Of a stretch of DNA of 64,000 bases, positions 1-64,000 are shown piece after piece. The translations under genes and the position numbers were made by a program. Numbering within the stretch: position 1 is the first letter of the stretch; the number at the start of each line of letters is the position of its first letter. Under the pieces are notes generated by a model. It saw only the letters and a list, made by a program, of their open reading frames with translations. It searched no databases and had not been told where the DNA came from. Source of the DNA: Elusimicrobium sp. (GTDB lineage: Bacteria; Elusimicrobiota; Elusimicrobia; Elusimicrobiales; Elusimicrobiaceae); contig SUVG01000006.1 in NCBI GenBank assembly GCA_015062115.1, positions 1 through 64,000 on the forward strand, written 5' to 3'.

Positions 1-26
1 CACTTCGTAAGAAGTGCCTTATCAAA

Positions 27-102
27 TGGTGGACCGGAAGGGACTCGAACCCCTGACCTCCTGCGTGTAAAGCAGGCGCTCTACCAACTAAGCTACCGAT
101 CC
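27..102 (-). tRNA. tRNA-Val (anticodon TAC)
   Basis: The minus strand folds into a complete cloverleaf: a 7-bp acceptor stem with one G-T pair, a D arm, a 5-bp anticodon stem with loop TTTACAC (anticodon TAC, valine), and a T arm with TTCGAGT. The 3' CCA is encoded. A 6-bp hairpin (CACTTC/GAAGTG) at positions 1-16 lies just downstream of the tRNA 3' end and may be part of its terminator, cut by the window edge. Confidence 0.97.
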
Positions 103-179
103 GTCTACATTTATTATAGCAAATAAATTTTCAGCGCGCAAAATTTTCTTTTTCGCGGGGCAATTTATTCCGTGTAATT

Positions 180-665
180 CTATTCTTCCACTTTGGGGGT
201 GGTGCGTGCCCACTCGTCGGCTTCCGGCCCCCATTTATCTTTTACGGCTTGCGGAATTCTAAAAATGATAGCGGTGCATTTGGCCGAAACAGTGCCGTCC
301 GGCAAGACAATTTCGGCTTCCACTTGTGCGCGAGATCCGCCGTCGCGGAGTACGCGGCCTACCGCTTTTAACGGAGTGTTGGTGGGGGTGTTGTGTTTGT
401 ACACCACTTCCATTTTAAGCGTAACCATTAAGCGTTCAAAGTTGTTATCAAGCATAATGGCGCGGCCGGAGGTTTCGTCCAAAATCGTGGCGATAATTCC
501 GCCGTGTACCGTGCCGGGATAGGAACAATAATTATCGCCTAAAGTAAACTCGGTTTCCACCTGTTTTTCATCGTAGTTATTATACCACTCCAATTTAAGT
601 CCAAAGGGGTTATTCCGCCCGCAGGCAAAACATTGTAGAGAAGTGGGTTGACGAAGTTTCTTCAT
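180..665 (-). CDS. PaaI-family hotdog-fold thioesterase
   Basis: This 161-residue protein matches the single-domain hotdog thioesterase pattern. The central HGGIIATILDE stretch (about residues 54-64) is the usual helix-start motif carrying the catalytic Asp/Glu region. The N-terminus has CFACGRNNPFGLKL, a cysteine pair common in this subfamily. Such enzymes hydrolyse acyl-CoA thioesters in the cytoplasm; the substrate cannot be read from sequence. The start is supported by AAGGAG about 5 nt upstream. It is divergent from the CYTH gene, with only 46 bp between the start codons, so the two promoters must overlap. Confidence 0.85.
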   Translation of the reverse strand: MKKLRQPTSLQCFACGRNNPFGLKLEWYNNYDEKQVETEFTLGDNYCSYPGTVHGGIIATILDETSGRAIMLDNNFERLMVTLKMEVVYKHNTPTNTPLKAVGRVLRDGGSRAQVEAEIVLPDGTVSAKCTAIIFRIPQAVKDKWGPEADEWARTTPKVEE

Positions 666-711
666 AAATTCTCCTTATAAAAATATTATACTTTTTTGCT
701 ACACTTAACTT

Positions 712-1341
712 ATGAAGAAATTTGAAACCGAATTTAAGTGGGACGCTTCTGCCCCGTACGCATTTGCACGCATGTTGGGGGCTATGCGAAAAGTGGCGGA
801 TAAACAATGCGTTTCCGCTCCCGATTACCTGCAAATAAAAGATGTATATTTAGATGCTCCCGACGGAAGACTGCAAAAAGAAAAAATTGCCTTACGCGTG
901 CGGAACACAAACGGAACTTTTGAAATTACATACAAGACCCGCACGGAAGTGCTGAACGGAAAAGCTATCCGCCGCGAAGAAACTTTGCCTTTGCCCAATG
1001 TGAAAAGTTTATCGGGTGCCCTTCATTTCTTAAAAGAAAAAAAAGCGTGGGAAGGAATCTTGCTTACCGATTTATTGCCTTTATTTTCTATTTCAAATCG
1101 TCGTGTGGTACGCTTGATTAAGTGGCAGGGGAGTGCGTTGGAATTATCATTTGATAGATGCGTAATTCGCGCCGCCGACCGGCAAACCAAGTTAAAAGAA
1201 ATCGAACTGGAATTGAAAAGAGGCCCGACGGAAAAACTGGAAGAATTTGCCTCTCAAATTATGAGATTAAGCGGGTTGCCTTTTTCCAAAAAATCAAAAG
1301 TAAAAACGGCCACGGCTCTACTCAACGGAGGGGAAAAATGA
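712..1341 (+). CDS. CYTH domain protein (triphosphate-binding tunnel fold)
   Basis: This 209-residue protein starts with the CYTH signature ExExK (ETEFK, residues 5-9) and continues with charged strands ALRVR, EITYKTR and EIELEL that line the triphosphate tunnel of this fold. Known members include class IV adenylate cyclases, thiamine triphosphatases and inorganic triphosphatases; which activity applies is not clear. No good Shine-Dalgarno precedes the ATG, while a -10-like TACACT ends 6 nt before it, so the mRNA may be leaderless. The stop overlaps the next ATG (ATGA), indicating translational coupling to the small membrane protein. Confidence 0.85.
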   Translation: MKKFETEFKWDASAPYAFARMLGAMRKVADKQCVSAPDYLQIKDVYLDAPDGRLQKEKIALRVRNTNGTFEITYKTRTEVLNGKAIRREETLPLPNVKSLSGALHFLKEKKAWEGILLTDLLPLFSISNRRVVRLIKWQGSALELSFDRCVIRAADRQTKLKEIELELKRGPTEKLEEFASQIMRLSGLPFSKKSKVKTATALLNGGEK

Positions 1342-1760
1342 ACGCAATTTTTGCACTTTTTTTTAGTTTGCTTGCTCCGGGGGCAGGCCATGTGTTTGTG
1401 GGAAATTTTACGGAAGGCATTTGCATCGGGTTACTTTTTGCTTTGTGGAAAAGTGCTGTTTTGCCGCTGGGGATTCGGGTCTTGCGCATTACGGAATTGG
1501 AAAAACTGTTGAAGTATTTTTATGTGTGTAACTGGCTGTATATTTTGCTGGTTTGTTATGCGGTTTTTTCCGCTTTTTGGCGCGGCTTTTGGTGCGAAGA
1601 CGGACACTTTTTGTACGCTTTTTTGTTTGCAATTTGTTTAATTGTTACATATAAAAATACATTTAATCGCGTAATTTTTACAATGCTTTGCGGACGCACC
1701 GGAATTTACGATATGGTACGCAGTTCCAGGAATATTCCGTCGGGAGAAAAAGAAAAATAA
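1338..1760 (+). CDS. small multi-pass membrane protein, unknown function
   Basis: The 140-residue product begins MNAIFALFFSLLAPGAGHVF. It has about four hydrophobic segments with a short cytoplasmic-looking tail (SSRNIPSGEKEK). The APGAGH motif near the N-terminus resembles the glycine-rich first turn of TM2/DUF5683-like small membrane proteins, but I do not recognise a specific family. The ATG is chosen because it overlaps the stop of the CYTH gene and follows GGAGGGGAAAA, a strong ribosome binding site. The two genes form an operon. Function unknown. Confidence 0.7.
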   Translation: MNAIFALFFSLLAPGAGHVFVGNFTEGICIGLLFALWKSAVLPLGIRVLRITELEKLLKYFYVCNWLYILLVCYAVFSAFWRGFWCEDGHFLYAFLFAICLIVTYKNTFNRVIFTMLCGRTGIYDMVRSSRNIPSGEKEK

Positions 1761-1824
1761 TTTTTTAGACGGGGAAAAATGGACTTGATTTTTTTCAAAA
1801 AATTATTTTACGACGAGAAATTTG

Positions 1825-1853
1825 TTGCAATATAAAATGATTTGTGGTATTAT
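1825..1853 (+). promoter_or_regulatory. sigma70-type promoter of the histone-like gene
   Basis: TTGCAA (1825-1830), a 17-nt spacer, and TATTAT (1848-1853). Transcription would start near 1860, giving a leader of about 33 nt that contains AGGAGAG before the ATG at 1893. Confidence 0.65.
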
Positions 1854-1892
1854 TTTTATGAGGTTAAAACTAATTGTCTCAGGAGAGCAAAA

Positions 1893-2243
1893 ATGGCTGT
1901 GAAAAAAACCGTGAAAAAAGTAGCCGCCAAAAAACCGGCCGCTAAAAAAGTAGCCGTAAAAAAGGCTGCCGTGAAACCGGCGAAAAAAGCGTGTGCCAAA
2001 AAAGCCTGCGCCAAAAAAACCGTGAAAAAAGTGGCTGTTAAAAAAGCCGCTGTAAAACCGGCAAAAAAAGCCTGTGCCAAAAAAGCCTGCGCTAAAAAAA
2101 CTTGTGCTAAAAAAGTAGCCGCCAAAAAACCGGCCGCTAAAAAAGTAGCCGTAAAAAAAGCTGCCGTTAAAACCACTAAAAAAGTGGCTGCCAAAAAACC
2201 GGCCGCTAAAAAACCGGCTAAAAAAGTAGCCAAGAAAAAATAA
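1893..2243 (+). CDS. lysine-rich histone H1-like DNA-binding protein
   Basis: The 116-residue protein is almost entirely Lys, Ala, Val and Pro in KK-centred pentads (AVKKA, AAKKP, ACAKK), like the C-terminal tails of histone H1 and the bacterial H1-like proteins such as chlamydial Hc1/Hc2 and AlgP. It presumably binds and compacts DNA or modulates transcription. The gene has internal repeats: the block at 1920-1972 recurs at 2115-2167, 195 bp (65 codons) later. Five cysteines sit in the [10 protein letters not shown] repeats, unusual for an H1-like tail. AGGAGAGCAAAA precedes the ATG. It has its own promoter and a strong terminator, so it is a single-gene unit. Confidence 0.88.
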
Positions 2244-2256
2244 GAAAGTTTTAGAC

Positions 2257-2288
2257 AAAAAACCCCGCTCAATCGAGCGGGGTTTTTT
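2257..2288. terminator. bidirectional intrinsic terminator
   Basis: 8-bp perfect stem CCCCGCTC/GAGCGGGG with loop AATC, flanked by A6 on the left and T6 on the right. It serves the histone-like gene on the plus strand and the LOG-family gene converging on the minus strand. Confidence 0.9.
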
Positions 2289-2303
2289 GTTGGATAAGGC
2301 AAG

Positions 2304-3119
2304 TTAGTCAATCTTGTAGAACTTGGCGATAATGTCCCAGGCTTCTTCGGCCGTTTCCACAATTTGGCACGATTCGGCTTCTTCGGGAGAAATGACCCCG
2401 TAAGAGGACAAGGCTTTAATGTTTACAACATCGTTCCAAAATTCTTTGCCGACAAGCACTATCGGAATTTCCTGTTTTTTGCCCGTTTTAACCAAGGTTA
2501 AAATTTCAAACAGTTCATCAAACGTACCAAATCCGCCAGGGAGCACCACAAATGCTTTGGAGCGCATCACCAGGTGGAGTTTGCGGATAGCAAAATAATG
2601 GAACAGGAACGACAAATTTTTGGTTAAGTATTTGTTGGGGTGTTGTTCGTGCGGGAGGGTAATGTTGAACCCGATACTTCTGCCGCCGTTTTCGAAAGCA
2701 CCGCGGTTGGCCGCTTCCATAAGGCCGGGGCCGCCGCCCGTTACAATGGCAAAGCGGTCGCCTGCTTTTTCTACTACCAATTTGGCGAATTTGCGGCCTT
2801 CTTCGTAGTATTTGCTTAAGCGCAAAAGGCCTTTGGCTTCATATAAACGATTTTGTAAATTTTTATCGTCGGGATTTTGGGCCAAAGCGGCTTCGGCATC
2901 GGCCACTTTCTTTTTGGCTTCTTCTTCTTCGCGCACGCGCGCACTGCCGAAACACACAATCGTTTCGTTGACATTAAAGTGTCTCAAATAGATTTCCGGT
3001 TTCATTACCTCAAGTTCCATGCGAATCGGGCGCATGATATCTTTTTTGAGGAGGGGGATATCTTCGTACGCTTTAATATAAGAGGGATCTACGTCAATGT
3101 CTTTATAATCTTTTGTCAT
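2304..3119 (-). CDS. LOG-family Rossmann-fold protein (TIGR00730)
   Basis: The product carries the family hallmarks GGGPGLMEAANRGA and PGGFGTFDELFE, the nucleotide-binding and catalytic motifs of the LOG/YgdH group. Well-studied members are cytokinin riboside 5'-monophosphate phosphoribohydrolases; many bacterial ones hydrolyse nucleoside 5'-monophosphates. The N-terminal ~80 residues form a charged extension. I use the ATG at 3119, preceded by GCGAGG at good spacing, rather than the TTG 24 nt upstream. It is the last gene of the ispA-dxs-LOG operon, 11 bp after dxs. Confidence 0.88.
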   Translation of the reverse strand: MTKDYKDIDVDPSYIKAYEDIPLLKKDIMRPIRMELEVMKPEIYLRHFNVNETIVCFGSARVREEEEAKKKVADAEAALAQNPDDKNLQNRLYEAKGLLRLSKYYEEGRKFAKLVVEKAGDRFAIVTGGGPGLMEAANRGAFENGGRSIGFNITLPHEQHPNKYLTKNLSFLFHYFAIRKLHLVMRSKAFVVLPGGFGTFDELFEILTLVKTGKKQEIPIVLVGKEFWNDVVNIKALSSYGVISPEEAESCQIVETAEEAWDIIAKFYKID

Positions 3120-3130
3120 AAGAACCTCGC

Positions 3131-4984
3131 TTATTTTTTCCAACGTAAAATTTCGGCGGCAATTTCGTCCGCGCTTAGATGCAGTTTATCATATAATTGG
3201 GCCGATTTAGCGTGTTCCACAAATTCATCTCCCACGCCCAGGCGCAACATTTTGAAGTCGGCCTGTTTGTCGGTTAGGTATTCGGCCACGGCAGACCCGA
3301 AACCGCCGGCGAGCATATTGTCTTCCACGGTTACGATTTTTTTGGAAGATTTTAATGCTTCGTCAATAATTTGGGTATCCAACGGGTGAGCAAAACGCAT
3401 ATTTACTACGCCCGCTTTGATTCCTTTTTCCTGCAATTTTTCGGCGGCTTGCAAAGAGGGGTGAACTCGATTGCCGATAGCCAAAATGGTTACGTCCTTG
3501 CCTTTTTTAAGCCACTCCCCTTTTCCGATAGGTAAGGCTTTGAGTTTTTCGTCTCTTCCTACACCAAAACCGGCTCCGCGCGGATAGCGAAGCACGAACG
3601 GAGCCTTGGCATCAAAAGCCGTTTTTAGCATGTGTTGCAGTTCGTTTTCATCCGCCGGGGCGGCGATAATCAAATTGGGGATACTGCGAAGGAAACTTAA
3701 ATCAAACACCCCGTGGTGGGTGGGGCCGTCTTCCCCTACAACTCCCGCGCGATCCAAGGCAAACACGACAGGTAAGTTTTGCAAAGCGATATCATGCAAA
3801 ATTTGGTCGTAACAGCGTTGGGCAAAGGTGGAGTAGAGGGCCACTAACGGTTTGATGCCGTTGGCGGCTAAACCGGCCGCAAAGGTGGCGGCGTGTTCTT
3901 CGGCGATACCCACATCAAAGTAACGGGTGGGGAACTTGTCGCGGAAGGTATCCAACCCGGTGCCTTCCGGCATGGCCGCCGTGATAGCGTTGATTTTTTC
4001 GTCTTCTTCGGCCAATTTCACAAGCGCATCGGAAAACGCTTTGGTAAATGTAACCGTGTTGGACGAACCCAACGAATCTCCGGTATCTACATCAAAAATG
4101 CCGATTCCGTGGAATTTGGTGGGCTTTTCTTCGGCGGGTTTATAGCCTTTTCCTTTTTTGGTTACCACATGGAGCATGACGGGGCCTTTAATGTCTTTTA
4201 CATTTTCCAAGGCTTCAATCATGTCGTTAATGTCGTTGCCGTTTACGGGGCCGAAATAGCGGAAACCCATTTCTTCAAACAAAGTACCCGGGAAAAGAAT
4301 AGAACGCGCGCGCTTGGCTAATTTGGCGGCGTTGTTGCCTACTTCGTCAAAGCGTTTCAAAAAGTTTTCGGCTTTTTCTTCGGCCAGTTGAACATATTTG
4401 GTGGTAAGGAGTTTGGTTAACGCTTTCCCAAGCGCGCCTACACGCTTGGAAATAAACATTTGGTTGTCATTTAAGATAACGAGTAAATCGGAGCGTAAGA
4501 GTCCCGCATTTTGCATGGCTTCATAGGCCATGCCGCCCGTCATACAACCGTCTCCCACTACGGCGATTACCTTGGAGCCGTCTTTTTTCTGGTCGCGTGC
4601 CACGGCCATGCCGAGCGCGGCGGAAATGGCGGTGGAAGCGTGCCCGACGCCGAAAGTATCGTATTCGCTTTCATGGCGTTTGGGGAAACCGCTGATGCCG
4701 CCTTTCGTGCGAATTTTTACAAATTCTTTTTGGCGGCCGGTTAACAGTTTGTGGGCATAGGCCTGGTGGCCCGTATCATACACGATTTTATCTTCGGGCG
4801 TGTTGAACACATAGTGAAGAGCGGTAATAATTTCCACCGCACCCAAACTGGAACCCAAGTGACCGCCGTTTTTGCTGGCGGTATCAATAATGACTTGGCG
4901 CAATTCTTCGCACAAAGTGGGGAGGTGTTCTTTTTTGATAAGGCGCAAATCGCGCGGACTTTGGATACTGGGCAGTACTTTCAT
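3131..4984 (-). CDS. dxs: 1-deoxy-D-xylulose-5-phosphate synthase
   Basis: The 617-residue product matches Dxs over its full length. The thiamine diphosphate motif begins GDGCMTGGMAYEAM. The pyrimidine-domain segment DVGIAEEHAATFAAGLA carries the catalytic Glu, and GDPTHHG-type sequence (EDGPTHHGVFDLSFLR) is present. Dxs condenses pyruvate and glyceraldehyde 3-phosphate, the first step of the MEP isoprenoid pathway, in the cytoplasm. GGGAG precedes the start. It lies 12 bp after ispA in the same operon, so precursor synthesis and prenyl-chain elongation are co-expressed. Confidence 0.97.
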   Translation of the reverse strand: MKVLPSIQSPRDLRLIKKEHLPTLCEELRQVIIDTASKNGGHLGSSLGAVEIITALHYVFNTPEDKIVYDTGHQAYAHKLLTGRQKEFVKIRTKGGISGFPKRHESEYDTFGVGHASTAISAALGMAVARDQKKDGSKVIAVVGDGCMTGGMAYEAMQNAGLLRSDLLVILNDNQMFISKRVGALGKALTKLLTTKYVQLAEEKAENFLKRFDEVGNNAAKLAKRARSILFPGTLFEEMGFRYFGPVNGNDINDMIEALENVKDIKGPVMLHVVTKKGKGYKPAEEKPTKFHGIGIFDVDTGDSLGSSNTVTFTKAFSDALVKLAEEDEKINAITAAMPEGTGLDTFRDKFPTRYFDVGIAEEHAATFAAGLAANGIKPLVALYSTFAQRCYDQILHDIALQNLPVVFALDRAGVVGEDGPTHHGVFDLSFLRSIPNLIIAAPADENELQHMLKTAFDAKAPFVLRYPRGAGFGVGRDEKLKALPIGKGEWLKKGKDVTILAIGNRVHPSLQAAEKLQEKGIKAGVVNMRFAHPLDTQIIDEALKSSKKIVTVEDNMLAGGFGSAVAEYLTDKQADFKMLRLGVGDEFVEHAKSAQLYDKLHLSADEIAAEILRWKK

Positions 4985-4996
4985 AAAACTCCCTTA

Positions 4997-6007
4997 CTAG
5001 TAAGTTCTCGTTTTGAAAAACTCCGCCATTTCATATAACGGCCACAGGTTTTTCTTTTTTACATTTTTGAGCGCGTTGAGTGCTTTTTGGGCATTTGCAA
5101 TCAATAGTTGCGCGTGCTTGCGGCTGCCTTCCAAACCATACAGGCTCACAAAAGTGAGTTTGCCGTTTTGGGCATCGCTGTTGGATTTGCCTAACTGCTT
5201 GGCAGTGGCGGTAACATCTAAAATATCGTCCACAATTTGGAACACGAGCCCGATGCAGTTGGCATATTTTTTGATGTTGGTTAAATCGGTGCCTTTCGCT
5301 CCGGCCAAGAGGGCGCCCGTTTCCACGCTGCCGCGGATTAACGCACCTGTTTTATTGGCGTGAATATAGTTCAAAATATTTTCGGGGGTGGTTTCTTTTA
5401 CCGATTGCGGGAGCATAAAATAGTGAAGAGATTTATCCGCAAGCGGTTTGGAAGTTTTGCGCAGTTTATCGGCGCGGAAGCTGTGGGCATCGTGAGTGCC
5501 CATACCTTCAGCATACACATCGGCTGTTTGACCGCCTACCATACCGGAAGCCCCGGCGCAGTTGGCAAAATTGATGAGGGCTTTGATGGTATTTTCGGCC
5601 CCGACGGCTTTTACATTTCCGTTTTGGGCAAAAACCTCAAACACATAGGTCAACATGGCATCTCCCGCCAACAGGGACAAGTCTTCCCCGAATACTTTGT
5701 GGTTGGTGGGTTTGCCTCGGCGCAGGTCATCGTTATCCATAGACGGCAAATCGTCGTGAATCAAAGAATAAGTATGGAGCATTTCCACCGCACACGCAGC
5801 CGGCATAACATCAGCCGGTTTTTTACCGAAGGCTTCTGCCGTTGCCATAAGCAGTACCGGGCGTACGCGTTTGCCGCCGGCTTGGAGAGAATAATCCATC
5901 GCGTCCGTCAAAATGCGGGGCGAATTTTTAATTTTTCCAATGTATTTGGAAAGGTTTTTTTCTACCAATTTGGCGCGTTCTTTTAAGTAGGTGTTAAAAT
6001 CGTTCAT
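4997..6007 (-). CDS. ispA: polyprenyl (farnesyl-type) diphosphate synthase
   Basis: The 336-residue trans-prenyltransferase has GGKRVRP near residue 45, the first Asp-rich motif DDLPSMDND (about residues 95-103) and the second Asp-rich motif in QIVDDILD. The aromatic-poor residues before the first motif and the two-residue insert (DDxxxxD) fit the bacterial farnesyl/geranylgeranyl synthase group. It condenses isopentenyl diphosphate with allylic diphosphates. AAGGAT precedes the ATG. It is the first gene of the ispA-dxs-LOG operon; product chain length is inferred from motif type only. Confidence 0.92.
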   Translation of the reverse strand: MNDFNTYLKERAKLVEKNLSKYIGKIKNSPRILTDAMDYSLQAGGKRVRPVLLMATAEAFGKKPADVMPAACAVEMLHTYSLIHDDLPSMDNDDLRRGKPTNHKVFGEDLSLLAGDAMLTYVFEVFAQNGNVKAVGAENTIKALINFANCAGASGMVGGQTADVYAEGMGTHDAHSFRADKLRKTSKPLADKSLHYFMLPQSVKETTPENILNYIHANKTGALIRGSVETGALLAGAKGTDLTNIKKYANCIGLVFQIVDDILDVTATAKQLGKSNSDAQNGKLTFVSLYGLEGSRKHAQLLIANAQKALNALKNVKKKNLWPLYEMAEFFKTRTY

Positions 6008-6077
6008 AATTTATCCTTGTAAATACGGCATAGTGATACACCTTTCTATTATACCTTAATTACCGGGGAAAGGGGTA

Positions 6078-6108
6078 TTGAGCCGAAAGTATCCTTTTTA
6101 TATATAAT
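6078..6108 (+). promoter_or_regulatory. hydF promoter, probably producing a leaderless mRNA
   Basis: TATAAT at 6103-6108 lies exactly 6 nt before the hydF ATG, with a weak -35 TTGAGC at 6078-6083 (19-nt spacer). Transcription should start at or within 1 nt of the ATG. The GAGG at 6109-6112 is too close to the ATG to act as a normal ribosome binding site. Confidence 0.55.
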
Positions 6109-6114
6109 GAGGTT

Positions 6115-7290
6115 ATGGTAAAACTAAACCGGCCGCATATTGGCCTTTTCGGAAAAATGAACGTGGGGAAAAGTTCCCTGATTAACGCCCTGACGGGGCA
6201 AGCGGTATCCGTAGTGGCCGAACAACCGGGTACCACCACCGACCCCGTTAAAAAGATTATTGAAATTTTAGGGGTAGGCCCGGTGGTGATAGTGGATACG
6301 GCCGGGGTAGATGATGCTTCCGCCTTGGGTGCGCAACGGGTGGAACGCACGCGCGAAGCGTTAGACCAGGTAGATTTGGCCATTTTGGTATTTGCCGGAC
6401 AGTTTGATTCTTACGACCAAAGTTTGATGGAAACTTGCATTGCGCGCAAGGTGCCGTTTTTCTTCGTACACAATAAGAGCGATTTACAAAAATTAAATGT
6501 GGAAATCGAAGGGGCCGATGTGGTGGAATTTTCCTGCAAGGAACCGCACCTGCCTATGCTGATTAACAAAATCAGGGAGCACCTGCCGAAAAGTTCTTAT
6601 ATGCAGGATACCATTTTGGACGATTATGTCCGCCCCGGGGAGGAAGTGGTGTTGGTTATCCCGGTAGATGCATCGGCTCCGGAAGGGCGGCTTATTTTGC
6701 CCCAAGTGCAAACGATTCGCAACTTGCTTGATATCGGGGCGGTGGCGGTGTGTTTGAAAGATACGGAACTGCGCGATTATATGAAAACCCACTCCCCCAA
6801 ATTGGTGGTAACCGATTCCCAGGCGTTTGCGTATGCCAGTTCGGTAGTGCCTATTACCACGCCGCTAACGAGTTTCAGTATTCTTTTTTCACGGGCCAAG
6901 GGAGATTTTGATGCCTTTTTGGCGGGCACACGCACCATTGACCGTTTGCAAGATGGTGACAAAATTTTAATGTTGGAATCTTGCACCCATACCGTTAATA
7001 AGTGCGATGATATCGGCCGGGTGAAAATTCCTTCCTGGCTTAGTAAGCGGACGGGTAAAAAGTTGAAATTCAAATTTATTTCCAATTTGGATCCTCTCCC
7101 CGAAGATGCGGATACTTATGCCTTGGCTATCCAATGCGGCGGGTGCATGGTAACACGCAGCCAAATCATGCGCCGTTTGGAGATATTAAAAGAAAAAGGA
7201 GTTCCGCTCAGTAACTACGGGTTGGCAATTGCTTATTGCCACGGTATTTTTGAGCGCGTAACCGAAATTTTTAGGAAAAAAGGAATGTAA
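6115..7290 (+). CDS. hydF: [FeFe]-hydrogenase H-cluster maturation GTPase HydF
   Basis: The 391-residue protein has an N-terminal TrmE/Era-type GTPase domain with G1 GKMNVGKSS (residues 13-21), G2/G3 PGTTTDP and DTAG, and G4 NKSD. A dimerisation domain follows, then the C-terminal iron-sulfur domain with the HydF ligands CxH (SCTHT, about residue 290) and CxxC (CGGC, about residues 340-343). HydF is the scaffold that receives the [2Fe] subcluster assembled by HydE and HydG and delivers it to the apo-hydrogenase. None of the partners is nearby, so this is an orphan maturase gene. It implies hydrogen metabolism in an anaerobe. Confidence 0.95.
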   Translation: MVKLNRPHIGLFGKMNVGKSSLINALTGQAVSVVAEQPGTTTDPVKKIIEILGVGPVVIVDTAGVDDASALGAQRVERTREALDQVDLAILVFAGQFDSYDQSLMETCIARKVPFFFVHNKSDLQKLNVEIEGADVVEFSCKEPHLPMLINKIREHLPKSSYMQDTILDDYVRPGEEVVLVIPVDASAPEGRLILPQVQTIRNLLDIGAVAVCLKDTELRDYMKTHSPKLVVTDSQAFAYASSVVPITTPLTSFSILFSRAKGDFDAFLAGTRTIDRLQDGDKILMLESCTHTVNKCDDIGRVKIPSWLSKRTGKKLKFKFISNLDPLPEDADTYALAIQCGGCMVTRSQIMRRLEILKEKGVPLSNYGLAIAYCHGIFERVTEIFRKKGM

Positions 7291-7337
7291 GCGTTGGTTA
7301 AAAATTTAAGTTTTACAGCAAAAGAAGGAGAATATAT

Positions 7338-9107
7338 ATGAAAATATCCGTTATGAAAATAGGGATAGTATTGTTAGCGTTTGTGTTATTGATCGGGGGA
7401 GGGGTGAGTGCTGCCCCTGTGGAGGATACTCAAGCAACCGATGCCAGCGAAGAAGAAAACTCGCAAAAATGGCGTGTCAGTTTTTATGGTATGGGCGATC
7501 CATGTGAAGCTACACTCCATTCTAATGCTCTCTTTTGTGCTGCTTATAAAGGAGATATTGCAAAAGTAAAGGAATTATTAGCATCCGGAACAGATGTAAA
7601 TACCACTAATTCGCATGGTTACACGGCCTTAATATTTGCTGTTAAGGCTGAACAGACAAAAATGGTTAAACTGTTGATAAAGGCCGGTGCTGATGCAAAT
7701 ATCATAAACGACTCGGTAGAAGACACTACTGCTTTAACAATTGCAATAAAGAAAAATAACCTAAAAATTATGAAATTGTTGCTGGAAGCCGGCGCAAACG
7801 CAAATGTAGCGGATGAGGGAGGCCAAACTCCTTTAGAATTGGCAGTCGAAGCCAATAATCTGAAAATGGTAAAGATGTTAATAGAAGCAAATGTAAATTT
7901 AGAAAAAAATTTCGACTCTGTTTTAATCCGTGCAACCAAAAATGGTAACACGAAAATGGTTAAACTGTTGTTGAAGGATAAGGATGGTTTTTTATTGGAT
8001 GAAGCGCTGGTAGAGCCGATATTGTATGCATTTGCACACAACCATCATAAAATCGCAAAAGCGTTGATAGAATCTTGTTGGGATGAGACATTGAAAGACA
8101 AATGTAGCGGCGAACAGGCCGGTACTGACCGAAACTGCTTGCAGGGACTAATACAAGGAGTAGTAGGAAGAATTATATTCGCCTCTGTAAAAAACGAGGG
8201 TACTGATCAAGAATGTATGGAGAAAGATTTATCCCGAAATCCAAGGCTTTTAATTCGTGCTAGCAACGCCGGGCATGCAGAAATGGTAAAACTATTACTG
8301 GAAACCGTTGCAGACGAAGCTTCTAAGTCAATATCCATAAATCCTTGGGGGGAAAAATCATGTAAGTCGGCATTTGCAGAGATGCTTGAAGCTGGAGAAA
8401 TCGCATTGTGGAATGCTAGTTATGGTGGCTATACGGAAGTGGTAAAACTGTTGTTAGATTTTGGGGTTGACGCAAATGTTACAAACGAATACAATCAACC
8501 TCCTCTGCTTGGGGCAAGTGTACAAGGCCACACGGAAGTAGTGAAGTTGCTATTAGAACATGGGGCAGATGTGAATTGGGAGAATCACGGTTGGACTCCT
8601 ATCGTGTTTGCTACTTTAAACGACCAAACGGAAGTTGTAAGGCTATTGATATCGGCCGGGGCCAAGTTGGATGTTTATGGAATGATTGGCCAATCCCTTG
8701 CGACTGTTGCCATGCTAGAGTCTTCCGATGAAACCGTAAAAATCCTGCTGGATGCGGGAATGAATGTAGATTTTGGAGGTCCGCTGGGCCTCACTGCTTT
8801 AGTTCACTTAAGTCTCCGGGAAGAAAAAGCAGAAAGAATTAAATGGTTGATAGCGTTAAATGCAGATGTGAATAAAAAGAGTGCCTGGGGAACGCCCTTG
8901 ACGCTAGCCAGTGAACATGGTTGCGTAGAAAATGTAAAAGTCTTGTTAGAAGCCGGTGCCGATGTAAATTTAACGGGTAGAGAGGGAAAAACTGCCTTGA
9001 TGCTGGCTCAAGGAGGCGAACAGAAGGCCAAAAAAAGCGGGGATCTGGCGAAAGAACTCGCCTACGAGGAAATTGTAAAGTTGCTTATTGAGGCCGGTGC
9101 CAAATAA
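7338..9107 (+). CDS. exported ankyrin-repeat protein
   Basis: The 589-residue protein starts with a clear signal peptide (two Lys, hydrophobic core, cleavage near GGGVSA-AP). After a short acidic linker it consists of ankyrin repeats from about residue 65 to the end. Repeats follow the GxTALxxAxxxxxxxxVKLLLxAGADVN pattern; about a dozen can be counted, with a less regular middle region holding several Cys. Ankyrin arrays bind protein partners; export suggests a periplasmic, surface or secreted role. AAGGAG precedes the start. Base composition is visibly more AT-rich than the neighbours, which could mean transfer or relaxed selection. Single-gene unit with its own terminator. Confidence 0.88.
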   Translation: MKISVMKIGIVLLAFVLLIGGGVSAAPVEDTQATDASEEENSQKWRVSFYGMGDPCEATLHSNALFCAAYKGDIAKVKELLASGTDVNTTNSHGYTALIFAVKAEQTKMVKLLIKAGADANIINDSVEDTTALTIAIKKNNLKIMKLLLEAGANANVADEGGQTPLELAVEANNLKMVKMLIEANVNLEKNFDSVLIRATKNGNTKMVKLLLKDKDGFLLDEALVEPILYAFAHNHHKIAKALIESCWDETLKDKCSGEQAGTDRNCLQGLIQGVVGRIIFASVKNEGTDQECMEKDLSRNPRLLIRASNAGHAEMVKLLLETVADEASKSISINPWGEKSCKSAFAEMLEAGEIALWNASYGGYTEVVKLLLDFGVDANVTNEYNQPPLLGASVQGHTEVVKLLLEHGADVNWENHGWTPIVFATLNDQTEVVRLLISAGAKLDVYGMIGQSLATVAMLESSDETVKILLDAGMNVDFGGPLGLTALVHLSLREEKAERIKWLIALNADVNKKSAWGTPLTLASEHGCVENVKVLLEAGADVNLTGREGKTALMLAQGGEQKAKKSGDLAKELAYEEIVKLLIEAGAK

Positions 9108-9125
9108 ACGATTATCAAATATAAG

Positions 9126-9151
9126 ATGCGCTTCTTAGGAAGCGCATTTTT
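9126..9151 (+). terminator. intrinsic terminator of the ankyrin gene
   Basis: 9-bp perfect stem ATGCGCTTC/GAAGCGCAT, loop TTAG, followed by a T run. Confidence 0.85.
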
Positions 9152-9179
9152 ATGGAGAGGTACTCGGCAAAGGAGCGGG

Positions 9180-9207
9180 TTGCCCGCGGATATAAATTTG
9201 CTAATAT
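9180..9207 (+). promoter_or_regulatory. smpB promoter, candidate leaderless start
   Basis: TTGCCC (9180-9185), a 16-nt spacer and TAATAT (9202-9207), ending 7 nt before the smpB ATG. There is no Shine-Dalgarno-like sequence in the 35 nt before that ATG. Confidence 0.45.
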
Positions 9208-9214
9208 ATACATT

Positions 9215-9685
9215 ATGAATAAGAAACAAGCCGTTTTGGTCGTTTGTACCAACCGAAAAGCCTATCACGATTATTTTATTGAAGATACCTACGAGGCCGG
9301 GTTAGAACTTTTAGGTGCGGAGGTGAAGTCTATCCGCCAAAAAGAACTCAGCCTGGAGGGGAGTTTCGTGCGGGTGGAAAACGGCCAGGCGGTTGTGCTG
9401 AATATGCATGTAAAGCCGTACAAATTTAACTCGTTAACCGAACCCGACCCGACCCGTACCCGTCGGTTACTCTTAAACAAAAAAGAATTGCGTAAATTGG
9501 AAGCCAAAGCAGAAATAAAAGGCTATTCGCTCGTTCCGGTGGAAGTGTATTTCAAAAACGGGTGGGCTAAAATAAAACTGGCCGTTGCCAAAGGCAAACA
9601 CCTGTTTGATAAGCGCGATGCACTCAAAAAGCGCGATTTGAACCGCGAAATGGAAAAAAACTTCAAAAATAATATCCGTTTTTAG
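9215..9685 (+). CDS. smpB: SsrA-binding protein SmpB
   Basis: The 156-residue product shows the SmpB core: NRKAYHDYFIEDTYEAGLEL, GAEVKSIRQ, GSFVRVENG, the VYFKNGWAKIKLAVAKGKHLFDKR block, and a basic C-terminal tail that enters the ribosome decoding centre. SmpB carries tmRNA to stalled ribosomes for trans-translation. The ATG at 9215 gives the usual N-terminus; an in-frame extension to 9152 is not family-like and begins inside the preceding terminator. No ribosome binding site is visible, and a -10 element lies 7 nt upstream. pyrR follows after 31 bp. Confidence 0.95.
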   Translation: MNKKQAVLVVCTNRKAYHDYFIEDTYEAGLELLGAEVKSIRQKELSLEGSFVRVENGQAVVLNMHVKPYKFNSLTEPDPTRTRRLLLNKKELRKLEAKAEIKGYSLVPVEVYFKNGWAKIKLAVAKGKHLFDKRDALKKRDLNREMEKNFKNNIRF

Positions 9686-9716
9686 CAGGACCAAACAATT
9701 TAATTAGGGAGGATAC

Positions 9717-10262
9717 ATGAAAAAAATAATTGCAGACGAAACTGCCGTGGCACGGCAACTGGATAGACTAGCCTGTGAAATTTTGGAACGACACCCGGAC
9801 TTAAATACCTTTTGTTTGGTGGGAATCAAAACCCGCGGCGCTTACATTGCCCAGCGCCTGCAAGCACGCATTGAAAAACTCTGCGGAACAAAACCTGCTT
9901 TGGGCGAATTGGATATTACTCTCTACCGCGATGATTTAACCCAAGTAGCCGACGATCCGCAAATGAAAAGTACCGACTTGGGAACGGATATCAACGGAAA
10001 AATTGTTATTTTGGCTGATGATGTGCTTTACAGCGGCCGCACGATTTTGTGTGCCTTGGCGGCCCTAAAACAATTCGGTAAGCCGGCAAAAGTGGAATTT
10101 TTAACCATGATTGACCGCGGGCACCATACTTTGCCCGTCTGTGCCGATTTTGTAGGTCGCACCGTTCATACGGAAGCGGACGATATTATCCATGTCCACT
10201 TAAAAGAACGCGACGGCGACGATATGATTGTGCACAATGTGGGCGGCCAAAACGAACGCTAG
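9717..10262 (+). CDS. pyrR: PyrR-type bifunctional regulator / uracil phosphoribosyltransferase
   Basis: The 181-residue phosphoribosyltransferase-fold protein has the PRPP-binding motif VILADDVLYSGRTI (about residues 97-110), the GIKTRGAYIAQRL loop and the DITLYRDDL strand typical of PyrR. In Gram-positive bacteria PyrR binds pyr mRNA and also makes UMP from uracil and PRPP. No pyrimidine biosynthesis genes are adjacent, so an enzymatic role may dominate here. GGGAGG precedes the ATG. Family assignment is firm; the regulatory function is inferred. Confidence 0.9.
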   Translation: MKKIIADETAVARQLDRLACEILERHPDLNTFCLVGIKTRGAYIAQRLQARIEKLCGTKPALGELDITLYRDDLTQVADDPQMKSTDLGTDINGKIVILADDVLYSGRTILCALAALKQFGKPAKVEFLTMIDRGHHTLPVCADFVGRTVHTEADDIIHVHLKERDGDDMIVHNVGGQNER

Positions 10263-10285
10263 TTTTTTATTTCTCCGCCGTGTAA

Positions 10286-10310
10286 CCCGGGTTAAACCGG
10301 GGCTGTTTTT
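10286..10310 (+). terminator. weak intrinsic terminator after pyrR
   Basis: 5-bp stem CCCGG/CCGGG with a 6-nt loop, then GCTG and T5. Short, but placed correctly between pyrR and the tRNA-Leu promoter. Confidence 0.45.
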
Positions 10311-10312
10311 CC

Positions 10313-10342
10313 TTGCCAAAGCACGGCGCAATATGGTAACAT
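10313..10342 (+). promoter_or_regulatory. putative tRNA-Leu promoter
   Basis: TTGCCA (10313-10318), 18-nt spacer, TAACAT (10337-10342); the start would be about 4 nt before the mature tRNA. Confidence 0.4.
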
Positions 10343-10352
10343 ATCTGTAATT

Positions 10353-10436
10353 GGGCGGGTGGCGGAATTGGCAGACGCGTACGGCTCAGGACCGTATGGA
10401 CGAAAGTCCTTAAGGGTTCAACTCCCTTTCCGCCCA
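10353..10436 (+). tRNA. tRNA-Leu (anticodon CAG)
   Basis: 84-nt class II tRNA. The acceptor stem is GGGCGGG/TCCGCCC with one G-T pair, the anticodon stem is TACGG/CCGTA with loop CTCAGGA (anticodon CAG), there is a long variable arm (TGGACGAAAGTCCT), and the T loop is TTCAACT. CCA is not encoded. ftsQ begins 22 nt downstream with no ribosome binding site, so ftsQ may be co-transcribed with or processed from this tRNA. Confidence 0.96.
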
Positions 10437-10458
10437 TTTTATTTTTTGGTTTTACAAC

Positions 10459-11286
10459 ATGAGAAAGAATGCCTTATATCGTCCGTCAGCATATCCTTTA
10501 GGTAAAAAAAAGCGTGTTGCGCGACGGAAAAAAGGGTCGTTCTTTTTTTTTATTAAGTGTCTTATCCTCCTTGTGGTTGTGGCGGCCTTGTTGTTTGGCG
10601 GGTGGAAAGCCCTTTCGGCCGGCTACCAACTAATCGTTCAATCTAAAATTTCCAATTGGCACGCAAAGACCGTGTCCGTTTCCGGCTTGACGGGGAAACT
10701 GGGGCGGGAAGTGTATGCCCTTGCCAAACCCTATGAGGGGAAACCCTTTTCTATCAAAGATGCCGTAGCCTTGCGCGAGCAGATTATCAAAACGTACCCT
10801 ATGCTAAAGGAAGTGCGGGTAAAAAGGGGCCTTTTGGGTGGCAAGTTAAAAGTATCGGCCCAACGCCGTGTGCCGCTTGCCAAATTTTCCCTTCCCGATA
10901 GAAGCGTAAAATATATCGATGCCGACACCACTATTTACACCGATTCCAACCCGGACTTGTTACAAGAAGTTCCTCTGGTGGAGTTGGAAGGTGTCGTGCC
11001 GGAAAAAGTGGGACAGGAGTTTGTGGAACTTTTGGAAAGTACGCTGAAACTGGAAAAACAGTTAGATTTTGAATTTTTGCGTATGAATTTGAAGGAAAAT
11101 ACGGTGCGTATGCATATGCCGGACGGTTGCATTATTGATTTCGGCCCGGCGGTACTCCTCAAGAAAAAAGCCCTTCATGCGGCGGAAATACTGGATTATG
11201 CCAAGCCACGTTACAAGCACCCGTTCCTTATCAATTTTGAATTTTACGAAGACGGAAAAGTTTTTTTAACACAGAACGCCCATTAA
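10459..11286 (+). CDS. ftsQ: cell division protein FtsQ/DivIB
   Basis: The 275-residue product has a basic cytoplasmic N-terminus (KKKRVARRKKG), one membrane helix (about residues 28-50), then a POTRA domain (VSVSGLTGKLGREVYALAKPYEGKPFSIKD) and the beta domain. This is the bitopic architecture of FtsQ, which bridges early and late divisome proteins in the periplasm. Its position immediately before ftsA and ftsZ confirms the assignment. The ATG is poorly supported by a ribosome binding site (GGTTTTACAAC). Confidence 0.9.
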   Translation: MRKNALYRPSAYPLGKKKRVARRKKGSFFFFIKCLILLVVVAALLFGGWKALSAGYQLIVQSKISNWHAKTVSVSGLTGKLGREVYALAKPYEGKPFSIKDAVALREQIIKTYPMLKEVRVKRGLLGGKLKVSAQRRVPLAKFSLPDRSVKYIDADTTIYTDSNPDLLQEVPLVELEGVVPEKVGQEFVELLESTLKLEKQLDFEFLRMNLKENTVRMHMPDGCIIDFGPAVLLKKKALHAAEILDYAKPRYKHPFLINFEFYEDGKVFLTQNAH

Positions 11287-11330
11287 ATTTTATAATAGAA
11301 TTTAAGGTATATTTTTTAGGTGGTTTTTTT

Positions 11331-12581
11331 ATGGCTAAAACAAACATTATTGCAGGGTTGGATATCGGTAGCGGCAAGATGACTTGTGTTGCCGTGGCAC
11401 ACGATCCGGAAACACATACATTAAAAGTTTTGGCGGGGCGCAGTATCCCGTGTAAAGGGTTGAAAGGGGGGGTAGTGGCCGATATACGCGAAACCTCCAC
11501 CGCAATAAACCATTTGTTGGGCGGAATCGAACGCGAGTGCAACCAATCTATCGGCAGTTTATATGTGGCAATTCGCGGGAAACATTTGTCTTCGTTCTGT
11601 AATCACGGCACCTACAACATCGCCCGTATGGATAAAGAAATTAACCAAGTGGATATGGACTCGGCAGTTGAAAATGCCAAATCTATGCCGATTAAAAGCG
11701 ACAACGAAATTGTTAATGTTATCCCTCAAAGTTATACCGTCGATAAACAAAAAGGTATTAACAACCCGGAAGGTATGGAAGGTTCTTTGCTCGAAGTAGA
11801 TGTGCATATCACTACGGGGTCTTCTTCCCATATTAGAAATTTGAAAAAATCTATCGAACGCTCCGGCTATAGAGAGGACGACTGCCTTTACGGGTTGGTA
11901 TCCTTGGCCGACACGGTGCTTACCCAAGAAGAAAAAGAACGCGGAACTTTGATTTTGGATTTGGGCGGCGAAACGATGTCTGTGGGTATTTACATTGAAG
12001 GTAATTTGAAGTTTTCGCGCGAAATTCCCGTCGGGTGCGATTTAATCACGCAAGATTTGGCCAGTGTGCTCTATACTTCCCGCCAAAATGCCAAAGAAAT
12101 CAAAGAAAAATACGGGGTGGCCTTCCCTACTTTCTTGGACGAAGAAGGCGAAATCCCGGTTCCTTCTTTGGATGGACGCACCTTCCAAAATATCAAAAAG
12201 AGTTATGTGCTTGATATTATCCAACCTTGCGTGGAAGAACTGATTGAAAAAGTGGCCGAGTGTGTGGAATCTTCCGGCTACAAAAACTATCCCATGGTAG
12301 GGGTGGTAACGGGCGGCGGGTCGTTGATGCCCGGCATTACGGACCATTGTGTCAAAATTTTAGGCTTAAAACAAGTGCGTTGCGCTACCGTTCAACGCGA
12401 CTTGGTTACCAGTGATGATGAGTTTTTTGACCCCCAATACAGCACGGCCATGGGGCTTGCCATTTATGCGGCGGAAAGAGGAGACTACAACGATTATGCC
12501 GGTAATTCTTACGATAAAGGCGGTTCCTTTTTCAGCAAATTGGGCAAGTTGTTCAAAAATGTAGATATTTTCGGCGGTTGA
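11331..12581 (+). CDS. ftsA: cell division protein FtsA
   Basis: The 416-residue actin-fold protein begins GLDIGSGKMTCVAV (phosphate 1 motif) and contains LILDLGGETMSVGIY (phosphate 2) and GVVTGGGSLMPG (adenosine motif). The FtsA-specific 1C subdomain replaces actin domain 1B. The C-terminal SFFSKLGKLFKNVDIFGG is the amphipathic membrane-targeting helix. FtsA anchors FtsZ filaments to the inner membrane. AGGTGG precedes the start. Confidence 0.97.
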   Translation: MAKTNIIAGLDIGSGKMTCVAVAHDPETHTLKVLAGRSIPCKGLKGGVVADIRETSTAINHLLGGIERECNQSIGSLYVAIRGKHLSSFCNHGTYNIARMDKEINQVDMDSAVENAKSMPIKSDNEIVNVIPQSYTVDKQKGINNPEGMEGSLLEVDVHITTGSSSHIRNLKKSIERSGYREDDCLYGLVSLADTVLTQEEKERGTLILDLGGETMSVGIYIEGNLKFSREIPVGCDLITQDLASVLYTSRQNAKEIKEKYGVAFPTFLDEEGEIPVPSLDGRTFQNIKKSYVLDIIQPCVEELIEKVAECVESSGYKNYPMVGVVTGGGSLMPGITDHCVKILGLKQVRCATVQRDLVTSDDEFFDPQYSTAMGLAIYAAERGDYNDYAGNSYDKGGSFFSKLGKLFKNVDIFGG

Positions 12582-12599
12582 TTTTAGACGGAGTACGAA

Positions 12600-13751
12600 A
12601 TGAGAGATTTATTTATGCCGGCCGACTCGTTTGAAAGCAAGAAGGCCAAAATAAAAGTAATCGGTGTAGGTGGCGGTGGCGGAAATGCCATTAACCACAT
12701 GGTTGCTTCCGGTTTGAAAGATGTTGATTTTATCGCCGTCAACACGGACGCGCAAGATTTGCGCCGCAACAGTGCGCCGTATTTGGTGCAAGTGGGCGAA
12801 AAAATTACTAAAGGTTTGGGCGTCGGCGGAGATCCGGAGAAGGGAAAACGCGCGGCGGAAGAGTCCAAAGAAAAATTGAAACAAATTATCGGCCAGTGCG
12901 ATTTATTATTCATCACGGCCGGTATGGGGGGCGGAACCGGAACGGGTGTTGCCCCGTATTTGGCTAAACTGGCCAAAGAACTGTATGGGGACGACTTACT
13001 GGTAGTAGGGGTTGTTACGCGGCCTTTTAATTTTGAGGGCTATGTGCGCGAAAAACAAGCCGACGAAGGTATCCAAGAAATGCAAAAGCATGTGGATTCC
13101 ATGATTATCGTTCCCAACGAAAAACTTTTTGCCAACATTGATCCGGAAACATCTTCTAAAGATGCTTTCCAGATGGTAGATGAAGTGCTTTTACAGGCCG
13201 TCAAAGGAATAGCGGAAGTAATTACGCAACCCGGAGAAGTAAATATCGACTTTAACGATATTCGCAAAGTGATGGCCAAGTCGCATAAATCTCTTATCGG
13301 GATTGGCGAAGCCAGCGGCCCCGGACGGCATTTGCAAGCCGTTAAAAAGGCGATTTCTTCGCCTTTGTTGGAAAATGCCGATATTCGCGGAGCAAAAGGG
13401 TTTATCGTTCACTTTTCCGCCGAGGATAACTTGCCTCTCTTGGAACAAGGGGAAGTGATGAACTTAATTCGCCAATATGCCAGCAACGATTCTATCATTA
13501 TGTTCGGCCAAACATATGATGCTACCTTGAACGGGGTGTTCAAAGTAACGGTTATCGCTACGGGTTTCAGCGCAGAGAAGGCCAATGTGTTTAACACGCG
13601 CCGCGTTACTGCGCCGGAGTCACCGATGCCGTCTGCTCCGGCTATGCCGGCGGAGTCTATCCTTTCTTTCCCGGAAGATAGCCGCTTATCCGACCCGGCC
13701 AGCACCATGCGTATCCCGGCGTTTTTGCGCCGTAAACAAAACCGACACTAA
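12600..13751 (+). CDS. ftsZ: cell division GTPase FtsZ
   Basis: The 383-residue tubulin homologue has GVGGGGGNA (residues 22-30), the GTPase signature GGGTGTG (110-116) and the T7-loop NIDFNDIRKVM needed for GTP hydrolysis at the filament interface. The C-terminal linker is short and Ser/Pro/Ala-rich and ends in IPAFLRRKQ, the conserved FtsA/ZipA-binding peptide. It polymerises into the division ring. It follows ftsA by 18 bp, with GACGGAG before the ATG. Confidence 0.98.
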   Translation: MRDLFMPADSFESKKAKIKVIGVGGGGGNAINHMVASGLKDVDFIAVNTDAQDLRRNSAPYLVQVGEKITKGLGVGGDPEKGKRAAEESKEKLKQIIGQCDLLFITAGMGGGTGTGVAPYLAKLAKELYGDDLLVVGVVTRPFNFEGYVREKQADEGIQEMQKHVDSMIIVPNEKLFANIDPETSSKDAFQMVDEVLLQAVKGIAEVITQPGEVNIDFNDIRKVMAKSHKSLIGIGEASGPGRHLQAVKKAISSPLLENADIRGAKGFIVHFSAEDNLPLLEQGEVMNLIRQYASNDSIIMFGQTYDATLNGVFKVTVIATGFSAEKANVFNTRRVTAPESPMPSAPAMPAESILSFPEDSRLSDPASTMRIPAFLRRKQNRH

Positions 13752-13763
13752 AGGAGAGAAACT

Positions 13764-14849
13764 ATGGCGGTAGGACTTCAAAGTTTATTAAGAACGGTAG
13801 TTGACAACAAAGCCAGCGGGCTTCATATCCGCGGTAATTCCAATGCGTATGTGCGCTTGCATGGGCAAATTAAACCGATTGACGATTCCTTCATCACCAA
13901 CGATGAAGCCAAAAAAATGGCCTATGCCTGTATGGGGGAACGCGAACGCAAAATTTTTGAACAATACAGCACGGTGGACTTCTCCTTGGACGCCAAATCT
14001 TACGGGCGTTTCCGTTTTAACGTATTCCGCCAAATGGGTAAAATCTGTATGGCTATTCGCCATATTCCGCTTAAAATTCCTACCTTTGAAGAATTCCATT
14101 TGCCCGGTGATATTTTGCGCAAAATTTCCGAAAACCGCCGCGGTCTTATTTTGGTAACCGGTATGACCGGTTCCGGTAAAACTTCTACCTTGGCCGCCAT
14201 GATTGACCATATCAATAAATCCCGCTCCGGCCACGTGTTGACGATTGAAGACCCCGTAGAATTTATCCACTCCGATAACCGCTGTATCGTCAGCCAATTG
14301 GAGCTTGGGGTAGATACGCCTTCTTATACCGGGGCGTTACGCGGGGCCATGCGTCAGGATCCGGATGTGGTTCTCATCGGCGAACTTCGCGACGGAGAGG
14401 TAATGAAGGCTGCCATTTCCGCGGCTGAAACGGGGCAGTTGGTGCTTGGTACCATGCACACGGTAAACGTAACGCAGACCCTTTCCCGCTTGGTGGACGC
14501 TTTCCCGGTGGAACAACACGAACAGGTGCGTATGCAACTGGCCGAACTGATCCGCGGGATTATCTGCCAACGCTTGCTCCCGACTATTAAACCCGGTATG
14601 CGTCCTGCCTTGGAAATTTTGGTTTCCACTCCGCAGGTACGCAAACTGATTATGGAAAACAAACCCAGTGATTTGTTCAAAGCCATGCAAAACGGGGAAT
14701 TTTATGGCATGAATACCTTTGACCAAGCCTTGGCCCGTTTGTATAAAGAAGGCTTTATTGACCTGGAAACGGCACAATCGGCCGCTACCAGCCCCGATGC
14801 CATTATGCTCGCCGTGCGCGGGGTAACCAGCAGTTTGGACGCCGCTTAA
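13764..14849 (+). CDS. pilT: type IV pilus retraction ATPase (PilT family)
   Basis: The 361-residue secretion ATPase has the PAS-like N-domain (KASGLHIRGNSNAYVRLHG), Walker A GMTGSGKTST (about 133-142), Asp box IEDPVEF, Walker B VVLIGELRD and the His box GTMHTVN. The C-terminus includes the AIRGI-like element ELIRGIICQRL (PilT has AIRGIISQ). PilT hexamers depolymerise pili for twitching and DNA uptake. Several pilin-like genes occur in this window. It sits 12 bp after ftsZ, an unusual partner, and 1 bp before cmk. Confidence 0.94.
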   Translation: MAVGLQSLLRTVVDNKASGLHIRGNSNAYVRLHGQIKPIDDSFITNDEAKKMAYACMGERERKIFEQYSTVDFSLDAKSYGRFRFNVFRQMGKICMAIRHIPLKIPTFEEFHLPGDILRKISENRRGLILVTGMTGSGKTSTLAAMIDHINKSRSGHVLTIEDPVEFIHSDNRCIVSQLELGVDTPSYTGALRGAMRQDPDVVLIGELRDGEVMKAAISAAETGQLVLGTMHTVNVTQTLSRLVDAFPVEQHEQVRMQLAELIRGIICQRLLPTIKPGMRPALEILVSTPQVRKLIMENKPSDLFKAMQNGEFYGMNTFDQALARLYKEGFIDLETAQSAATSPDAIMLAVRGVTSSLDAA

Positions 14850-14850
14850 T

Positions 14851-15537
14851 ATGACTACACGCATCAACGGGATGTTAATTGCCATTGACGGCACGGCTGG
14901 GACGGGGAAATCGTCCGTCGGTAAGGCCGTGGCCGCCAAACTGGGTTACGGGTTTTTGAGTACGGGGGAAATGTACCGTGCGCTGGCCTATAAAGTTTTT
15001 GAGAAAAAAATCGATCCCGAAAATCACGACGAAGTGTTAGCCGCTGCGCGGGAGTTGCGCTTTACTTTTGCTCTCCAGCCGGATGCTTCCCTCAAAATGT
15101 TTGTGGACGGAGATTTTTTGGGTTCTAAACTCCATTTGGAAGAAGTCGGCAATGTAGCCAGCCGCGTTTCCACCAACGGGGAAGCCCGCCGCGTGCTGAC
15201 CGAAAAAATGCGGGAAGTAGGCGAAGAAGGCGGAATCGTGATGGAAGGGCGCGATGTGGGAACGGTCGTTTTTCCGGACGCGGATATTAAGTTCTATTTG
15301 GACGCTTCCGCCGAAGAACGCGCTAAACGCCGTGTGAAACAATTGCAAGAAGCCGGCGAACACCCGGCCTATGACCAAATTCTCAAATTGATACAGGAAC
15401 GCGACTACCGCGATTCCCACCGGGCCGTCAGCCCGTTAAAACCTGCCGAAGACGCGATTGTTATTGATACTTCGTCACTCGATATGCAGCAGGTTATAAA
15501 CGCAGTTTTGGAGAAACTTCAGCATCATGCTTCTTAA
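14851..15537 (+). CDS. cmk: cytidylate kinase
   Basis: The 228-residue NMP kinase has Walker A AIDGTAGTGKSSVG, the STGEMYRALA substrate loop, MEGRDVGTVVFPDADIKFYL and the lid segment EERAKRR. It phosphorylates CMP and dCMP. The start is immediately after pilT (1-nt gap), so translation is probably coupled. Its 3' end overlaps plsC by 11 nt. The cmk-plsC-S1 gene order is common in bacteria. Confidence 0.96.
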   Translation: MTTRINGMLIAIDGTAGTGKSSVGKAVAAKLGYGFLSTGEMYRALAYKVFEKKIDPENHDEVLAAARELRFTFALQPDASLKMFVDGDFLGSKLHLEEVGNVASRVSTNGEARRVLTEKMREVGEEGGIVMEGRDVGTVVFPDADIKFYLDASAEERAKRRVKQLQEAGEHPAYDQILKLIQERDYRDSHRAVSPLKPAEDAIVIDTSSLDMQQVINAVLEKLQHHAS

Positions 15538-16120
15538 TTTGATAAAATTATTAGCAAGGATCTATTTCAAAACCTGTTACAACTTTAAGGTGGAGGGGTT
15601 GGAAAATATCCCTCAAACAGGGGCGTTAATTATCGCCGGGAACCACTTGTCCAATGCAGATCCGCCGGCTATTGGCGGTTTTGCCGGGCTCGTGCGCGAT
15701 TCCCGCTTTGTGGCCAAAAAGGAATTGTTTGAAATTCCGGTACTCGGGTGGTTTTTCCGCCATTGTAACTATATTCCGGTGGATCGCAAACGCACTATCG
15801 GCGATATGGGCGCGTTAAAAGAGGTAGTGGCTGCCTTGGAAAAAGGCGAAAGCGTGGTGATGTTCCCCGAAGGGACGCGCAGCCGCACCGGTAAACCCCA
15901 AAAACCCAAAAGCGGAATCGGCTTTTTGGTTTACAAAACGGGAGCGCCGGTTCTACCCGTAAAAATAGAAGGCACTTTCGGTTGGCCGTGGGTGCGCAAA
16001 ATCCGTGTGAAATTCGGCACGGTGATGCACCTGCAAAAGGACGAAACCCTGGAACCGAAAGCGCAATATAAACAATTTGCAAATCAAGTAATGGATGCAA
16101 TAAATTCAATTCATATCTAA
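15527..16120 (+). CDS. plsC: 1-acylglycerol-3-phosphate O-acyltransferase (PlsC family)
   Basis: The 197-residue acyltransferase has the catalytic HxxxxD box in GNHLSNADPP (about residues 38-47), the FVAKKELFEIP block and the substrate-binding FPEGTRSRTGK motif. PlsC makes phosphatidic acid from lysophosphatidic acid at the inner membrane face. The N-terminal hydrophobic stretch anchors it. The start lies inside cmk in another frame, implying translational coupling. Confidence 0.93.
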   Translation: MLLNLIKLLARIYFKTCYNFKVEGLENIPQTGALIIAGNHLSNADPPAIGGFAGLVRDSRFVAKKELFEIPVLGWFFRHCNYIPVDRKRTIGDMGALKEVVAALEKGESVVMFPEGTRSRTGKPQKPKSGIGFLVYKTGAPVLPVKIEGTFGWPWVRKIRVKFGTVMHLQKDETLEPKAQYKQFANQVMDAINSIHI

Positions 16121-16137
16121 TGGAGGTCAACGCAGAT

Positions 16138-16153
16138 TTCCCCACCGGGGGAA
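16138..16153 (+). promoter_or_regulatory. hairpin in the leader of the S1 gene
   Basis: 6-bp stem TTCCCC/GGGGAA with loop ACCG, 16 nt before the S1-protein ATG and just after a GGAGG-like sequence. It has no T run, so it is not a terminator. It could be an autoregulatory site for S1, as known for rpsA in other bacteria; that role is inferred. Confidence 0.35.
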
Positions 16154-16169
16154 CCTGTAATAAGGACTT

Positions 16170-17351
16170 ATGACAAACGAAGAAATCAAACAAACGGAAG
16201 AAACAATTAACGAACAAGAAATGACGATGGATCAGTTAATTGCGCAGCAAGAGTCTTTATCGGAGAAGTTGTACAAAAAAGAAATTGTAGATGTAACGGT
16301 TGTACAGATTAACCAAGATTATATTTTAGTGGATACCGGCGCCAAAAAAGAAGGTGCGATTGCCGTGTCCGAATTTGAAGGCAAAACCTTGCCCGCCGTG
16401 GGGGACAGTGTTTCCGTCGTGCTCGTAAAACGCGGTAGCGACGAAAGACCTTCTATCCTTTCCCACAAAAAAGCCTTGGAATTTTTGGGCTGGGATATTT
16501 GCAAAAAATCCTACGAAGCCAAAGAACGCGTGAAAGGTACTATCGTACAATGCGTTAAAGGCGGTTACATTGTAGAAGTGTTCGGTGTAAACGGTTTTAT
16601 GCCGCTTTCCCTTTCCGAACTCCACACTGCCTACAAACACTACTTGCCCGTAGGTGCCAAAATCAAAGCGCAAATCGTAGAATTTGCCAAAGAAAAACAA
16701 AAACTTATCGTTTCCCGCAAACAAGTTTTGGAAGAAGATGAAGCCGTCCGCCGCGAACAAGTCCTCGGCGAAATCAAAGAAGGTGATGTGCTTCGCGTAG
16801 TGGTTTCCAAAGTGGACAAAGAAAAATTGTTCCTCCGCTTCCACGGTATTGAAGGGGTGGTAACCTTGGAAAATATCGCCTGGAAGGAACCGGAAACCGC
16901 CATTGCCAACTTCCGCCGCGGTCAACGCTTGAAAGCCAAATTGTTAAACTTGGACAAAGAAACCCCGCGCTTGGAATTCGGTTTGAAACAGTTGTTCCTT
17001 AACCCCGCTGATGCTTTGAAACGCCGCTATCCGTACAAAAGTTCCGTTAAAGCTTTGGTTACCAAAGTGGACGCTGAAAACGGCGTAGAATGCACCATCG
17101 GCAAAAACAACACCAAAGGTTTCATCAACCCCTTCGAAATGGGCCGCGATTTTACCGCTAAAGAAGGCGATACGATTACTGCCCTCGTAGTAGGTGTGGA
17201 TCCGGAAACCTTCACGGTGAACCTCTCCGTTAAGAAATACGACCAAGTTCAAAACCGCAAAGTGGTGGCTCAATACTTGAAACAAGCCCCGCGCCCGACC
17301 TTGGGTCAACTCTTGCAAGATTCTTTCAAAACGGAAGAAGAAAACAACTAA
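16170..17351 (+). CDS. rpsA: 30S ribosomal protein S1-like, four S1 domains
   Basis: The 393-residue protein has four consecutive S1 RNA-binding domains (about residues 35-105, 118-190, 205-275 and 288-362). Each ends with the family pattern of a strand rich in K/R followed by LSxK or FGLK. E. coli S1 has six domains, so this is the shorter form seen in many non-proteobacteria. It is expected to aid mRNA binding on the 30S subunit. Codon use is strongly biased (CGC, AAA, GAA, AAC), consistent with high expression. ATAAGGA precedes the ATG and a strong terminator follows. Confidence 0.9.
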   Translation: MTNEEIKQTEETINEQEMTMDQLIAQQESLSEKLYKKEIVDVTVVQINQDYILVDTGAKKEGAIAVSEFEGKTLPAVGDSVSVVLVKRGSDERPSILSHKKALEFLGWDICKKSYEAKERVKGTIVQCVKGGYIVEVFGVNGFMPLSLSELHTAYKHYLPVGAKIKAQIVEFAKEKQKLIVSRKQVLEEDEAVRREQVLGEIKEGDVLRVVVSKVDKEKLFLRFHGIEGVVTLENIAWKEPETAIANFRRGQRLKAKLLNLDKETPRLEFGLKQLFLNPADALKRRYPYKSSVKALVTKVDAENGVECTIGKNNTKGFINPFEMGRDFTAKEGDTITALVVGVDPETFTVNLSVKKYDQVQNRKVVAQYLKQAPRPTLGQLLQDSFKTEEENN

Positions 17352-17374
17352 GTTAGATATAGAATTGACGCAGT

Positions 17375-17406
17375 TAAAAAGCCCCGCACAAAGCGGGGCT
17401 TTTTTT
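17375..17406 (+). terminator. intrinsic terminator of the S1 gene
   Basis: 8-bp stem AGCCCCGC/GCGGGGCT with loop ACAAA, A5 before and T7 after. Confidence 0.92.
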
Positions 17407-17451
17407 GTTATACTTGTGATTAGAGATGAAAAATCTTTTTAGGAGAAATAA

Positions 17452-17976
17452 ATGAAAAAAGGTTTCACTTTAATAGAATTATTGGTAGTCGTATTGATTA
17501 TTGGTATTTTGTCGGCGGTGGCCCTTCCGCAGTACCAAGTTGCGGTGGCCAAAAGCCGGATTAGTTCTCTTATTCCGGTGGTAAAAAGCATGGCCAATGC
17601 GTTGGAACTCTACCGTCTTTCCAACGGGGCTTATCCGCCTGATGATTCTTCTACCGACTTCGGGTTTGATATCCAAGTGCCTCCCGGCTGTACGCAAGCA
17701 GGCACCACGGGCGGGAACCATTGTCCCAACAATGTTATGTATGATTTATTAGATTATGGCGTCCCCAATGTGTTGGCGGCGAATAAGCAGGTAAAGGTGG
17801 GGTATGCCATTTGGCTCCAGCATTCCGATCACCCCGGGGCTATTCGTTGTTTAGCCGTAAAAACAGATGAAACCGCAAATAAAGTATGCAAAAGCATGGG
17901 GGGAACTTTAGTGAGTGGGGAAACCTTCAAATATTTTTCTGAAATTGTGGGGGCTCCCAATATATATGCCTTATAG
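17452..17976 (+). CDS. type IV pilin-like protein
   Basis: The 174-residue prepilin begins MKKG/FTLIELLVVVLIIGIL, with the prepilin peptidase site G/F, Glu5 of the mature form and a hydrophobic alpha-1 helix running into ALPQYQVAVAKSR. The globular domain has a CTQAGTTGGNHC pair and a C-terminal Cys pair (IRCLAVKTDETANKVCKSMG), the disulfide-closed D region of pilins. It could be a major or minor pilin or a pseudopilin of a type II secretion system. AGGAG precedes the ATG. It is a single-gene unit between two terminators. Confidence 0.93.
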   Translation: MKKGFTLIELLVVVLIIGILSAVALPQYQVAVAKSRISSLIPVVKSMANALELYRLSNGAYPPDDSSTDFGFDIQVPPGCTQAGTTGGNHCPNNVMYDLLDYGVPNVLAANKQVKVGYAIWLQHSDHPGAIRCLAVKTDETANKVCKSMGGTLVSGETFKYFSEIVGAPNIYAL

Positions 17977-17991
17977 TTTTTAGCATGAATC

Positions 17992-18027
17992 AAAACCCGG
18001 GAACAAATTTTGTTTCCGGGTTTTTTG
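17992..18027 (+). terminator. intrinsic terminator of the pilin gene
   Basis: Stem AACCCGGGAAC/GTTTCCGGGTT (one G-T pair) with a 7-nt loop, followed by T6. Confidence 0.9.
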
Positions 18028-18112
18028 CGCCCCAATTTTCTGATGGAAAACTAACAAAGAAAGGATATTTCTGCCTGCGTGTTTTTTGTTTGTTGTAAAT
18101 CGTAAAAAATAC

Positions 18113-18141
18113 TTTACAAGTTTGTAACGGAAATTTATAAT
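18113..18141 (+). promoter_or_regulatory. sigma70 promoter of the lemA-htpX operon
   Basis: TTTACA (18113-18118), a 17-nt spacer and a perfect TATAAT (18136-18141). The leader would be about 69 nt and ends in AAAAAGGAG before lemA. Confidence 0.75.
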
Positions 18142-18216
18142 AAAAGTATCGTTCTGTAAGGGCGAAATATTTTAGGGGTTGTGATTTGTCAAAATAATCA
18201 TCAAAAAGGAGAAAAA

Positions 18217-18783
18217 ATGAGTGGATTGTTAATTGTCGGGATATTAGTGGCGGTCTTTGCCGTGTATGTTGTGACGACCTATAACGGGTTTGTTGTGTTG
18301 CGTGTACGTGTGCAAGAGGCGTGGAGCGATATTGAAGTGCAAATGAAACGCCGCTATGACCTGATTCCTAACTTAGTGGAAACGGTGAAAGGGTACGCCA
18401 AACACGAAAGCGGTACCTTGGAAAAAGTAATCCAAGCCCGCAATATGGCCATGGCGATTCCGAAAGGAAATTTGAAAGAAATTGCCGCTTCCGAAACGGT
18501 TCTTTCCGGCGCGCTTAAATCTATTTTTGCCTTGTCGGAAAACTATCCGGAATTAAAAGCCAACACCAACTTTTTGGAACTTCAACGCGAACTGCGCGAT
18601 ACGGAAGACAAATTACAGGCCGCCCGTCGTTTTTACAACGGAAATGTAATGTCTTACAATACCAAAATTGAACTCTTCCCCAGCAACATTGTGGCCTCTC
18701 TTTTCCACTTTGAAAAGAAAGAGTTCTTTGAATTGGACGATTCGGAACAGGCTGCCCGCCAAGCCGTTAAAGTGCAATTTTAA
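18217..18783 (+). CDS. lemA: LemA family membrane protein
   Basis: The 188-residue protein has one N-terminal membrane helix, then the LemA signature: YNGFVVLRVRVQEAWSDIEVQMKRRYDLIPNLVETVKGYAKHE, followed by a helical bundle and the YNTKIELFPSNIVASLFHF stretch. LemA proteins are exported helical-bundle proteins of uncertain function, very often encoded beside M48 (HtpX) proteases, as here. AAAAAGGAG precedes the ATG. It is the first gene of a four-gene operon with three HtpX paralogues. Confidence 0.94.
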   Translation: MSGLLIVGILVAVFAVYVVTTYNGFVVLRVRVQEAWSDIEVQMKRRYDLIPNLVETVKGYAKHESGTLEKVIQARNMAMAIPKGNLKEIAASETVLSGALKSIFALSENYPELKANTNFLELQRELRDTEDKLQAARRFYNGNVMSYNTKIELFPSNIVASLFHFEKKEFFELDDSEQAARQAVKVQF

Positions 18784-18794
18784 GAGGGCCTTTT

Positions 18795-19800
18795 ATGGCT
18801 ACGACTTACGAACATATTAGTCAAAACAAGTGGCGCACTGCGCTGCTTGTTTTGTTTTTTCCCGTTTCTTTGGCTATTTTGGCTTGGATAACGCTGTATT
18901 TGCTATTTGTTTGGAGGAGTTAATGCGTCTTCCGCGCAAACCGCACAAACGGTAGATATGATGGCGGCCTCAGCACCGATAACGGCCAGTGTAAGCACTT
19001 CGTTGGCTTATGTGTTGCCTTTTGTGTGGTTGGGGGCCATGATATGGTTGTATGTTTCGTGGTACGTTGGGGCACCGATTGTGCTTTCCGGTACGGGAGC
19101 GAAGGAAATCAGCCGTGCTGACAATCCTGAAATCTACCGTTTGGTGGAAAACCTCTGTATTACCAGAGGCTTGCCCGTTCCTAAAATCTATATCATGGAA
19201 GATCCCTCGCTTAACGCCTTTGCTACCGGCCGTGACCCGGACCATGCCATTATTGCGCTGACAACCGGCATTATTCAAAAGTTGGATAGGGCAGAATTGG
19301 AAGGCGTTATTGCGCATGAACTGGCCCATGTGGAAAACCGCGATATCCGCTTGATGCTTTTGGTTGTGGCGGGTATTTCCTTTTTTACACTATTGGCGGA
19401 AATTTGCTTTCGTATGGCGGCTTCTTCCAGCAGACGAAGCGGAAAGGATAAGGGGAATAATGCGGTGTTTTTCTTGGTTATAGGTATCATGCTGACGATT
19501 TACGGTTACATTGTGGCCCCCTTGATTCGTTTGGCGGTTTCCCGCACACGCGAGTATCAAGCCGATGCCAGCGCGGCCCTTATGACGCGTAATCCGGGCG
19601 CATTGGCCTCCGCTTTGCGTAAAATTTCGGCAGACCCTCGCGTGGAAGCATTGGATAACCGCGAAACGGTGGCCGCTATGTGTATTGCAAACCCGTTAGG
19701 GTCGGCGCGGTTTTTTTCCTTAATAAGCGGGCTTTGGGCCACTCACCCTCCTATTGAAGCGCGTATTGCCGCTCTGAAAGAAATGGACGGAAGAATTTAA
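18795..19800 (+). CDS. htpX: HtpX-like M48 metalloprotease with an N-terminal frameshift
   Basis: The conserved start is at 18795 (AGGGCC upstream): it encodes about 42 residues including MATTYEHISQNKWR and the first membrane helix, and meets TAA at 18921. The rest of the protein lies in the +1 frame, open from 18892 to 19800. There it has the zinc motif HELAH (about 19315), the third-ligand segment SRTREYQAD and two more membrane helices. Both downstream paralogues have this N-terminal helix fused in frame. A GGAGGAG sequence sits directly before the frame-0 stop. Alternatives: programmed +1 frameshift, a true mutation, a sequencing error, or a shorter protein starting at 18907 (TTG) or 18958 (ATG). 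HtpX proteases act in membrane-protein quality control. Confidence 0.75.
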
Positions 19801-19805
19801 CTGTT

Positions 19806-20864
19806 ATGTACACGGCTTATGACTATGCGGCTTCTAACTCCCGCCGTATGTTTTTGCTGGCGACGGTGTTTGTGCTCTTTTCGTTAGCCGTTAGTTGGGG
19901 GGTGGGGTATGGCATTGGATTAGCTCATACGGCTTCCCAGAAGGAAAATAATTTTTGGGGCCGTCTGTCCAAAACAGTTGCCGCTAAAATCTGTAATACT
20001 ATTTTCCCGGACACTCACGAAATCATCATAGAAGAACCGCTTTTTATCACGGATGAAATGAAGGAAGTTGCGCCTGCCTTTGCTTGGCGGAGTATGCTTC
20101 TTGGGTTTATTTTCGCCTGTTTGTGGGTCTTGGGCGGTTACAGGTATGGCGAGTGTTTGACTTTAAGTGCGGCTCATGCCGTACGCTTGCAAGAAAAAGA
20201 ACATTTAGACCTTTACCGCCGGGTTACTACTATCTGTAAGACAGCCGGCCTGCCTCCCCCAAAAATCTATCTGGTGTTGGACGATTCCCTGAACGCATTT
20301 ACCGCCGGGGTAGGCAAAGAAAATATCGCCTTGGCGGTAACAAGCGGTTTGCTGGAAAAATTAAGCGGGGCGGAGTTGGAGGCAGTGCTGGCCCAGCAGG
20401 TTGCCCATATTAAACTGGGCAATACCAAATTGTGGCTTGCCGGCTTAACAACGGCTTTATTTTTAAGTTTTTTGGCAGAGACTTGCTTTGCTTCCGCTAT
20501 TCTTCCCAAGAGAGGGGTAATAGGTAGTATCTTCTTTTTATTGGTAGGAGTGGGCTGTTGGGTGTTGGGAGCATTTGTGGCACCGCTGATGCGGTTTGCT
20601 GTTTCCAGGCAGGCTGCTTTTTGGGCCGACTCTCAGGGGGTCTTGATTAACCGTAACGCCGAGGCTTTTATCAGTGCTTTGGAAAAAATGCGGCAAGATA
20701 GCCGCGTGGAGTTATTAGATTTGCATCCCAGTTTGGCGGGGCTTTGCGTGTTAAATCCGCGCGAAAAAAGTACGCTAATTATGGAAATTTCAGGCTTAAA
20801 TGCAACGCATCCTTCTGTGGAAAAACGCATTTTAGCACTTAAGGAAATGGACGGAAGAATTTAA
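19806..20864 (+). CDS. HtpX paralogue lacking the zinc-binding residues (pseudoprotease)
   Basis: The 352-residue protein aligns along its length with the HtpX genes on either side: N-terminal helix after MYTAYDYAASNSRR, the LDDSLNAFTAG block, two central helices and the C-terminal ATHPSVEKRILALKEMDGRI. The catalytic HExxH is replaced by QQVAH (LAQQVAHIKLGN), removing the first His ligand and the general-base Glu. The third ligand Glu is also gone (SRQAAFWAD instead of REYxAD). It therefore should not hydrolyse peptides. It may act as a regulatory partner of the flanking HtpX proteins. It is 5 bp after the upstream gene and 4 bp before the next one. The insert at residues 40-80 is longer than in the first paralogue. 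Confidence 0.88.
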   Translation: MYTAYDYAASNSRRMFLLATVFVLFSLAVSWGVGYGIGLAHTASQKENNFWGRLSKTVAAKICNTIFPDTHEIIIEEPLFITDEMKEVAPAFAWRSMLLGFIFACLWVLGGYRYGECLTLSAAHAVRLQEKEHLDLYRRVTTICKTAGLPPPKIYLVLDDSLNAFTAGVGKENIALAVTSGLLEKLSGAELEAVLAQQVAHIKLGNTKLWLAGLTTALFLSFLAETCFASAILPKRGVIGSIFFLLVGVGCWVLGAFVAPLMRFAVSRQAAFWADSQGVLINRNAEAFISALEKMRQDSRVELLDLHPSLAGLCVLNPREKSTLIMEISGLNATHPSVEKRILALKEMDGRI

Positions 20865-20868
20865 CACT

Positions 20869-21897
20869 ATGCTTGCTTACGAATATATTAAAAAAAATAA
20901 ACGCCGCAGTTTAATTTTAGCGGCTATGTTTCCTGTTTCTTTTACGTTATTTGCCTTTTTGGTAATTATGTTTTTTCATTCGGCAGGAACGGTTTTTTAT
21001 TATTTGGATATATCCCGAGAAATCGTGTGGAAAGAAATTTTGCAATCTGCTTTTGTAGCCGCGCATGAGTGGTGTAAGATAGTACTTCCTATTTGTTTTG
21101 TTTTGTCTGCTTTTTGGGCGCGTATTGCCATAAAAGACGGGGGAAGTGTAGTGCTTAAGTATATTCCCGGTATCCGCCCTATTTTTAAGTTGGATCATTT
21201 TGATGCCTGTACGGCATTGGAAAATTTATGCATCACGGCCGGAATGCCCCTGCCTGATTTATACGAATTAAACGATGACTCGTTAAATGCTTTTTCCGTA
21301 GGGGTTTGCCCGGAACACTCGGCCATTATTCTTTCCAAAGGGATTTTGGAAAAGTTGGATCGTCCCCAACTGGAAGGAGTTTTGGCCCACGAATTGGTGC
21401 ATATTCGTAATTACGATACGCGCGTGATGGCAGTGCTGATTACCTGTTTGGCCTTCTTTACCTTTGCGGGAGAAATGTTTGTTTACGGAACGGAAAAAGA
21501 AAATTTAACCGGAGATCCCAAAATAGACAATACAGTTTTCCGTATGCCGCCTTTTTTGTTGCCGGTAGGCCTTGCTTTAATGGCGTACGGTTATTTTGTA
21601 GCCCCGATGATTCGGTTGGCTTTATCCCGCGAACGGGAGGCTTTGGCTGATGCCGAGGCGGTTTTGCTTACGCGCAACCCGCAGGGGCTTGCCAAAGCCT
21701 TGTGGCGCATCAGCGAAGATAGCCGTTTGGAAACGCTGGATCGTTTGAATCTGGTGGGGGCAATGTGTATTGAAAATCCCCATGCAAAACCTACTTTTTT
21801 TGAGCGCCTTAGCGGTATCGGTAAAGCACACCCTCCGGTGGGGGAGCGTATCCATGCGCTAAACGATATGGACAGTTTATTTCTGCAAACCAAATAA
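20869..21897 (+). CDS. HtpX-like M48 metalloprotease
   Basis: The 342-residue paralogue has an intact zinc site: HELVH (LAHELVHIRNYDTR) and the third ligand in SREREALAD. It shares LNDDSLNAFSVG and the C-terminal AHPPVGERIHALNDMD with its neighbours, plus an N-terminal helix after MLAYEYIKKNKRR and a second helix near residue 70. It is expected to be an inner-membrane zinc protease. Last gene of the lemA-htpX operon; a strong bidirectional terminator follows. Confidence 0.9.
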   Translation: MLAYEYIKKNKRRSLILAAMFPVSFTLFAFLVIMFFHSAGTVFYYLDISREIVWKEILQSAFVAAHEWCKIVLPICFVLSAFWARIAIKDGGSVVLKYIPGIRPIFKLDHFDACTALENLCITAGMPLPDLYELNDDSLNAFSVGVCPEHSAIILSKGILEKLDRPQLEGVLAHELVHIRNYDTRVMAVLITCLAFFTFAGEMFVYGTEKENLTGDPKIDNTVFRMPPFLLPVGLALMAYGYFVAPMIRLALSREREALADAEAVLLTRNPQGLAKALWRISEDSRLETLDRLNLVGAMCIENPHAKPTFFERLSGIGKAHPPVGERIHALNDMDSLFLQTK

Positions 21898-21926
21898 AAA
21901 CTCCCCGGCTTAAGCGGGGAGTTTTT
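21897..21926. terminator. bidirectional terminator between htpX3 and lemA2
   Basis: Stem CTCCCCG/CGGGGAG with a GCTTAAG-type loop, A5 on the left and T5 on the right. The stop codon of the minus-strand lemA paralogue lies inside the hairpin. Confidence 0.88.
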
Positions 21927-22464
21927 CATTTTTGTCTTCTTTCAGGCTGGAATCGAAATCGAAATATTCGTAAGGTTCCAATTCAAACATTTTGGCAATT
22001 AGATTAAGCGGGATAATAGAAGTAATGGTGTTAAAATCTCTCGCCGCGCTGTTGTATTTGCGTTTAGAGTTTTGAACCTTGCGTTCTGCCTGGATAATAC
22101 TTTCCTGTAACTTGATAAAGTGTTCGTCTTCCTTCATTTCGGGGTGTTTCATGGCCGCGGTAAAGACCTTTTTGAACTTTTGGGTAATCTCATTTTCGCA
22201 AACCACCCGTTCCTGCAGAGAGCGGGCTTCGCGGCAGGCTTCCTTCATGTGGCTCAGTTCGTAGATAAAAGAGCGTTCCAGTTCTTCAAATGCGGCGGCG
22301 GAAAGAGATAGGCTGGGGATAAGTTCCGCGCGGTTTTTCATGTTATTATCCAGTTGTTGCCAAGCCGTTTTGGCGGCTTGGTTTAAGGACATAAATTTTA
22401 AGTAGGCTAACATCAACAAAACCACTAACATACACATTGCGCCGAAGATAAACCAAATAATCAT
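21910..22464 (-). CDS. second LemA-family protein
   Basis: The 184-residue protein has an N-terminal membrane helix and a LemA-like bundle: LNQAAKTAWQQLDNNMKNRAELIPSL corresponds to the EAW/RYDLIPNL motif, and the C-terminal YNSAARDFNTITSIIPLNLIAKMFELE corresponds to YNxxIxxFPxNxxA. It is more diverged than the plus-strand LemA. It converges on the lemA-htpX operon and shares its terminator. GGGGAGG lies upstream of the ATG. Function unknown beyond the family link with M48 proteases. Confidence 0.85.
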   Translation of the reverse strand: MIIWFIFGAMCMLVVLLMLAYLKFMSLNQAAKTAWQQLDNNMKNRAELIPSLSLSAAAFEELERSFIYELSHMKEACREARSLQERVVCENEITQKFKKVFTAAMKHPEMKEDEHFIKLQESIIQAERKVQNSKRKYNSAARDFNTITSIIPLNLIAKMFELEPYEYFDFDSSLKEDKNEKLPA

Positions 22465-22567
22465 TTTTTTTGACCTCCCCGAAGTTGACTATTTTTCTTA
22501 TTATAACTAAAATGAAAGTAGCGACCCGTCTTACTACTAAAGTATAAAATTAAACCGCCGAAAATCA

Positions 22568-22649
22568 AGGGACCGCCAGGCGGAGTCCCTGTCGTAAGGG
22601 ACAGTGCAAAAAGTTGTGTTTGTAACGGAAGTACCGGCTCCAAAGCCGG
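22568..22649 (+). promoter_or_regulatory. structured leader of the sodium:solute symporter gene
   Basis: AGGGAC (22568-22573) can pair with GTCCCT (22585-22590), and that same GTCCCT can pair with the next AGGGAC (22597-22602), so two stems exclude each other. A separate perfect hairpin CCGGCT/AGCCGG with loop CCAA lies at 22634-22649. No T run follows, and GGAGG lies 6 nt before the ATG, so any switch would act on translation. I do not recognise a known riboswitch class. Confidence 0.4.
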
Positions 22650-22683
22650 AAATTTAGGGACTATTCATCATCACGGAGGATTC

Positions 22684-24282
22684 ATGTTGCTGACGATTGT
22701 GTCGTTTGTCGGGTTTACGGCGTTGGTGTTGGGCTTATCGTATTACCTGACCAGAAAAAAAGATGCTTCCTCCTCGGAAGGCTACTTTTTAGCCGGAAGA
22801 GGACTCACCGGGTGGGTAATTGCGGCTTCGTTACTGCTTACCAACCTTTCCACCGAACAAATGGTGGGGCTAAACGGGCAGGGATATATGTTCAATATGT
22901 CCGGCATGGGTTACGAAGTAGGTGCTTCCTTGGCACTCATCATCGTAGCCTTTTTCTTTTTACCCCGCTATTTGAAGAAAGGTTATGCCACGATTCCGGA
23001 TTTTGTGGGCGAACGCTATGATGCCGGAACCAAACAGTTTGTAAACTTTCTGTTCTTGGCCGGGTATGTGTTAATTCTCTTGCCTACGGTACTTTATTCC
23101 GGTGCCATCGGCATGGGCGGTATTTTTAACATCATGGAAACCTTCGGCCTTTCCGAGATGATGTCCATTATCGTAGTGGTCGTGGCGATTGGTATTTTGG
23201 GCTGTTTGTACACTATTTTCGGCGGCCTTCGCATTATGGCCATTGCCGATACATTAAACGGTATCGGGCTTATTATCGGCGGGTTAATGGTGCCGCTCTT
23301 TGCGTTGTCTTATGTGGGTGACGGAAATATTATCGGCGGTTTGACTGAAGTAGTCAACGCGCACCCCGAAAAATTCAACGCTATCGGCGGGCCGAAAGAC
23401 CCTGTGCCGTTTGCCACCATGTTTACGGGTATGTTCCTGGTAAACTTGTTCTATTGGGGTTGCAACCAAACCATTATCCAACGCGCTCTTGCCGCTAAAA
23501 ACTTAAAAGAAGGTCAAAAAGGGCTTCTTTTGGCGGCTATCTTCAAACTTTTCGGGCCGTTGTACCTGATTATCCCCGGCATTGTGGCCTTCCATATCTT
23601 CCAGGATAATCCGTTAAAAGTCGGCGATATGGCTTACCCCATGTTGGTCAACAAAGTACTTCCGGTTTATTTAATCGGTTTCTTTGCGGCGGTGCTGTTC
23701 GGTGCGATTTTAAGTTCGTTTAATGCGGCGCTTAACTCTACTTCCACGCTGTTTATGTTAAATGTCTATAAACCGCTTATTAAACCGAGTGCCACCGACC
23801 ACGAACTCGTTACCAAAGGGAAATATGTGGGCATTTTGCTGGCCATTTTCTCTATGTGTGTGGCCCCGCTTATTGCCATGGCTCCGCAGGGATTATTTAA
23901 CTACCTGCAAATGGTAAACGGTTTTTATAACGTACCGATTTTCACTTTAATCATCTTCGGTATGCTCAACAAAACCGCACCTGCCTGGTCGGCCAAAGTA
24001 ACCTTAATTTTCTTTATGATCGGTTACGGTCTTACGCAGTTGGGCGTCATCAAAACGGACTTGCACTTCCTGCATATCTTGGCTATTTTGTTTGTGGTGT
24101 CCATTGTTTTTATGTACATCACCGGCAAACTGTGGCCTACGCAAAACCGCTATGACGACAACAAAGACTTAAAAGTAGTGGATACCACCCCGTGGAATAT
24201 GGGGGTGGTGGTAAGCATTGCCATTGTGCTTTGTGTGTTTGGCGTGTATGTATTGTTCTCCTCTATGGGGATTGCCGCCTAA
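22684..24282 (+). CDS. sodium:solute symporter (SSS/SLC5 family)
   Basis: The 532-residue protein has 13-14 membrane helices and the SSS hallmarks: EGYFLAGRGLTGW after the first helix, SLLLTNLSTEQMVGLNGQGY, and the signature NLFYWGCNQTIIQRALAAKNLKEGQKGLLLAAIFK. These features place it near the vSGLT/sugar branch, but the substrate is not determined. It imports a solute with Na+. GGAGG precedes the ATG and a structured leader lies upstream. Confidence 0.93.
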   Translation: MLLTIVSFVGFTALVLGLSYYLTRKKDASSSEGYFLAGRGLTGWVIAASLLLTNLSTEQMVGLNGQGYMFNMSGMGYEVGASLALIIVAFFFLPRYLKKGYATIPDFVGERYDAGTKQFVNFLFLAGYVLILLPTVLYSGAIGMGGIFNIMETFGLSEMMSIIVVVVAIGILGCLYTIFGGLRIMAIADTLNGIGLIIGGLMVPLFALSYVGDGNIIGGLTEVVNAHPEKFNAIGGPKDPVPFATMFTGMFLVNLFYWGCNQTIIQRALAAKNLKEGQKGLLLAAIFKLFGPLYLIIPGIVAFHIFQDNPLKVGDMAYPMLVNKVLPVYLIGFFAAVLFGAILSSFNAALNSTSTLFMLNVYKPLIKPSATDHELVTKGKYVGILLAIFSMCVAPLIAMAPQGLFNYLQMVNGFYNVPIFTLIIFGMLNKTAPAWSAKVTLIFFMIGYGLTQLGVIKTDLHFLHILAILFVVSIVFMYITGKLWPTQNRYDDNKDLKVVDTTPWNMGVVVSIAIVLCVFGVYVLFSSMGIAA

Positions 24283-24296
24283 ACACCGGTTTAACA

Positions 24297-24332
24297 CTAA
24301 AAACGGACGGGAAAATTTCCCGTCCGTTTTTA
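24297..24332. terminator. strong terminator after the symporter gene
   Basis: Stem AAACGGACGGGAAA/TTTCCCGTCCGTTT, almost a perfect palindrome, ending in T5; could work in both directions. Confidence 0.92.
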
Positions 24333-24354
24333 TTTCGCGTTCGTAAAAACTTGT

Positions 24355-24360
24355 TATAAT
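24355..24360 (+). promoter_or_regulatory. -10 element of the RDD-protein gene
   Basis: Perfect TATAAT within TTGTTATAATAA; the same context recurs at 25843 before the ABC exporter. No convincing -35 is visible. Confidence 0.5.
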
Positions 24361-24384
24361 AATGTAAAGAGAGGTAACCCTTTT

Positions 24385-25236
24385 ATGAACGAAAAACGCA
24401 TTAACATTATGGAGCCGGAAATTCCGCAAGTAGTTTCCGCGGCTCAAACCGAACCAAAAGAACCCGAAGTAAAATACGCCACTATTACCGAACGCTTTGT
24501 GGCTTTGCTGATTGATTACGGGGTGGTATTTTTCCCGGCACAGTTGATTGGCGGATTGATTATCAAACTGATGGGCCCGAACGCGGAATTGTGGCAGATT
24601 ATATCCGTTTTTGTAGGCATCAATCTGGCATTTATTTTGTATGAAACCGTCTTGTCTTGCAGAGATCGTGTTACTTTAGGTAAAAGTTTGATAGGGATTG
24701 CCGTTGTAAAAAAAGATTTAAGCGGCCCTATTTCCTTTTTCCACGCTTTTCTGCGTGCGATTGGGTACTACATCAGCGCGGTGTTGTTTTTCGGCGGTTT
24801 TTTCTTTGCGTTTTTTGAAGAACGCCGCCGTGCGCTCCACGATTTTTTGGGCGGAAGCGTAGTGGTGCAGATTCGTCAAAAATCTTTTTTGGAAAAAGCT
24901 GCTACCAATATGTTGGGTATGCTTTTAATCGTTGCTTTTGTGGCGGTGGCCTGTACCCAATACTTATCCGGCGGGGCTTACTACATCAGAAAAGCCGAAG
25001 ACCACTTGCAAAAAATCGCTATGTTGGAAGAAGCCCACTACTCCCGCTACGGTTACTATACCAACGATTTGTTGCGCCTTTCTCTGTTGTCGGGCGATCC
25101 CGTCCAATTTCAACGGGATACGCGCAAAGCCCTTCAACCTCGCGGTTTTAAGATCGGGGTACACAAAACCGGCTATAAAATCAGTGGCGTGGCGCGGGAC
25201 AGTAAGCGTACTCCTGTTTATTTTGAATCAAAATAA
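24385..25236 (+). CDS. RDD-domain membrane protein with a pilin-like C-terminal region
   Basis: The 283-residue protein has an RDD domain (about residues 33-165) with the family residues Arg37, Asp44 and the ALHDFLGGSVVV end. A fourth membrane helix (about 176-195) leads to an extracytoplasmic segment, HLQKIAMLEEAHYSRYGYYTNDLLRL. This resembles the helix-to-GxY transition of type IV pilins. A second RDD protein in this window (50724-51554) shows a much clearer pilin-like C-terminus. RDD proteins are poorly understood; some are transporters. AGAGGTAACC precedes the ATG. The pilin resemblance of this copy alone is weak. Confidence 0.8.
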   Translation: MNEKRINIMEPEIPQVVSAAQTEPKEPEVKYATITERFVALLIDYGVVFFPAQLIGGLIIKLMGPNAELWQIISVFVGINLAFILYETVLSCRDRVTLGKSLIGIAVVKKDLSGPISFFHAFLRAIGYYISAVLFFGGFFFAFFEERRRALHDFLGGSVVVQIRQKSFLEKAATNMLGMLLIVAFVAVACTQYLSGGAYYIRKAEDHLQKIAMLEEAHYSRYGYYTNDLLRLSLLSGDPVQFQRDTRKALQPRGFKIGVHKTGYKISGVARDSKRTPVYFESK

Positions 25237-25252
25237 TTGTTTGTAAAATTAC

Positions 25253-25280
25253 AAAAACCGCTCCGTTCGGGGCGGTTTTT
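25253..25280 (+). terminator. intrinsic terminator of the RDD gene
   Basis: Stem CCGCTCC/GGGGCGG (one T-G pair), loop GTTC, A5 before and T5 after. Confidence 0.88.
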
Positions 25281-25285
25281 CTGCT

Positions 25286-25317
25286 ATAAAAAACCCCTGC
25301 GGATATTTGCAGGGGTT
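25286..25317 (-). terminator. intrinsic terminator of the dksA-like gene
   Basis: Stem AACCCCTGC/GCAGGGGTT with a 8-nt loop; the minus strand continues into T6. Confidence 0.88.
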
Positions 25318-25338
25318 CTTGTTGTAGCGTTATAAAGA

Positions 25339-25716
25339 TTATTCGCGGTTCTTTTCGCTGGAGGTTTGGCAGTTGACGCAATAGCGGGCAAACGGCAACG
25401 CTTTGATGCGTTTTTTGGGAATCGGCTGGCGGCAGTATTCGCAAGTGCCGTAAATGCCTTTATCGATTTTGCGCAAGGCCGCTTCGATTTGTTCGATGGT
25501 ATTGTGGGCATTACCGGAAAGTTCAAATAAAATTTCTTTATCCAAACTGCGGGAAGCATCGTCAATCGGGTCGCCCACTTCGGCTTCGGGCATATCCATA
25601 TTTTTCTTATCTTTCAAGCGGGCAAGGGCTTCCTCTTTCATTTCTTCCAAATGTTTTTTGATTTCTTTTAATTCGGCAGCGGTTAAAGATTCTTTACTTA
25701 TTTTTTTGATAGCCAT
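25339..25716 (-). CDS. DksA/TraR-family C4 zinc-finger protein
   Basis: The 125-residue protein has a helical coiled-coil N-terminus (KEIKKHLEEMKEEALARLKDKK) with an acidic tip, GDPIDDASRSLDKE, and a C-terminal four-Cys zinc finger CEYC-x17-CVNC. This is the DksA/TraR architecture: the coiled coil enters the RNA polymerase secondary channel to modulate initiation with ppGpp. The DPIDDA segment aligns with the conserved Asp-rich tip region. ATG at 25716 is chosen (CGAGG upstream); the preceding in-frame TTG is less likely. Confidence 0.9.
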   Translation of the reverse strand: MAIKKISKESLTAAELKEIKKHLEEMKEEALARLKDKKNMDMPEAEVGDPIDDASRSLDKEILFELSGNAHNTIEQIEAALRKIDKGIYGTCEYCRQPIPKKRIKALPFARYCVNCQTSSEKNRE

Positions 25717-25878
25717 ATACAAAACCTCGGTCTAAAATCGGCGTGTTTGAAACGGTTTGTTTCATTACACTGTTTGATTAGTTTAGCAAAGTAAGATTTC
25801 TTTTTCAAGCCCGGAAAATGAAATAAAGCGCTACCGAATTGTTATAATAAAAAGAGGTTGTTTTTTTAGGGAGAATTT

Positions 25879-27666
25879 ATGAAAAAATTTTTAACCCGCC
25901 CGGTGGGGGAACTCATCATGGCGAATCCTTTTATCGTTAACTACAAAAGAATGTGGCCTTTTATTAAGCCCTATTGGTTCCGTGCCGTGTTGGGGCTTAC
26001 GCTGGCGTTGCCCGTTGGCGCGTTAGACGGTACCATCGCGCTTTTTATGAAGTACTACACCGATGATGTGCTTGTAGATAAAAATGCGCAACTGGCTGCT
26101 TATATTCCGATTGCTATTATCGGGTTCGTTCTTTTGCAAAGTATTCTAACCTATTTGGTGAAGTATATTAACACTTGGGTGGGAAGTAAAATTACCTTAA
26201 GCGTACGCAAAAAACTTTTTCATAAACTTTTGGGCATGCATACCGCTTATTTTGATTCTACCGATTCCGGCTATGTGATGATGCGTTATAATAACGACGC
26301 GGACACCGCCTGTAACTCCCTCATTAACAACTTGCGTCTTTTGCTTACCCGGTTGTTTTCTTCCGTTACTTTGGTTTGTGTGCTGATTTATAACTCTTGG
26401 CAACTGACCTTAACGGCTATCGGTTCGTTTGCCGTGGCGGGGGCGCTTATTTATGTAGTGCGCAAGAAACTGACCGAACTCGTCCGTAATACGGTTGTAG
26501 TCGGTTCCGTGGCGATGCGCGCCTACAACGAAACTTTCAACGGAAACCGCACCATTGCGGCTTACAACTTACAAGATGACCAAAAAGAGCGCTTTAACCG
26601 CTTGATGGATCAGGTATTCTCGCTCAATATGGGTATGGTAAAGCATACGGGTTGGTTGTCGCCTGTGATGCACTTTATCGTTTCTTTGGGGTTGGCTCTT
26701 GTGTTCTGGCAGAGTAGTTCCATGATTGTGGACGGAACCATTACCAGCGGTAACTTTACTTCGTTTGTGGCGGCGTTGCTGATGCTTTATCACCCGGTAA
26801 AGAGCATGGGGGATAAGTACATAGAAATCAAACAAGCCTTCTTGGCTATTGACCGCATCTACGAAATTTTTGATATCAAAACGGAAATTTATGATGCTCC
26901 CAATGCGAAAGAATTAACGGAAGTGAAGAAAGAAATTTCCTTTAATAATGTGTGGTTTTCCTATAAACCCGATGTATTTGTACTGAAAGATTTTAACCTC
27001 TCTGTCCCGGTGGGCAGCACGGTGGCGCTCGTCGGTAATTCCGGAGGGGGAAAATCTACGGTAGTAAACTTGTTGCCTCGCTTTTATGATGTGGTAAAAG
27101 GAAGCATTACCGTGGACGGTGTTAATGTGAAAGATTTTGCGCTTAAGTCCTTGCGCGACCAAATTGCCGTAGTGTTCCAAGATAATTTCCTATTTTCGGG
27201 AACCTTGCGCGATAACATCATGATTGGTCGCCCGGGTGCCACGGAAAAAGACCTGCAGGAAGCGGTCAAAAACGCCCATTTAAGCGATTTTATCTCTACC
27301 TTAAAGGACGGGCTGGATACCACTATCGGCGAACGCGGCGTAAGCCTTTCCGGCGGTCAACGCCAACGGGTGGCTATCGCGCGTGCTTTTATCCGCCAGG
27401 CGCCTATCGTTATTTTGGACGAAGCCACCAGCGCTTTGGATAACAAATCCGAAGCCGTGGTGCAAAAAGCTTTGGATAACCTGATGAAGAACCGCACCGT
27501 ATTTGTGATTGCTCACCGTTTATCCACGGTTGTAAATGCGGATAAAATTGTGGTGCTTAACGAAGGGCGTGCAGTGGAAAGCGGTACCCACGAGGAACTT
27601 TTGAAAGTGAAAAACGGGGCTTATGCGGCCTTGTATAATGCCCAATTCAAAAAGAAAGCGTCCTGA
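25879..27666 (+). CDS. MsbA-like ABC exporter (fused membrane and ATPase domains)
   Basis: The 595-residue half-transporter has six membrane helices (about residues 30-320) and an ATPase domain (about 350-590) with Walker A GNSGGGKST, Q-loop VFQDNFLF, signature LSGGQRQRVAIARAF, Walker B IVILDEATSALD and the H-loop IAHRLST. It resembles lipid A or multidrug exporters of the MsbA type and would dimerise to flip lipids or drugs across the inner membrane. The first TM region is preceded by about 28 cytoplasmic residues. AGGGAGAAT precedes the ATG; TATAAT is at 25843-25848. Confidence 0.92.
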   Translation: MKKFLTRPVGELIMANPFIVNYKRMWPFIKPYWFRAVLGLTLALPVGALDGTIALFMKYYTDDVLVDKNAQLAAYIPIAIIGFVLLQSILTYLVKYINTWVGSKITLSVRKKLFHKLLGMHTAYFDSTDSGYVMMRYNNDADTACNSLINNLRLLLTRLFSSVTLVCVLIYNSWQLTLTAIGSFAVAGALIYVVRKKLTELVRNTVVVGSVAMRAYNETFNGNRTIAAYNLQDDQKERFNRLMDQVFSLNMGMVKHTGWLSPVMHFIVSLGLALVFWQSSSMIVDGTITSGNFTSFVAALLMLYHPVKSMGDKYIEIKQAFLAIDRIYEIFDIKTEIYDAPNAKELTEVKKEISFNNVWFSYKPDVFVLKDFNLSVPVGSTVALVGNSGGGKSTVVNLLPRFYDVVKGSITVDGVNVKDFALKSLRDQIAVVFQDNFLFSGTLRDNIMIGRPGATEKDLQEAVKNAHLSDFISTLKDGLDTTIGERGVSLSGGQRQRVAIARAFIRQAPIVILDEATSALDNKSEAVVQKALDNLMKNRTVFVIAHRLSTVVNADKIVVLNEGRAVESGTHEELLKVKNGAYAALYNAQFKKKAS

Positions 27667-27682
27667 GCCGGTTTTGAATAAG

Positions 27683-27716
27683 AAACCCGGTTTGCCGTTA
27701 GGCAGACCGGGTTTTT
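27683..27716 (+). terminator. intrinsic terminator of the ABC exporter gene
   Basis: Stem AAACCCGGT/ACCGGGTTT extended by TTGCC/GGCA around loop GTTA, followed by T5. Confidence 0.88.
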
Positions 27717-27749
27717 GTTCGGCCTGAAAAGAAGAGTTTTCTTTCGTAC

Positions 27750-27779
27750 AAAAAAGAAAGGCTTGGATTTCTCCAAGCC
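27750..27779 (-). terminator. intrinsic terminator of the yggS-yggU operon
   Basis: 8-bp perfect stem GGCTTGGA/TCCAAGCC, loop of 4; the minus strand continues TTTCTTTTTT. Confidence 0.85.
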
Positions 27780-27807
27780 CGGGTTTGTAGGGAACATACA
27801 ACAAAAA

Positions 27808-28074
27808 TTAGGGGATAGAATCCATAATTTTGCGGAGTTCTTCTTCACTTTTATCGCGCACTTCTACCGTTTTTTCCTTCCCTTTTGCACCTTTCACAAT
27901 GATGATGCTTTCTTCGGAAACATTGAAGAAATCAGACAGGAAGGTTTTCATAAGGGCGTTTGCGGGATCATCATCTACTTTTTTGCTTTTAATTTTTACG
28001 CGCAGAACACTGCCGATGCGGCTAATTACTTCACTGCGTCCCGCGGTGGGGATCAAACGGACCTTAATAATCAT
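27808..28074 (-). CDS. DUF167 (YggU) family protein
   Basis: The 88-residue protein shows the DUF167 pattern: IKVRLIPTAGRSEVI at the start, an LRVKIKSKKVDDDPANALMKTFLSDFFNV core and IIIVKGAKGKEKTVEV, all typical of this small alpha/beta fold. Function in the family is unknown. It overlaps the upstream yggS by 4 nt (ATGA), which indicates coupled translation; the yggS-yggT-yggU neighbourhood is a common bacterial association. Confidence 0.88.
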   Translation of the reverse strand: MIIKVRLIPTAGRSEVISRIGSVLRVKIKSKKVDDDPANALMKTFLSDFFNVSEESIIIVKGAKGKEKTVEVRDKSEEELRKIMDSIP

Positions 28075-28775
28075 AAAACCTCCAAATTTTTGGCAAACAA
28101 ACCGCTGCCAATGCGCGGCAGGGAAGACCCTTCTTCCACCGCCACGGTAAAATCTTCACTCATACCCAAAGAAAGATAGCGCTCCGTTCCAACCGGAAAA
28201 TCTTGCTTAAAAGCATCGTTTACCTGCCTGAACAGACGGCGCAAATCGGCCTCCGGGGCCCCTTGGGGAGCAATCCCCATATATCCGCATACACGCACCC
28301 GCTGAAGCGTTTTTAACCGGCTAGCCAGTTGGCGGGCTTCGGGTAGGGGCAGGCCGGACTGAGTTTCCCGGTCTGTTAACTTTACCTGCACAAGTGCGCG
28401 GATCATTTTTCCCGCCGGAAGATGTTTTTCAAGGGCCTGTGCCGTAGAAAAACTATCCAACGAGTCTATAAAATCAAAGAGTTCGGCGGCTTTGGCCGCT
28501 TTGTTTTTTTGCAAGTGCCCGATAAAATGTTTTACAACGGGAAACTTGGCAAAAGCAGGGTTTTTCCAACGGGCCCAGGCTTGTCCCACGCGAGACTCTC
28601 CCACATGAGTAATAAGCCCTTTTTCCAGCAGGAAAAGTACATCGCTGTCCGCCGCATACTTGGTAACGGCCAGCAGGGATACTTCGTCGGGCTTGCGGCC
28701 GGAAATTCGGCACGCGGATTGCAGGGCAAGGTTAATTTGTTGATAGTTTTGAAGGAGCAATTCTTCCCTGGTCAT
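28071..28775 (-). CDS. YggS/PLPBP-type pyridoxal phosphate homeostasis protein
   Basis: The 234-residue TIM-barrel protein has the PLP Lys in LLAVTKYA (about residue 39), HFIGHLQKNK, and the phosphate-binding SLGMSEDFTVAVEEGSSLPRIGSGLF near the C-terminus. These are the hallmarks of the COG0325/PLPBP family, which binds PLP without known catalysis and maintains B6 and amino-acid homeostasis. GGGAAG precedes the ATG. It is the last host gene before the phage-derived island, with divergent promoters in between. Confidence 0.93.
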   Translation of the reverse strand: MTREELLLQNYQQINLALQSACRISGRKPDEVSLLAVTKYAADSDVLFLLEKGLITHVGESRVGQAWARWKNPAFAKFPVVKHFIGHLQKNKAAKAAELFDFIDSLDSFSTAQALEKHLPAGKMIRALVQVKLTDRETQSGLPLPEARQLASRLKTLQRVRVCGYMGIAPQGAPEADLRRLFRQVNDAFKQDFPVGTERYLSLGMSEDFTVAVEEGSSLPRIGSGLFAKNLEVL

Positions 28776-28785
28776 AAAAAACCCC

Positions 28786-28822
28786 TTGACATATTATATC
28801 AAAATTTACTTTAATCTGTCAG
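28786..28822. promoter_or_regulatory. overlapping divergent promoters at the left island boundary
   Basis: Minus strand: CTGACA (28822-28817), 18-nt spacer, TATAAT (28798-28793), reading into yggS. Plus strand: TTGACA (28786-28791), 18-nt spacer, TTTAAT (28810-28815), reading toward the phage genes. The two share the same DNA, so only one polymerase can bind at a time. Confidence 0.6.
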
Positions 28823-28900
28823 TTTTTGTTTCCTACTGTTTTTCAAGGAGGGGTTGCCCGGCTTTTTGAGGAGGTGGGGCGTCGAAAATCTTAAAAAAGA

Positions 28901-28930
28901 TTGACAAAATAAATTTATTTATGCTATAAT
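28901..28930 (+). promoter_or_regulatory. strong phage promoter P2
   Basis: TTGACA (28901-28906), 18-nt spacer, TATAAT (28925-28930). It shares the layout TTGACAAA-N9-TTTATGNTATAAT with a second promoter at 33272-33301. The predicted start, near 28937, is followed at once by a terminator hairpin. Confidence 0.75.
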
Positions 28931-28938
28931 ATATTATA

Positions 28939-28974
28939 ATTACAAAACGCAATTCGGCGGTTTGTAATTTTTTT
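28939..28974 (+). terminator. leader terminator directly after promoter P2
   Basis: Stem of 9 bp with one bulged A (ATTAC-AAAC/GTTTGTAAT) and an 11-nt loop, followed by T7. It begins within about 2 nt of the predicted transcription start, so transcripts would be about 37 nt long unless polymerase is made termination-resistant. Confidence 0.7.
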
Positions 28975-29051
28975 ATCCTTTTCTTTTTGTTTCCCGAAAA
29001 TTCAATCTAGTTTAGGCGGCTTGCCGCCTGTTACTGTTTGGCGGAGTTTTT

Positions 29052-29495
29052 ATGCCTTCCTCAAAAAAATCTTCTTCTAGCATCGGGATTACACGGAAAA
29101 AAACAGCCGTTTTGGGTTATCGAACGGAATTTTGCGAAGAACTGCTGCGTTTCTTCGATATTCCGCCGTTTCGCATTACGGAAGTGCAAAAGCGAGACGG
29201 CAGCATTTCGTTATTGGAAACGGCTTGCGAATTGCCTACTTTTGCTGCTTTTGCCAAAAAAATGGGTACTACCTGTGCGGTGCTAAACGGGTGGGAAAAG
29301 AAGTATCCCGCTTTTGCACAGGCCTGTCAAAAAGCGCGTGATTTGCAAAGCAATATCCTTATCCAAAACAGCCTGCGGGGGAATTATTCTTCCTCTTTTG
29401 CCATGTTTACGGCAAAAAATTTACTGGGTTGGAAGGACGGGAAAGAAGACCCTTCTTCCACGGGGCCGTTGGTGATTACATGGGAAGAAAAATAA
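29052..29495 (+). CDS. phage terminase small subunit
   Basis: The 147-residue protein resembles the DNA-packaging gp3/terminase-small group: an N-terminal basic tail, a helix-turn-helix-like region (LPTFAAFAKKMGTTCAVLNGWEKKYPAFAQACQKARDLQ) and a C-terminal NLLGWKDG segment that commonly precedes the large-subunit contact. It recognises the phage genome start for packaging. GGCGGAG precedes the ATG. It overlaps the large subunit gene by 16 nt. Confidence 0.85.
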   Translation: MPSSKKSSSSIGITRKKTAVLGYRTEFCEELLRFFDIPPFRITEVQKRDGSISLLETACELPTFAAFAKKMGTTCAVLNGWEKKYPAFAQACQKARDLQSNILIQNSLRGNYSSSFAMFTAKNLLGWKDGKEDPSSTGPLVITWEEK

Positions 29496-30808
29496 TCACT
29501 TCTCCTGCGGGGAAGATAACAATTCCCTACCGCCCGCGCCCTGTTCAGGCGGCTATTCACCAACAGTTAGAAAACCACCGTTTTTGTGTGTTGGTTACTC
29601 ATCGCCAACTGGGCAAAACGGTCTGTGCGGTGAACCATCTGCTTAAAAAAGCATTACAGAATACGCGGCCTCATGCTCGGTATTTTTATATTGCCCCCTT
29701 CTTAAAACAAGCCAAAATGATTGCGTGGGACTATGTAAAGCGTTATTGTGGCCCTTTGCCGCAGGTAACGGTGAACGAAAGCGAGTTGTGTGTGCATTTG
29801 CCTACGGGTGCCCGCATTTGGGTGTGCGGCGCAGACAATCCGGACGCTTTGCGCGGTACTTATGCCGACGGAGTGGTATTGGACGAATATGCCCAAATCA
29901 AGCCCGATGTTTTTACCGAAATTGTCCGCCCGATGCTTTTGTCTCGCGAAGGCTGGGCCGTTTTTATGGGTACCCCCAAAGGCCAAAATGCCTTTTATGA
30001 ACTCTTTAGCCGGGCCCAAAAAGCAGCCCTCGAGGAACCGGACACCTGGTGGGTGGGTGTTTTTCGTGCAGATGAAAGCGGGGTTATTAGCCCAAAGGAA
30101 CTGACCCGTCTTTCGCGGGAAACCCCGCAGACGATTTTTCGCCAGGAATACCTGTGTGATTTTACGGCCAGTGCGGAAAATGTACTGATTCCCATTGATT
30201 CGGTGCTTGCCGCCTGTTCACGCAGTTATGCTTCTGCGGAGTTGCGTTTCTCTCCGCGGGTAATGGGGGTGGATCCGGCCCGCTTCGGGGACGACCGCAG
30301 TGTCATTTTCCTTCGTCAAGGCTTAAAAGCTTTTGAGCCGTTTGTCTTTCGGCAGTTGGACAATATGGCTCTGGCCGAACGGGTGGCACAACAAATACAA
30401 GCCTTCCGGCCTCAAGGAGTGTTTATTGATGCCGGGTGTGGCGGAGGGGTGATTGACCGCTTGCGTCAACTGGGTTTTTCGGTGACGGAAGTCCCTTTCG
30501 GTTCTACTCCGTTGCGCGCGGGACAGTATGCCAATAAGCGTGCCGAAATGTGGGGGGAAATGGCCCGATGGATAAAAACAGGCGGATCCCTGCCGCAACA
30601 TGCTGAATTGAAGGCGGATTTATGCCAAGTTTGTTACGAATTTGACTCGGCGGGCCGCCTTCGTTTGGAAGCAAAGGAAAAAATCAAAGAGCGTTGCGGA
30701 AAAAGCCCCGATTTGGCAGACGCGTTGGCCCTTACCTTTGCCTTCCCGGTTCAGGCCGTTTTTCAAAACGGGCCGGAGTTTGCCGCCAGCGAATACAAAT
30801 TGTTTTGA
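29480..30808 (+). CDS. phage terminase large subunit
   Basis: The 442-residue packaging motor has an ATPase domain with adenine/Walker A region FCVLVTHRQLGKTVCAVNHL, Walker B VVLDEYAQ and the coupling motif GTPKGQNAF. The C-terminal RNase H-like nuclease has GVDPARFGDDRSVIF, FIDAGCGGGVIDRL and an ending LADALALTFAFP, carrying the metal-binding Asp residues. ATG at 29480 is chosen inside the small-subunit gene. The motor appears intact, so packaging ability is plausible. Confidence 0.93.
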   Translation: MGRKIITSPAGKITIPYRPRPVQAAIHQQLENHRFCVLVTHRQLGKTVCAVNHLLKKALQNTRPHARYFYIAPFLKQAKMIAWDYVKRYCGPLPQVTVNESELCVHLPTGARIWVCGADNPDALRGTYADGVVLDEYAQIKPDVFTEIVRPMLLSREGWAVFMGTPKGQNAFYELFSRAQKAALEEPDTWWVGVFRADESGVISPKELTRLSRETPQTIFRQEYLCDFTASAENVLIPIDSVLAACSRSYASAELRFSPRVMGVDPARFGDDRSVIFLRQGLKAFEPFVFRQLDNMALAERVAQQIQAFRPQGVFIDAGCGGGVIDRLRQLGFSVTEVPFGSTPLRAGQYANKRAEMWGEMARWIKTGGSLPQHAELKADLCQVCYEFDSAGRLRLEAKEKIKERCGKSPDLADALALTFAFPVQAVFQNGPEFAASEYKLF

Positions 30809-30909
30809 AACAGGCCTATTTTTACATAGGTCTTTTAGGTCAGCAATTTTGGGTCTAAAGACACTGTTTTTTTTCTGCTAAAAAAGATAGGCTAATTATA
30901 GAGGAAACT

Positions 30910-32130
30910 ATGAAAAAATTTTTGGGTGCGGTTTGCGTGATGGTTTTGGCTTCTTCCGCGTGGGCGGGAGGGCCGAAGCGCGCCCTTGTTCAGGGAGGAA
31001 AGGCCGTCATTGCCAAGCCGTCTGCCTCCGTATCGATTGATGTGTTGATGGAAGAAGCCCTTTTGTTGGGAAGGAAAAATGCTGTAAGTGTGGTGCCTAT
31101 TTCCCAAGGGATTCGTACTCCCGTAAAACTGGCTTCCGTTTCCCGCTCGGCTTTATTGGATAAATCGGTTCGTTTACAAGCCCGTCTTTTGCTTAATTCT
31201 CCGCTTTCTTCGTCGGAGCAACAATTATTTCTCAGTCTCTATCCGTTCCTCCCGGCCAATACTTCCTTCGCTATGAAAAACAACGATTTGATGGAAAGTA
31301 GTGTATCTTTCTTCAAGAAAAGAACCAAATTTGTAAACGAGAACCGGGCGGAAATTTTGAAAACCCTTCGGGTTTCTTCGTCGGCCTCCGCACAAGATTA
31401 TATGACATTTGTGCAGAAAAAAGACCCGCGGGTGATTTTGTTGGGAGAAATGCATTACCGTCCCGGTATCCAACGCGAACTTGCTTCTTTTTTGCAAACC
31501 TACCAAGCTGCGTATCCCAAACGCAGGGTTATTTTATTCAGCGAGTTTTTACCCAGTTCCATACGCGGTTATTGGCGGGAAGGCGAACCCGTGCCGGCTG
31601 ATTTTTGGACGGAAAACCCCGACTATCGCCGTTCTCTTATCAATTTGCAAGCCATTACCAGCGGAGTAGAAATATACGGGCTTGAAAATTCTGCCATGAC
31701 ACATAAGGCAGACCGCGCCTGCGGGCTTGATTTTGTAACGGCCAATGCTTGTTTATTGAGCCTGGCTGAAAGAAACGAAGCCTGGGCAAAAGTGATAGAG
31801 CCGGTAATAGAACGGGTGAGCATGCAAGACCCCGAAGCCGTGTTTATCGTCCACGCAGGCAACGCACATGTGGATAAAACCCGCTTTTATTCCATCTCGG
31901 AAAAATTGCGTCATTTGCAACCCTATGTGATTCAATTTACAAACGGATTTCAACACAGTATGCTCGGGTACTTGCTTGGCCAAAACCCCTCATACATGGC
32001 GCGGGTGGCCAACCGATATGTGTTGGGTTGGAAGGAAGGCGAAACAGACTTCTCCCCGCATATTGGTTTTGACTTAAATGTAATTTTACCGGTATCGGTT
32101 AAAGAATTTACCCCTCGCAAAAAAGAATAA
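30910..32130 (+). CDS. exported ChaN/EreA-like (TIKI superfamily) protein 1
   Basis: The 406-residue protein has a signal peptide (MKKFLGAVCVMVLASSAWA) followed by GGPKRALVQGGKAV. After about 170 variable residues comes the fold typical of the ChaN/EreA/TraB superfamily: ILLGEMHYRPGIQRELASFL, RRVILFSEFLPSS and a late FIVHAGNAHVDK. These correspond to the GExH, Glu and GxxH motifs that form the active or haem site. It sits between the large terminase and portal genes, where podoviruses normally have no such gene, so it is cargo. GAGGAAAC precedes the ATG. Function unknown; family assignment is from motifs only. Confidence 0.7.
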   Translation: MKKFLGAVCVMVLASSAWAGGPKRALVQGGKAVIAKPSASVSIDVLMEEALLLGRKNAVSVVPISQGIRTPVKLASVSRSALLDKSVRLQARLLLNSPLSSSEQQLFLSLYPFLPANTSFAMKNNDLMESSVSFFKKRTKFVNENRAEILKTLRVSSSASAQDYMTFVQKKDPRVILLGEMHYRPGIQRELASFLQTYQAAYPKRRVILFSEFLPSSIRGYWREGEPVPADFWTENPDYRRSLINLQAITSGVEIYGLENSAMTHKADRACGLDFVTANACLLSLAERNEAWAKVIEPVIERVSMQDPEAVFIVHAGNAHVDKTRFYSISEKLRHLQPYVIQFTNGFQHSMLGYLLGQNPSYMARVANRYVLGWKEGETDFSPHIGFDLNVILPVSVKEFTPRKKE

Positions 32131-32132
32131 AA

Positions 32133-33212
32133 ATGATGAAAAAACTACTCATATTTTTATTTGTTTTGGGGATTTGTAACGGCGCATTTGCCGGCGGCCC
32201 GCTTGTGAAAGGGGGCAAAAAGGCCGTGCAATCTTTTACGCTGGGCAATACGCATCTTAAACTGCCTCCCAAAATGATGCAAATGTACCGTTTTGACTTG
32301 CAGACGCGTTTTTTTGATTATCAAATAAATGCGGCGAGCTATCCCGTTTTATCCGCCAGAAACGATGGAAAAATGCTACAGGGTATTATCGGTTTCAAAG
32401 CCGATTTGGCTTCATTTCGTCAGCATATCCACCAAATCGCCGATAACATAGAAAGCGAAGTGTTTGTGGGAAACATCGACTATAAAAAATTCCTTCCGCA
32501 AGATATTGATTATCTTTATATCGGGGAACTCCATAAAGAAACCCGTATTCAACAGGAAATTGCCCAAATTATTCATGAACTTCCTAAAATTTATCCTGAC
32601 CGAACCATTTATTTAGCTACCGAAATGGTGCCCGCCAAGGAAGAACTTTTAGATGATTTATCCCAACTCCCTTATTCCCGAAAAGCGATGCTTTCTTTTT
32701 TGGAAGGGGCGGAGGAGTATTTTTCTTCCAAAGTGATTCGGGCCGCATTGGACGAGAATATCCCGGTAGTAGGGTTGGAGCCGCAAGTGGCCATTATGAA
32801 CGAATCTTTGGCGGACGGGAAAGATTTTCTTTCAAAGGAAGATTTTGAAGAGTATGCCTCTTCTTTGGAAGGTATGTATTTCCGTAATAACTTTTGGGCC
32901 GGGGTAATAAACGAACTCCGTCGCCGCGATCCTGCCGCTTTGGTGGTGGTTTATGCCGGGATAGACCACGTGGCATACCACAACCCCTCTGCTGTATCTA
33001 CTTTAGTGGAGGGAAAAAGTTTTGTGATACAAGTGGCAATTCCCGGATATTTGCGCTCGATAAACCCGTTTTTCCGCCATTTTAAGGAAAGCGATGCAAT
33101 CCGTAAACAGTTCCACTCCTCCGACGATGCTAAATTGGTTAACTCTTGGGTCATCTCCCAAAAATACAACCGCCTTCTGGGTAACGATTTAAGCATTGTC
33201 GTACACGAATAA
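32133..33212 (+). CDS. exported ChaN/EreA-like (TIKI superfamily) protein 2
   Basis: The 359-residue protein is a diverged tandem paralogue of the upstream gene. It has a signal peptide (MMKKLLIFLFVLGICNGAFA), then GGPLVKGGKKAV, and the same core: YLYIGELHKETRIQQEIAQI, YLATEMVPAKEE, and VVVYAGIDHVAYHN. The residue after Gly in the last motif differs (GIDH versus GNAH). The gene starts 2 nt after its neighbour's stop, so translation is coupled. A shared post-cleavage motif GGPxxxxGGK in both suggests a common localisation signal; that is inference. Confidence 0.7.
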   Translation: MMKKLLIFLFVLGICNGAFAGGPLVKGGKKAVQSFTLGNTHLKLPPKMMQMYRFDLQTRFFDYQINAASYPVLSARNDGKMLQGIIGFKADLASFRQHIHQIADNIESEVFVGNIDYKKFLPQDIDYLYIGELHKETRIQQEIAQIIHELPKIYPDRTIYLATEMVPAKEELLDDLSQLPYSRKAMLSFLEGAEEYFSSKVIRAALDENIPVVGLEPQVAIMNESLADGKDFLSKEDFEEYASSLEGMYFRNNFWAGVINELRRRDPAALVVVYAGIDHVAYHNPSAVSTLVEGKSFVIQVAIPGYLRSINPFFRHFKESDAIRKQFHSSDDAKLVNSWVISQKYNRLLGNDLSIVVHE

Positions 33213-33271
33213 AAATCCCGTTATTATTTGTTGAAAGAGAACTAAACAAAGGGCTTTTTGCCGAAAAATGC

Positions 33272-33301
33272 TTGACAAACAACTATTTTTTATGATATAA
33301 T
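33272..33301 (+). promoter_or_regulatory. strong phage promoter P3
   Basis: TTGACA (33272-33277), 18-nt spacer, TATAAT (33296-33301), matching P2 in the outer and inner flanks (TTGACAAA and TTTATGNTATAAT). A terminator-like hairpin AAGCC/GGCTT followed by T3 lies at 33384-33403, about 80 nt downstream, before the portal gene. Confidence 0.75.
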
Positions 33302-33408
33302 TAAAAAATAGCAGTAACCTTTCCTAACACTTATTTCCCACAAACTTTTTTTGTTTCCCGCTCGGGCCTTTTTGCGCCCTTAGAAGCCTTTTTGGGGCTT
33401 TTTCCCAC

Positions 33409-33434
33409 AAAAAAACCCGCCGTTTCGGGCGGGT
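33409..33434 (-). terminator. intrinsic terminator of the 59-residue antisense gene
   Basis: 7-bp stem ACCCGCC/GGCGGGT with a 6-nt loop; the minus strand continues into T7. On the plus strand no T run follows, so it is directional. Confidence 0.82.
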
Positions 33435-33458
33435 GTAAAATCAACATAAATTATTTTG

Positions 33459-33638
33459 TTAAACGGGTGTGGCAATTGTTACCGTAGCCAAGATGCCGAT
33501 TAACAACGCCGTCAGCAACGCGGATATCCATGCCGCACTACGCTTGCTCCTCTTTGGAAATATTTTTCGGGTAATGATGTAAAAGCCCGGAAAAGCCAGT
33601 AATATCACAAAAATTAAAATAGAAAAAATTCCAGCCAT
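33459..33638 (-). CDS. 59-residue two-helix membrane protein, antisense cargo
   Basis: The minus strand encodes 59 residues: MAGIFSILIFVILLAFPGFY as a first membrane helix, a basic loop (ITRKIFPKRSKRSA) and a second helix (WISALLTALLIGILATVTIA). A strong ribosome binding site, GGAGGAGG, lies 8-12 nt before the ATG and an intrinsic terminator follows the stop. No family is recognised. Its orientation is opposite to the phage late genes. It might be an inhibitor, exclusion or toxin-like protein, but nothing in the sequence shows that. Confidence 0.65.
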   Translation of the reverse strand: MAGIFSILIFVILLAFPGFYIITRKIFPKRSKRSAAWISALLTALLIGILATVTIATPV

Positions 33639-33718
33639 ATTCGCTTCCTCCTCCTTCTTTCTTTTATAGTAGTAAATTTCTTTCCTCTTTCCTACCGTAA
33701 TTTTTAATTACTCCCTTT

Positions 33719-35290
33719 ATGAAACATACACATACCGACTATATGCGTCAATACGACGCCCTTAAAAGCGAGCGCAGCACTTGGCTGCCTGCTTGGAAGG
33801 ATCTAAGTGCCTACCTGGCACCTACGCGCGGCTTCTTCGACGGGCAACAACCCAATAACGGGCGCCGCGTTGACCATAAAACGCTGTTAGATTCTGACCC
33901 ATGCCTGGCGGTGGAAGTTTTGTGTGCGGGCATGATGTCGGGCCTTACGAGCCCCAGCCGCAGTTGGTTTGATTTGGCCCTTTCCCCCGAGGAACTGATG
34001 GATTTGCCGGGCGCAAAAGATTGGGTGTTTGAAGTAAAAAAACGCTTGGAAGATGTATTCGCCAAAAGTAATGTCTATGGCGTATTGCACGGGTTCTATC
34101 AGGAAATTGCTGTTTTCGGTACGGCGGCCTTTTTGGTGGAGTATGACCCCCAAAAAGGAATTTATTGCCGTCCGTTTACCGTGGGAGAATATGCCTTGGG
34201 AACAGATGCCCAAGGGAAAATCAATCGCTTCGGACGCGAATTTTTTATGACGGCCGAACAACTGGCAGAGTCCTTCGGTAAAGAAAAATTATCACCCCGA
34301 CTGGCCCGCGAATTGGAAGAAAACAAAACCTTCCGTTGGCATAAAGTATTTCATCTTATTTTGCCGAACCGCAAATACGCCCCTTCCCGCAAAGACAACC
34401 GCTCCATGCCGTTTGAAAGTGTTTACTTTTTGGAAGACGGTTTTATCCTGCGCCAAAGCGGATACCACGAATTTCCGGTTATTGCCGCACGCTGGGAAGT
34501 GAAAAATACGGCCGATGCTTATGGCCGCGGCCCGGGGTGGAAGTGTTTGGGCGATGTGAAAATGTTACAAAAAATGCAAAAAACCAAGTTGGTCGCTTTG
34601 GATAAAAGCACCAATCCGCCGGTGATGGTATCGGCGGGAGTGCAGGGAGAAGTCAATTTGCTCCCCGGAGGCATTACCCGTTACAACGGAACTACGGACG
34701 CCGCCGTCAAACCCGCTTACCAGGTACAGGCAGATTTGGGCGCCTTGGAAAATGCTATCCAAAATGTCCGCGCTACAATTCGCGCTCAGTTTTTTGCCGA
34801 TGTGTTTTTATCTCTTTCTTCTCAAACTTACTCCAATATGACCGCTGCCGAAGTGGCCGAACGCCACCAAGAAAAAATGTTGGTGTTGGGGCCGGTGTTG
34901 GAACGGCTGAAAAACGAATTATTGGATCCGCTTGTCGAGCGCGTGTTTAATTTGCTGGCCCGTCAAGGGGAACTGCCCGCGCCGCCCGGCAGTATAGAAG
35001 GGCTGCCGATGAAGGTGGAATATGTATCCATGATTGCCCAGGCGCAAAAAGCCGCCGCGGTTTCTTCTTTGGTTCAAGGGTTAAATTATGCCGCCTCGTT
35101 GGGTGCGGTGCGCCCGGAAGTGCTAAACCGCATTGATTACACCTGTGCCTTGGAAGAAGGATTAAAAGCATTGGGCGTAGCGCCTGCCCTCTTAAAAGAC
35201 GCGGAAGAAGAGAAGGATACTCCTTCCGTTTCGCAGGGGGTTACTGAACCAAGAGCCCCGGCCTCTCAATCAGATTCGGGAAATAAATAA
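33719..35290 (+). CDS. podovirus portal (head-to-tail connector) protein
   Basis: The 523-residue protein matches the T7-type connector family: the N-terminal LKSERSTWLPAWKDLSAYLAPTRG, the MMSGLTSPSRSWFDL motif, and the C-terminal SNMTAAEVAERHQEKMLVLGPVLERLKNELLDPLVERVF helices. It forms the dodecameric ring at the capsid vertex through which DNA is packaged. No Shine-Dalgarno is visible before the ATG (TAATTACTCCCTTT). The last ~30 residues are a charged, Pro/Ser-rich tail. Confidence 0.94.
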   Translation: MKHTHTDYMRQYDALKSERSTWLPAWKDLSAYLAPTRGFFDGQQPNNGRRVDHKTLLDSDPCLAVEVLCAGMMSGLTSPSRSWFDLALSPEELMDLPGAKDWVFEVKKRLEDVFAKSNVYGVLHGFYQEIAVFGTAAFLVEYDPQKGIYCRPFTVGEYALGTDAQGKINRFGREFFMTAEQLAESFGKEKLSPRLARELEENKTFRWHKVFHLILPNRKYAPSRKDNRSMPFESVYFLEDGFILRQSGYHEFPVIAARWEVKNTADAYGRGPGWKCLGDVKMLQKMQKTKLVALDKSTNPPVMVSAGVQGEVNLLPGGITRYNGTTDAAVKPAYQVQADLGALENAIQNVRATIRAQFFADVFLSLSSQTYSNMTAAEVAERHQEKMLVLGPVLERLKNELLDPLVERVFNLLARQGELPAPPGSIEGLPMKVEYVSMIAQAQKAAAVSSLVQGLNYAASLGAVRPEVLNRIDYTCALEEGLKALGVAPALLKDAEEEKDTPSVSQGVTEPRAPASQSDSGNK

Positions 35291-35293
35291 AAA

Positions 35294-35465
35294 CTGCGCG
35301 CGGACGCGTCCTTATAAGCGTTACGGTTCGGCGCAGAGCGGGAGGAACCTTTCCCGGTAAAGGTTTTCCCGCCTACACAAACACAAAAGGGAAACGGCTA
35401 GGGCAGGCGTCTTAAATTATCGCACGCTGCTTTAGCGGGGGGAAGGGGTGCGCCCGGGAGTGCTC
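35294..35465 (+). ncRNA. candidate structured RNA between portal and Bbp19-like genes
   Basis: Directly after the portal stop, CTGCGC (35294-35299) pairs with GCGCAG (35331-35336) and encloses the palindrome GGACGCGTCC. A 13-bp hairpin then spans 35338-35372: GCGGGA/TCCCGC plus AACCTTT/AAAGGTT with loop CCCGGT. Further GC-rich inverted repeats follow to 35465. There is no open frame and no T run. It may be a packaging RNA, an mRNA processing site or a translational control element of the capsid genes. No known class recognised. Confidence 0.45.
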
Positions 35466-35484
35466 CTTTTCCCGAGAGTATTTT

Positions 35485-35793
35485 ATGAACGAAAAACAAC
35501 TTAAAAAACGTAATATCTACGACTTGCAAACCGTGTTGAAAACCGCACAGGGCCGCCGCTTGCTGTGGCGTATTTTGCAGGCAGCCCGTATTCGCCAGCA
35601 CTCTTTTGTGCCTGCCGATGCAACGGCAACGGCCTTTCATTGCGGGCAACAGAGTATCGGCCTTTTTTTATTGGACGAAATAGAAGAAGCCGCCCCCGGT
35701 GCTTATGCCCAAATGAGGGGGGAATATCGCTCGGAAATGATTTCTGGGCAAAAAGAAATAGATCGCTTGCAAGAGGAGTTAACCCATGAATAA
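35485..35793 (+). CDS. Bbp19-like phage structural protein
   Basis: The 102-residue protein matches the small Bbp19-like group by its core FHCGQQSIGLFLLDEIEEAAPGAYAQMRGEYRSE, preceded by a helical region LQTVLKTAQGRRLLWRILQ. In BPP-1-type podoviruses it lies between portal and scaffold genes, as here. Its role in the virion is not well defined. The ribosome binding site is weak (GAGAG). It overlaps the scaffold gene by 8 nt. Confidence 0.75.
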   Translation: MNEKQLKKRNIYDLQTVLKTAQGRRLLWRILQAARIRQHSFVPADATATAFHCGQQSIGLFLLDEIEEAAPGAYAQMRGEYRSEMISGQKEIDRLQEELTHE

Positions 35794-36394
35794 AACCATA
35801 AACCCGCCTGTTGAACAATCTGCCGATTTGGAAACCTCGTTGTCGGCCCCGGCAACATCTGTTGCCCAAGGATCGGGCCCGGGGGAAGAAAATAAAACTT
35901 GCCCCTCGGCCCAACCCCCCGGGCCGGAAACACAAAATCCCGGTTCGTTATCTTACGAAGGGCTTTCTCTGCCGGAAGATATTTCCTTCCCGACGGAAAA
36001 TTTAGCCGCTTTCAAGCAACTGGCGCGTGAGATGAATTTGGCAGAGGAGCAAGTGCAACGATTGTTAGATTTTGAATCGGCCCATTTGCGTGCCAATTTC
36101 CAACAAGCGCAAGAACAAAAACGCCACACCGTGGAGCGTTGGGCCGAAGAAACCCGCGCCTTATACGGGGCGGGCTTGGAAAAAGAACTATCCTATGCAC
36201 TCCGTGCGGCCGATGCGTTCGGCGGCCCGGAATTGAGGACATTGTTGGAAGATACGGGCCTGGGTAATCACCCGGTTATTATCCGTACATTAAGCGAAAT
36301 CGGCAAAGCTATCAGCGAAGATGCCTGCCCCGGCGGAAAACCGGCCGCCCCGCAGGATAAAACCTTTACCGAGGCCCTGTACGGAAAAAATTAA
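35786..36394 (+). CDS. putative capsid scaffolding protein
   Basis: The 202-residue protein has a disordered, Pro/Gly/Ser-rich N-terminal third, a charged helical middle (AFKQLAREMNLAEEQVQRLLDFE, then QAQEQKRHTVERWAEE) and the segment LEDTGLGNHPVIIRTLSEIGKAISED. That last segment is typical of scaffold-like proteins upstream of podovirus capsid genes. It ends 15 nt before the capsid gene. Such proteins template procapsid assembly and then leave. Confidence 0.78.
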   Translation: MNKTINPPVEQSADLETSLSAPATSVAQGSGPGEENKTCPSAQPPGPETQNPGSLSYEGLSLPEDISFPTENLAAFKQLAREMNLAEEQVQRLLDFESAHLRANFQQAQEQKRHTVERWAEETRALYGAGLEKELSYALRAADAFGGPELRTLLEDTGLGNHPVIIRTLSEIGKAISEDACPGGKPAAPQDKTFTEALYGKN

Positions 36395-36409
36395 AAAAAG
36401 GAGTAAAAA

Positions 36410-37387
36410 ATGGCAATTATTGCTGATAAACAGTACAGTCTTGTGGACTATGCAAAACAGTTTGACCCTTCCGGCCAAGAATTGGCTATTGCGGAAGTTT
36501 TAAGCCAGTCCAACGATATTATCGCCGATGCGTTAGTAACGGAAAGTTCCTTGGACAGCGGCCACGAATATGCCGTGCGTACCGGAATCCCGGAAGGCAC
36601 CTGGCGGCGTGCCTATCAGGGCATTGAACCCGCCAAAGCCACCACCAAAGTAGTGGTGGAAAGTTACGGCACCTTATCTGCCTACTCGGTAGTAGATAAA
36701 TTAGTCGCCGAAAAAGGCGGCCATGTAGAGGCCGTGCGTACCGGTCAATCCCGCGCGATTATTGCCGGTATGTCCAACACCATGGCCAGCAACTTAATTT
36801 ACGGAAATGTCGGTAAAAATCCGGAGCGTTTTACCGGCTTGGCCGCCCGTTATTGCGAATTGTCCGGTGCGGAAAGTTCCCGCAATGTGATTGATGGCGG
36901 CAGTGAAAACGAAGGTCAAAATTCCTCTATCTACTTGGTAGTTTGGGATACCGATAAGGTGTTTACCTTCTTCCCCAAAGGCTCTAAAGCCGGTATTCAA
37001 CGCGTGGATCACGGATTGGTTAACCATGTGGACGGCGACGGAAACGAATATCCCGCTTACAAGGAGTATTTCGAGTGGAAATTAGGCCTTGCCGTGCAAG
37101 ATTGGCGTTACGCGGGACGCATTTGCAACATTGATGTGGAAAATGTGCCGTCTAACTTAATTGATCAAATGTGCGAATTGGAAGAGCGTATCCAAAGCCT
37201 TTCCATGGGTAAGCCCGTTTGGTATATGAACCGCACCGTCAAGGCGGCCCTTCGTAAATTAACTTCCAATCGTACCAATGTGCAATACACGCCGGATCAA
37301 ATCACTTCCCGTCCGTTAATGACATTTAACGAAATTCCCGTCCATGTGTGCGATGCCATTTGCGATACGGAAACTTTGGTGAAATAG
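36410..37387 (+). CDS. major capsid protein
   Basis: The 325-residue protein resembles the BPP-1 Bbp17-type major capsid family: N-terminal LVDYAKQFDPSGQELAIAEVLSQSNDIIADA, GIPEGTWRRAYQGI, and C-terminal PVWYMNRTVKAALRKLTSN and NEIPVHVCDAICDTE. It builds the HK97-fold icosahedral shell. AAAGGAG precedes the ATG. Codon use is biased toward common codons, consistent with high expression. Confidence 0.88.
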   Translation: MAIIADKQYSLVDYAKQFDPSGQELAIAEVLSQSNDIIADALVTESSLDSGHEYAVRTGIPEGTWRRAYQGIEPAKATTKVVVESYGTLSAYSVVDKLVAEKGGHVEAVRTGQSRAIIAGMSNTMASNLIYGNVGKNPERFTGLAARYCELSGAESSRNVIDGGSENEGQNSSIYLVVWDTDKVFTFFPKGSKAGIQRVDHGLVNHVDGDGNEYPAYKEYFEWKLGLAVQDWRYAGRICNIDVENVPSNLIDQMCELEERIQSLSMGKPVWYMNRTVKAALRKLTSNRTNVQYTPDQITSRPLMTFNEIPVHVCDAICDTETLVK

Positions 37388-37395
37388 GAGGCAGT

Positions 37396-37782
37396 ATGTT
37401 ACTGGATAAAAATACCATTTTGTCTGACAAGCAGGCCATTACCGCAAATGCGTATTCCCAAAATACGATAGACTGCGGAGCGGCCGGTAATGTAGCCCCG
37501 GGGGCTCTTTTTGCCGTGTGTCGCACGGAGGAAGGATTCAGCGGTTTGACGCAAATGGAAGTTACCTTGCAAACCGATGAAGAGGCTTCTTTTGCTAATC
37601 CCGCGGAATTGATGAGCGTTACCGTATTCGCGGAGGTGCTGGAGCAACCGGGAAAGATTCTTTTTGCCGTTCCGCTCCCGGTAGGGGTAAAACGCTACTT
37701 GCGTGTTTCCTATGTCCCTGCCGGTTCAGCCACCCAAGGTGCGGTGTCTTTCTTTTTAACAGACGGCGTTGATATGAAATAA
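37396..37782 (+). CDS. Bbp16-like capsid cement protein
   Basis: The 128-residue protein begins MLLDKNTILSDKQAITANAYSQNTIDCG, a start typical of the Bbp16 cement family, and continues as a beta-rich domain (TQMEVTLQTDEEASFANPAELMSVTVFAEVLEQPGKILF). Cement proteins decorate and stabilise the capsid. GGAGGCAGT precedes the chosen ATG at 37396, 8 nt after the capsid stop; a longer in-frame extension into the capsid gene is rejected. Confidence 0.8.
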   Translation: MLLDKNTILSDKQAITANAYSQNTIDCGAAGNVAPGALFAVCRTEEGFSGLTQMEVTLQTDEEASFANPAELMSVTVFAEVLEQPGKILFAVPLPVGVKRYLRVSYVPAGSATQGAVSFFLTDGVDMK

Positions 37783-38448
37783 CGCCAACGCGGAGTAAAA
37801 AGTTAAAAAAGAAAAAGAACCTTAAAAAACAAACCGGGCAGTTGGATAAGACCGCTGCCCGGGGTTCTTTCAAGAAAAAACAGAATTATAGGCTTGTTAA
37901 AACAATTTTGAATAGGGGAAGATGGGGGAACTTCCTTAAAAACGCAAAAAAAGGGGTATTTTGGCGAAAAGAGGGGGTAAAAACGGGTTTTTATCCGGTA
38001 AAAAACGGAAAAAAACCGTATTTCCTTCCCTCAAGCCGGGAATCTTACCCTTTTGAATCTCAAAAAAGACTTGGCGCAAAATCTTATTGGGAAAGGAAAA
38101 AAGAAAAATTAAAAAGTTCTAAAAAATAATTAAAAGAGATTATTTTTTAGTGCCTAAAAGAAGAAAAGCATAGAAAATGTTTTTGGAAGAAAAAAGCCTT
38201 TTTTGTTTTGTGTAAAAATATATCTAAAAATAAAAATCATTATAAAATAAGCATTTTCAAAATTAACATAAAAAATGATTTATGCAAAACTGCTTGTCTT
38301 TTCTGTTGGAAGCACATATCAAAAGTAATTTTTATAAAAAAATAAATATATATAAAATAAGCATAAATAAAAATAACATAAAATTTAGTTTGATATATAA
38401 AAATAAAAAATACTTAAAAAATAAATAGAAATAAAAAGGAGCGATAAA
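37783..38448 (+). repeat. AT-rich, purine-skewed intergenic segment with a 110-bp spaced repeat
   Basis: These 666 bp hold no convincing gene. A long-range stem CCGGGCAG/CTGCCCGG (about 37836-37862) lies at the left. From about 37870 the plus strand is strongly A-rich. TATAAAATAAGCAT at 38241-38254 recurs at 38351-38364, exactly 110 bp later, each followed 8-12 nt on by AACATAAAA. An inverted pair AAATCATT/AATGATTT flanks the first copy. It interrupts an otherwise compact late operon. Confidence 0.6.
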
Positions 38449-39036
38449 ATGATAACAAAAATTGCAATCTGTAATTTGGCATTGGCGCAGTTGGGGCAGG
38501 CGTCTATTTTATCCTTGGAACAAGATGATGAGCGCGCCCGAAGATTAAATTTATTTTACGAACCGGTGCGTGATGAACTTTTACGGACACATCATTGGGC
38601 TTTTGCCAATGCTTGCGAGCCGCTTGCTTTGTTGGAGGTTAAACAGGAAACCCAAGAAGGTTTTTGCTATAAATATCCCGCAGATGCGCTTTTTATACGC
38701 CGCGTATTTGAAGACCCCCGCAACCCCCGCCCGCTGCCTTTTACGGAGCGTTTTAGGCGCGATTTACATGCACGCGTGTTATATGTGCCTACGCAATCAG
38801 CCTATGCGGAATTTACCCGCCGCATTGCGGACGAAAACCTGTTTGACCCGTCTTTTGTCAAAACCTTTTCGCTTGCTTTGGCGTGCGATTTGGCTATTGC
38901 ACTGACGGGGGACAGTCACTTAGCGCAACAATTGATGCAAAAATATACGGCTAGTCTCGATGAAGCCCGCCGTTCCAATATGACGGAAAACTATTGCCGT
39001 ACGTCTGCAGAAGATTCTTTTACGGAGGTTCGGTAA
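38449..39036 (+). CDS. tail tubular protein A-like (head-tail adaptor)
   Basis: The 195-residue protein fits the T7 gp11/tail tubular A family: ICNLALAQLGQASILSLEQDDERARRLNLFYEPVRDELLRTHHWAFANA at the start and a C-terminal helical part (FSLALACDLAIALTGDSHLAQQLMQKYTASLDEAR). It connects the portal to the tail nozzle. AAAAGGAG precedes the ATG. Its stop overlaps the next start (TAATG). Confidence 0.87.
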   Translation: MITKIAICNLALAQLGQASILSLEQDDERARRLNLFYEPVRDELLRTHHWAFANACEPLALLEVKQETQEGFCYKYPADALFIRRVFEDPRNPRPLPFTERFRRDLHARVLYVPTQSAYAEFTRRIADENLFDPSFVKTFSLALACDLAIALTGDSHLAQQLMQKYTASLDEARRSNMTENYCRTSAEDSFTEVR

Positions 39037-41636
39037 TGGTTTTTCATCATTTGCAACCGTCTTTTTCCGGCGGGGAAGTGGCCCCGGCGTTGCATGCCCG
39101 CAGCGACAGCCCTTCCTACGGCAGTTGGCTTAAAACCGCGCGTAATTTTTATGTACACCCGCAGGGCGGGGCTTCCAACCGGCCCGGAACGCTTTTCATG
39201 GGAAGCGGAAAAGGGAAATGCCGTTTGATTCCTTTTGTGTTAAGCGAAGAGGAAGCATATGTATTGGAAATGGGAGAAAAATACTTGCGTGTTTTTACGG
39301 CGGCAGGGCAACTGTTAAACGAGGACGGCTCCGTATATGAATTGTCCGTCCCTTACGGAACCCATGAAGTATCGGCCGTCCGTTATGCCCAATATGAACA
39401 GACCCTGTTTTTAACGCACCCCAATCATCCGCCCAAAAAATTGGTGAGAGTTTCCGCCGGACAATTTGAATTGGTGGATCTTCCTATCCGCTACGGGCCT
39501 TTTAAGCCGACCAATACCGACGAAACCCGCCACCTTCGTTTGGTTAAATATCACGAAACGGTAGTTTCGCAGGGGGCTTGCGCCACTTGTGCCTTTTTGC
39601 CCGAAGTAGATGCCCGCTATTTCGTGCAGGCTTATTTTAAGGGGGAACTGTTTTTTTCCGGACGAGATTTCGGCTTGGATTTATCCTTTCTTGTCAGCGA
39701 GTTTAACCGCCAATACGCCGCACAAGGCTGTACGGCTACCCACTTGGGAGGAGTGATTAAAATTACCTCTCCGGTCGAAACGGGGGGCGATTGGAACGGG
39801 GTGGAATTGGTGCTTGAATACCGAAACAGTTTCGCGGGAAGTGCGGTTTGGACGGTAGTACAAACCTTATCGGGCGGAGCCAATCGGGGAAGCGAAGTGC
39901 CCCTCGGGGAACAAAAATACTTATTGGAAAGTGATTTTGATATCTTTTCCCCGCAACATATAGGGGGGCGTTTTTCCTTATTGCACCCGGTGGAAAGCCA
40001 ATTTTTAACGGGTACGCTTGGCTACGAAGATATTTCCGGTTCCGTCAAAACAGCAGGGGATTGGCGGTTGGTTACTGCGGGGAGTTGGACGGGCTCTTTG
40101 GCTTTGGAAATATCTCAGGACTTAGGAGCCTCTTGGCAACAAAAGAAAACTTTTTCGCGTGCCGAGGGAGAAGAAAACCTCTCTACCTTCGGGCAGTTGG
40201 ACGATACGGAGGGTATGTATTTGGTACGCTTGCGGGCTTTAAGTATTGTCGGCGAGGCGGCTTACGAGTTGCAGGCGGAAAGTTTCCTGCAGGAAGGGGT
40301 GGCCGTGGTACGAGATTTTATTACCCCGCGCCAAGCCGCCGTGGAAATCGAGCGTGAATATGGAAACGAAGATTGGACGGTTGATTGGGCGGAGGGGGCA
40401 TTTTCGCCCAAAGCCGGATATCCCGCCTGTGTGTTTTTTTATCAAAATCGTTTGGGGCTGGCCGGAACCAAAGAGGAAGGACAAACCGTTTGGTTTTCTA
40501 AAACGGGCGAATTTGCCAACTTCGGCCATGCCCGTGCCACGGTTCGGGAAGATGATTCCTTTTGTGTTACGCTTGCCGGCAAAACACTGAATGCGATTCG
40601 TTCGGTAATGGTATCGGGGCGGCTGTTGGTTTTTACGGCGGGGAGCGAGTGGAGTATTTCCTCATCGGGGGCACTTACCCCGTATAATGTGCAGGTGGAG
40701 CAACTGGGAGAACGAGGCTCGTTTTCCACTCCGTGTATATTAGTGGGAAATCGCGCCCTTTTTGTGCAAGCCCGCGGCGGTGTGTTGCGTGATTTCGTTT
40801 ACGATTATAACTCCGCTTCCTACACGGGTAACGACCTTACCCTCTACGCCAAACACCTGTTTTTTCATCAGGAAATTACAGATATGGCCTATCAGCAAGA
40901 GCCGGATAATTTGGTTTGGTGTGTACTTTCCGGCGGGAAGTTGGCCTCTCTTACCTACTTGCCGCAACAAAATCTCTGCGCGTGGACACACCATGAAACG
41001 CAAGGGGCATTTAAGAGTATTTGCGTTGTTCCCAACCGCGGATATGATGAAGTGTGGCTGGCGGTGGAGCGGGCAAACGGATACTGTATAGAACGCTTGG
41101 TACAGCGTTTGGCGAGCAAAGAACCGCAAGACCAATTGTTTTTAGATTCCGCCGTTTCACGCAAAGGTACGGAAAGTTTTACCGAAATAACGGGGCTTTC
41201 GCATTTGGAAGGGTGTTCCGTAGGGATATTTGCCGACGGAAACCCGCTGGGAGAACAAGTGGTGTTAAACGGGAAAATTACACTTCCGCGTGCCGCAAAT
41301 TGCGTCCATGCGGGCCTGACTTATGCGGCCGAATTACAAACCCTTCCCGTAGTATTAGAGGGTTCAAACGGCACCTTGGCCGATCGCCAAAGAAGGCTTG
41401 TATCGGTAACCGTTAAAATGCTGGATAGCCGCGGCGGACGCATCGGCACCCGCGAAGAAGCATTGGAAGAAATTTTACAACGGAGCGGAGAAAAATGGGG
41501 GGAACCTATCCCGCTTAAAACACAGGAGTACAGGTTAAATGTATCTGCGGTTCATGGGCTGACACCCGGTGTTTTATTCAAACAAACCGATCCGTTGCCC
41601 GTTACGATATTAGCGGTGGTTTCGCGTTTGGTATAA
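39036..41636 (+). CDS. tail tubular protein B-like (tail nozzle)
   Basis: The 866-residue protein starts with LQPSFSGGEVAPALHARSDSPSYGSWLKTARNFYVHPQGGASNRPGTLFM, the hallmark N-terminus of podovirus nozzle proteins. It is beta-rich throughout and includes GFYQNRLGLAG-type (CVFFYQNRLGLAGTKEEGQTVWFSKTGEF) and SGRLLVFTAGSEW segments typical of gp12. It forms the hexameric tail tip. GGAGG precedes the ATG, which overlaps the stop of the adaptor gene. Length is close to that of T7 gp12-like proteins. Confidence 0.9.
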   Translation: MVFHHLQPSFSGGEVAPALHARSDSPSYGSWLKTARNFYVHPQGGASNRPGTLFMGSGKGKCRLIPFVLSEEEAYVLEMGEKYLRVFTAAGQLLNEDGSVYELSVPYGTHEVSAVRYAQYEQTLFLTHPNHPPKKLVRVSAGQFELVDLPIRYGPFKPTNTDETRHLRLVKYHETVVSQGACATCAFLPEVDARYFVQAYFKGELFFSGRDFGLDLSFLVSEFNRQYAAQGCTATHLGGVIKITSPVETGGDWNGVELVLEYRNSFAGSAVWTVVQTLSGGANRGSEVPLGEQKYLLESDFDIFSPQHIGGRFSLLHPVESQFLTGTLGYEDISGSVKTAGDWRLVTAGSWTGSLALEISQDLGASWQQKKTFSRAEGEENLSTFGQLDDTEGMYLVRLRALSIVGEAAYELQAESFLQEGVAVVRDFITPRQAAVEIEREYGNEDWTVDWAEGAFSPKAGYPACVFFYQNRLGLAGTKEEGQTVWFSKTGEFANFGHARATVREDDSFCVTLAGKTLNAIRSVMVSGRLLVFTAGSEWSISSSGALTPYNVQVEQLGERGSFSTPCILVGNRALFVQARGGVLRDFVYDYNSASYTGNDLTLYAKHLFFHQEITDMAYQQEPDNLVWCVLSGGKLASLTYLPQQNLCAWTHHETQGAFKSICVVPNRGYDEVWLAVERANGYCIERLVQRLASKEPQDQLFLDSAVSRKGTESFTEITGLSHLEGCSVGIFADGNPLGEQVVLNGKITLPRAANCVHAGLTYAAELQTLPVVLEGSNGTLADRQRRLVSVTVKMLDSRGGRIGTREEALEEILQRSGEKWGEPIPLKTQEYRLNVSAVHGLTPGVLFKQTDPLPVTILAVVSRLV

Positions 41637-41640
41637 GCCG

Positions 41641-41674
41641 AAAAAAAGGGGCTTTCGTTTCTGCCGAAAGCCCC
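41641..41674 (-). terminator. intrinsic terminator of the 249-residue antisense gene
   Basis: 10-bp perfect stem GGGGCTTTCG/CGAAAGCCCC with a 7-nt loop; the minus strand runs into T7, whereas the plus strand has no T run. Confidence 0.88.
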
Positions 41675-41693
41675 TCAAAAAACAAGATACTTG

Positions 41694-42443
41694 TTAAACG
41701 GCGGACGGTAACGGTTCCGCAGGAGTAAACCGCAAACTTTCAGCCATTTTTTGGGCAGCAGAAGTATCTTCTTCGCCGCCGAATTGGATAGTAAGCAGGA
41801 AGAAGTTTTGGTTGTTGTCATGCACGGCGGTCAACCAAAAAGGCCCGTTGGCTCCGTTATTGGAGTAGATGCGTCCGGACACATAATGCCCGGGTTTTCC
41901 GTCAACCAAAATTTGTTTTTCTTCCGCAATTTGAAATTGGGGACGTTGCTTGGCCGTATCCAAAATTTCATAAAATTCTTGGAAGGGCGGCTCGTCGTTA
42001 TCAATGTCCGTTTGGCGTGCGAGGAAGGCAACTGTCATTTTTTGATTTTTAGAATCTTCGGTTTTTTTCAGGGCGTTCATATCCATGCCCGCCTTGAAGG
42101 AAAAATCATCAAAATTTATCCACTCGGAAAAATCCATCCCTTCATACAAATCTACGCTGATTCCGTAGCGCGGATCGGTGTAGGTGCTTACCCCATAGGT
42201 CGGGGGTTGTTGTGCGTCGTAGCGGTCAATCATGCCGCGGAAAGGGCTGATAATCTTATATACACCCCAAGCGGCGGTACCGATAACAGCGCCCGAAAAA
42301 AGTACCGTGCAGATACCCGCCAAAATGAGCGGCCATTTGTTGCTGCTTTTTTTAAGAATAATCCAAATTACCTTAAAAAGCAAAAAGAAAACGGCATACA
42401 CTGCTACCGCGGCCACGAGTAACAAAATAATAAGTGTTGTCAT
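41694..42443 (-). CDS. two-helix membrane protein with an extracytoplasmic domain, antisense cargo
   Basis: The 249-residue protein has two N-terminal membrane helices (about residues 3-30 and 38-65) and a ~180-residue domain that should lie outside the cytoplasm. The segment GKPGHYVSGRIYSNNGANGPFWLTAVHDNNQNFFLLTIQFGGEE, followed by AAQKMAESLRF, resembles the final strands of PsbP/DUF1795-like domains that act in membrane-proximal roles; I give this only as a hint. AAAGGAGG precedes the ATG. It has its own promoter and terminator and reads against the phage genes. Confidence 0.72.
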   Translation of the reverse strand: MTTLIILLLVAAVAVYAVFFLLFKVIWIILKKSSNKWPLILAGICTVLFSGAVIGTAAWGVYKIISPFRGMIDRYDAQQPPTYGVSTYTDPRYGISVDLYEGMDFSEWINFDDFSFKAGMDMNALKKTEDSKNQKMTVAFLARQTDIDNDEPPFQEFYEILDTAKQRPQFQIAEEKQILVDGKPGHYVSGRIYSNNGANGPFWLTAVHDNNQNFFLLTIQFGGEEDTSAAQKMAESLRFTPAEPLPSAV

Positions 42444-42472
42444 GGTAAGACCTCCTTTATAACTTTCCTATT

Positions 42473-42502
42473 ATTATATTTTTTTATGACATTTTTGTGC
42501 AA
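42473..42502 (-). promoter_or_regulatory. promoter of the antisense membrane-protein gene
   Basis: On the minus strand TTGCAC (42502-42497), an 18-nt spacer and TATAAT (42478-42473). It lies over the start of the adjacent plus-strand gene at 42486. Confidence 0.6.
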
Positions 42503-43016
42503 AGAAAATAGCATTATTTTGCGTCGTGCCCGCGCGGGTGACGGTATCCGTCTGGCGTTAAAACTTCGTCGGGCAGACCGGTTGGAATTAGCCTCTTCCT
42601 TCCCCGAAAAAACACCGCAGGAACTGTTGGAAGATTTTATAGCGAAATCTGTATTTGCCGTATTTGCTTACGAAAAAGAGGAGCCTGTTTTTTTAGGAGG
42701 GCTTTATCCAACTGTTTTATTAGGAAAAACTGCTTGTGTATGGCTACTGACGGGGCAGAGTGTAGAAAAGCGGAAAATCGCTTTTGTAAAAATGATTCGG
42801 TTGCTATTGGGGTGGCTATGGGCCCTATACCCCGAACTATATAACTTTACCGATGAAAGATACTTGCCCAGCCTGCGGCTGATTTCGCGATTGGGCGGTG
42901 TTTTTAACGGGGAGAGCCTTTCTTTTCGGGATACCCGATTTTTATATTTTACTTTCAGGAGGAAACAATGGGAGCAATTATCAAAACAACGGGGCAAAAA
43001 GCCTCTACCGCTTTAA
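42486..43016 (+). CDS. gp13-like (GNAT-fold) phage protein
   Basis: The 176-residue protein resembles the T7 gp13/DUF2833-type internal virion protein group with a GNAT-like fold: LRRARAGDGIRLALKLRRADRLELA at the N-terminus, PVFLGGLYPTVLLGKTACVWLLTG in the middle and NFTDERYLPSLRLISRLGG near the end. It follows the tail nozzle gene, as in podoviruses. No ribosome binding site is visible; a TATATT lies 5 nt before the ATG. It overlaps the next gene by 49 nt. Confidence 0.75.
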   Translation: MTFLCKENSIILRRARAGDGIRLALKLRRADRLELASSFPEKTPQELLEDFIAKSVFAVFAYEKEEPVFLGGLYPTVLLGKTACVWLLTGQSVEKRKIAFVKMIRLLLGWLWALYPELYNFTDERYLPSLRLISRLGGVFNGESLSFRDTRFLYFTFRRKQWEQLSKQRGKKPLPL

Positions 43017-43459
43017 GTTTATTGGGCGGTCAAAAAAGCGAAGCCGATTATTATAATTCGCTGGCGGCCGATGCCGATTATCAAGCCGGTTATACCCGGC
43101 GTGCCAACGAACGGCAAAACAGGTATTTGCTTAAATCGGCCGCATCGCGCAGTAAAGAAATTTACGAAACTTACCGCCAAACGCTCGCTTCGCAAAAAAC
43201 GGCCTTGGCCGCCGCGGGCAGGGGGAGTGCTTCGGCTACGGAACAGGCTATCTTAAAAAACAGTCGGTTGCAGGCATTGCTTGACGAAGAATCCGTTCGT
43301 TCCTCGTTCCAAGACCAACTGACCGAAAATAATTTAGCCGCCGCCGAACGGGTGCGCGGGCTTAGCATTACGGCGGAGCAATACCGCAAAGTAGCCAAGG
43401 AAAAAACTTCTTTGTGGACGCTGGGAAGCAACTGGCTGACAATGTTAAGCAAGGAGTAA
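42968..43459 (+). CDS. internal virion protein, gp14-like
   Basis: The 163-residue protein is largely alpha-helical: ADYYNSLAADADYQAGYTRRANERQNRYLLKSAASRSKEIYETYRQTLASQKTALAAAGRG fits the short helical ejection proteins (gp14 type) encoded before the long internal virion protein in podoviruses. It likely helps form the channel through the cell envelope during DNA injection. Assignment rests on position and composition. AGGAGG precedes the ATG inside the previous gene. Confidence 0.65.
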   Translation: MGAIIKTTGQKASTALSLLGGQKSEADYYNSLAADADYQAGYTRRANERQNRYLLKSAASRSKEIYETYRQTLASQKTALAAAGRGSASATEQAILKNSRLQALLDEESVRSSFQDQLTENNLAAAERVRGLSITAEQYRKVAKEKTSLWTLGSNWLTMLSKE

Positions 43460-43463
43460 AAAT

Positions 43464-44840
43464 ATGCCTACAGTACCTACCTATACCCGCCAAGAAAATT
43501 GGCAAGTTCCTTCCGTGGAAACGAGTGCTTCTTCGCCTGTCCGCCTGAAGGAAGCCTACCCGAACAACCTTTCCCGTACGGGAAAACTGCTTTCCCAAGC
43601 GCAGGAATATTGGTTCGGAAAAGATAAAAAGGGCCGTTCCTCTTCCCCCAAGGAAGTAAACCTTTCGGCCCAAGAAACGCAAAATGTTTCTTACGAGTCG
43701 CAAGTAAATATGCGTGCGGAACTTATAACGGAAGCGGAAAAACAAGTGGCACAGGACGGCTTTTTATCCGTCGAAAAATTAGATGATTTCGCACGCCGGA
43801 ATCTTTCTCCCCAAGAGGCAGACGGTTCTGCCGGACGCGACTATTTGGTGTTGCGCCAAACTGCGCGGAACGATTCCTTGCGCCGCACGCGGGAAATCAG
43901 TAAACAGGGGGCGGAAACGGAGGCCCGCCTGGTACGCCAGGTGGGGGCGCTCGTTCCTACGAAAGAAGCCTTAAATGAATATCTGTCCATGCAAATTCCC
44001 GCGTACGAAGCACATCTGCGCCAGACAGGAGAAACGGAAGAAAATATCCGCTTGTCCGCTGCAAAATTGCGTACCCAAACGCTGGCGCAACATATCCGCA
44101 GAACTTTGGGCGTAGGCGATTGGCAAACGGCAGAGCGTGTTTTTTCGGAGAACCGAGAAGGATTTTCCGTTTCCGTGCAAGCGGAATTGTCCGCTAAAAT
44201 TCGCACCTCTTTTGCACAGGCCCGTGCGGAAGAATTATGGGGTGATGCACAAAAGGATATTTCGGCCTCTGTTGACGAAAAACTCCGCTTTTGCCGGGCC
44301 CGTTTAGACGAAAAAGACCCCGAACTGAAAAGAGCCGTCCTGGTCGAAGTAACCGGGAAAGCAAACGAAGAAAAACAAAGGGAAAAGTTGGCCTGCTTTT
44401 CCGTGTACGAAAAATTGCTCCGGGGAAGTAAAGAAGAAATAAAACCGATTCTCTTGCTGGGGAAATTAGGGGAGGTTGAACTGAAACAGGCGGTGGAAGT
44501 AGCGGGAAATTTATTTCGACTTCCTTTGCGCCCGAACGAAAAAAACTTTGTGCGATTATACTTTCGCGGCTCTTGCCAAGAGATTTTTAGTGCCTGGCGT
44601 GCCCAAGAACTATCCGCAGACGAGTATTGGTTGTTGCAGGCTGTCCGCGCACGACGGGAAGCCCTTGGGGCAGATGAGCAAGGTTATTTTTTATACACGG
44701 GGATTACCCAATTTTGTAACCGCCAAAAATATGACTCGCCCACCCTGTGGCGGGTGGCAAAAGCGGTGTTAGGCGGCGGATTATTTACCGAAGAGCAAGT
44801 ATCCGCTTGGGAAAAAATCAAAAAATTATTAAACCACTAG
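43464..44840 (+). CDS. internal virion protein, gp15-like
   Basis: The 458-residue protein is helical and highly charged, with a disordered N-terminal ~85 residues and repeated coiled-coil segments (e.g. TEENIRLSAAKLRTQTLAQH). No catalytic motif is evident. Its place between the short helical ejection protein and the tail fibre matches gp15-like ejection proteins. It starts 4 nt after the upstream stop (AAGGAG). A lytic transglycosylase domain, present in gp16-type proteins of T7, was not found here. Confidence 0.62.
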   Translation: MPTVPTYTRQENWQVPSVETSASSPVRLKEAYPNNLSRTGKLLSQAQEYWFGKDKKGRSSSPKEVNLSAQETQNVSYESQVNMRAELITEAEKQVAQDGFLSVEKLDDFARRNLSPQEADGSAGRDYLVLRQTARNDSLRRTREISKQGAETEARLVRQVGALVPTKEALNEYLSMQIPAYEAHLRQTGETEENIRLSAAKLRTQTLAQHIRRTLGVGDWQTAERVFSENREGFSVSVQAELSAKIRTSFAQARAEELWGDAQKDISASVDEKLRFCRARLDEKDPELKRAVLVEVTGKANEEKQREKLACFSVYEKLLRGSKEEIKPILLLGKLGEVELKQAVEVAGNLFRLPLRPNEKNFVRLYFRGSCQEIFSAWRAQELSADEYWLLQAVRARREALGADEQGYFLYTGITQFCNRQKYDSPTLWRVAKAVLGGGLFTEEQVSAWEKIKKLLNH

Positions 44841-44849
44841 GAGAAAAAA

Positions 44850-46490
44850 ATGACAGTTTCCATGCAATTAACCAAACGCATTTATCAAGGCAACGGAATT
44901 ACGCGACGGTGGGACGTGGACTTCCCGTTAGTATCTTCACAAGATGTGCGTATCCGTATTGTTTCGCCCGAAGGAACCGAAACGGAAGTGTCGGGTGATT
45001 TTTCGTTAGATTTGCTGACCCGCACCCTTACCTATCCTACCTTGGAAAGCGGCAAGGAGCCGTTGCAAAGCGGTTGGCGTTTAACTGTTTTCCGCCAAAC
45101 GCCGCTCACGCAGGAAATAGACCTTATCCGCCAAGGGGAATTGGACGCGGAAGTGTTAGAGGAAGGATACGATAAATTGACTTTGATGGTGCAGGAGTTA
45201 AACGAAAAAGTAAATCGCAGTATCAAGTATCCCATTTCCACTCAAGAGCAAAATTTGGATACGGAACATTTCCTGAATAACATTTTGAGAGCCAAAGAGG
45301 GGGCTTTGTCGGCGGCGGAACAGGCTGTTTCTTCCGCCGAAGAAGCGCGGAAAAGTGCTGCCAACGCACAGGATACCATTGCGCAGGTAGAGGTACAAAT
45401 CAGCGAGGCCGCTTTGCAGGGAAAGCAAACAGTCTTGCAAGCGGGGCAAGAAGCGCAAGAAAGAATTTCTGCTCTGGGCGAGGAAGCAAAAAAATCGGCT
45501 CAGGAAGCAAAACAGTATGCCGAAAAAACAGTGGCTAAGTGTATTGGGGAAGTATTCTATTCGCAAAGTTCATCGGAGCAAGATAACCCCGGAGCTTTGC
45601 CTTTGTTTACCGGCGAGACTGTTTCCTCTGCCGAAACGCTCTACCCCGATTTTTACCGTTGGCTAACCCAACACCCGGAACTTCAAACCACACCCGAAGC
45701 GTATGAACAGGCATTAAACACTTTTGGAGAGTGCCCCTACTATGTGTTGGCGGAAGGTTCCTTGCGCTTACCCAAACTGGCGCACTTTATCAAAATGGCA
45801 AATACGGCGGAAGGAATCGGGCAAAGTTCGGCGGGGCTACCGAATATCACGGGCAGTTTCAGCCCGGGTTCCGGAACCGGGTTTTCAAGTAATTTTGCAA
45901 GAGACGGTGCGTTTACATCGGGAGGAGCCTCTCACGGCAATAAACTGAACGGAACAAACGGAGAAGGGGACAGCGTGGGATTTGATGCTTCTATGTCTAA
46001 CCCGATTTACGGCAGTTCTTCCACGGTAACGCCTGCTCATACCACTTTGTATCCGTGGGTGGTGGCTTACCACGCCGGCCAAGAAATGTACGCCACGCAA
46101 GCGGAAAAATGGAACGAATTATTAAACCTCAAGGCGGACATCTCTTTAGAAAATCTGTCTGCCGAAGGCGCGGAGCAAGCTGCCGCTTTAAGTATGCCCG
46201 GCGAAAGGTTTGAAGGGTTAAACCTGTTGGAAAGCGCAAGCACTTACACCGCTCCCGCTTGCGGATATTTTCAACTAACCATACAGGCGGTGGCGGCGGG
46301 GGAATATATACGCCTTCAAAATAATACGGCAGGCGGTATTTCCGCCGGAATGAGTGCCGCTTCGGGGGGCGTGCTGCTTAGTGCCTATGTACCCGCGCAA
46401 GAAGGGGACTCCGTAAGCGTATATTATACCGCCGGCGGAGTAATACACGCTTTTCGTTTCGTTTACGCACGGGGAAGTCAGCGCGTTTAA
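44850..46490 (+). CDS. tail fibre protein
   Basis: The 546-residue protein begins with a domain like the T7 gp17 N-terminus (IYQGNGITRRWDVDFPLVSSQDVRIRIVSPEGTETEV, up to about residue 130) that attaches to the tail. An Ala/Glu-rich coiled coil (about 145-230) follows, then a knob with GEVFYSQSSSEQDNPGALPLFTGE, LAEGSLRLPKLAHFIK and a Gly/Ser-rich stretch, as in collar-type fibres. The C-terminal ~100 residues form a separate beta domain, probably the receptor-binding tip. AGGAGAAAA precedes the ATG. Confidence 0.85.
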   Translation: MTVSMQLTKRIYQGNGITRRWDVDFPLVSSQDVRIRIVSPEGTETEVSGDFSLDLLTRTLTYPTLESGKEPLQSGWRLTVFRQTPLTQEIDLIRQGELDAEVLEEGYDKLTLMVQELNEKVNRSIKYPISTQEQNLDTEHFLNNILRAKEGALSAAEQAVSSAEEARKSAANAQDTIAQVEVQISEAALQGKQTVLQAGQEAQERISALGEEAKKSAQEAKQYAEKTVAKCIGEVFYSQSSSEQDNPGALPLFTGETVSSAETLYPDFYRWLTQHPELQTTPEAYEQALNTFGECPYYVLAEGSLRLPKLAHFIKMANTAEGIGQSSAGLPNITGSFSPGSGTGFSSNFARDGAFTSGGASHGNKLNGTNGEGDSVGFDASMSNPIYGSSSTVTPAHTTLYPWVVAYHAGQEMYATQAEKWNELLNLKADISLENLSAEGAEQAAALSMPGERFEGLNLLESASTYTAPACGYFQLTIQAVAAGEYIRLQNNTAGGISAGMSAASGGVLLSAYVPAQEGDSVSVYYTAGGVIHAFRFVYARGSQRV

Positions 46491-46496
46491 CTTGAT

Positions 46497-46526
46497 AAAA
46501 AATCCCCGGCCTTTTGGGGCCGGGGA
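46497..46526 (-). terminator. intrinsic terminator of the island pilin gene
   Basis: 9-bp stem TCCCCGGCC/GGCCGGGGA with a TTTTGG-type loop; the minus strand continues into T6. Confidence 0.88.
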
Positions 46527-46544
46527 TAAAATGCAAAGCAAAAA

Positions 46545-47009
46545 TTAGAAGTTGGTTACTTTACCGTTCGTAATGGCTTCGCAGTATTTTTGACCGACCG
46601 CTTCCGAATAAGTGCAGGAGCGAACATAGTTAAAGGATCCGTCGGTCGTATCGGTTACAACCGTTCTGAGGTAGTATTTACCTTTAGTCATGTCGCGTTC
46701 GGCTTGAACGGTTAACACATTACCGTTGGAGGTAAAGGTCATGATAAAGTTGGTTCCGCCAAATTTGCTGTCGGATTTGCGTTTGGGGATTTCCACATCT
46801 AATTTGGCAAATGCATTGGCGGTGGGCCACTCATCTTTTTGTAAGCGGTATCTTTCCGCCGCGCCGGCAATGGAACTCATCAGGGTTAAGGCTTCGGCCG
46901 AGCGGGATTTTTCTACCGCCGTGGTGTATTGCGGCAAGGCTACCGCAGATAAAATACCGATAATGAGAACAACTACCAGTAATTCAATTAACGTAAAACC
47001 TTTGTTCAT
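46545..47009 (-). CDS. type IV pilin-like protein encoded inside the phage island
   Basis: The 154-residue prepilin begins MNKG/FTLIELLVVVLIIGIL, with Glu5 and the alpha-1 helix continuing to ALPQYTTAVEKSR. The N-terminal 30 residues are nearly identical to the chromosomal pilin at 17452. The C-terminus has the pilin disulfide pair C-x10-C (SCTYSEAVGQKYCEA). GGAGAATACC precedes the ATG; a promoter TTGTTT-N16-TATACT (47076-47049) and a terminator make it an autonomous antisense unit between the tail fibre and the lysis genes. A phage-borne pilin could alter the host surface or phage receptor; that is inference. Confidence 0.92.
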   Translation of the reverse strand: MNKGFTLIELLVVVLIIGILSAVALPQYTTAVEKSRSAEALTLMSSIAGAAERYRLQKDEWPTANAFAKLDVEIPKRKSDSKFGGTNFIMTFTSNGNVLTVQAERDMTKGKYYLRTVVTDTTDGSFNYVRSCTYSEAVGQKYCEAITNGKVTNF

Positions 47010-47048
47010 GGTATTCTCCTAGTTAAAATAAGGGCAAACCCTGTTAAT

Positions 47049-47076
47049 AGTATAGCAAAAAACAAAGGAAAAACAA
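47049..47076 (-). promoter_or_regulatory. promoter of the island pilin gene
   Basis: Minus strand TTGTTT (47076-47071), 16-nt spacer, TATACT (47054-47049). Confidence 0.5.
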
Positions 47077-47145
47077 CAAAAACAAATAATAAAAACCACC
47101 CGAAGCCCGCGGAAACGGACGGGCGGGGTTGCAGAAGGAGTAGGT

Positions 47146-47370
47146 ATGATTACAAAAGTACAAAGTTGGGTATATGTGTTGTCCGTTTTGGGGGCGGTGG
47201 TGTTTTGGGCGGTCACTATGTACGGCTTGCCGCCCCGTGTTACCCGTCTTGAAGAACAAATGAAGGAATATGAGCGCGGAAGAATCGCTACCGAAGTGCG
47301 CCAAGCCATGATTTTGGACGCCGTCACCCGGATAGAAAACTTTATTCTCAACCGGCACGGAAAAGAGTAG
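47146..47370 (+). CDS. small membrane protein with coiled coil (lysis accessory candidate)
   Basis: The 74-residue protein has one membrane helix (about residues 8-27), then PPRVTRLEEQMKEYERGRIATEVRQAMILDAVTRIENFIL, a coiled coil. This resembles XhlA-like or holin-associated phage proteins, and it opens the lysis cluster. GAAGGAG precedes the ATG. Exact role unknown. Confidence 0.6.
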   Translation: MITKVQSWVYVLSVLGAVVFWAVTMYGLPPRVTRLEEQMKEYERGRIATEVRQAMILDAVTRIENFILNRHGKE

Positions 47371-47453
47371 TTCTCGGTTTAGAAAGCGAAAAAACGGAAG
47401 GATTTTGGAAAACTCAAAAGTGTTTTCCGTATATAAAAACAGGAGGAAATAAG

Positions 47454-47657
47454 ATGAGTGAAATTGTAAATTGGGTTACGGCCAATGGGGAAGAACTGCT
47501 GGCCATTTTAGGGGCACTTGTATTGGCAATTAGCGGTATTGTGAAGTTAACTGCTACCACCAGGGACGACACGGCCTGGGCCAAAGTGCTTAAAGTGCTT
47601 TGTGCGCTTTCTCTGGTAAACCCGGACGGGTCTGTCGTGGGAAAGAAGGCAAATTGA
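47454..47657 (+). CDS. holin-like phage protein
   Basis: The 67-residue protein has one hydrophobic helix (LLAILGALVLAISGIVKLTA, about residues 15-34) followed by a charged stretch and a short amphipathic tail. Size, topology and position immediately before the spanin pair support a holin, which would form inner-membrane holes at the end of the lytic cycle. GGAGGAAAT precedes the ATG. Its stop overlaps the next ATG. Confidence 0.62.
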   Translation: MSEIVNWVTANGEELLAILGALVLAISGIVKLTATTRDDTAWAKVLKVLCALSLVNPDGSVVGKKAN

Positions 47658-47869
47658 TGTGGCACACTTTAGGACAAGTGGCTTTGACGGTAGGGGCGGT
47701 ATGGATAATTTCCGCCCTTGCCGCCCGATTGGCTAGAAAAGAAGAAGAACTAAAATACAAAGAGCAAGAGGAAAAAGGATATGAAATCGTCCGTGAAACG
47801 CTTACTGATGCCGGCGGCCTTAACCGCGGTGCTTGCCTTGAGCGGTTGCGCGACCATAAAGGCCAATAG
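47657..47869 (+). CDS. inner-membrane spanin (Rz-like)
   Basis: The 70-residue protein has an N-terminal signal-anchor helix (LGQVALTVGAVWIISALAARLA) and a charged helix KEEELKYKEQEEKGYEIVRE, the i-spanin layout. The ATG overlaps the holin stop (TGATG). A lipoprotein gene lies in another frame inside its 3' half, the classic Rz/Rz1 arrangement. It is short for an Rz protein. Spanins fuse inner and outer membranes to complete lysis of a Gram-negative host. Confidence 0.68.
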   Translation: MWHTLGQVALTVGAVWIISALAARLARKEEELKYKEQEEKGYEIVRETLTDAGGLNRGACLERLRDHKGQ

Positions 47870-47981
47870 CGCGGCTATTTGCCGGATACGGTTTGATTAT
47901 GCCGACAAAGGGATAGAAGGGCTAAATTTGCAGAATTTACGCGCCCTTGTGGCTTTCAAAGAGGTGTGCCGTAAGAAGTAA
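47781..47981 (+). CDS. outer-membrane spanin lipoprotein (Rz1-like)
   Basis: The 66-residue protein has a signal peptide (MKSSVKRLLMPAALTAVLA) ending in lipobox LSGC, followed by a short mature domain (CATIKANSAAICRIRFDYADKG). It overlaps the Rz-like gene by 89 nt in a different frame. The lipobox after a type II signal peptide plus this nested position strongly suggests an o-spanin. AAAAAGGAT precedes the ATG. Last gene of the phage late operon. Confidence 0.72.
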   Translation: MKSSVKRLLMPAALTAVLALSGCATIKANSAAICRIRFDYADKGIEGLNLQNLRALVAFKEVCRKK

Positions 47982-48010
47982 AGGCAGTTTGTATTCTCTC
48001 TTTGCCAAAT

Positions 48011-48035
48011 AAAAAACCCCGCTTGATGCGGGGTT
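48011..48035. terminator. terminator-like hairpin at the right edge of the island
   Basis: 8-bp stem AACCCCGC/GCGGGGTT with loop TTGAT; A6 on the left gives a T6 tail on the minus strand, while the plus strand continues TTCTAAA. Confidence 0.7.
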
Positions 48036-48042
48036 CTAAATA

Positions 48043-48056
48043 TAAGCCAAGAGGGG
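48043..48056 (-). repeat. partial copy of the tRNA-Thr 3' end
   Basis: AAGCCAAGAGGGG here repeats the sequence at the 3' end of the intact tRNA-Thr gene (from 48252). Both copies are followed on the minus strand by a TTA-rich gap and a GC hairpin terminator. This may be an attachment-site duplication or the remains of a second tRNA gene. Confidence 0.5.
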
Positions 48057-48059
48057 CTA

Positions 48060-48221
48060 TCTCCTTCCGGTAAAATTCCTGACGGAATTTTCCTGCAGGC
48101 CGGACTCGCGGTTTTTGCCTTTCGCCGATAAAAATCTAAATCGGCTCAAACAAAAACATCGCTCCGTCTTTCGATCCCCCCACGCGCATAAAGCAGTTTA
48201 TGCGCTTCAGCCATAGATTAG
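48060..48221. other. hairpin-rich non-coding segment between tRNA 3'-end copies
   Basis: About 160 bp with several inverted repeats: AAAATTCC/GGAATTTT with a 4-nt loop, GTTTTTG/CAAAAAC enclosing GCCGAT/ATCGGC, and GCATAAA/TTTATGC. A TTTCGATCCCCCC string recalls a tRNA T-arm. No gene is supported; the longest minus-strand frame from an ATG is about 22 codons. It could be a structured RNA, an integration scar or a dispersed repeat. Confidence 0.4.
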
Positions 48222-48245
48222 AAAACCCGCCTTTCGGCGGGTTTT
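48222..48245 (-). terminator. terminator of tRNA-Thr
   Basis: 10-bp stem AAAACCCGCC/GGCGGGTTTT with loop TTTC just downstream of the tRNA 3' end on the minus strand. Confidence 0.75.
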
Positions 48246-48252
48246 AAATCTA

Positions 48253-48325
48253 AGCCAAGAGGGGGGATCGAACCCCCGACCTACCGCTTACGAAGCGGTT
48301 GCTCTACCAGCTGAGCTATCTTGGC
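48253..48325 (-). tRNA. tRNA-Thr (anticodon CGT)
   Basis: Complete cloverleaf on the minus strand: acceptor GCCAAGA/TCTTGGC, D arm GCTC/GAGC, anticodon stem ACCGC/GCGGT with loop TTCGTAA (anticodon CGT), and T arm GGGGG-TTCGATC-CCCCC. CCA is not encoded. Its 3' end faces the phage island, the usual orientation for tRNA-targeted integration. Confidence 0.96.
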
Positions 48326-48401
48326 AAAAACGGGTTAATAAATAACTTCATTTTTACAACAAATATATTCTACAAAAATAAAACCTTCTTTGCACTAAAA
48401 A

Positions 48402-50663
48402 CTATTTTGTTTCGTCTAAAGAAAGTAAATTAAGGGCTTCGCGCTCCAAGGCAAAAAAGCGCGGATTTTGGCGGTTTTTTTGCAAAAATTCTTCTTCTAT
48501 TACCCCGTCGGGGCCTTGGCGGTATCGGGATATCCACTCCAACGCTTCTCGGGGATTTCTTTCCATAAGCGCAATGCTGGTTAAAAAGGCATAGGTGTCT
48601 GCATTGACGGGATCCGTGGTCAAAGAACGCTTAAAAGATTCTTTGGCTTTTTCCATGGTTTGGGTGGCTTCATTACGCAATAAAAAATGTTCTTGCGCCG
48701 TTGCCGCTTGGGAAGCCGCTTGGGCTTTGTGCAAGGCCATGGCGTAAAACAGTTGCCCTTTGCTTTGGTGTAGAAGCGGGTGATTGGGGGCGTGTTTTTC
48801 CACGGTCTGAAAATCTCTTAGCGCCCGTTCATAATCATTGGCGGGGAGTTTTTTATCTCCGCGGGCGGGCGAGAAAAACTTATTTAGTTGAAAAGTGGTG
48901 GCCAAGGTGTTGGCACGGTATTGGCGGTATTCGGTTTGCAGAGGGTTTAGGTCAATGGCTTTTGTAAAAAAACCAAGAGAGCCTTCGGCATTTTGACGCA
49001 TCACCAAGGAAAGACCCAAACTGTAATAATGATTGGCCTGGAAAAAATTGTAACACAGGGTTATCGGCAGTAGCGTTAGGAGCAGAACTCCCGTGGCCCA
49101 AGCATTTTTTCCCGTCCAGGCCAAGCGCAAAAGTACATATCCCGCCCCGGCGCAAATCCCCAGCAATACTCCCCAAGAGACGCTTATCAAAATAAACTCT
49201 CCCAAGTTTGTTATGCCCAGCGAGCGGGTAATCATATAAAAAAGCGTAATCGTGCGGTAGGCGCAGTAGGCTACGGCACCCGTTAACAGGAGGCGTAGGA
49301 TAACCAACACGGCCCGCGGAGAAGGCTGATTTTCCGGCAAGGGGGAAATTTCTTCCTGCGGTTTGGAAAGAGCGAGTAATATACCCAAAAATAAAGCAAA
49401 GAAAAACCCGCTGGACGCAAAGCGCAGGCTGATATCTACCCAACTATGCACAAACATACCCCAAGCGGCACAGATAAGGCCCAATAAGTAAAAATTACGC
49501 TCTTTTTCTTCTTCCGTTTTCGGGGTTGCATTTAAGCGTTTAACGGCGATAAGCAAGGTAGAAAGTATGAACCATAAAAAGATAGCCAAGCCCGCCAGTC
49601 CGGTAGTGGCGGCTTGTTCTAAAAGTTCGTTTTCGGCGTGTTGGGTTTCGGTGTTGTGGGAACTTTCTATGTAATAAATTTGCGGACGGCGATAGTCCGG
49701 ATAAATAACCTTAAAACTGCCCGGCCCCGTGCCCAAAACAGGGGAATCTTTTACCATTTCAAATGCGCCCAACCAAGTATGCGCGCGGAAACTGACAGAC
49801 TGAAAGCGTTTTGCCGTATAAAAACCGGCTAATATCACGGTGCAAAACAAAAGCACGGCGGCCAATATATTAACTTTCTTTATCTGCTTTTTAGCCTTTG
49901 CGGACAAGCGGTTGGCATAGAGCATAATTCCGCCCGCCACCATAGCGGCATAAGCCACCCAGGCCCCTTTACTTTCGGTAAAAAAGAGCCCTGCCGCGCC
50001 CAACGCAAAAAGCACAAGCAAAGATTTCTTTTTGGTGAATAAATAAACGGCTCCCGTAATGGCAGAAGCAAAAATGACAAAATCGCCAAAAAAGTTCGGG
50101 TTGGCATGGGTAGAAAAGACGCGCTTAGTGAAAAAGCCTCTCCAAGGCATCGGATCCGCCCCCGGGAAAAACCCGTCTATAATTTGCAGGCCCGCGTAAG
50201 AAAAGGATATCCAGGCCGCCGCCAAAATAAATTTGAAAAGCGTGCGGACATCTCTTAAAGTAAGTTCGGTAGCGGCCAGTAAGGTAACGGCTCCGTATAA
50301 TAAAATGCGGGAAAATTCCTCGGCGGCTTCCAGTTTATAAGGAGCAAATAAAAAGGACAGTATGTTCCACCCCAAATACACCATAACGGGGAGGATAAAA
50401 GGTAAATTGCGGCGCGTAAAAGGATTTTTGTGTTGGGTAAGAATTAAGGTTCCCCAGCACCCGAGCAGTAAAAAAGCCCCTACTTGAAAGAGGGTCAATT
50501 TTACTTGGGCCGTGTCGTAAGTAGCGGTGAAAAAAGACACGCTGACCAATAACCCCGTCCACCCCAGAAGGTGAACGATAGCCTTGTGTAAAAAGCAAGA
50601 GAAACTGTTTTCTGTTTTACCGCCGACAGAAACAGCGGTTTTTTTCATGCGTTTAGCGGACAT
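48402..50663 (-). CDS. Wzy/O-antigen-ligase-like membrane protein with C-terminal TPR region
   Basis: The 753-residue protein has about 12-13 membrane helices and the Wzy_C-type periplasmic loop: STHANPNFFGDFVIF, SVSFRAHTWLGAFEMVKDSPVLGTGPGSF and SSHNTETQHAENELLEQAATTGLAGL. The soluble C-terminal ~200 residues contain TPR-like helices (QNAEGSLGFFTKAIDLNPLQTEYRQYRA, KESFKRSLTTDPVNADTY). The family includes O-antigen ligases, polymerases and PglL/PilO-type O-oligosaccharyltransferases. It lies 60 bp downstream of an RDD-pilin fusion in the same direction and near pilin genes, so pilin glycosylation is an attractive guess but not shown. The start is weakly supported; ATG at 50648 is an alternative. 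Confidence 0.82.
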   Translation of the reverse strand: MSAKRMKKTAVSVGGKTENSFSCFLHKAIVHLLGWTGLLVSVSFFTATYDTAQVKLTLFQVGAFLLLGCWGTLILTQHKNPFTRRNLPFILPVMVYLGWNILSFLFAPYKLEAAEEFSRILLYGAVTLLAATELTLRDVRTLFKFILAAAWISFSYAGLQIIDGFFPGADPMPWRGFFTKRVFSTHANPNFFGDFVIFASAITGAVYLFTKKKSLLVLFALGAAGLFFTESKGAWVAYAAMVAGGIMLYANRLSAKAKKQIKKVNILAAVLLFCTVILAGFYTAKRFQSVSFRAHTWLGAFEMVKDSPVLGTGPGSFKVIYPDYRRPQIYYIESSHNTETQHAENELLEQAATTGLAGLAIFLWFILSTLLIAVKRLNATPKTEEEKERNFYLLGLICAAWGMFVHSWVDISLRFASSGFFFALFLGILLALSKPQEEISPLPENQPSPRAVLVILRLLLTGAVAYCAYRTITLFYMITRSLGITNLGEFILISVSWGVLLGICAGAGYVLLRLAWTGKNAWATGVLLLTLLPITLCYNFFQANHYYSLGLSLVMRQNAEGSLGFFTKAIDLNPLQTEYRQYRANTLATTFQLNKFFSPARGDKKLPANDYERALRDFQTVEKHAPNHPLLHQSKGQLFYAMALHKAQAASQAATAQEHFLLRNEATQTMEKAKESFKRSLTTDPVNADTYAFLTSIALMERNPREALEWISRYRQGPDGVIEEEFLQKNRQNPRFFALEREALNLLSLDETK

Positions 50664-50723
50664 AAGTATATCTTAACAAATTTATTTTATGTCCCGCAGA
50701 GAGCGTTTTTATAGAAAGGATTT

Positions 50724-51554
50724 TTACGGAATTTTTAGTTCCCTGCACAGTTCCGCCCCGGTGCGCGTTTGGGCTTCACAACTGATGGGCCCTCCGTCAA
50801 AAGGATAAAACAAGGAGTAAATAATATCCATACCTTCGCTGCGGGCTTGAGCGGTTACTCCGCCCGGTTGCAGGATAAGTTCAAACCCTTGGCAAGATAA
50901 TTTTTGCGGGTTGATGCGTTCGCAACCTTCGTATTCTTCTTGCCAGACGCGCGGATCTCTCCCCGGAAGGGCGGCCGTTTGCTGTTGTTGGCGGGCGGCG
51001 TTATCCAAAGAAGTAAGCACGCGGGATAATTGAATATGGCGGGCTGTTTTTTGGTATTGGGGCAAAGCCACCAATGCCAACAAAAGCAGTACAAACACAA
51101 CCGAAAGCAAAATAGAAATTACCGTGATAAGGGTAAGGGAATCTTCAGTTTCCTCTTCAATGCTGCCGGGGTCAAATTCGGCCTCTTTGGTTATTACGCG
51201 GCTGCGTGCCACGCGGTCGTGCAAGGTGCGTTTTTTCTTGTCAAAGGCGGCAATAAAGAAACCGAAGTAAAAAGTAACATTGGTAATCAGTTTGGAAAGT
51301 ATCCGTTCCGTAGCCTGCCAAAAGGAAAGTTTTTTCCCTTTTTTATCCACTACTTTTATGCCTACGATAATTTTACCCAAACTGGCTTGTAAAGGCGAAC
51401 TTTCCAGTAAAGCATAATAAAGCCACACAATTACCAGTAAAACGAGCGATGCCGTAGCCAAATTGAGCGTTTGGGCAAACACCCAAAACAAGATGACAAA
51501 TACGGCTAAATCAATTAAAAATGCGGTAAACCGCTTCCATACGCTTGCATACAT
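50724..51554 (-). CDS. RDD-domain protein fused to a pilin-like domain
   Basis: Residues 5-122 form an RDD domain: Arg8, Asp15 and TLHDRVARSRVI. After an acidic linker, a hydrophobic helix (about 141-161) runs directly into VALPQYQKTARHIQLSRVL (162-180), which copies the alpha-1 end of the window's pilins (ALPQYQVAVAKSR). The C-terminus has Cys259 and Cys270 in SCEAQTRTGAELCRELK, the same C-x10-C pair as the pilins at 46545 and 51738. There is no prepilin peptidase site before the helix, so the pilin-like part should stay tethered. GGGGGTG precedes the ATG. It is probably co-transcribed with the Wzy-like gene. Confidence 0.85.
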   Translation of the reverse strand: MYASVWKRFTAFLIDLAVFVILFWVFAQTLNLATASLVLLVIVWLYYALLESSPLQASLGKIIVGIKVVDKKGKKLSFWQATERILSKLITNVTFYFGFFIAAFDKKKRTLHDRVARSRVITKEAEFDPGSIEEETEDSLTLITVISILLSVVFVLLLLALVALPQYQKTARHIQLSRVLTSLDNAARQQQQTAALPGRDPRVWQEEYEGCERINPQKLSCQGFELILQPGGVTAQARSEGMDIIYSLFYPFDGGPISCEAQTRTGAELCRELKIP

Positions 51555-51737
51555 AGTTTCACCCCCGTAAAACTGCTTACTGATAGTATAGAGGTAAAAG
51601 GCTTTTTGGCAAGAGAACTAATATAAAAAAAGAGGGGAGTGAGAGGTCTTTAGAAAAAATATCTTGTATAAAAATAAAAGGTTTGAAGAAATTTTTTGAT
51701 ATACTGAAAGTAACAGGGTTGTGAGGTTATACTTAAA

Positions 51738-52214
51738 ATGAAAAATAACAAGGCTTTTACTCTTATAGAAATGTTAACGGTGGTGCTGATTGTCGGCATT
51801 TTGGCGGCGGTGGCGCTTCCTCAATATGAAAAATCGGTTGAAACTACTCGCGCTTCCGAAGCGATCAGCATGGTGCGAAATATTCGTGATGCACAACAAA
51901 TTTATTATATGTCCAACGGCAAATATTCCTCCAGAATTGAAGATTTAGATATTCATGTACCGGGGGAAAGCGGCGGCCAAATTTCCGGCTCTACCCGCAA
52001 GAATACAAAGTTTTTTTCTTACGGGGCTTTGGTAACGGACGGCTCGATTAACCACTTGGCGGTGGGAAACCGCTTGCCGTTGAGCAGTATGTATAGTATT
52101 TTGGCCAAAGAGGACGGCTCTCTCGTTTGCAAGTATTACACCACTAAAGGCTCCAAAATCTGTGAAAATTTAGGGGTAGAAAAATTGACCGGCCCTTATT
52201 ATTCCATACAATAA
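51738..52214 (+). CDS. type IV pilin-like protein with Ala at -1
   Basis: The 158-residue prepilin begins MKNNKA/FTLIEMLTVVLIVGILAAVALPQYEKSVE. The residue before the cleavage site is Ala rather than the usual Gly. Glu5 is present. IYYMSNGKYSSRIEDLDI is the typical alpha-1/alpha-beta transition and VCKYYTTKGSKICENLG gives the C-x10-C disulfide. The start is preceded by TATACT 4 nt upstream and GTGAGG 11 nt upstream, so the initiation mode is uncertain. A strong terminator follows. Confidence 0.9.
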   Translation: MKNNKAFTLIEMLTVVLIVGILAAVALPQYEKSVETTRASEAISMVRNIRDAQQIYYMSNGKYSSRIEDLDIHVPGESGGQISGSTRKNTKFFSYGALVTDGSINHLAVGNRLPLSSMYSILAKEDGSLVCKYYTTKGSKICENLGVEKLTGPYYSIQ

Positions 52215-52226
52215 GAAAACTCTTTT

Positions 52227-52262
52227 AACAAAAACCCCCGCCGAAAAGCGGGGGTTTTTGTT
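52227..52262. terminator. bidirectional terminator after the pilin
   Basis: Stem AACAAAAACCCCCGC/GCGGGGGTTTTTGTT, 15 bp, loop CGAAAA. The stop codon of the minus-strand acyltransferase gene lies at its right edge. Confidence 0.93.
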
Positions 52263-52950
52263 ATCCTTGGGTGTTGTCAAAATGTTGTTTGTTAATGAAC
52301 ATTTCCGATTGGTCGGTCGTCCAATTTAGTTGCTCTTCCAACTCTTTGGCGGCGCGGGGCATATCGGCATCATCTTTTACATAAATAGCTTTAGCATAAG
52401 TAAAAGCCGCTTTCCCAAAGGGGAGAGGAATACGCATTTTATCCCAAGAGCGTACTTTGAATTTATGGCTCAACGCAGAACCTACAGGGATAATCGGCAG
52501 GCCTGTTTTTTTAGCGAGGAACAAAATGCCGTCCTGCACTTTGTAGATAGGGCCGCGCGGGCCGTCCGGCGTGAGCATGGGGCTGTATCCTTCGCGCACG
52601 GCTTGAAGTAAATGGATAAGGGCTCTGGCCCCGCCGCGGGAACTGGAACCGCGCACCGCGCGCATACCGAATTTGGGCAAGCAACGGGCGATATATTCCC
52701 CGTCGCTGGATTGGCTGATAAGCGCGGCCACTTTGTGTTTGCGGTAGGGGTATAACAAAAAGAGTTGTTGGTTATGCCAGATGGCATAAATAATGGGTTT
52801 GCCGGAACTTTCCAACTGTTTGCCTTCGTCCGTTTTGAACCAATAGACGCGGGTCGTCCAGCCTAAGAAAACGGAATACCAGTAGGCCAGCGTAGAACCG
52901 ACGGCATGTTTCCAGTCATTGTGTTGTTTGGGGGCGGAAGATTTTGCCAT
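52261..52950 (-). CDS. DUF374-type lysophospholipid/KDO acyltransferase-like protein
   Basis: The 229-residue protein has IIYAIWHNQQLFLLYPY (HxxxxD-like box region), ALISQSSDGEYIARCLPKFGMRAVRGSSSRGG and LTPDGPRGPIYKVQDGILFLAKKTGLPIIPV, the hallmarks of the DUF374 subgroup of acyltransferases. These modify lipid A or other envelope lipids. ATG at 52950 follows AAAGGAAAG; the in-frame TTG upstream is less likely. It is 2 nt downstream of an uncharacterised gene in the same operon. Confidence 0.87.
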   Translation of the reverse strand: MAKSSAPKQHNDWKHAVGSTLAYWYSVFLGWTTRVYWFKTDEGKQLESSGKPIIYAIWHNQQLFLLYPYRKHKVAALISQSSDGEYIARCLPKFGMRAVRGSSSRGGARALIHLLQAVREGYSPMLTPDGPRGPIYKVQDGILFLAKKTGLPIIPVGSALSHKFKVRSWDKMRIPLPFGKAAFTYAKAIYVKDDADMPRAAKELEEQLNWTTDQSEMFINKQHFDNTQG

Positions 52951-52952
52951 GA

Positions 52953-53588
52953 TTATTTCTTTCCTTTTTTGCGTTTTTGCCAAGGCACTAAAAATACCGT
53001 CGTGTAAGCAGGGGTAAAAGCCCCGTCGGCATAAACCAAATCTATTTTATCTGCGTTTAATTTGCTCAGTAATATGGGCAGGGTCTTTTCGGCTAAATTC
53101 TTTTCCAAGCGTACCGATTCCCGCAACAGTTTCGGCGGCGCCGCGATGCCGAAGGGGGGGAGATAGACAAATTGCGGTTCCAGCGTGTCGTACTCCTCTT
53201 TGGTGGCTTGTTCTTTTACTAAATCGGTAATAAAGGTTACGGCGTTTTTCAAAAATTCCAAAGCAATTGTGCCCGCCACAATGTTACGCGGTTCCCCGTG
53301 GGCGCGGGCTTCTTGTAAAAAGGGTTCCAATTTGCTGCCCAAGGTTACCGCGCAAGCGGAAAACATTTCTTTATGGATAGAACTGTCTCCGTCCAGTTCC
53401 CAGTGGGCATCTTGGTTAAATTCGTACACTACGCCCGGATCCAAGAGAGCAAAAGCCGACAGAATATATTGGGTTACTTCCAACTCGCTGGAAAACCCCG
53501 CTTGACGCAAAAGTCCTCCGCCGCGCAAGAGTTTGCGCAGAATTTCTTTTTGGCGTGGGGAAATTTTGAAACGTTTAATTTTTCTCAT
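52953..53588 (-). CDS. conserved-looking protein of unknown function
   Basis: The 211-residue soluble protein has a basic N-terminus (MRKIKRFKISPRQKEILRKLLRGGG), a middle region EFLKNAVTFITDLVKEQATKEEYDTLEPQFVYLPPFGIAAPPKLL and a C-terminus ending in PWQKRKKGKK. No transmembrane helix or known catalytic motif is evident. The layout loosely recalls redox-cofactor or vitamin-dependent activation domains, but I cannot name a family. GAAGG precedes the ATG at 53588. It is operonic with the DUF374 acyltransferase, so an envelope role is possible. Confidence 0.75.
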   Translation of the reverse strand: MRKIKRFKISPRQKEILRKLLRGGGLLRQAGFSSELEVTQYILSAFALLDPGVVYEFNQDAHWELDGDSSIHKEMFSACAVTLGSKLEPFLQEARAHGEPRNIVAGTIALEFLKNAVTFITDLVKEQATKEEYDTLEPQFVYLPPFGIAAPPKLLRESVRLEKNLAEKTLPILLSKLNADKIDLVYADGAFTPAYTTVFLVPWQKRKKGKK

Positions 53589-53645
53589 AAGTGCCTTCAA
53601 GCATTTCGCGTAAATTCCCTTTGGAAACTTGCGTAAAACATTTGA

Positions 53646-53673
53646 ACGGAGCCTCCCCGAAGGAAGGCTCCGT
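53646..53673 (-). terminator. terminator after secF
   Basis: Stem ACGGAGCC/GGCTCCGT extended by CC/GG around a CGAA loop. The minus-strand T tract is weak (TTCAAATGTTTT). Confidence 0.6.
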
Positions 53674-53682
53674 GTAAAAGCA

Positions 53683-54699
53683 TTAGTTCTTTTTGCTTCT
53701 GCGGGTGCGTTTGATTTTGGTTACTACTTTGCCTTGCGGCTTGGCAGTTTTTTCCTTCACAACCGCTTCCACATTTTCTTTAGTGACGGGTTTGGCCTTG
53801 TTGGGGTTGGAACCGTCATTAAGTTCACCATGGCTCCAGGTATATACCAAAGGAGTGGTCAGTGCAATCGTACTGTACACACCGGACAGACAACCTATAA
53901 GCATGGCAAACGCGAAGGAGTTAATCACTTCGCCGCCGAAGAAATACAGCACGGTAAGGGCAAAGAGCACCGTTAACGTGGTGATAATCGTGCGGGAGAG
54001 GGTTTCGTTAACAGACAAGTTAATCAGTTCCCCGAAACTCATTTTGGGGTGCAGGCGGATATTTTCGCGCATACGGTCGAAAATAACGATGGTATCGTTG
54101 ATGGAGAAACCGGCCACGGTTAAGAAGGCCGCCACCACTACCAAGTCAATTTCGCGTTGCGTAAGCGAGAACGCTACCGCCATGACAAACAAGTCGTGGA
54201 ACAAGGCGATTACGCCGGATACGCCCCACAAAATGTTGCTGAAACGAAACGCTACATAAATGATGATGAACACCAAGGAAAGCAAAATGGCCCACAGGGC
54301 TCTTTCCGTCATGCTTTCGCCTACGGCCGGGCCAACGGAGTTGGTTTGTTCCACCGTGTAGGGTACATTTAAGGTGTCCAAGGCTTTTTCAATGCGGGTT
54401 TGTACGACGCCCACTTCGTCCGCGGTGCTTTTTTCGCTAATGGCGAAGGAATTGTCCCCAAAGGTTTGAAGTTCGGAGTTGGCACCCGTGGCGGCTAAGG
54501 CTTCGCGCACTTGGGCAATTTCTACGGGAGCAGAAAATTTTACCTGTACCATGGTACCGCCGGTAAAATCAATGCCCATGTTAAATCCTTTGGTAAAAAA
54601 GCAGATTATACCGCCGATAAGAAGCACGGCAAACAAGGTGTAATAGGCTTTTCTGTACTTAAGGAAATCAATGTTTGTTTTGGGAAGTAAGTGCATCAT
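53683..54699 (-). CDS. secF: protein translocase subunit SecF
   Basis: The 338-residue protein has six membrane helices and the SecF signatures GMGIDFTGGTMVQVKF-like FNMGIDFTGGTMVQ near residue 40 and NDTIVIFDRMREN (about residue 205). The C-terminus is a basic tail of ~40 residues (KPVTKENVEAVVKEKTAKPQGKVVTKIKRTRR). SecDF uses the proton or sodium motive force to pull exported proteins through SecYEG. AAGGAGATC precedes the ATG. It overlaps secD by 4 nt. Confidence 0.96.
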   Translation of the reverse strand: MMHLLPKTNIDFLKYRKAYYTLFAVLLIGGIICFFTKGFNMGIDFTGGTMVQVKFSAPVEIAQVREALAATGANSELQTFGDNSFAISEKSTADEVGVVQTRIEKALDTLNVPYTVEQTNSVGPAVGESMTERALWAILLSLVFIIIYVAFRFSNILWGVSGVIALFHDLFVMAVAFSLTQREIDLVVVAAFLTVAGFSINDTIVIFDRMRENIRLHPKMSFGELINLSVNETLSRTIITTLTVLFALTVLYFFGGEVINSFAFAMLIGCLSGVYSTIALTTPLVYTWSHGELNDGSNPNKAKPVTKENVEAVVKEKTAKPQGKVVTKIKRTRRSKKN

Positions 54700-56111
54700 A
54701 AACTGATCTCCTTGGTGTTAGAAGTTAAAACAAGTTCGTAAATCGCGCGCGTTACAAATACGGCGGTGAACAAACTGACGAGTAAGCCGATAATAAGCGT
54801 TACGGCAAACCCTTTCACCGGGCCGGTGCCGAATTGCAACAAACAAGCACCCACGATAATGGTGGTGATGTTGGAGTCAAAAATGGCAGACCAGGCTTTG
54901 TCATAACCCAAGTTAATGATTTCGTACACCGGTTTACCGAGGAGTTTTTCTTCGCGCATACGTTCGATGATAAGTACGTTGGCGTCAATAGCCATCGCCA
55001 AGGACAAAATCATACCCGCAATACCGGGCAAAGTGAGCGTGGCGGAGAAGTAACTCATAATGGCAACCGTCAACACAAAGTTGAGTAACAAAGCGATATC
55101 GGCAATAAACCCGGCCGCTTTGTAGTAAACGAGCATGAAAATCAAAATGAGCACCAAGGCATAGAACGAGGCGGAAAGACCCGATTTAATGGAGTCTTCA
55201 CCCAAGGTCGGCCCAATGGTTTTCTTTTCGATGATTTTTACCGGAGCAGGCAAAGCACCCGCTTTCAAGACGATAGAAAGTTGGCGGGCTTCTTCGGCGG
55301 TAAAAGTGCCGGAGATGCGGCCGTCTTTGGTAATGCGGGCTTGTACCACCGGAGCGGATTGGACGGTATTATCCAACACAATGGCGAGTTGTTTGCCGAT
55401 GTTCGCACCGGTTAACTGACCGAATTTTTTGCTTCCTTCCGCGTTGAAGGTAAAGGCCACTTCGGGATAGCCGTTTTCGCCCATCATCACGACGCGGGCA
55501 TTTTCCAAATCCGCACCGGTTACGGTGGCGGTATCGGTTACTAAACTGTAGCCCCCGTCTTTATTGCGCATGATTTGGTAGCCGGCAGGCACCAATTCGG
55601 CAATTTCGGGAATTACATTTCCGTTTTCATCGAAGGGTTTATCGGTATATTCCAATTTTTCAATGGCTTTTTGAGCGGCGGCCGTGTCGTTTTTTACAAT
55701 GCGGAATTCCAACATAGCGGTTTTACCGATCAGTTCTTCCGCGCGTTGCGGATTGGACACACCGGGCAACTGCACCATAATCCACTTATCGCCTTGTTTG
55801 GTGATAGAGGTTTCCGCCAAACCGTATTGGTCAATGCGGTTGCGGATAATTTCGATGGCGCGGGCCATGGCTTCGTTTAAGGGTTCTTTGGTGTTTAATT
55901 TGGCTACTTCCAATTCCAACAGCAAACTGGAACCGCCGCGTAAATCCAAGCCCAAGTTCAGCATCCGTTTGGGGCGTTCGCCCAAGGTATCTAATTTCTC
56001 GCGTTCGGCGAGCGGTTTAGAATACCATTTGTAGTTGGGGTAAATTAAATACAAAGACCCCAGTAAAATGGCGATGATAAGTCCCCACTTTACGGCTAAC
56101 TTATTAGACAT
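54696..56111 (-). CDS. secD: protein translocase subunit SecD
   Basis: The 471-residue protein has an N-terminal helix, the periplasmic P1 domain with LNLGLDLRGGSSLLLE and TSITKQGDKWIMVQLPGV, and five C-terminal membrane helices with SLAMAIDANVLIIERMREE. It is shorter than E. coli SecD in the P1 region, as in many non-enteric bacteria. It works with SecF and YajC. Operon yajC-secD-secF with overlapping start and stop codons (TAATG and ATGA). Confidence 0.96.
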   Translation of the reverse strand: MSNKLAVKWGLIIAILLGSLYLIYPNYKWYSKPLAEREKLDTLGERPKRMLNLGLDLRGGSSLLLELEVAKLNTKEPLNEAMARAIEIIRNRIDQYGLAETSITKQGDKWIMVQLPGVSNPQRAEELIGKTAMLEFRIVKNDTAAAQKAIEKLEYTDKPFDENGNVIPEIAELVPAGYQIMRNKDGGYSLVTDTATVTGADLENARVVMMGENGYPEVAFTFNAEGSKKFGQLTGANIGKQLAIVLDNTVQSAPVVQARITKDGRISGTFTAEEARQLSIVLKAGALPAPVKIIEKKTIGPTLGEDSIKSGLSASFYALVLILIFMLVYYKAAGFIADIALLLNFVLTVAIMSYFSATLTLPGIAGMILSLAMAIDANVLIIERMREEKLLGKPVYEIINLGYDKAWSAIFDSNITTIIVGACLLQFGTGPVKGFAVTLIIGLLVSLFTAVFVTRAIYELVLTSNTKEISL

Positions 56112-56422
56112 TACTTAGCTCCTCCTTCTTTCGCAGCAGGCTGCAAATCGTTTACAAGTCCTACGATGGCGGTTTTCAGCACGGTTAATTTTACCGATTC
56201 CGCAATTTTTACTTCGATTGCGTTATCCTTAAAACCGGCTACCGTTCCAATAATTCCACCGGGGATAATTACCTGGTCTCCTTTTTGAAGTGCATTTACT
56301 TTTGCCATCAGTTCCTGTTCGCGTTTCTTTTGGGAGCGCGCAGGCATAAAAATAACGATGAACGCAAATGCCATCATCAGTAACCAGAAAATCATTCCGC
56401 CGCCTTGGGCAGTCGTTTCCAT
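56111..56422 (-). CDS. yajC: preprotein translocase subunit YajC
   Basis: The 103-residue protein has one N-terminal membrane helix (MIFWLLMMAFAFIVIFMPA), then QKKREQELMAKVNALQKGDQVIIPGGIIGTVAGFKDNAIEVKIAESVKLTVLKTAI, the classic YajC soluble domain. It is an accessory of the SecDF complex. GGAGGACG precedes the ATG. First gene of the operon. Confidence 0.95.
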   Translation of the reverse strand: METTAQGGGMIFWLLMMAFAFIVIFMPARSQKKREQELMAKVNALQKGDQVIIPGGIIGTVAGFKDNAIEVKIAESVKLTVLKTAIVGLVNDLQPAAKEGGAK

Positions 56423-56541
56423 ATTACGTCCTCCAATTAAAAATAAAAATACACATTGTTATTCTAGCATATTTAGCCCGTCCTAGGCCGAAGAATTTTA
56501 AGAGGCGTTTTGCGGGTTTCGGCCCTGGGTTTGGCTGAAGA

Positions 56542-56567
56542 TAAAAAAGGCCTCCGTCCGGAGGCCT
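56542..56567 (-). terminator. terminator of the LtaS-like gene
   Basis: Stem AGGCCTCC/GGAGGCCT with loop GTCC; the minus strand continues into T6. Confidence 0.88.
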
Positions 56568-56576
56568 CTTAGGCGG

Positions 56577-58319
56577 TTATTCGGTAATAAAAGTGGTCAT
56601 CAGTTTTAACAAAGCCCTATCCTGCGGCTTGCGGGAGTTTAAGGGCATAACATATTTGTCTTTTTCCGTAGTGATGACGGCGTAATCTTCTTTGATGTCA
56701 AACACACTTCTTTGGGCTTGCGTATCAAATAAACTATGGCCGAAGAAAGCCTTGGGCTGCGGGATATTAAGTAAGTCCAGCACCGTGGGGGCGATGTCCA
56801 GTTGGCTGGCCAAGGGACTATCCGTCAGCGGGGCGGTGATTTTATCTTTCGTTAAAATAATGAAAGGCAAATTGTCGTATTGGTTCTTATCATACGGTTT
56901 GAATAAAGCATTGGTCGGCGTATTGGAGTAAGAAGGGTGGTCGGGCGTGATAAGAATCAGGGTGTTTTCGTCAAAAAGCCCTTTTGTTTTCAGGGTGCTT
57001 AAAAAACGCTCCACATCTTGCCCGAAGCGTGCAAAGGCGCGGGGCAAAGTGGGGACGCGGTAAAACTCCTCGTCTATTTCCCGGTAGGAGTGGTCTAAAT
57101 AATCTAAGCGGCCTAAGGGGACATGGGAATCTACCGTCAGCAGGGTAATGAAAACAGGGTTATCCTTTTGTTCTTCCAAATACTCAAGGGCATAGTCAAA
57201 AAGTTTGCGGTCGGTCAGCCCCCACCAGTTGATATAGTTTTTGTATTCCGGGCGCGTTTGAAAATAAGTTGCCCCAATCACTTCCTCAAACCCTGCATCT
57301 TTGAACAGGAGATGTTCGTTCATGTAGGTTTCGTTGGCTCCGCGCAGGAAGGCGGTTTTGTACCCCTTATTTTTTAACAGGCGCACAAAAGATACGGGGT
57401 AGCCGTTTTCGTAAGAAAGTTGTGCATAGGGGTGCGAAGTGAAGATGACGGATAAGCCGTACAAGGTGGACAGGGTAACATGTTTCAGCGAAACGGACGG
57501 ATTTTGCTCGTATAAACGGTCTAACTCTTGGGTGGCTTGCGGCGGAATAAGCGGATTGAAATGGTGCAGGTATTTGTTGGAAAGCGATTCGGCCGCAATC
57601 AAAATTACGCGGGTGTATTTTTTGCCGACAGGGGTATTTCGGGCGGAAAAAACATTGTATTTTTCGGCCAGGTCAGCCACTTCTGCTTCCGGCTCGGCAA
57701 CCAGGTTTGCTTGGGGAATATCGGCCAAGACGGCGTTTGTGGTGTAAACCACAGAGGGGGGAATTAAATAAGAAGTATAGAAATGGTTGGGTGCGGGCAG
57801 GAGTTTTAACGGGTTTAATATAAAAAGGACAAATAACCCCGCCAAGCAAAGCCCCAAACGGTGGCAGGCCGTTTTGCGTGTGGCGGGTACAAAAAAGCGT
57901 TTTACACAAAAGGCACAGTAGAGAGCTACCGCACTAAAAAACCCGATCACGCGCGGATCTAACAGGAACCCGTAATCGCCGCCTTCCATGGTGTCTAAGT
58001 ATTTGGCACCGAAACGTTCCTTAAAGTACCAAAGCAAAATCAAATCGGCAATCAGCGTTAAACAGTACACAAATTGAGACGCGCCCACGAACCACTTGTT
58101 TTTAATTCCCAACAGGTTGATACAGGAAAGGAGCACCCCTAAAAACAAAAATTCGCACGCCAGTTTAACAGTTTCGGTGGCTAAAAAGTTCGTCCAGGTA
58201 AGGCAGTCTAACTGACTTAGACCGAATAAACATAACAACAGGGCAGGCAAAGAGGCCACCAATAAAAATTTCCAATCGTTTTGAAAAGGGGAAAAGAGAT
58301 ATTTTTTAAGAAAATTCAT
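56577..58319 (-). CDS. LtaS/sulfatase-type membrane phosphotransferase
   Basis: The 580-residue protein has five N-terminal membrane helices (to about residue 185) and a periplasmic alkaline-phosphatase-superfamily domain. Metal and catalytic positions appear intact: Glu in VILIAAESLSNKY, a Thr-rich nucleophile region SLKHVTLSTLYGLSVIFTSHP, VDSHVP and the Asp-His pair in ILITPDHPSYSN. Relatives include lipoteichoic acid synthase and phosphoglycerol or phosphoethanolamine transferases. In a Gram-negative host it may modify glycans or lipid A. GAGGAG precedes the ATG; it is divergent from thrS. Confidence 0.87.
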   Translation of the reverse strand: MNFLKKYLFSPFQNDWKFLLVASLPALLLCLFGLSQLDCLTWTNFLATETVKLACEFLFLGVLLSCINLLGIKNKWFVGASQFVYCLTLIADLILLWYFKERFGAKYLDTMEGGDYGFLLDPRVIGFFSAVALYCAFCVKRFFVPATRKTACHRLGLCLAGLFVLFILNPLKLLPAPNHFYTSYLIPPSVVYTTNAVLADIPQANLVAEPEAEVADLAEKYNVFSARNTPVGKKYTRVILIAAESLSNKYLHHFNPLIPPQATQELDRLYEQNPSVSLKHVTLSTLYGLSVIFTSHPYAQLSYENGYPVSFVRLLKNKGYKTAFLRGANETYMNEHLLFKDAGFEEVIGATYFQTRPEYKNYINWWGLTDRKLFDYALEYLEEQKDNPVFITLLTVDSHVPLGRLDYLDHSYREIDEEFYRVPTLPRAFARFGQDVERFLSTLKTKGLFDENTLILITPDHPSYSNTPTNALFKPYDKNQYDNLPFIILTKDKITAPLTDSPLASQLDIAPTVLDLLNIPQPKAFFGHSLFDTQAQRSVFDIKEDYAVITTEKDKYVMPLNSRKPQDRALLKLMTTFITE

Positions 58320-58342
58320 AAGGGGTATCTACTCCTCAATTT

Positions 58343-58358
58343 GATATAATATTATATC
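58343..58358. promoter_or_regulatory. symmetric -10 region between the LtaS-like gene and thrS
   Basis: GATATAATATTATATC is a perfect 16-bp palindrome that presents TATAAT on both strands. On the plus strand it forms an extended -10 (TGATATAAT). Neither side has a good -35. Confidence 0.6.
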
Positions 58359-58380
58359 TTAATTCAAGGACCTTTGATTC

Positions 58381-58402
58381 CTGGCCCGGTCGTTGTGGCC
58401 GG
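58381..58402 (+). promoter_or_regulatory. thrS leader hairpin with Thr-anticodon triplets in the loop
   Basis: Stem CTGGCC/GGCCGG (6 bp, one T-G pair) closes the 10-nt loop CGGTCGTTGT, which contains GGT, CGT and TGT, the three bacterial tRNA-Thr anticodons. It lies 22 nt before the thrS ATG and could be a tRNA-mimicking operator, as known for E. coli thrS. This is inference from one sequence. Confidence 0.35.
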
Positions 58403-58424
58403 CAGGGTCATAGCGCAAACCAAC

Positions 58425-60176
58425 ATGGAAAATAAAGAATTAGAAACCAAGCGCCACTCGTGTGCACACATTATGGCGCAAGCGGTACAGCAGTTGTTCC
58501 CCGGTACCAAACTCGGTATCGGCCCGGCTATTGAAAATGGCTTTTACTACGATTTTGATTGCCCCAAGCAATTCACGCCGGAAGATTTGAAAGCCATTGA
58601 AACCAAGATGAAAGAAATCATCAAGGCCCGCCAACCCTTTGAAAGAAAGGAAATGAGCAAGGCCGAAGCCAAAGAATTTTTTGAAAAACGCGGCGAAACC
58701 TATAAATTGGAACTGATTGAAGAATTGGAAGACGGTTCTATTACCGTATATACCAATGGAGATTATGCCGACCTCTGCCGCGGCCCGCACGTGGAACACA
58801 CGGGCAGAGTGAATAGTTTTAAGTTAACCGCCATTGCCGGTGCTTACTGGCGCGGGGACGAAAAACGCCCCATGCTCCAACGCATTTACGGCTTATGCTT
58901 TGATACCAAAGACGAATTGAACGCCTATATCAAACAACAGGAAGAAGCCGCCAAGCGCGACCACCGCAAACTCGGCCCGGAGTTGGATCTTTTCAGCGTA
59001 AACGATAATGTGGGCCCGGGGCTTATTTTGATGCACCCCAAAGGCGGTATGTTACGCAAAACTTTGGAAGACTGGATTAAAAACGAAAACTTAAAACGCG
59101 GTTACGATTTGGTTGTCAGCCCGCATATTGCGCGCCTTCACTTGTTTGAAGTGAGCGGACACGCCGGTTTTTATTCCGAAAGTATGTTCCACCCGATGGA
59201 AGTGGACGGAGAAAAATACCAAATTAAACCCATGAACTGCCCCTTCCATGTGGAAATTTACAAAACCCACCTGCGCTCCTATCGCGACTTGCCCCTCCGC
59301 TTAAGCGAACTGGGCACGGTTTACCGCTATGAACGCTCCGGTGCGTTGCACGGGCTTCTCCGGGTGCGCGGTTTTACGCAAGACGATGCGCACATTTTCT
59401 GCACGCCCGAACAAGTGGAAGAAGAAGTAAAACAATGTTTTGAATTTGCCATGCACATTTTCAAAACGTTCGGCTTTGAAAAATACGCGGTGGAACTTTC
59501 CACGCGAGACCCGGAACATCCGGAACATTTCACCGGTGATGTGGCCGATTGGGAACGCGCCGAAAATGCTCTCAAACGCGTGTTGGAAGAAAATAAAATT
59601 CCCTACACCACCCACGCCGGGGAAGCCGCCTTCTACGGGCCGAAAATCGATATCAAAGTAATGGACGCTATCGGCCGTTTGTGGCAGTTGTCTACGATTC
59701 AGTTTGACTTCAACCTGCCCCAACGCTTCGATTTGGAATATGTCGCCAGCGAAGGCCGCCAACGCCCGATTATGGTGCACCGGGCCATGTTCGGCAGTAT
59801 CGAACGCTTTACCGGGGTGATTATTGAACACTTCGCGGGTTGGTTCCCGTTGTGGTTGGCGCCGGTACAAGTAAAACTGCTTACTTTGACGGACGATCAA
59901 ATCCCGTTTGCCAAAGAAGTGGCCGCCAAAATGCGCCAGGCCGGTTTGCGCCCCGAATTAGATGTAAGACCCGAAAAATTGGGTCTCAAAATTCGTGAAG
60001 CGCACTTGCAGCGTATTCCTTACACCGCCATTATCGGTGCTAAGGAAGCCGCCGAAGGTAAACTGACCCTGCGCCTGAAAGACGGTACCAATACGCCGGC
60101 TTTATCCGTGGAAGAAGTCATCGAAAAAATGAAGGAAGAAGTGGCTACTTTCAGTTTAACCAATCTCTTAAAATAA
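58425..60176 (+). CDS. thrS: threonyl-tRNA synthetase without TGS domain
   Basis: The 583-residue class II synthetase begins at the N2 editing domain (RHSCAHIMAQAVQQLFPGTKLGIGPAIENGFYYDFD; HxxxH and the CRGPH ligands present). It continues through the catalytic core (KPMNCPFHVEIYK zinc Cys, motif 2 YRYERSGALHGLLRVRGFTQDDAH, motif 3 MVHRAMFGSIERF) to the anticodon-binding domain. The N-terminal TGS domain found in E. coli ThrS is missing, as in a subset of bacteria. ATG at 58425 matches the family; an in-frame TTG at 58374 would add 17 residues over the leader hairpin. The ribosome binding site is poor. Confidence 0.95.
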   Translation: MENKELETKRHSCAHIMAQAVQQLFPGTKLGIGPAIENGFYYDFDCPKQFTPEDLKAIETKMKEIIKARQPFERKEMSKAEAKEFFEKRGETYKLELIEELEDGSITVYTNGDYADLCRGPHVEHTGRVNSFKLTAIAGAYWRGDEKRPMLQRIYGLCFDTKDELNAYIKQQEEAAKRDHRKLGPELDLFSVNDNVGPGLILMHPKGGMLRKTLEDWIKNENLKRGYDLVVSPHIARLHLFEVSGHAGFYSESMFHPMEVDGEKYQIKPMNCPFHVEIYKTHLRSYRDLPLRLSELGTVYRYERSGALHGLLRVRGFTQDDAHIFCTPEQVEEEVKQCFEFAMHIFKTFGFEKYAVELSTRDPEHPEHFTGDVADWERAENALKRVLEENKIPYTTHAGEAAFYGPKIDIKVMDAIGRLWQLSTIQFDFNLPQRFDLEYVASEGRQRPIMVHRAMFGSIERFTGVIIEHFAGWFPLWLAPVQVKLLTLTDDQIPFAKEVAAKMRQAGLRPELDVRPEKLGLKIREAHLQRIPYTAIIGAKEAAEGKLTLRLKDGTNTPALSVEEVIEKMKEEVATFSLTNLLK

Positions 60177-60194
60177 GATGCTTTGGTTTTATAA

Positions 60195-60225
60195 ACGCTC
60201 CGCTGTAACAGGCGGGGCGTTTTTT
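60195..60225 (+). terminator. terminator of thrS
   Basis: 9-bp stem ACGCTCCGC/GCGGGGCGT (one T-G pair) with an 8-nt loop, then T6. Confidence 0.88.
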
Positions 60226-60241
60226 CATGGTTTTTTTCTGT

Positions 60242-60247
60242 TATAAT
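60242..60247 (+). promoter_or_regulatory. -10 element of the GH3 gene
   Basis: Perfect TATAAT within TGTTATAATGAAAAG; no clear -35 because the upstream DNA is the thrS terminator T tract. Confidence 0.5.
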
Positions 60248-60281
60248 GAAAAGAAAACAGACAGGAGGACGAAACCTTTTT

Positions 60282-62003
60282 ATGAAGAAAATGTTAGCTT
60301 GGCTGGGAATCGGTTTTTTGGCTGTGCCGTTGTTTGCCGCACCGAAGGCGGCTGATCTTACTTTGCGCGAGCAAGTGGGCCAAACGGTGATGCCTCGGGT
60401 ATTGGTGGGGCAACATAAGGCCTTTAAGAAGGCCGTAAAAAACGGGGAAGTAACCGGGTTTTTTATTAAAACCAAAGAAGGGTTGCTTCATACTCCCAAG
60501 ATTACTTCTGCCAATCAAAAGAAATACATTGCCAAACAACGCAAAGCCTTGAAAAAAACCATCGCCGATTTACAAAAATGGGCTTCTAAATCCCGTCATA
60601 AAATTCCCTTGTTGTTGTCGTTAGATTACGAAGGCGGAACGGTTACTTCTCCCATGTTTTTGGGGCTGAAACAAATGCCGTCCAATATGCTTTTGGCCGC
60701 GGGCGGAAGCGAGAAAATCGTGGAAGATATGTATGCGGCCCAAGCCTTGGAAATGAAATTGGTGGGAACCGAAATGGCGTTAGGCCCGGTAACCGATGTA
60801 AACTCCAACCCTAAAAACCCGATTATTCAAACGCGCTCGTTTGGGGATAACGCCCAAGAGGCGGGGCGTTTTGCGGCGGCGGCCGTACGGGCTTTGGAAC
60901 AAAACGGCGTAGCCGCCGTTAATAAACATTTCCCGGGCCACGGAGATACTTCTTCCGATTCTCACTACGAACAACCGGTTACCGATTTGCCGAAAGACGA
61001 ACTGTGGCAAAAACATATTTCCGCTTTTATGCCTTCCGTGCAAGCGGGGGTTTCCGGCGTATTGAGTGCCCATGTGGTTTATCCGGAACTTGATAAAAAC
61101 AACCCGGCCTCTTTTTCTCCTACTATTTTGAAAGGCCTTCTCCGTCAAGAAATGGGCTATAACGGGGTGATTGTAACCGACGGTTTGGATATGGGCGCGG
61201 TAAGCGACCAAAGCGTGGAAGAAATCGTTCGCCGTTCTTACAAAGCCGGCAACAATATGCTTTTGTTAAGCGGAGATGTGCGGGATATTAAAACCGCCAA
61301 AAAATATCCGCGCCGCGCAGCCGACTATGTGGAAAAAACGGTGCGCGAAGTGGAAGCCGGCAAGTTATCTGCCGCAGAAAATGTAACCCGTCAGGAAATA
61401 GAAATTTCCGCCGAAAAAATCTTAGCCTTGAAGGAAAAATTCGGCCTCTTTAATTCCGCGAAAGAACCTGTGTTGGAAACAGGGTTTGAAACGGCCTCCC
61501 GGGCGGCGGCAGAAGCGGGGGTAACGGTGGTGCGCTCCGCCGATAACGCCCTGCCGTTAACGGACAAAGAAAAAGAAATCTGTGCCGTGTTTTTTGCGGA
61601 CGGTATTTTTTCGCTCCAGTTGGAAGCGTTCACCGATTATTTGTCTGCCCGCGGTAAAAAAGCCCGCCTGGTACATGCTTCCGTAGCCCCCACAAAGCAA
61701 GACCGCACAAAAGCGGGAGAATGTATGCCGGGGGCGCATGTGGTGGTGGTAGGGACGAGTTACACTTCCCGCCTGAACGAAGACCAGCAACGCCTGGCGG
61801 AAGAAATTCGGGTCTCGGCGGAAAAGGCCGGGAAAAAATATGTGCAAATCTCTTTATTAAATCCGTACGAAATTCCGCTCTATCCCCACACTCAAACCAT
61901 GTTGGCGGTGTACGGCCCTACGGAATATGCCATGGAAACTTCGGCGAAAATTTTGTTGGGTGATGTGCAGGCAAAAGGGAAACTGCCTGTTTCGTTGGAC
62001 TAA
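60282..62003 (+). CDS. exported GH3 beta-N-acetylhexosaminidase-like enzyme
   Basis: The 573-residue protein has a signal peptide (MKKMLAWLGIGFLAVPLFA) and a GH3 TIM barrel with LLLSLDYEGGTVT, the NagZ-type histidine loop KHFPGHGDTSSDSH (about residues 214-227, supplying the acid/base His) and the nucleophile Asp in VTDGLDMGAV (about residue 300). A C-terminal domain (about 420-573) follows, as in longer GH3 members. It likely trims N-acetylglucosamine from peptidoglycan fragments or glycans in the periplasm. GGAGG lies 13 nt before the ATG, a long spacing; an in-frame ATG at 60246 would spoil the signal peptide. Confidence 0.9.
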   Translation: MKKMLAWLGIGFLAVPLFAAPKAADLTLREQVGQTVMPRVLVGQHKAFKKAVKNGEVTGFFIKTKEGLLHTPKITSANQKKYIAKQRKALKKTIADLQKWASKSRHKIPLLLSLDYEGGTVTSPMFLGLKQMPSNMLLAAGGSEKIVEDMYAAQALEMKLVGTEMALGPVTDVNSNPKNPIIQTRSFGDNAQEAGRFAAAAVRALEQNGVAAVNKHFPGHGDTSSDSHYEQPVTDLPKDELWQKHISAFMPSVQAGVSGVLSAHVVYPELDKNNPASFSPTILKGLLRQEMGYNGVIVTDGLDMGAVSDQSVEEIVRRSYKAGNNMLLLSGDVRDIKTAKKYPRRAADYVEKTVREVEAGKLSAAENVTRQEIEISAEKILALKEKFGLFNSAKEPVLETGFETASRAAAEAGVTVVRSADNALPLTDKEKEICAVFFADGIFSLQLEAFTDYLSARGKKARLVHASVAPTKQDRTKAGECMPGAHVVVVGTSYTSRLNEDQQRLAEEIRVSAEKAGKKYVQISLLNPYEIPLYPHTQTMLAVYGPTEYAMETSAKILLGDVQAKGKLPVSLD

Positions 62004-62027
62004 ATTTTCTTTTTAGCCCGAAAAAAG

Positions 62028-62057
62028 AGCCCTCTGTATTTTCATACAGAGGGCTTT
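62028..62057 (+). terminator. terminator of the GH3 gene
   Basis: 12-bp perfect stem AGCCCTCTGTAT/ATACAGAGGGCT, loop TTTC, short T tract. Confidence 0.82.
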
Positions 62058-62462
62058 ACTTCGTTTGGTTCATGTTTTCTCTCATATCCTTCCGGGCCTT
62101 ATACAGTAAGTATTATTGAGCGTGCCTTCCATAACCCGAATCTGCTTTTTACCCATCCACTTCCTCAGCGTACTCCCCGTACCCACAGGTAAAGGGCCCG
62201 AGGCTTGTGAAAGGGATTCTGTAAAGCTAATATCCCAGAAATGGCGCAACTGAACAAAGAACACTTTTTTTCTGTCTTTGCCGACACGGTTGCACTCTTC
62301 GCGCAATTCCGCTTGCCTATGCCAGACAGTTTGCCTCCGCTTGTACCGCCCGACATCACCGGGAGGGGCTTGCACAAGGAGGGGTATTTTCTGTATCCCC
62401 CGAAGGATATTGTTAGTATAAGCGGTTTTTGCTTAAAATCAAGACTTGAAAAAAGGGTTAGT
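62058..62462. other. intergenic segment without a supported gene
   Basis: About 400 bp between the GH3 terminator and the repressor gene. Open frames of 70-97 codons exist on both strands, but none has a ribosome binding site or a recognisable motif. The minus frame at 62082-62375 has an ordinary-looking composition (FFVQLRHFWDISFTESLS) and might be a decayed gene. I see no repeat or terminator here. Confidence 0.4.
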
Positions 62463-63155
62463 TTACGGGCGTGTAATTTTCATTACCACTTCCCCTAACG
62501 GGGTTACTTCCGCCGCGGGTAAAGTTTGGAGAAGTTGCCCTTGCGCGGTGCACAGGCACACGGATTCCCCTTGGGTATATACGCGGCGCAAAAGATATTG
62601 GTTTTGAACGCGAAGGAGCATTAAAGTGTGTTCGCTAAAAGCCGAAACAGGTTTGATGAAAAACAGGTCTTCTGTTGCTTCGGGAGATTGTTCAATCGAT
62701 TGGCTTTTCAAAAGGCACTTGGCGCCTTTGGCGGCGGCTCGGGGGAGCGTCCACCACTCGCAGACATCTGCTTCCGCGTAATCGGGCCAAGCGGCTCCAA
62801 TTGTGCTGATAAGCGGAATATGCACACTGTTGCTGGCGGAGTCCGTCAAAGAGGAGTTCGTGTCAGCAGTGTAAGTAAAAGAGGGGTCTTGGGTTTCGCG
62901 CAGCGTAGATGTGTTTTTGGCGGCTTGGCCTTCCGGATAGGTGGTAACGGGTTGAAAAAGGCGCATGACATCATAAAAAGCCAAGCCGAACAACTGGGCC
63001 ATTTGGGCGATGTATCCCTTAGAAGGGGTACGTTTACCCGTAGCCCAAAAGGCTACGGTGGCAGTGGAAACATTGAGTATTTTTGCTAACTTGGCTTGTG
63101 CCCCGCGCAGAACACCGTTGTTCCATTTTTCCAGTTGCTTTTCAAATTTATTCAT
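62463..63155 (-). CDS. CI-like phage-type repressor (HTH plus C-terminal domain)
   Basis: The 230-residue protein has an N-terminal Xre-type helix-turn-helix (AQAKLAKILNVSTATVAFWATGKRTPSKGYIAQMAQLFGL, residues 19-58), a Ser/Thr-rich linker and a C-terminal domain starting HIPLISTIGAAWP, similar to LexA/CI S24 domains. The usual GDSMxP serine motif is not recognisable (KSQSIEQSP at that place) and the catalytic Lys position looks like Arg (LLRRVY), so self-cleavage is doubtful. AGGGCGAC precedes the ATG. It is 14 kb from the phage island. It probably represses a divergent promoter at 63205. Confidence 0.82.
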   Translation of the reverse strand: MNKFEKQLEKWNNGVLRGAQAKLAKILNVSTATVAFWATGKRTPSKGYIAQMAQLFGLAFYDVMRLFQPVTTYPEGQAAKNTSTLRETQDPSFTYTADTNSSLTDSASNSVHIPLISTIGAAWPDYAEADVCEWWTLPRAAAKGAKCLLKSQSIEQSPEATEDLFFIKPVSAFSEHTLMLLRVQNQYLLRRVYTQGESVCLCTAQGQLLQTLPAAEVTPLGEVVMKITRP

Positions 63156-63204
63156 ATTGTCGCCCTCTTATTTAAGTGTAGAAAATACACAAAGCAAAAA
63201 GCGC

Positions 63205-63234
63205 TTGACAAATGCTAGCAATACTTACTATACT
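63205..63234 (+). promoter_or_regulatory. promoter and putative operator divergent from the repressor
   Basis: TTGACA (63205-63210), 18-nt spacer, TATACT (63229-63234). Palindromes TGCTAGCA (63213-63220) and TTAcTATAcTAA (63225-63236) overlap it and could be repressor operators. Confidence 0.55.
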
Positions 63235-63240
63235 AACAAT

Positions 63241-63420
63241 ATGAAAAGCGGCTGCAGCGCTTTTTACCTCACAGGCGTACAGGTTTTCCCTTACATTTTA
63301 GAAACCTTATACGGAGCGGTTTATCCTTACAAACCGATGCCGCGCCCGCGGTATGTCGGCTCCGTTACGCCTCAACTATGTAATTCTGCCAGGAAGTACA
63401 TAGTTTATTGTAGCAAATAA
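63241..63420 (+). CDS. possible 59-residue protein downstream of the repressor-controlled promoter
   Basis: The ATG is exactly 6 nt after the -10 element TATACT, so the mRNA would be leaderless. The product (MKSGCSAFYLTGVQVFPYIL...) has no Cro-like helix-turn-helix or other known feature. It is kept only because the promoter placement is good; it may be spurious. The remaining 155 bp to the next gene hold nothing I can identify. Confidence 0.25.
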   Translation: MKSGCSAFYLTGVQVFPYILETLYGAVYPYKPMPRPRYVGSVTPQLCNSARKYIVYCSK

Positions 63421-63563
63421 AATGCCGTTTGGGTTAGTAAAGTTAACGGTTTCGCGTCCGTCCCACCTATTTAACGGGCTCCGGCTGAGCCGTTTGCTTT
63501 CTACCCAACGGCTTTTATGGGGGAATACTGCCGCGGGGCTTTCGGGGAAGGGCCAAAACAAAT

Positions 63564-63569
63564 TATAAT
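63564..63569 (+). promoter_or_regulatory. -10 element of the YfcC-type carrier gene
   Basis: Perfect TATAAT ending 6 nt before the ATG; no Shine-Dalgarno in between (ATAAGT), so the transcript is probably leaderless. Confidence 0.5.
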
Positions 63570-63575
63570 ATAAGT

Positions 63576-64000
63576 ATGAAACGCACTTTTTCTCTTAACA
63601 TTTACGGGCTGATTTTTTCCATCATGGTATTGGTGGCGGCCCTGACTTATATTTTACCCGCCGGACAGTATAACTCCGTTGAGCGGGACGGCCGCACCTA
63701 TACGGTGGCAGGCTCTTATCACCGGGTAGAGGCCAACCCGCAGGGCATTGGGGCCGTATTGACTGCCCCTGCCAAAGCCTTTGGTGATTGTGCTGATATC
63801 ATTGTGTTTATTTTCATTACCGGGGCCGTGTTTACCATTTTGGAACGCACGGGAACGGTTAACGCGGTTATATTGGGCACGAGTTACCTGTTTTCCCGCA
63901 AAGAAAAATTAAAGAAATTCTTTATTCCCGCGTCGATGCTTCTTTTCTCTTTGGGCGGGGCCGTGTTTGGCATGGAGGAAGAAACCCTTATTTTTATTCC
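63576..64000 (+). CDS. YfcC-type carboxylate/basic amino acid carrier (3' end beyond window)
   Basis: The visible 141 residues match the start of YfcC/ArcD-like carriers: a first helix ending in LPAGQYNSVERDGR, VAGSYHRVEANPQGIGAVLTAPAKAFGDCADIIVFIFITGAVFTILERTG, and SLGGAVFGMEEETLIFI. This family moves C4-dicarboxylates or exchanges arginine and ornithine in anaerobes. Four membrane helices are seen before the window ends. The start lacks a ribosome binding site. Confidence 0.87.
   Translation, partial: MKRTFSLNIYGLIFSIMVLVAALTYILPAGQYNSVERDGRTYTVAGSYHRVEANPQGIGAVLTAPAKAFGDCADIIVFIFITGAVFTILERTGTVNAVILGTSYLFSRKEKLKKFFIPASMLLFSLGGAVFGMEEETLIFI

Follow-up and report, generated by a model that had tools for sequence, protein, structure and literature searches.

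A probable retained pseudoprotease of the HtpX type beside lemA in Elusimicrobium, and recurrent active-site loss in accessory HtpX copies of the genus

The window, by which we mean the whole 64,000-nucleotide stretch of Elusimicrobium sp. DNA analysed here (contig SUVG01000006.1), carries three htpX-like genes, X1, X2 and X3, lying head to tail behind lemA1 and followed by a convergent lemA2 (Table 1). An earlier note on this DNA had described X2 as tightly coupled between two HtpX genes, and this is what we find: 5 bases separate it from the stop of X1 and 4 bases from the ATG of X3. The lemA1-X1 neighbourhood recurs at loci across the genus, and type IV pilin-like genes are found near the htpX cluster. 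X1, X2 and X3 are the only M48 matches in the genome, which spans 1.44 Mb on 8 contigs. A plasmid search returned no match.

Table 1. Positions of the genes and motifs of the lemA-htpX cluster in the window
Feature	Position	Strand	Remarks
lemA1 (LemA family)	18181..18783	+	Directly upstream of X1
X1, N-terminal 42 codons with first transmembrane helix	18795..18923	+	ATG at 18795, stop at 18921-18923; other frame than the catalytic part
X1, HtpX catalytic part, HELAH and SRTREYQAD intact	18907..19800	+	Open frame 18892-19800
X2, HtpX-type M48 paralogue of 352 aa, predicted to be catalytically dead	19806..20864	+	ORF, M48 profile, AlphaFold2, structural matches
QQVAH in the place of HExxH (X2 residues 197-201)	20394..20408	+	First zinc His and catalytic Glu gone, second His retained
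SRQAAFWAD in the place of SRxRExxAD (X2)	20604..20630	+	Third zinc ligand Glu replaced by Ala271 (20616-20618)
X3, full-length HtpX paralogue, HELVH and SREREALAD intact	20869..21897	+	
lemA2, second LemA-family gene	21910..22464	-	Convergent with the htpX cluster

In the assembled sequence, the reading frame of X1 is interrupted downstream of the first transmembrane helix, somewhere from about 18892 to 18920, and the sequence at the break point, CTATTTGTTTGGAGGAG, is compatible with a duplication of TTTG. Elsewhere in the genus the frame of X1 is unbroken in the copies examined, apart from that of G001, which has an N at the break point; in the window, either a genuine mutation or an error of assembly could account for the break. 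Programmed frameshifting was considered and rejected, since the other copies are continuous (with G001 interrupted by its N) and no slippery site is evident. The earlier note had credited one of the flanking HtpX genes with an intact zinc site. This stands for X3, the only full-length copy of the window with such a site, but the zinc site of X1 is intact as well, although its frame is broken.

The frame of X2 is open throughout, and the replacements already read in it by the earlier note, QQVAH for HExxH and Ala for the third ligand Glu, were borne out by the ORF and the alignment. Three of the four catalytic or ligand positions are thereby replaced. H197, E198 and E271 are present without exception (100%) in the 87 active HtpX copies that the genus has, and because these copies align across the columns concerned the active-site change is not a product of chance or of a misread frame. 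Two further invariant residues beside the zinc helix, Asp206 and Met210, are also changed in X2; the second His of HExxH, the LNAF motif, the HP motif and the hydrophobic segments for membrane insertion are retained. With the first His, the catalytic Glu and the third Glu gone, zinc-dependent cleavage by X2 is, as judged from its residues, very unlikely.

Preservation of the overall fold, also claimed beforehand, is well supported. X2 matches the Pfam Peptidase_M48 profile at residues 132-348 (73.1 bits, cut-off 20.3), and its best NCBIfam models are HtpX, with a score of 136.8 bits that lies below the equivalog cut-off of 355, a threshold also not reached by the active X1 (243.9) and X3 (175.9). 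AlphaFold2 gave a confident M48 model (pLDDT 87.5, pTM 0.84), and the best PDB matches of this model are the M48 enzymes Ste24p/ZMPSTE24, BepA and the HtpX domain 3CQB. The top structural match was 4il3 (Z 13.3, rmsd 10.2 over 234 residues), and the model was also matched with 6sar (Z 12.6, rmsd 3.5 over 149 residues) and 3cqb (Z 10.7, rmsd 3.2 over 98 residues). At the level of single residues, X2 keeps 45 of the 68 sites conserved in the genus, compared with 53-61 in its active orthologues, so that some loosening of constraint is likely; two dead X3 copies of other species, discussed below, keep 60 and 62. Changes at conserved sites showed no significant clustering in the zinc-helix segments (Fisher p = 0.13).

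X2 is found in 6 of the 66 genomes of the genus, each time just downstream of X1, and the six copies form one clade with a support of 100/100. All five orthologues keep HExxH (HEAAH in three of them, HEVAH and HETAH in one each) together with the third Glu and, therefore, the loss in X2 is limited to the window lineage. The earlier note had proposed to look for the same loss in several species as a mark of a selected pseudoenzyme. For X2 it does not occur; a loss common to several species and accompanied by purifying selection is found in another paralogue of the same genus, the X3 of G065 and G057. Searches of the genus and the family, with one genome per species, brought up no nearer strain of the window's species that carries X2. 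The species order differs between the X1 tree and the X2 tree, so that transfer of X2 between species or its patchy loss may also have occurred. In the active X2 orthologues (P0006-P0010), the Arg of SRxRE, kept in 93% of the active HtpX copies of the genus, is gone in all cases and is replaced by Cys or Ala. The activity of X2 may already have been altered by the time the window lineage lost its active site.

The dN/dS estimate suggested by the earlier note was obtained with a codon branch model. For the branch leading to X2 of the window, omega was 0.163 (profile about 0.07-0.33) against a background of 0.125, a value for which synonymous sites are near saturation in X2 comparisons and which, with a single post-loss sequence, mixes evolution before and after the loss. 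A two-ratio model for this branch brought no improvement over a one-ratio model (2dlnL 0.4), and omega = 1 was rejected (2dlnL 18.8). The X2/X1 distance ratios of pairs that include the window (1.9-2.6) fall within the range for the remaining pairs that span the X2 split (1.7-3.3) and, therefore, the rate of X2 is not raised relative to X1. Under neutral drift of any length, the joint probability of finding no stop in 352 codons together with changes at 7 of 32 invariant sites is at most about 1%, with indels left uncounted. Purely neutral decay of X2 thus appears to fit poorly, while a short recent neutral phase would be compatible with the one post-loss sequence. Intact orthologues combined with relaxed selection in this lineage only had been named as the observation that would speak against a selected pseudoenzyme: the orthologues are indeed intact, but the branch omega gives no sign of relaxed selection. 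The view of X2 as dead but preserved is supported by active-site loss, low omega, the improbability of neutral decay and the predicted M48 fold, all of them seen in one post-loss sequence.

We regard X2, with moderate confidence, as a retained pseudoprotease. It could also be a recently inactivated duplicate heading for loss, its frame preserved so far by the recency of the inactivation or by the polar effect that a stop would have on the tightly spaced X3. We consider this unlikely, although it has several observations on its side: all X2 orthologues are active, the presence of the gene in so few genomes of the genus marks it as dispensable, further conserved sites are eroded, and the frame break in the adjoining X1 may mean that the cluster is decaying. 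Polarity, however, would keep the frame and not the amino acids; moreover, the rejection of omega = 1 over the branch, a rate without excess relative to X1 and the roughly 1% probability, indels uncounted, of an open frame with the observed conserved-site changes under neutrality all speak against such decay. It is far less probable that X2 keeps an enzymatic or metal-dependent activity via other residues, as the retained second His, LNAF motif and HP motif might suggest, given that the first His, the catalytic Glu and the third Glu are gone, that Asp206 and Met210 are changed too and that no substitute for a ligand was seen in the alignment. Sequencing or assembly errors, for which the 8 contigs of the assembly and the frame break in X1 could be cited, scarcely deserve consideration, since at least three separated codons and further conserved sites have changed, all in frame and by clean codon changes, and the QQ change recurs in another paralogue in other genomes of the genus.

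At least three independent active-site losses were observed in accessory HtpX copies of the genus. The X3 of G065 and that of G057 have QQLAH and a third Glu replaced by Gln, common to both species, and represent a loss independent of that in X2. These two genes (L050:9610-10731, L065:3182-4381) are located away from the lemA-htpX locus, directly upstream of the same 880-residue gene. Both species inherited the dead X3, so their terminal branches are entirely post-loss; omega after the loss is 0.11, and fixing omega at 1 costs about 100 log units. In the pairwise comparison of G065 and G057, omega is 0.095 for the dead X3 and 0.061 for X1. A third independent loss is seen in the X3 of G023, with HELVR, a third Glu replaced by Gln and HPP changed to YPS, in a gene split over two contig ends (L057:1-665, minus strand, and L078:2-409, plus strand). 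Altogether, ligand loss affects 4 of 24 accessory copies and none of 68 X1 copies (Fisher p = 0.004, in a test that ignores shared descent).

Gene conversion between X2 and the dead X3 was considered as the source of the common QQ and rejected: the codons and their surroundings differ, and independent change is the simpler explanation. A pattern search over 341 genomes from the phylum, which is blind to other losses such as HELVR, found the QQ form in three, all members of this genus, and the HE form in 146. A named genome collection yielded only distant HtpX matches, and the motif picked up was HExxH in all 80 loci, with patterns that favoured intact motifs or H/Q variants and do not amount to a census.

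Two other observations concern the htpX content of the genus. A separate htpX expansion occurs in another group of species (L045, L046, L047, L048 and L049), in which the same locus holds two or three htpX genes of the X1 type, all with intact zinc sites, plus an additional, diverged LemA-like gene. Four genomes (G005, G006, G025 and G056), three of them more than 90% complete, are without an HtpX match at E <= 0.001, which indicates that some species may manage even without X1.

Returning to X2 as a retained pseudoprotease, we hypothesize that the gene arose by duplication beside lemA-htpX and that its ancestor was an active zinc protease, since all five orthologues still carry the ligands. 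The window lineage would then have lost zinc binding and catalysis and kept the transmembrane helices and the M48 fold. The present protein would have a function other than cleavage; most likely it would bind substrates or partners (X3, X1 or LemA) within the membrane and so tune or aid the active HtpX copies, as inactive subunits do in other metallopeptidase families. By this analogy, X2 would probably belong to a membrane module of LemA and HtpX, as a subunit that binds substrates or partners. The regulatory or scaffolding role put forward in the earlier note is a plausible hypothesis.

X2 resembles HtpX, the M48B membrane zinc metallopeptidase, in its fold, in the arrangement of its transmembrane segments, in the majority of the conserved motifs and in the proximity of lemA; it differs in being without the zinc His, the catalytic Glu and the third zinc ligand and is not, by these defining residues, a functional HtpX. 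Inactive subunits are established in the M16B family, in MPP alpha and in bacterial two-gene relatives (PMC11266112). Like these, X2 is an inactive homologue that adjoins active homologues and may act as a non-catalytic subunit (PMC11266112). M16, however, is an unrelated family with the inverted motif HxxEH and a soluble clamshell. FtsHi proteins (PMC11266112) and iRhoms (PMC6451368) are membrane proteases without catalysis that are kept as binding or regulatory proteins. X2 is likewise a membrane protease in which catalysis was lost and the protein retained, whereas those belong to the M41 and rhomboid serine families of eukaryotes, with ancient conserved losses, and the loss in X2 is that of one lineage. 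Its nearest counterpart in kind is the dead X3 of G065 and G057, from the same genus, with the same HE to QQ change, loss of the third Glu and purifying selection; yet that is another paralogue, lost independently and relocated from lemA-htpX. A 2024 review of inactive metallopeptidases (PMC11266112) has no M48 or HtpX entry, and a literature-library search combining HtpX and pseudoprotease found no paper.

The recurrent catalytic loss in accessory HtpX copies, with strong constraint in one clade, is a more interesting result than X2 alone and suggests that a non-cutting HtpX can be useful. We tentatively raise the possibility that the genus repeatedly makes accessory HtpX copies beside lemA zinc-free and keeps the dead copies as LemA/HtpX subunits, in an active/inactive M48 pair like MPP alpha/beta. 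Since sister species carry the same paralogue in active and in dead form, the two can be compared directly. Pseudoproteases are known in several families, and the losses in accessory HtpX offer a natural system for the roles of HtpX besides cutting; recurrent dead HtpX also bears on the purpose of LemA, a neighbour of largely unknown function.
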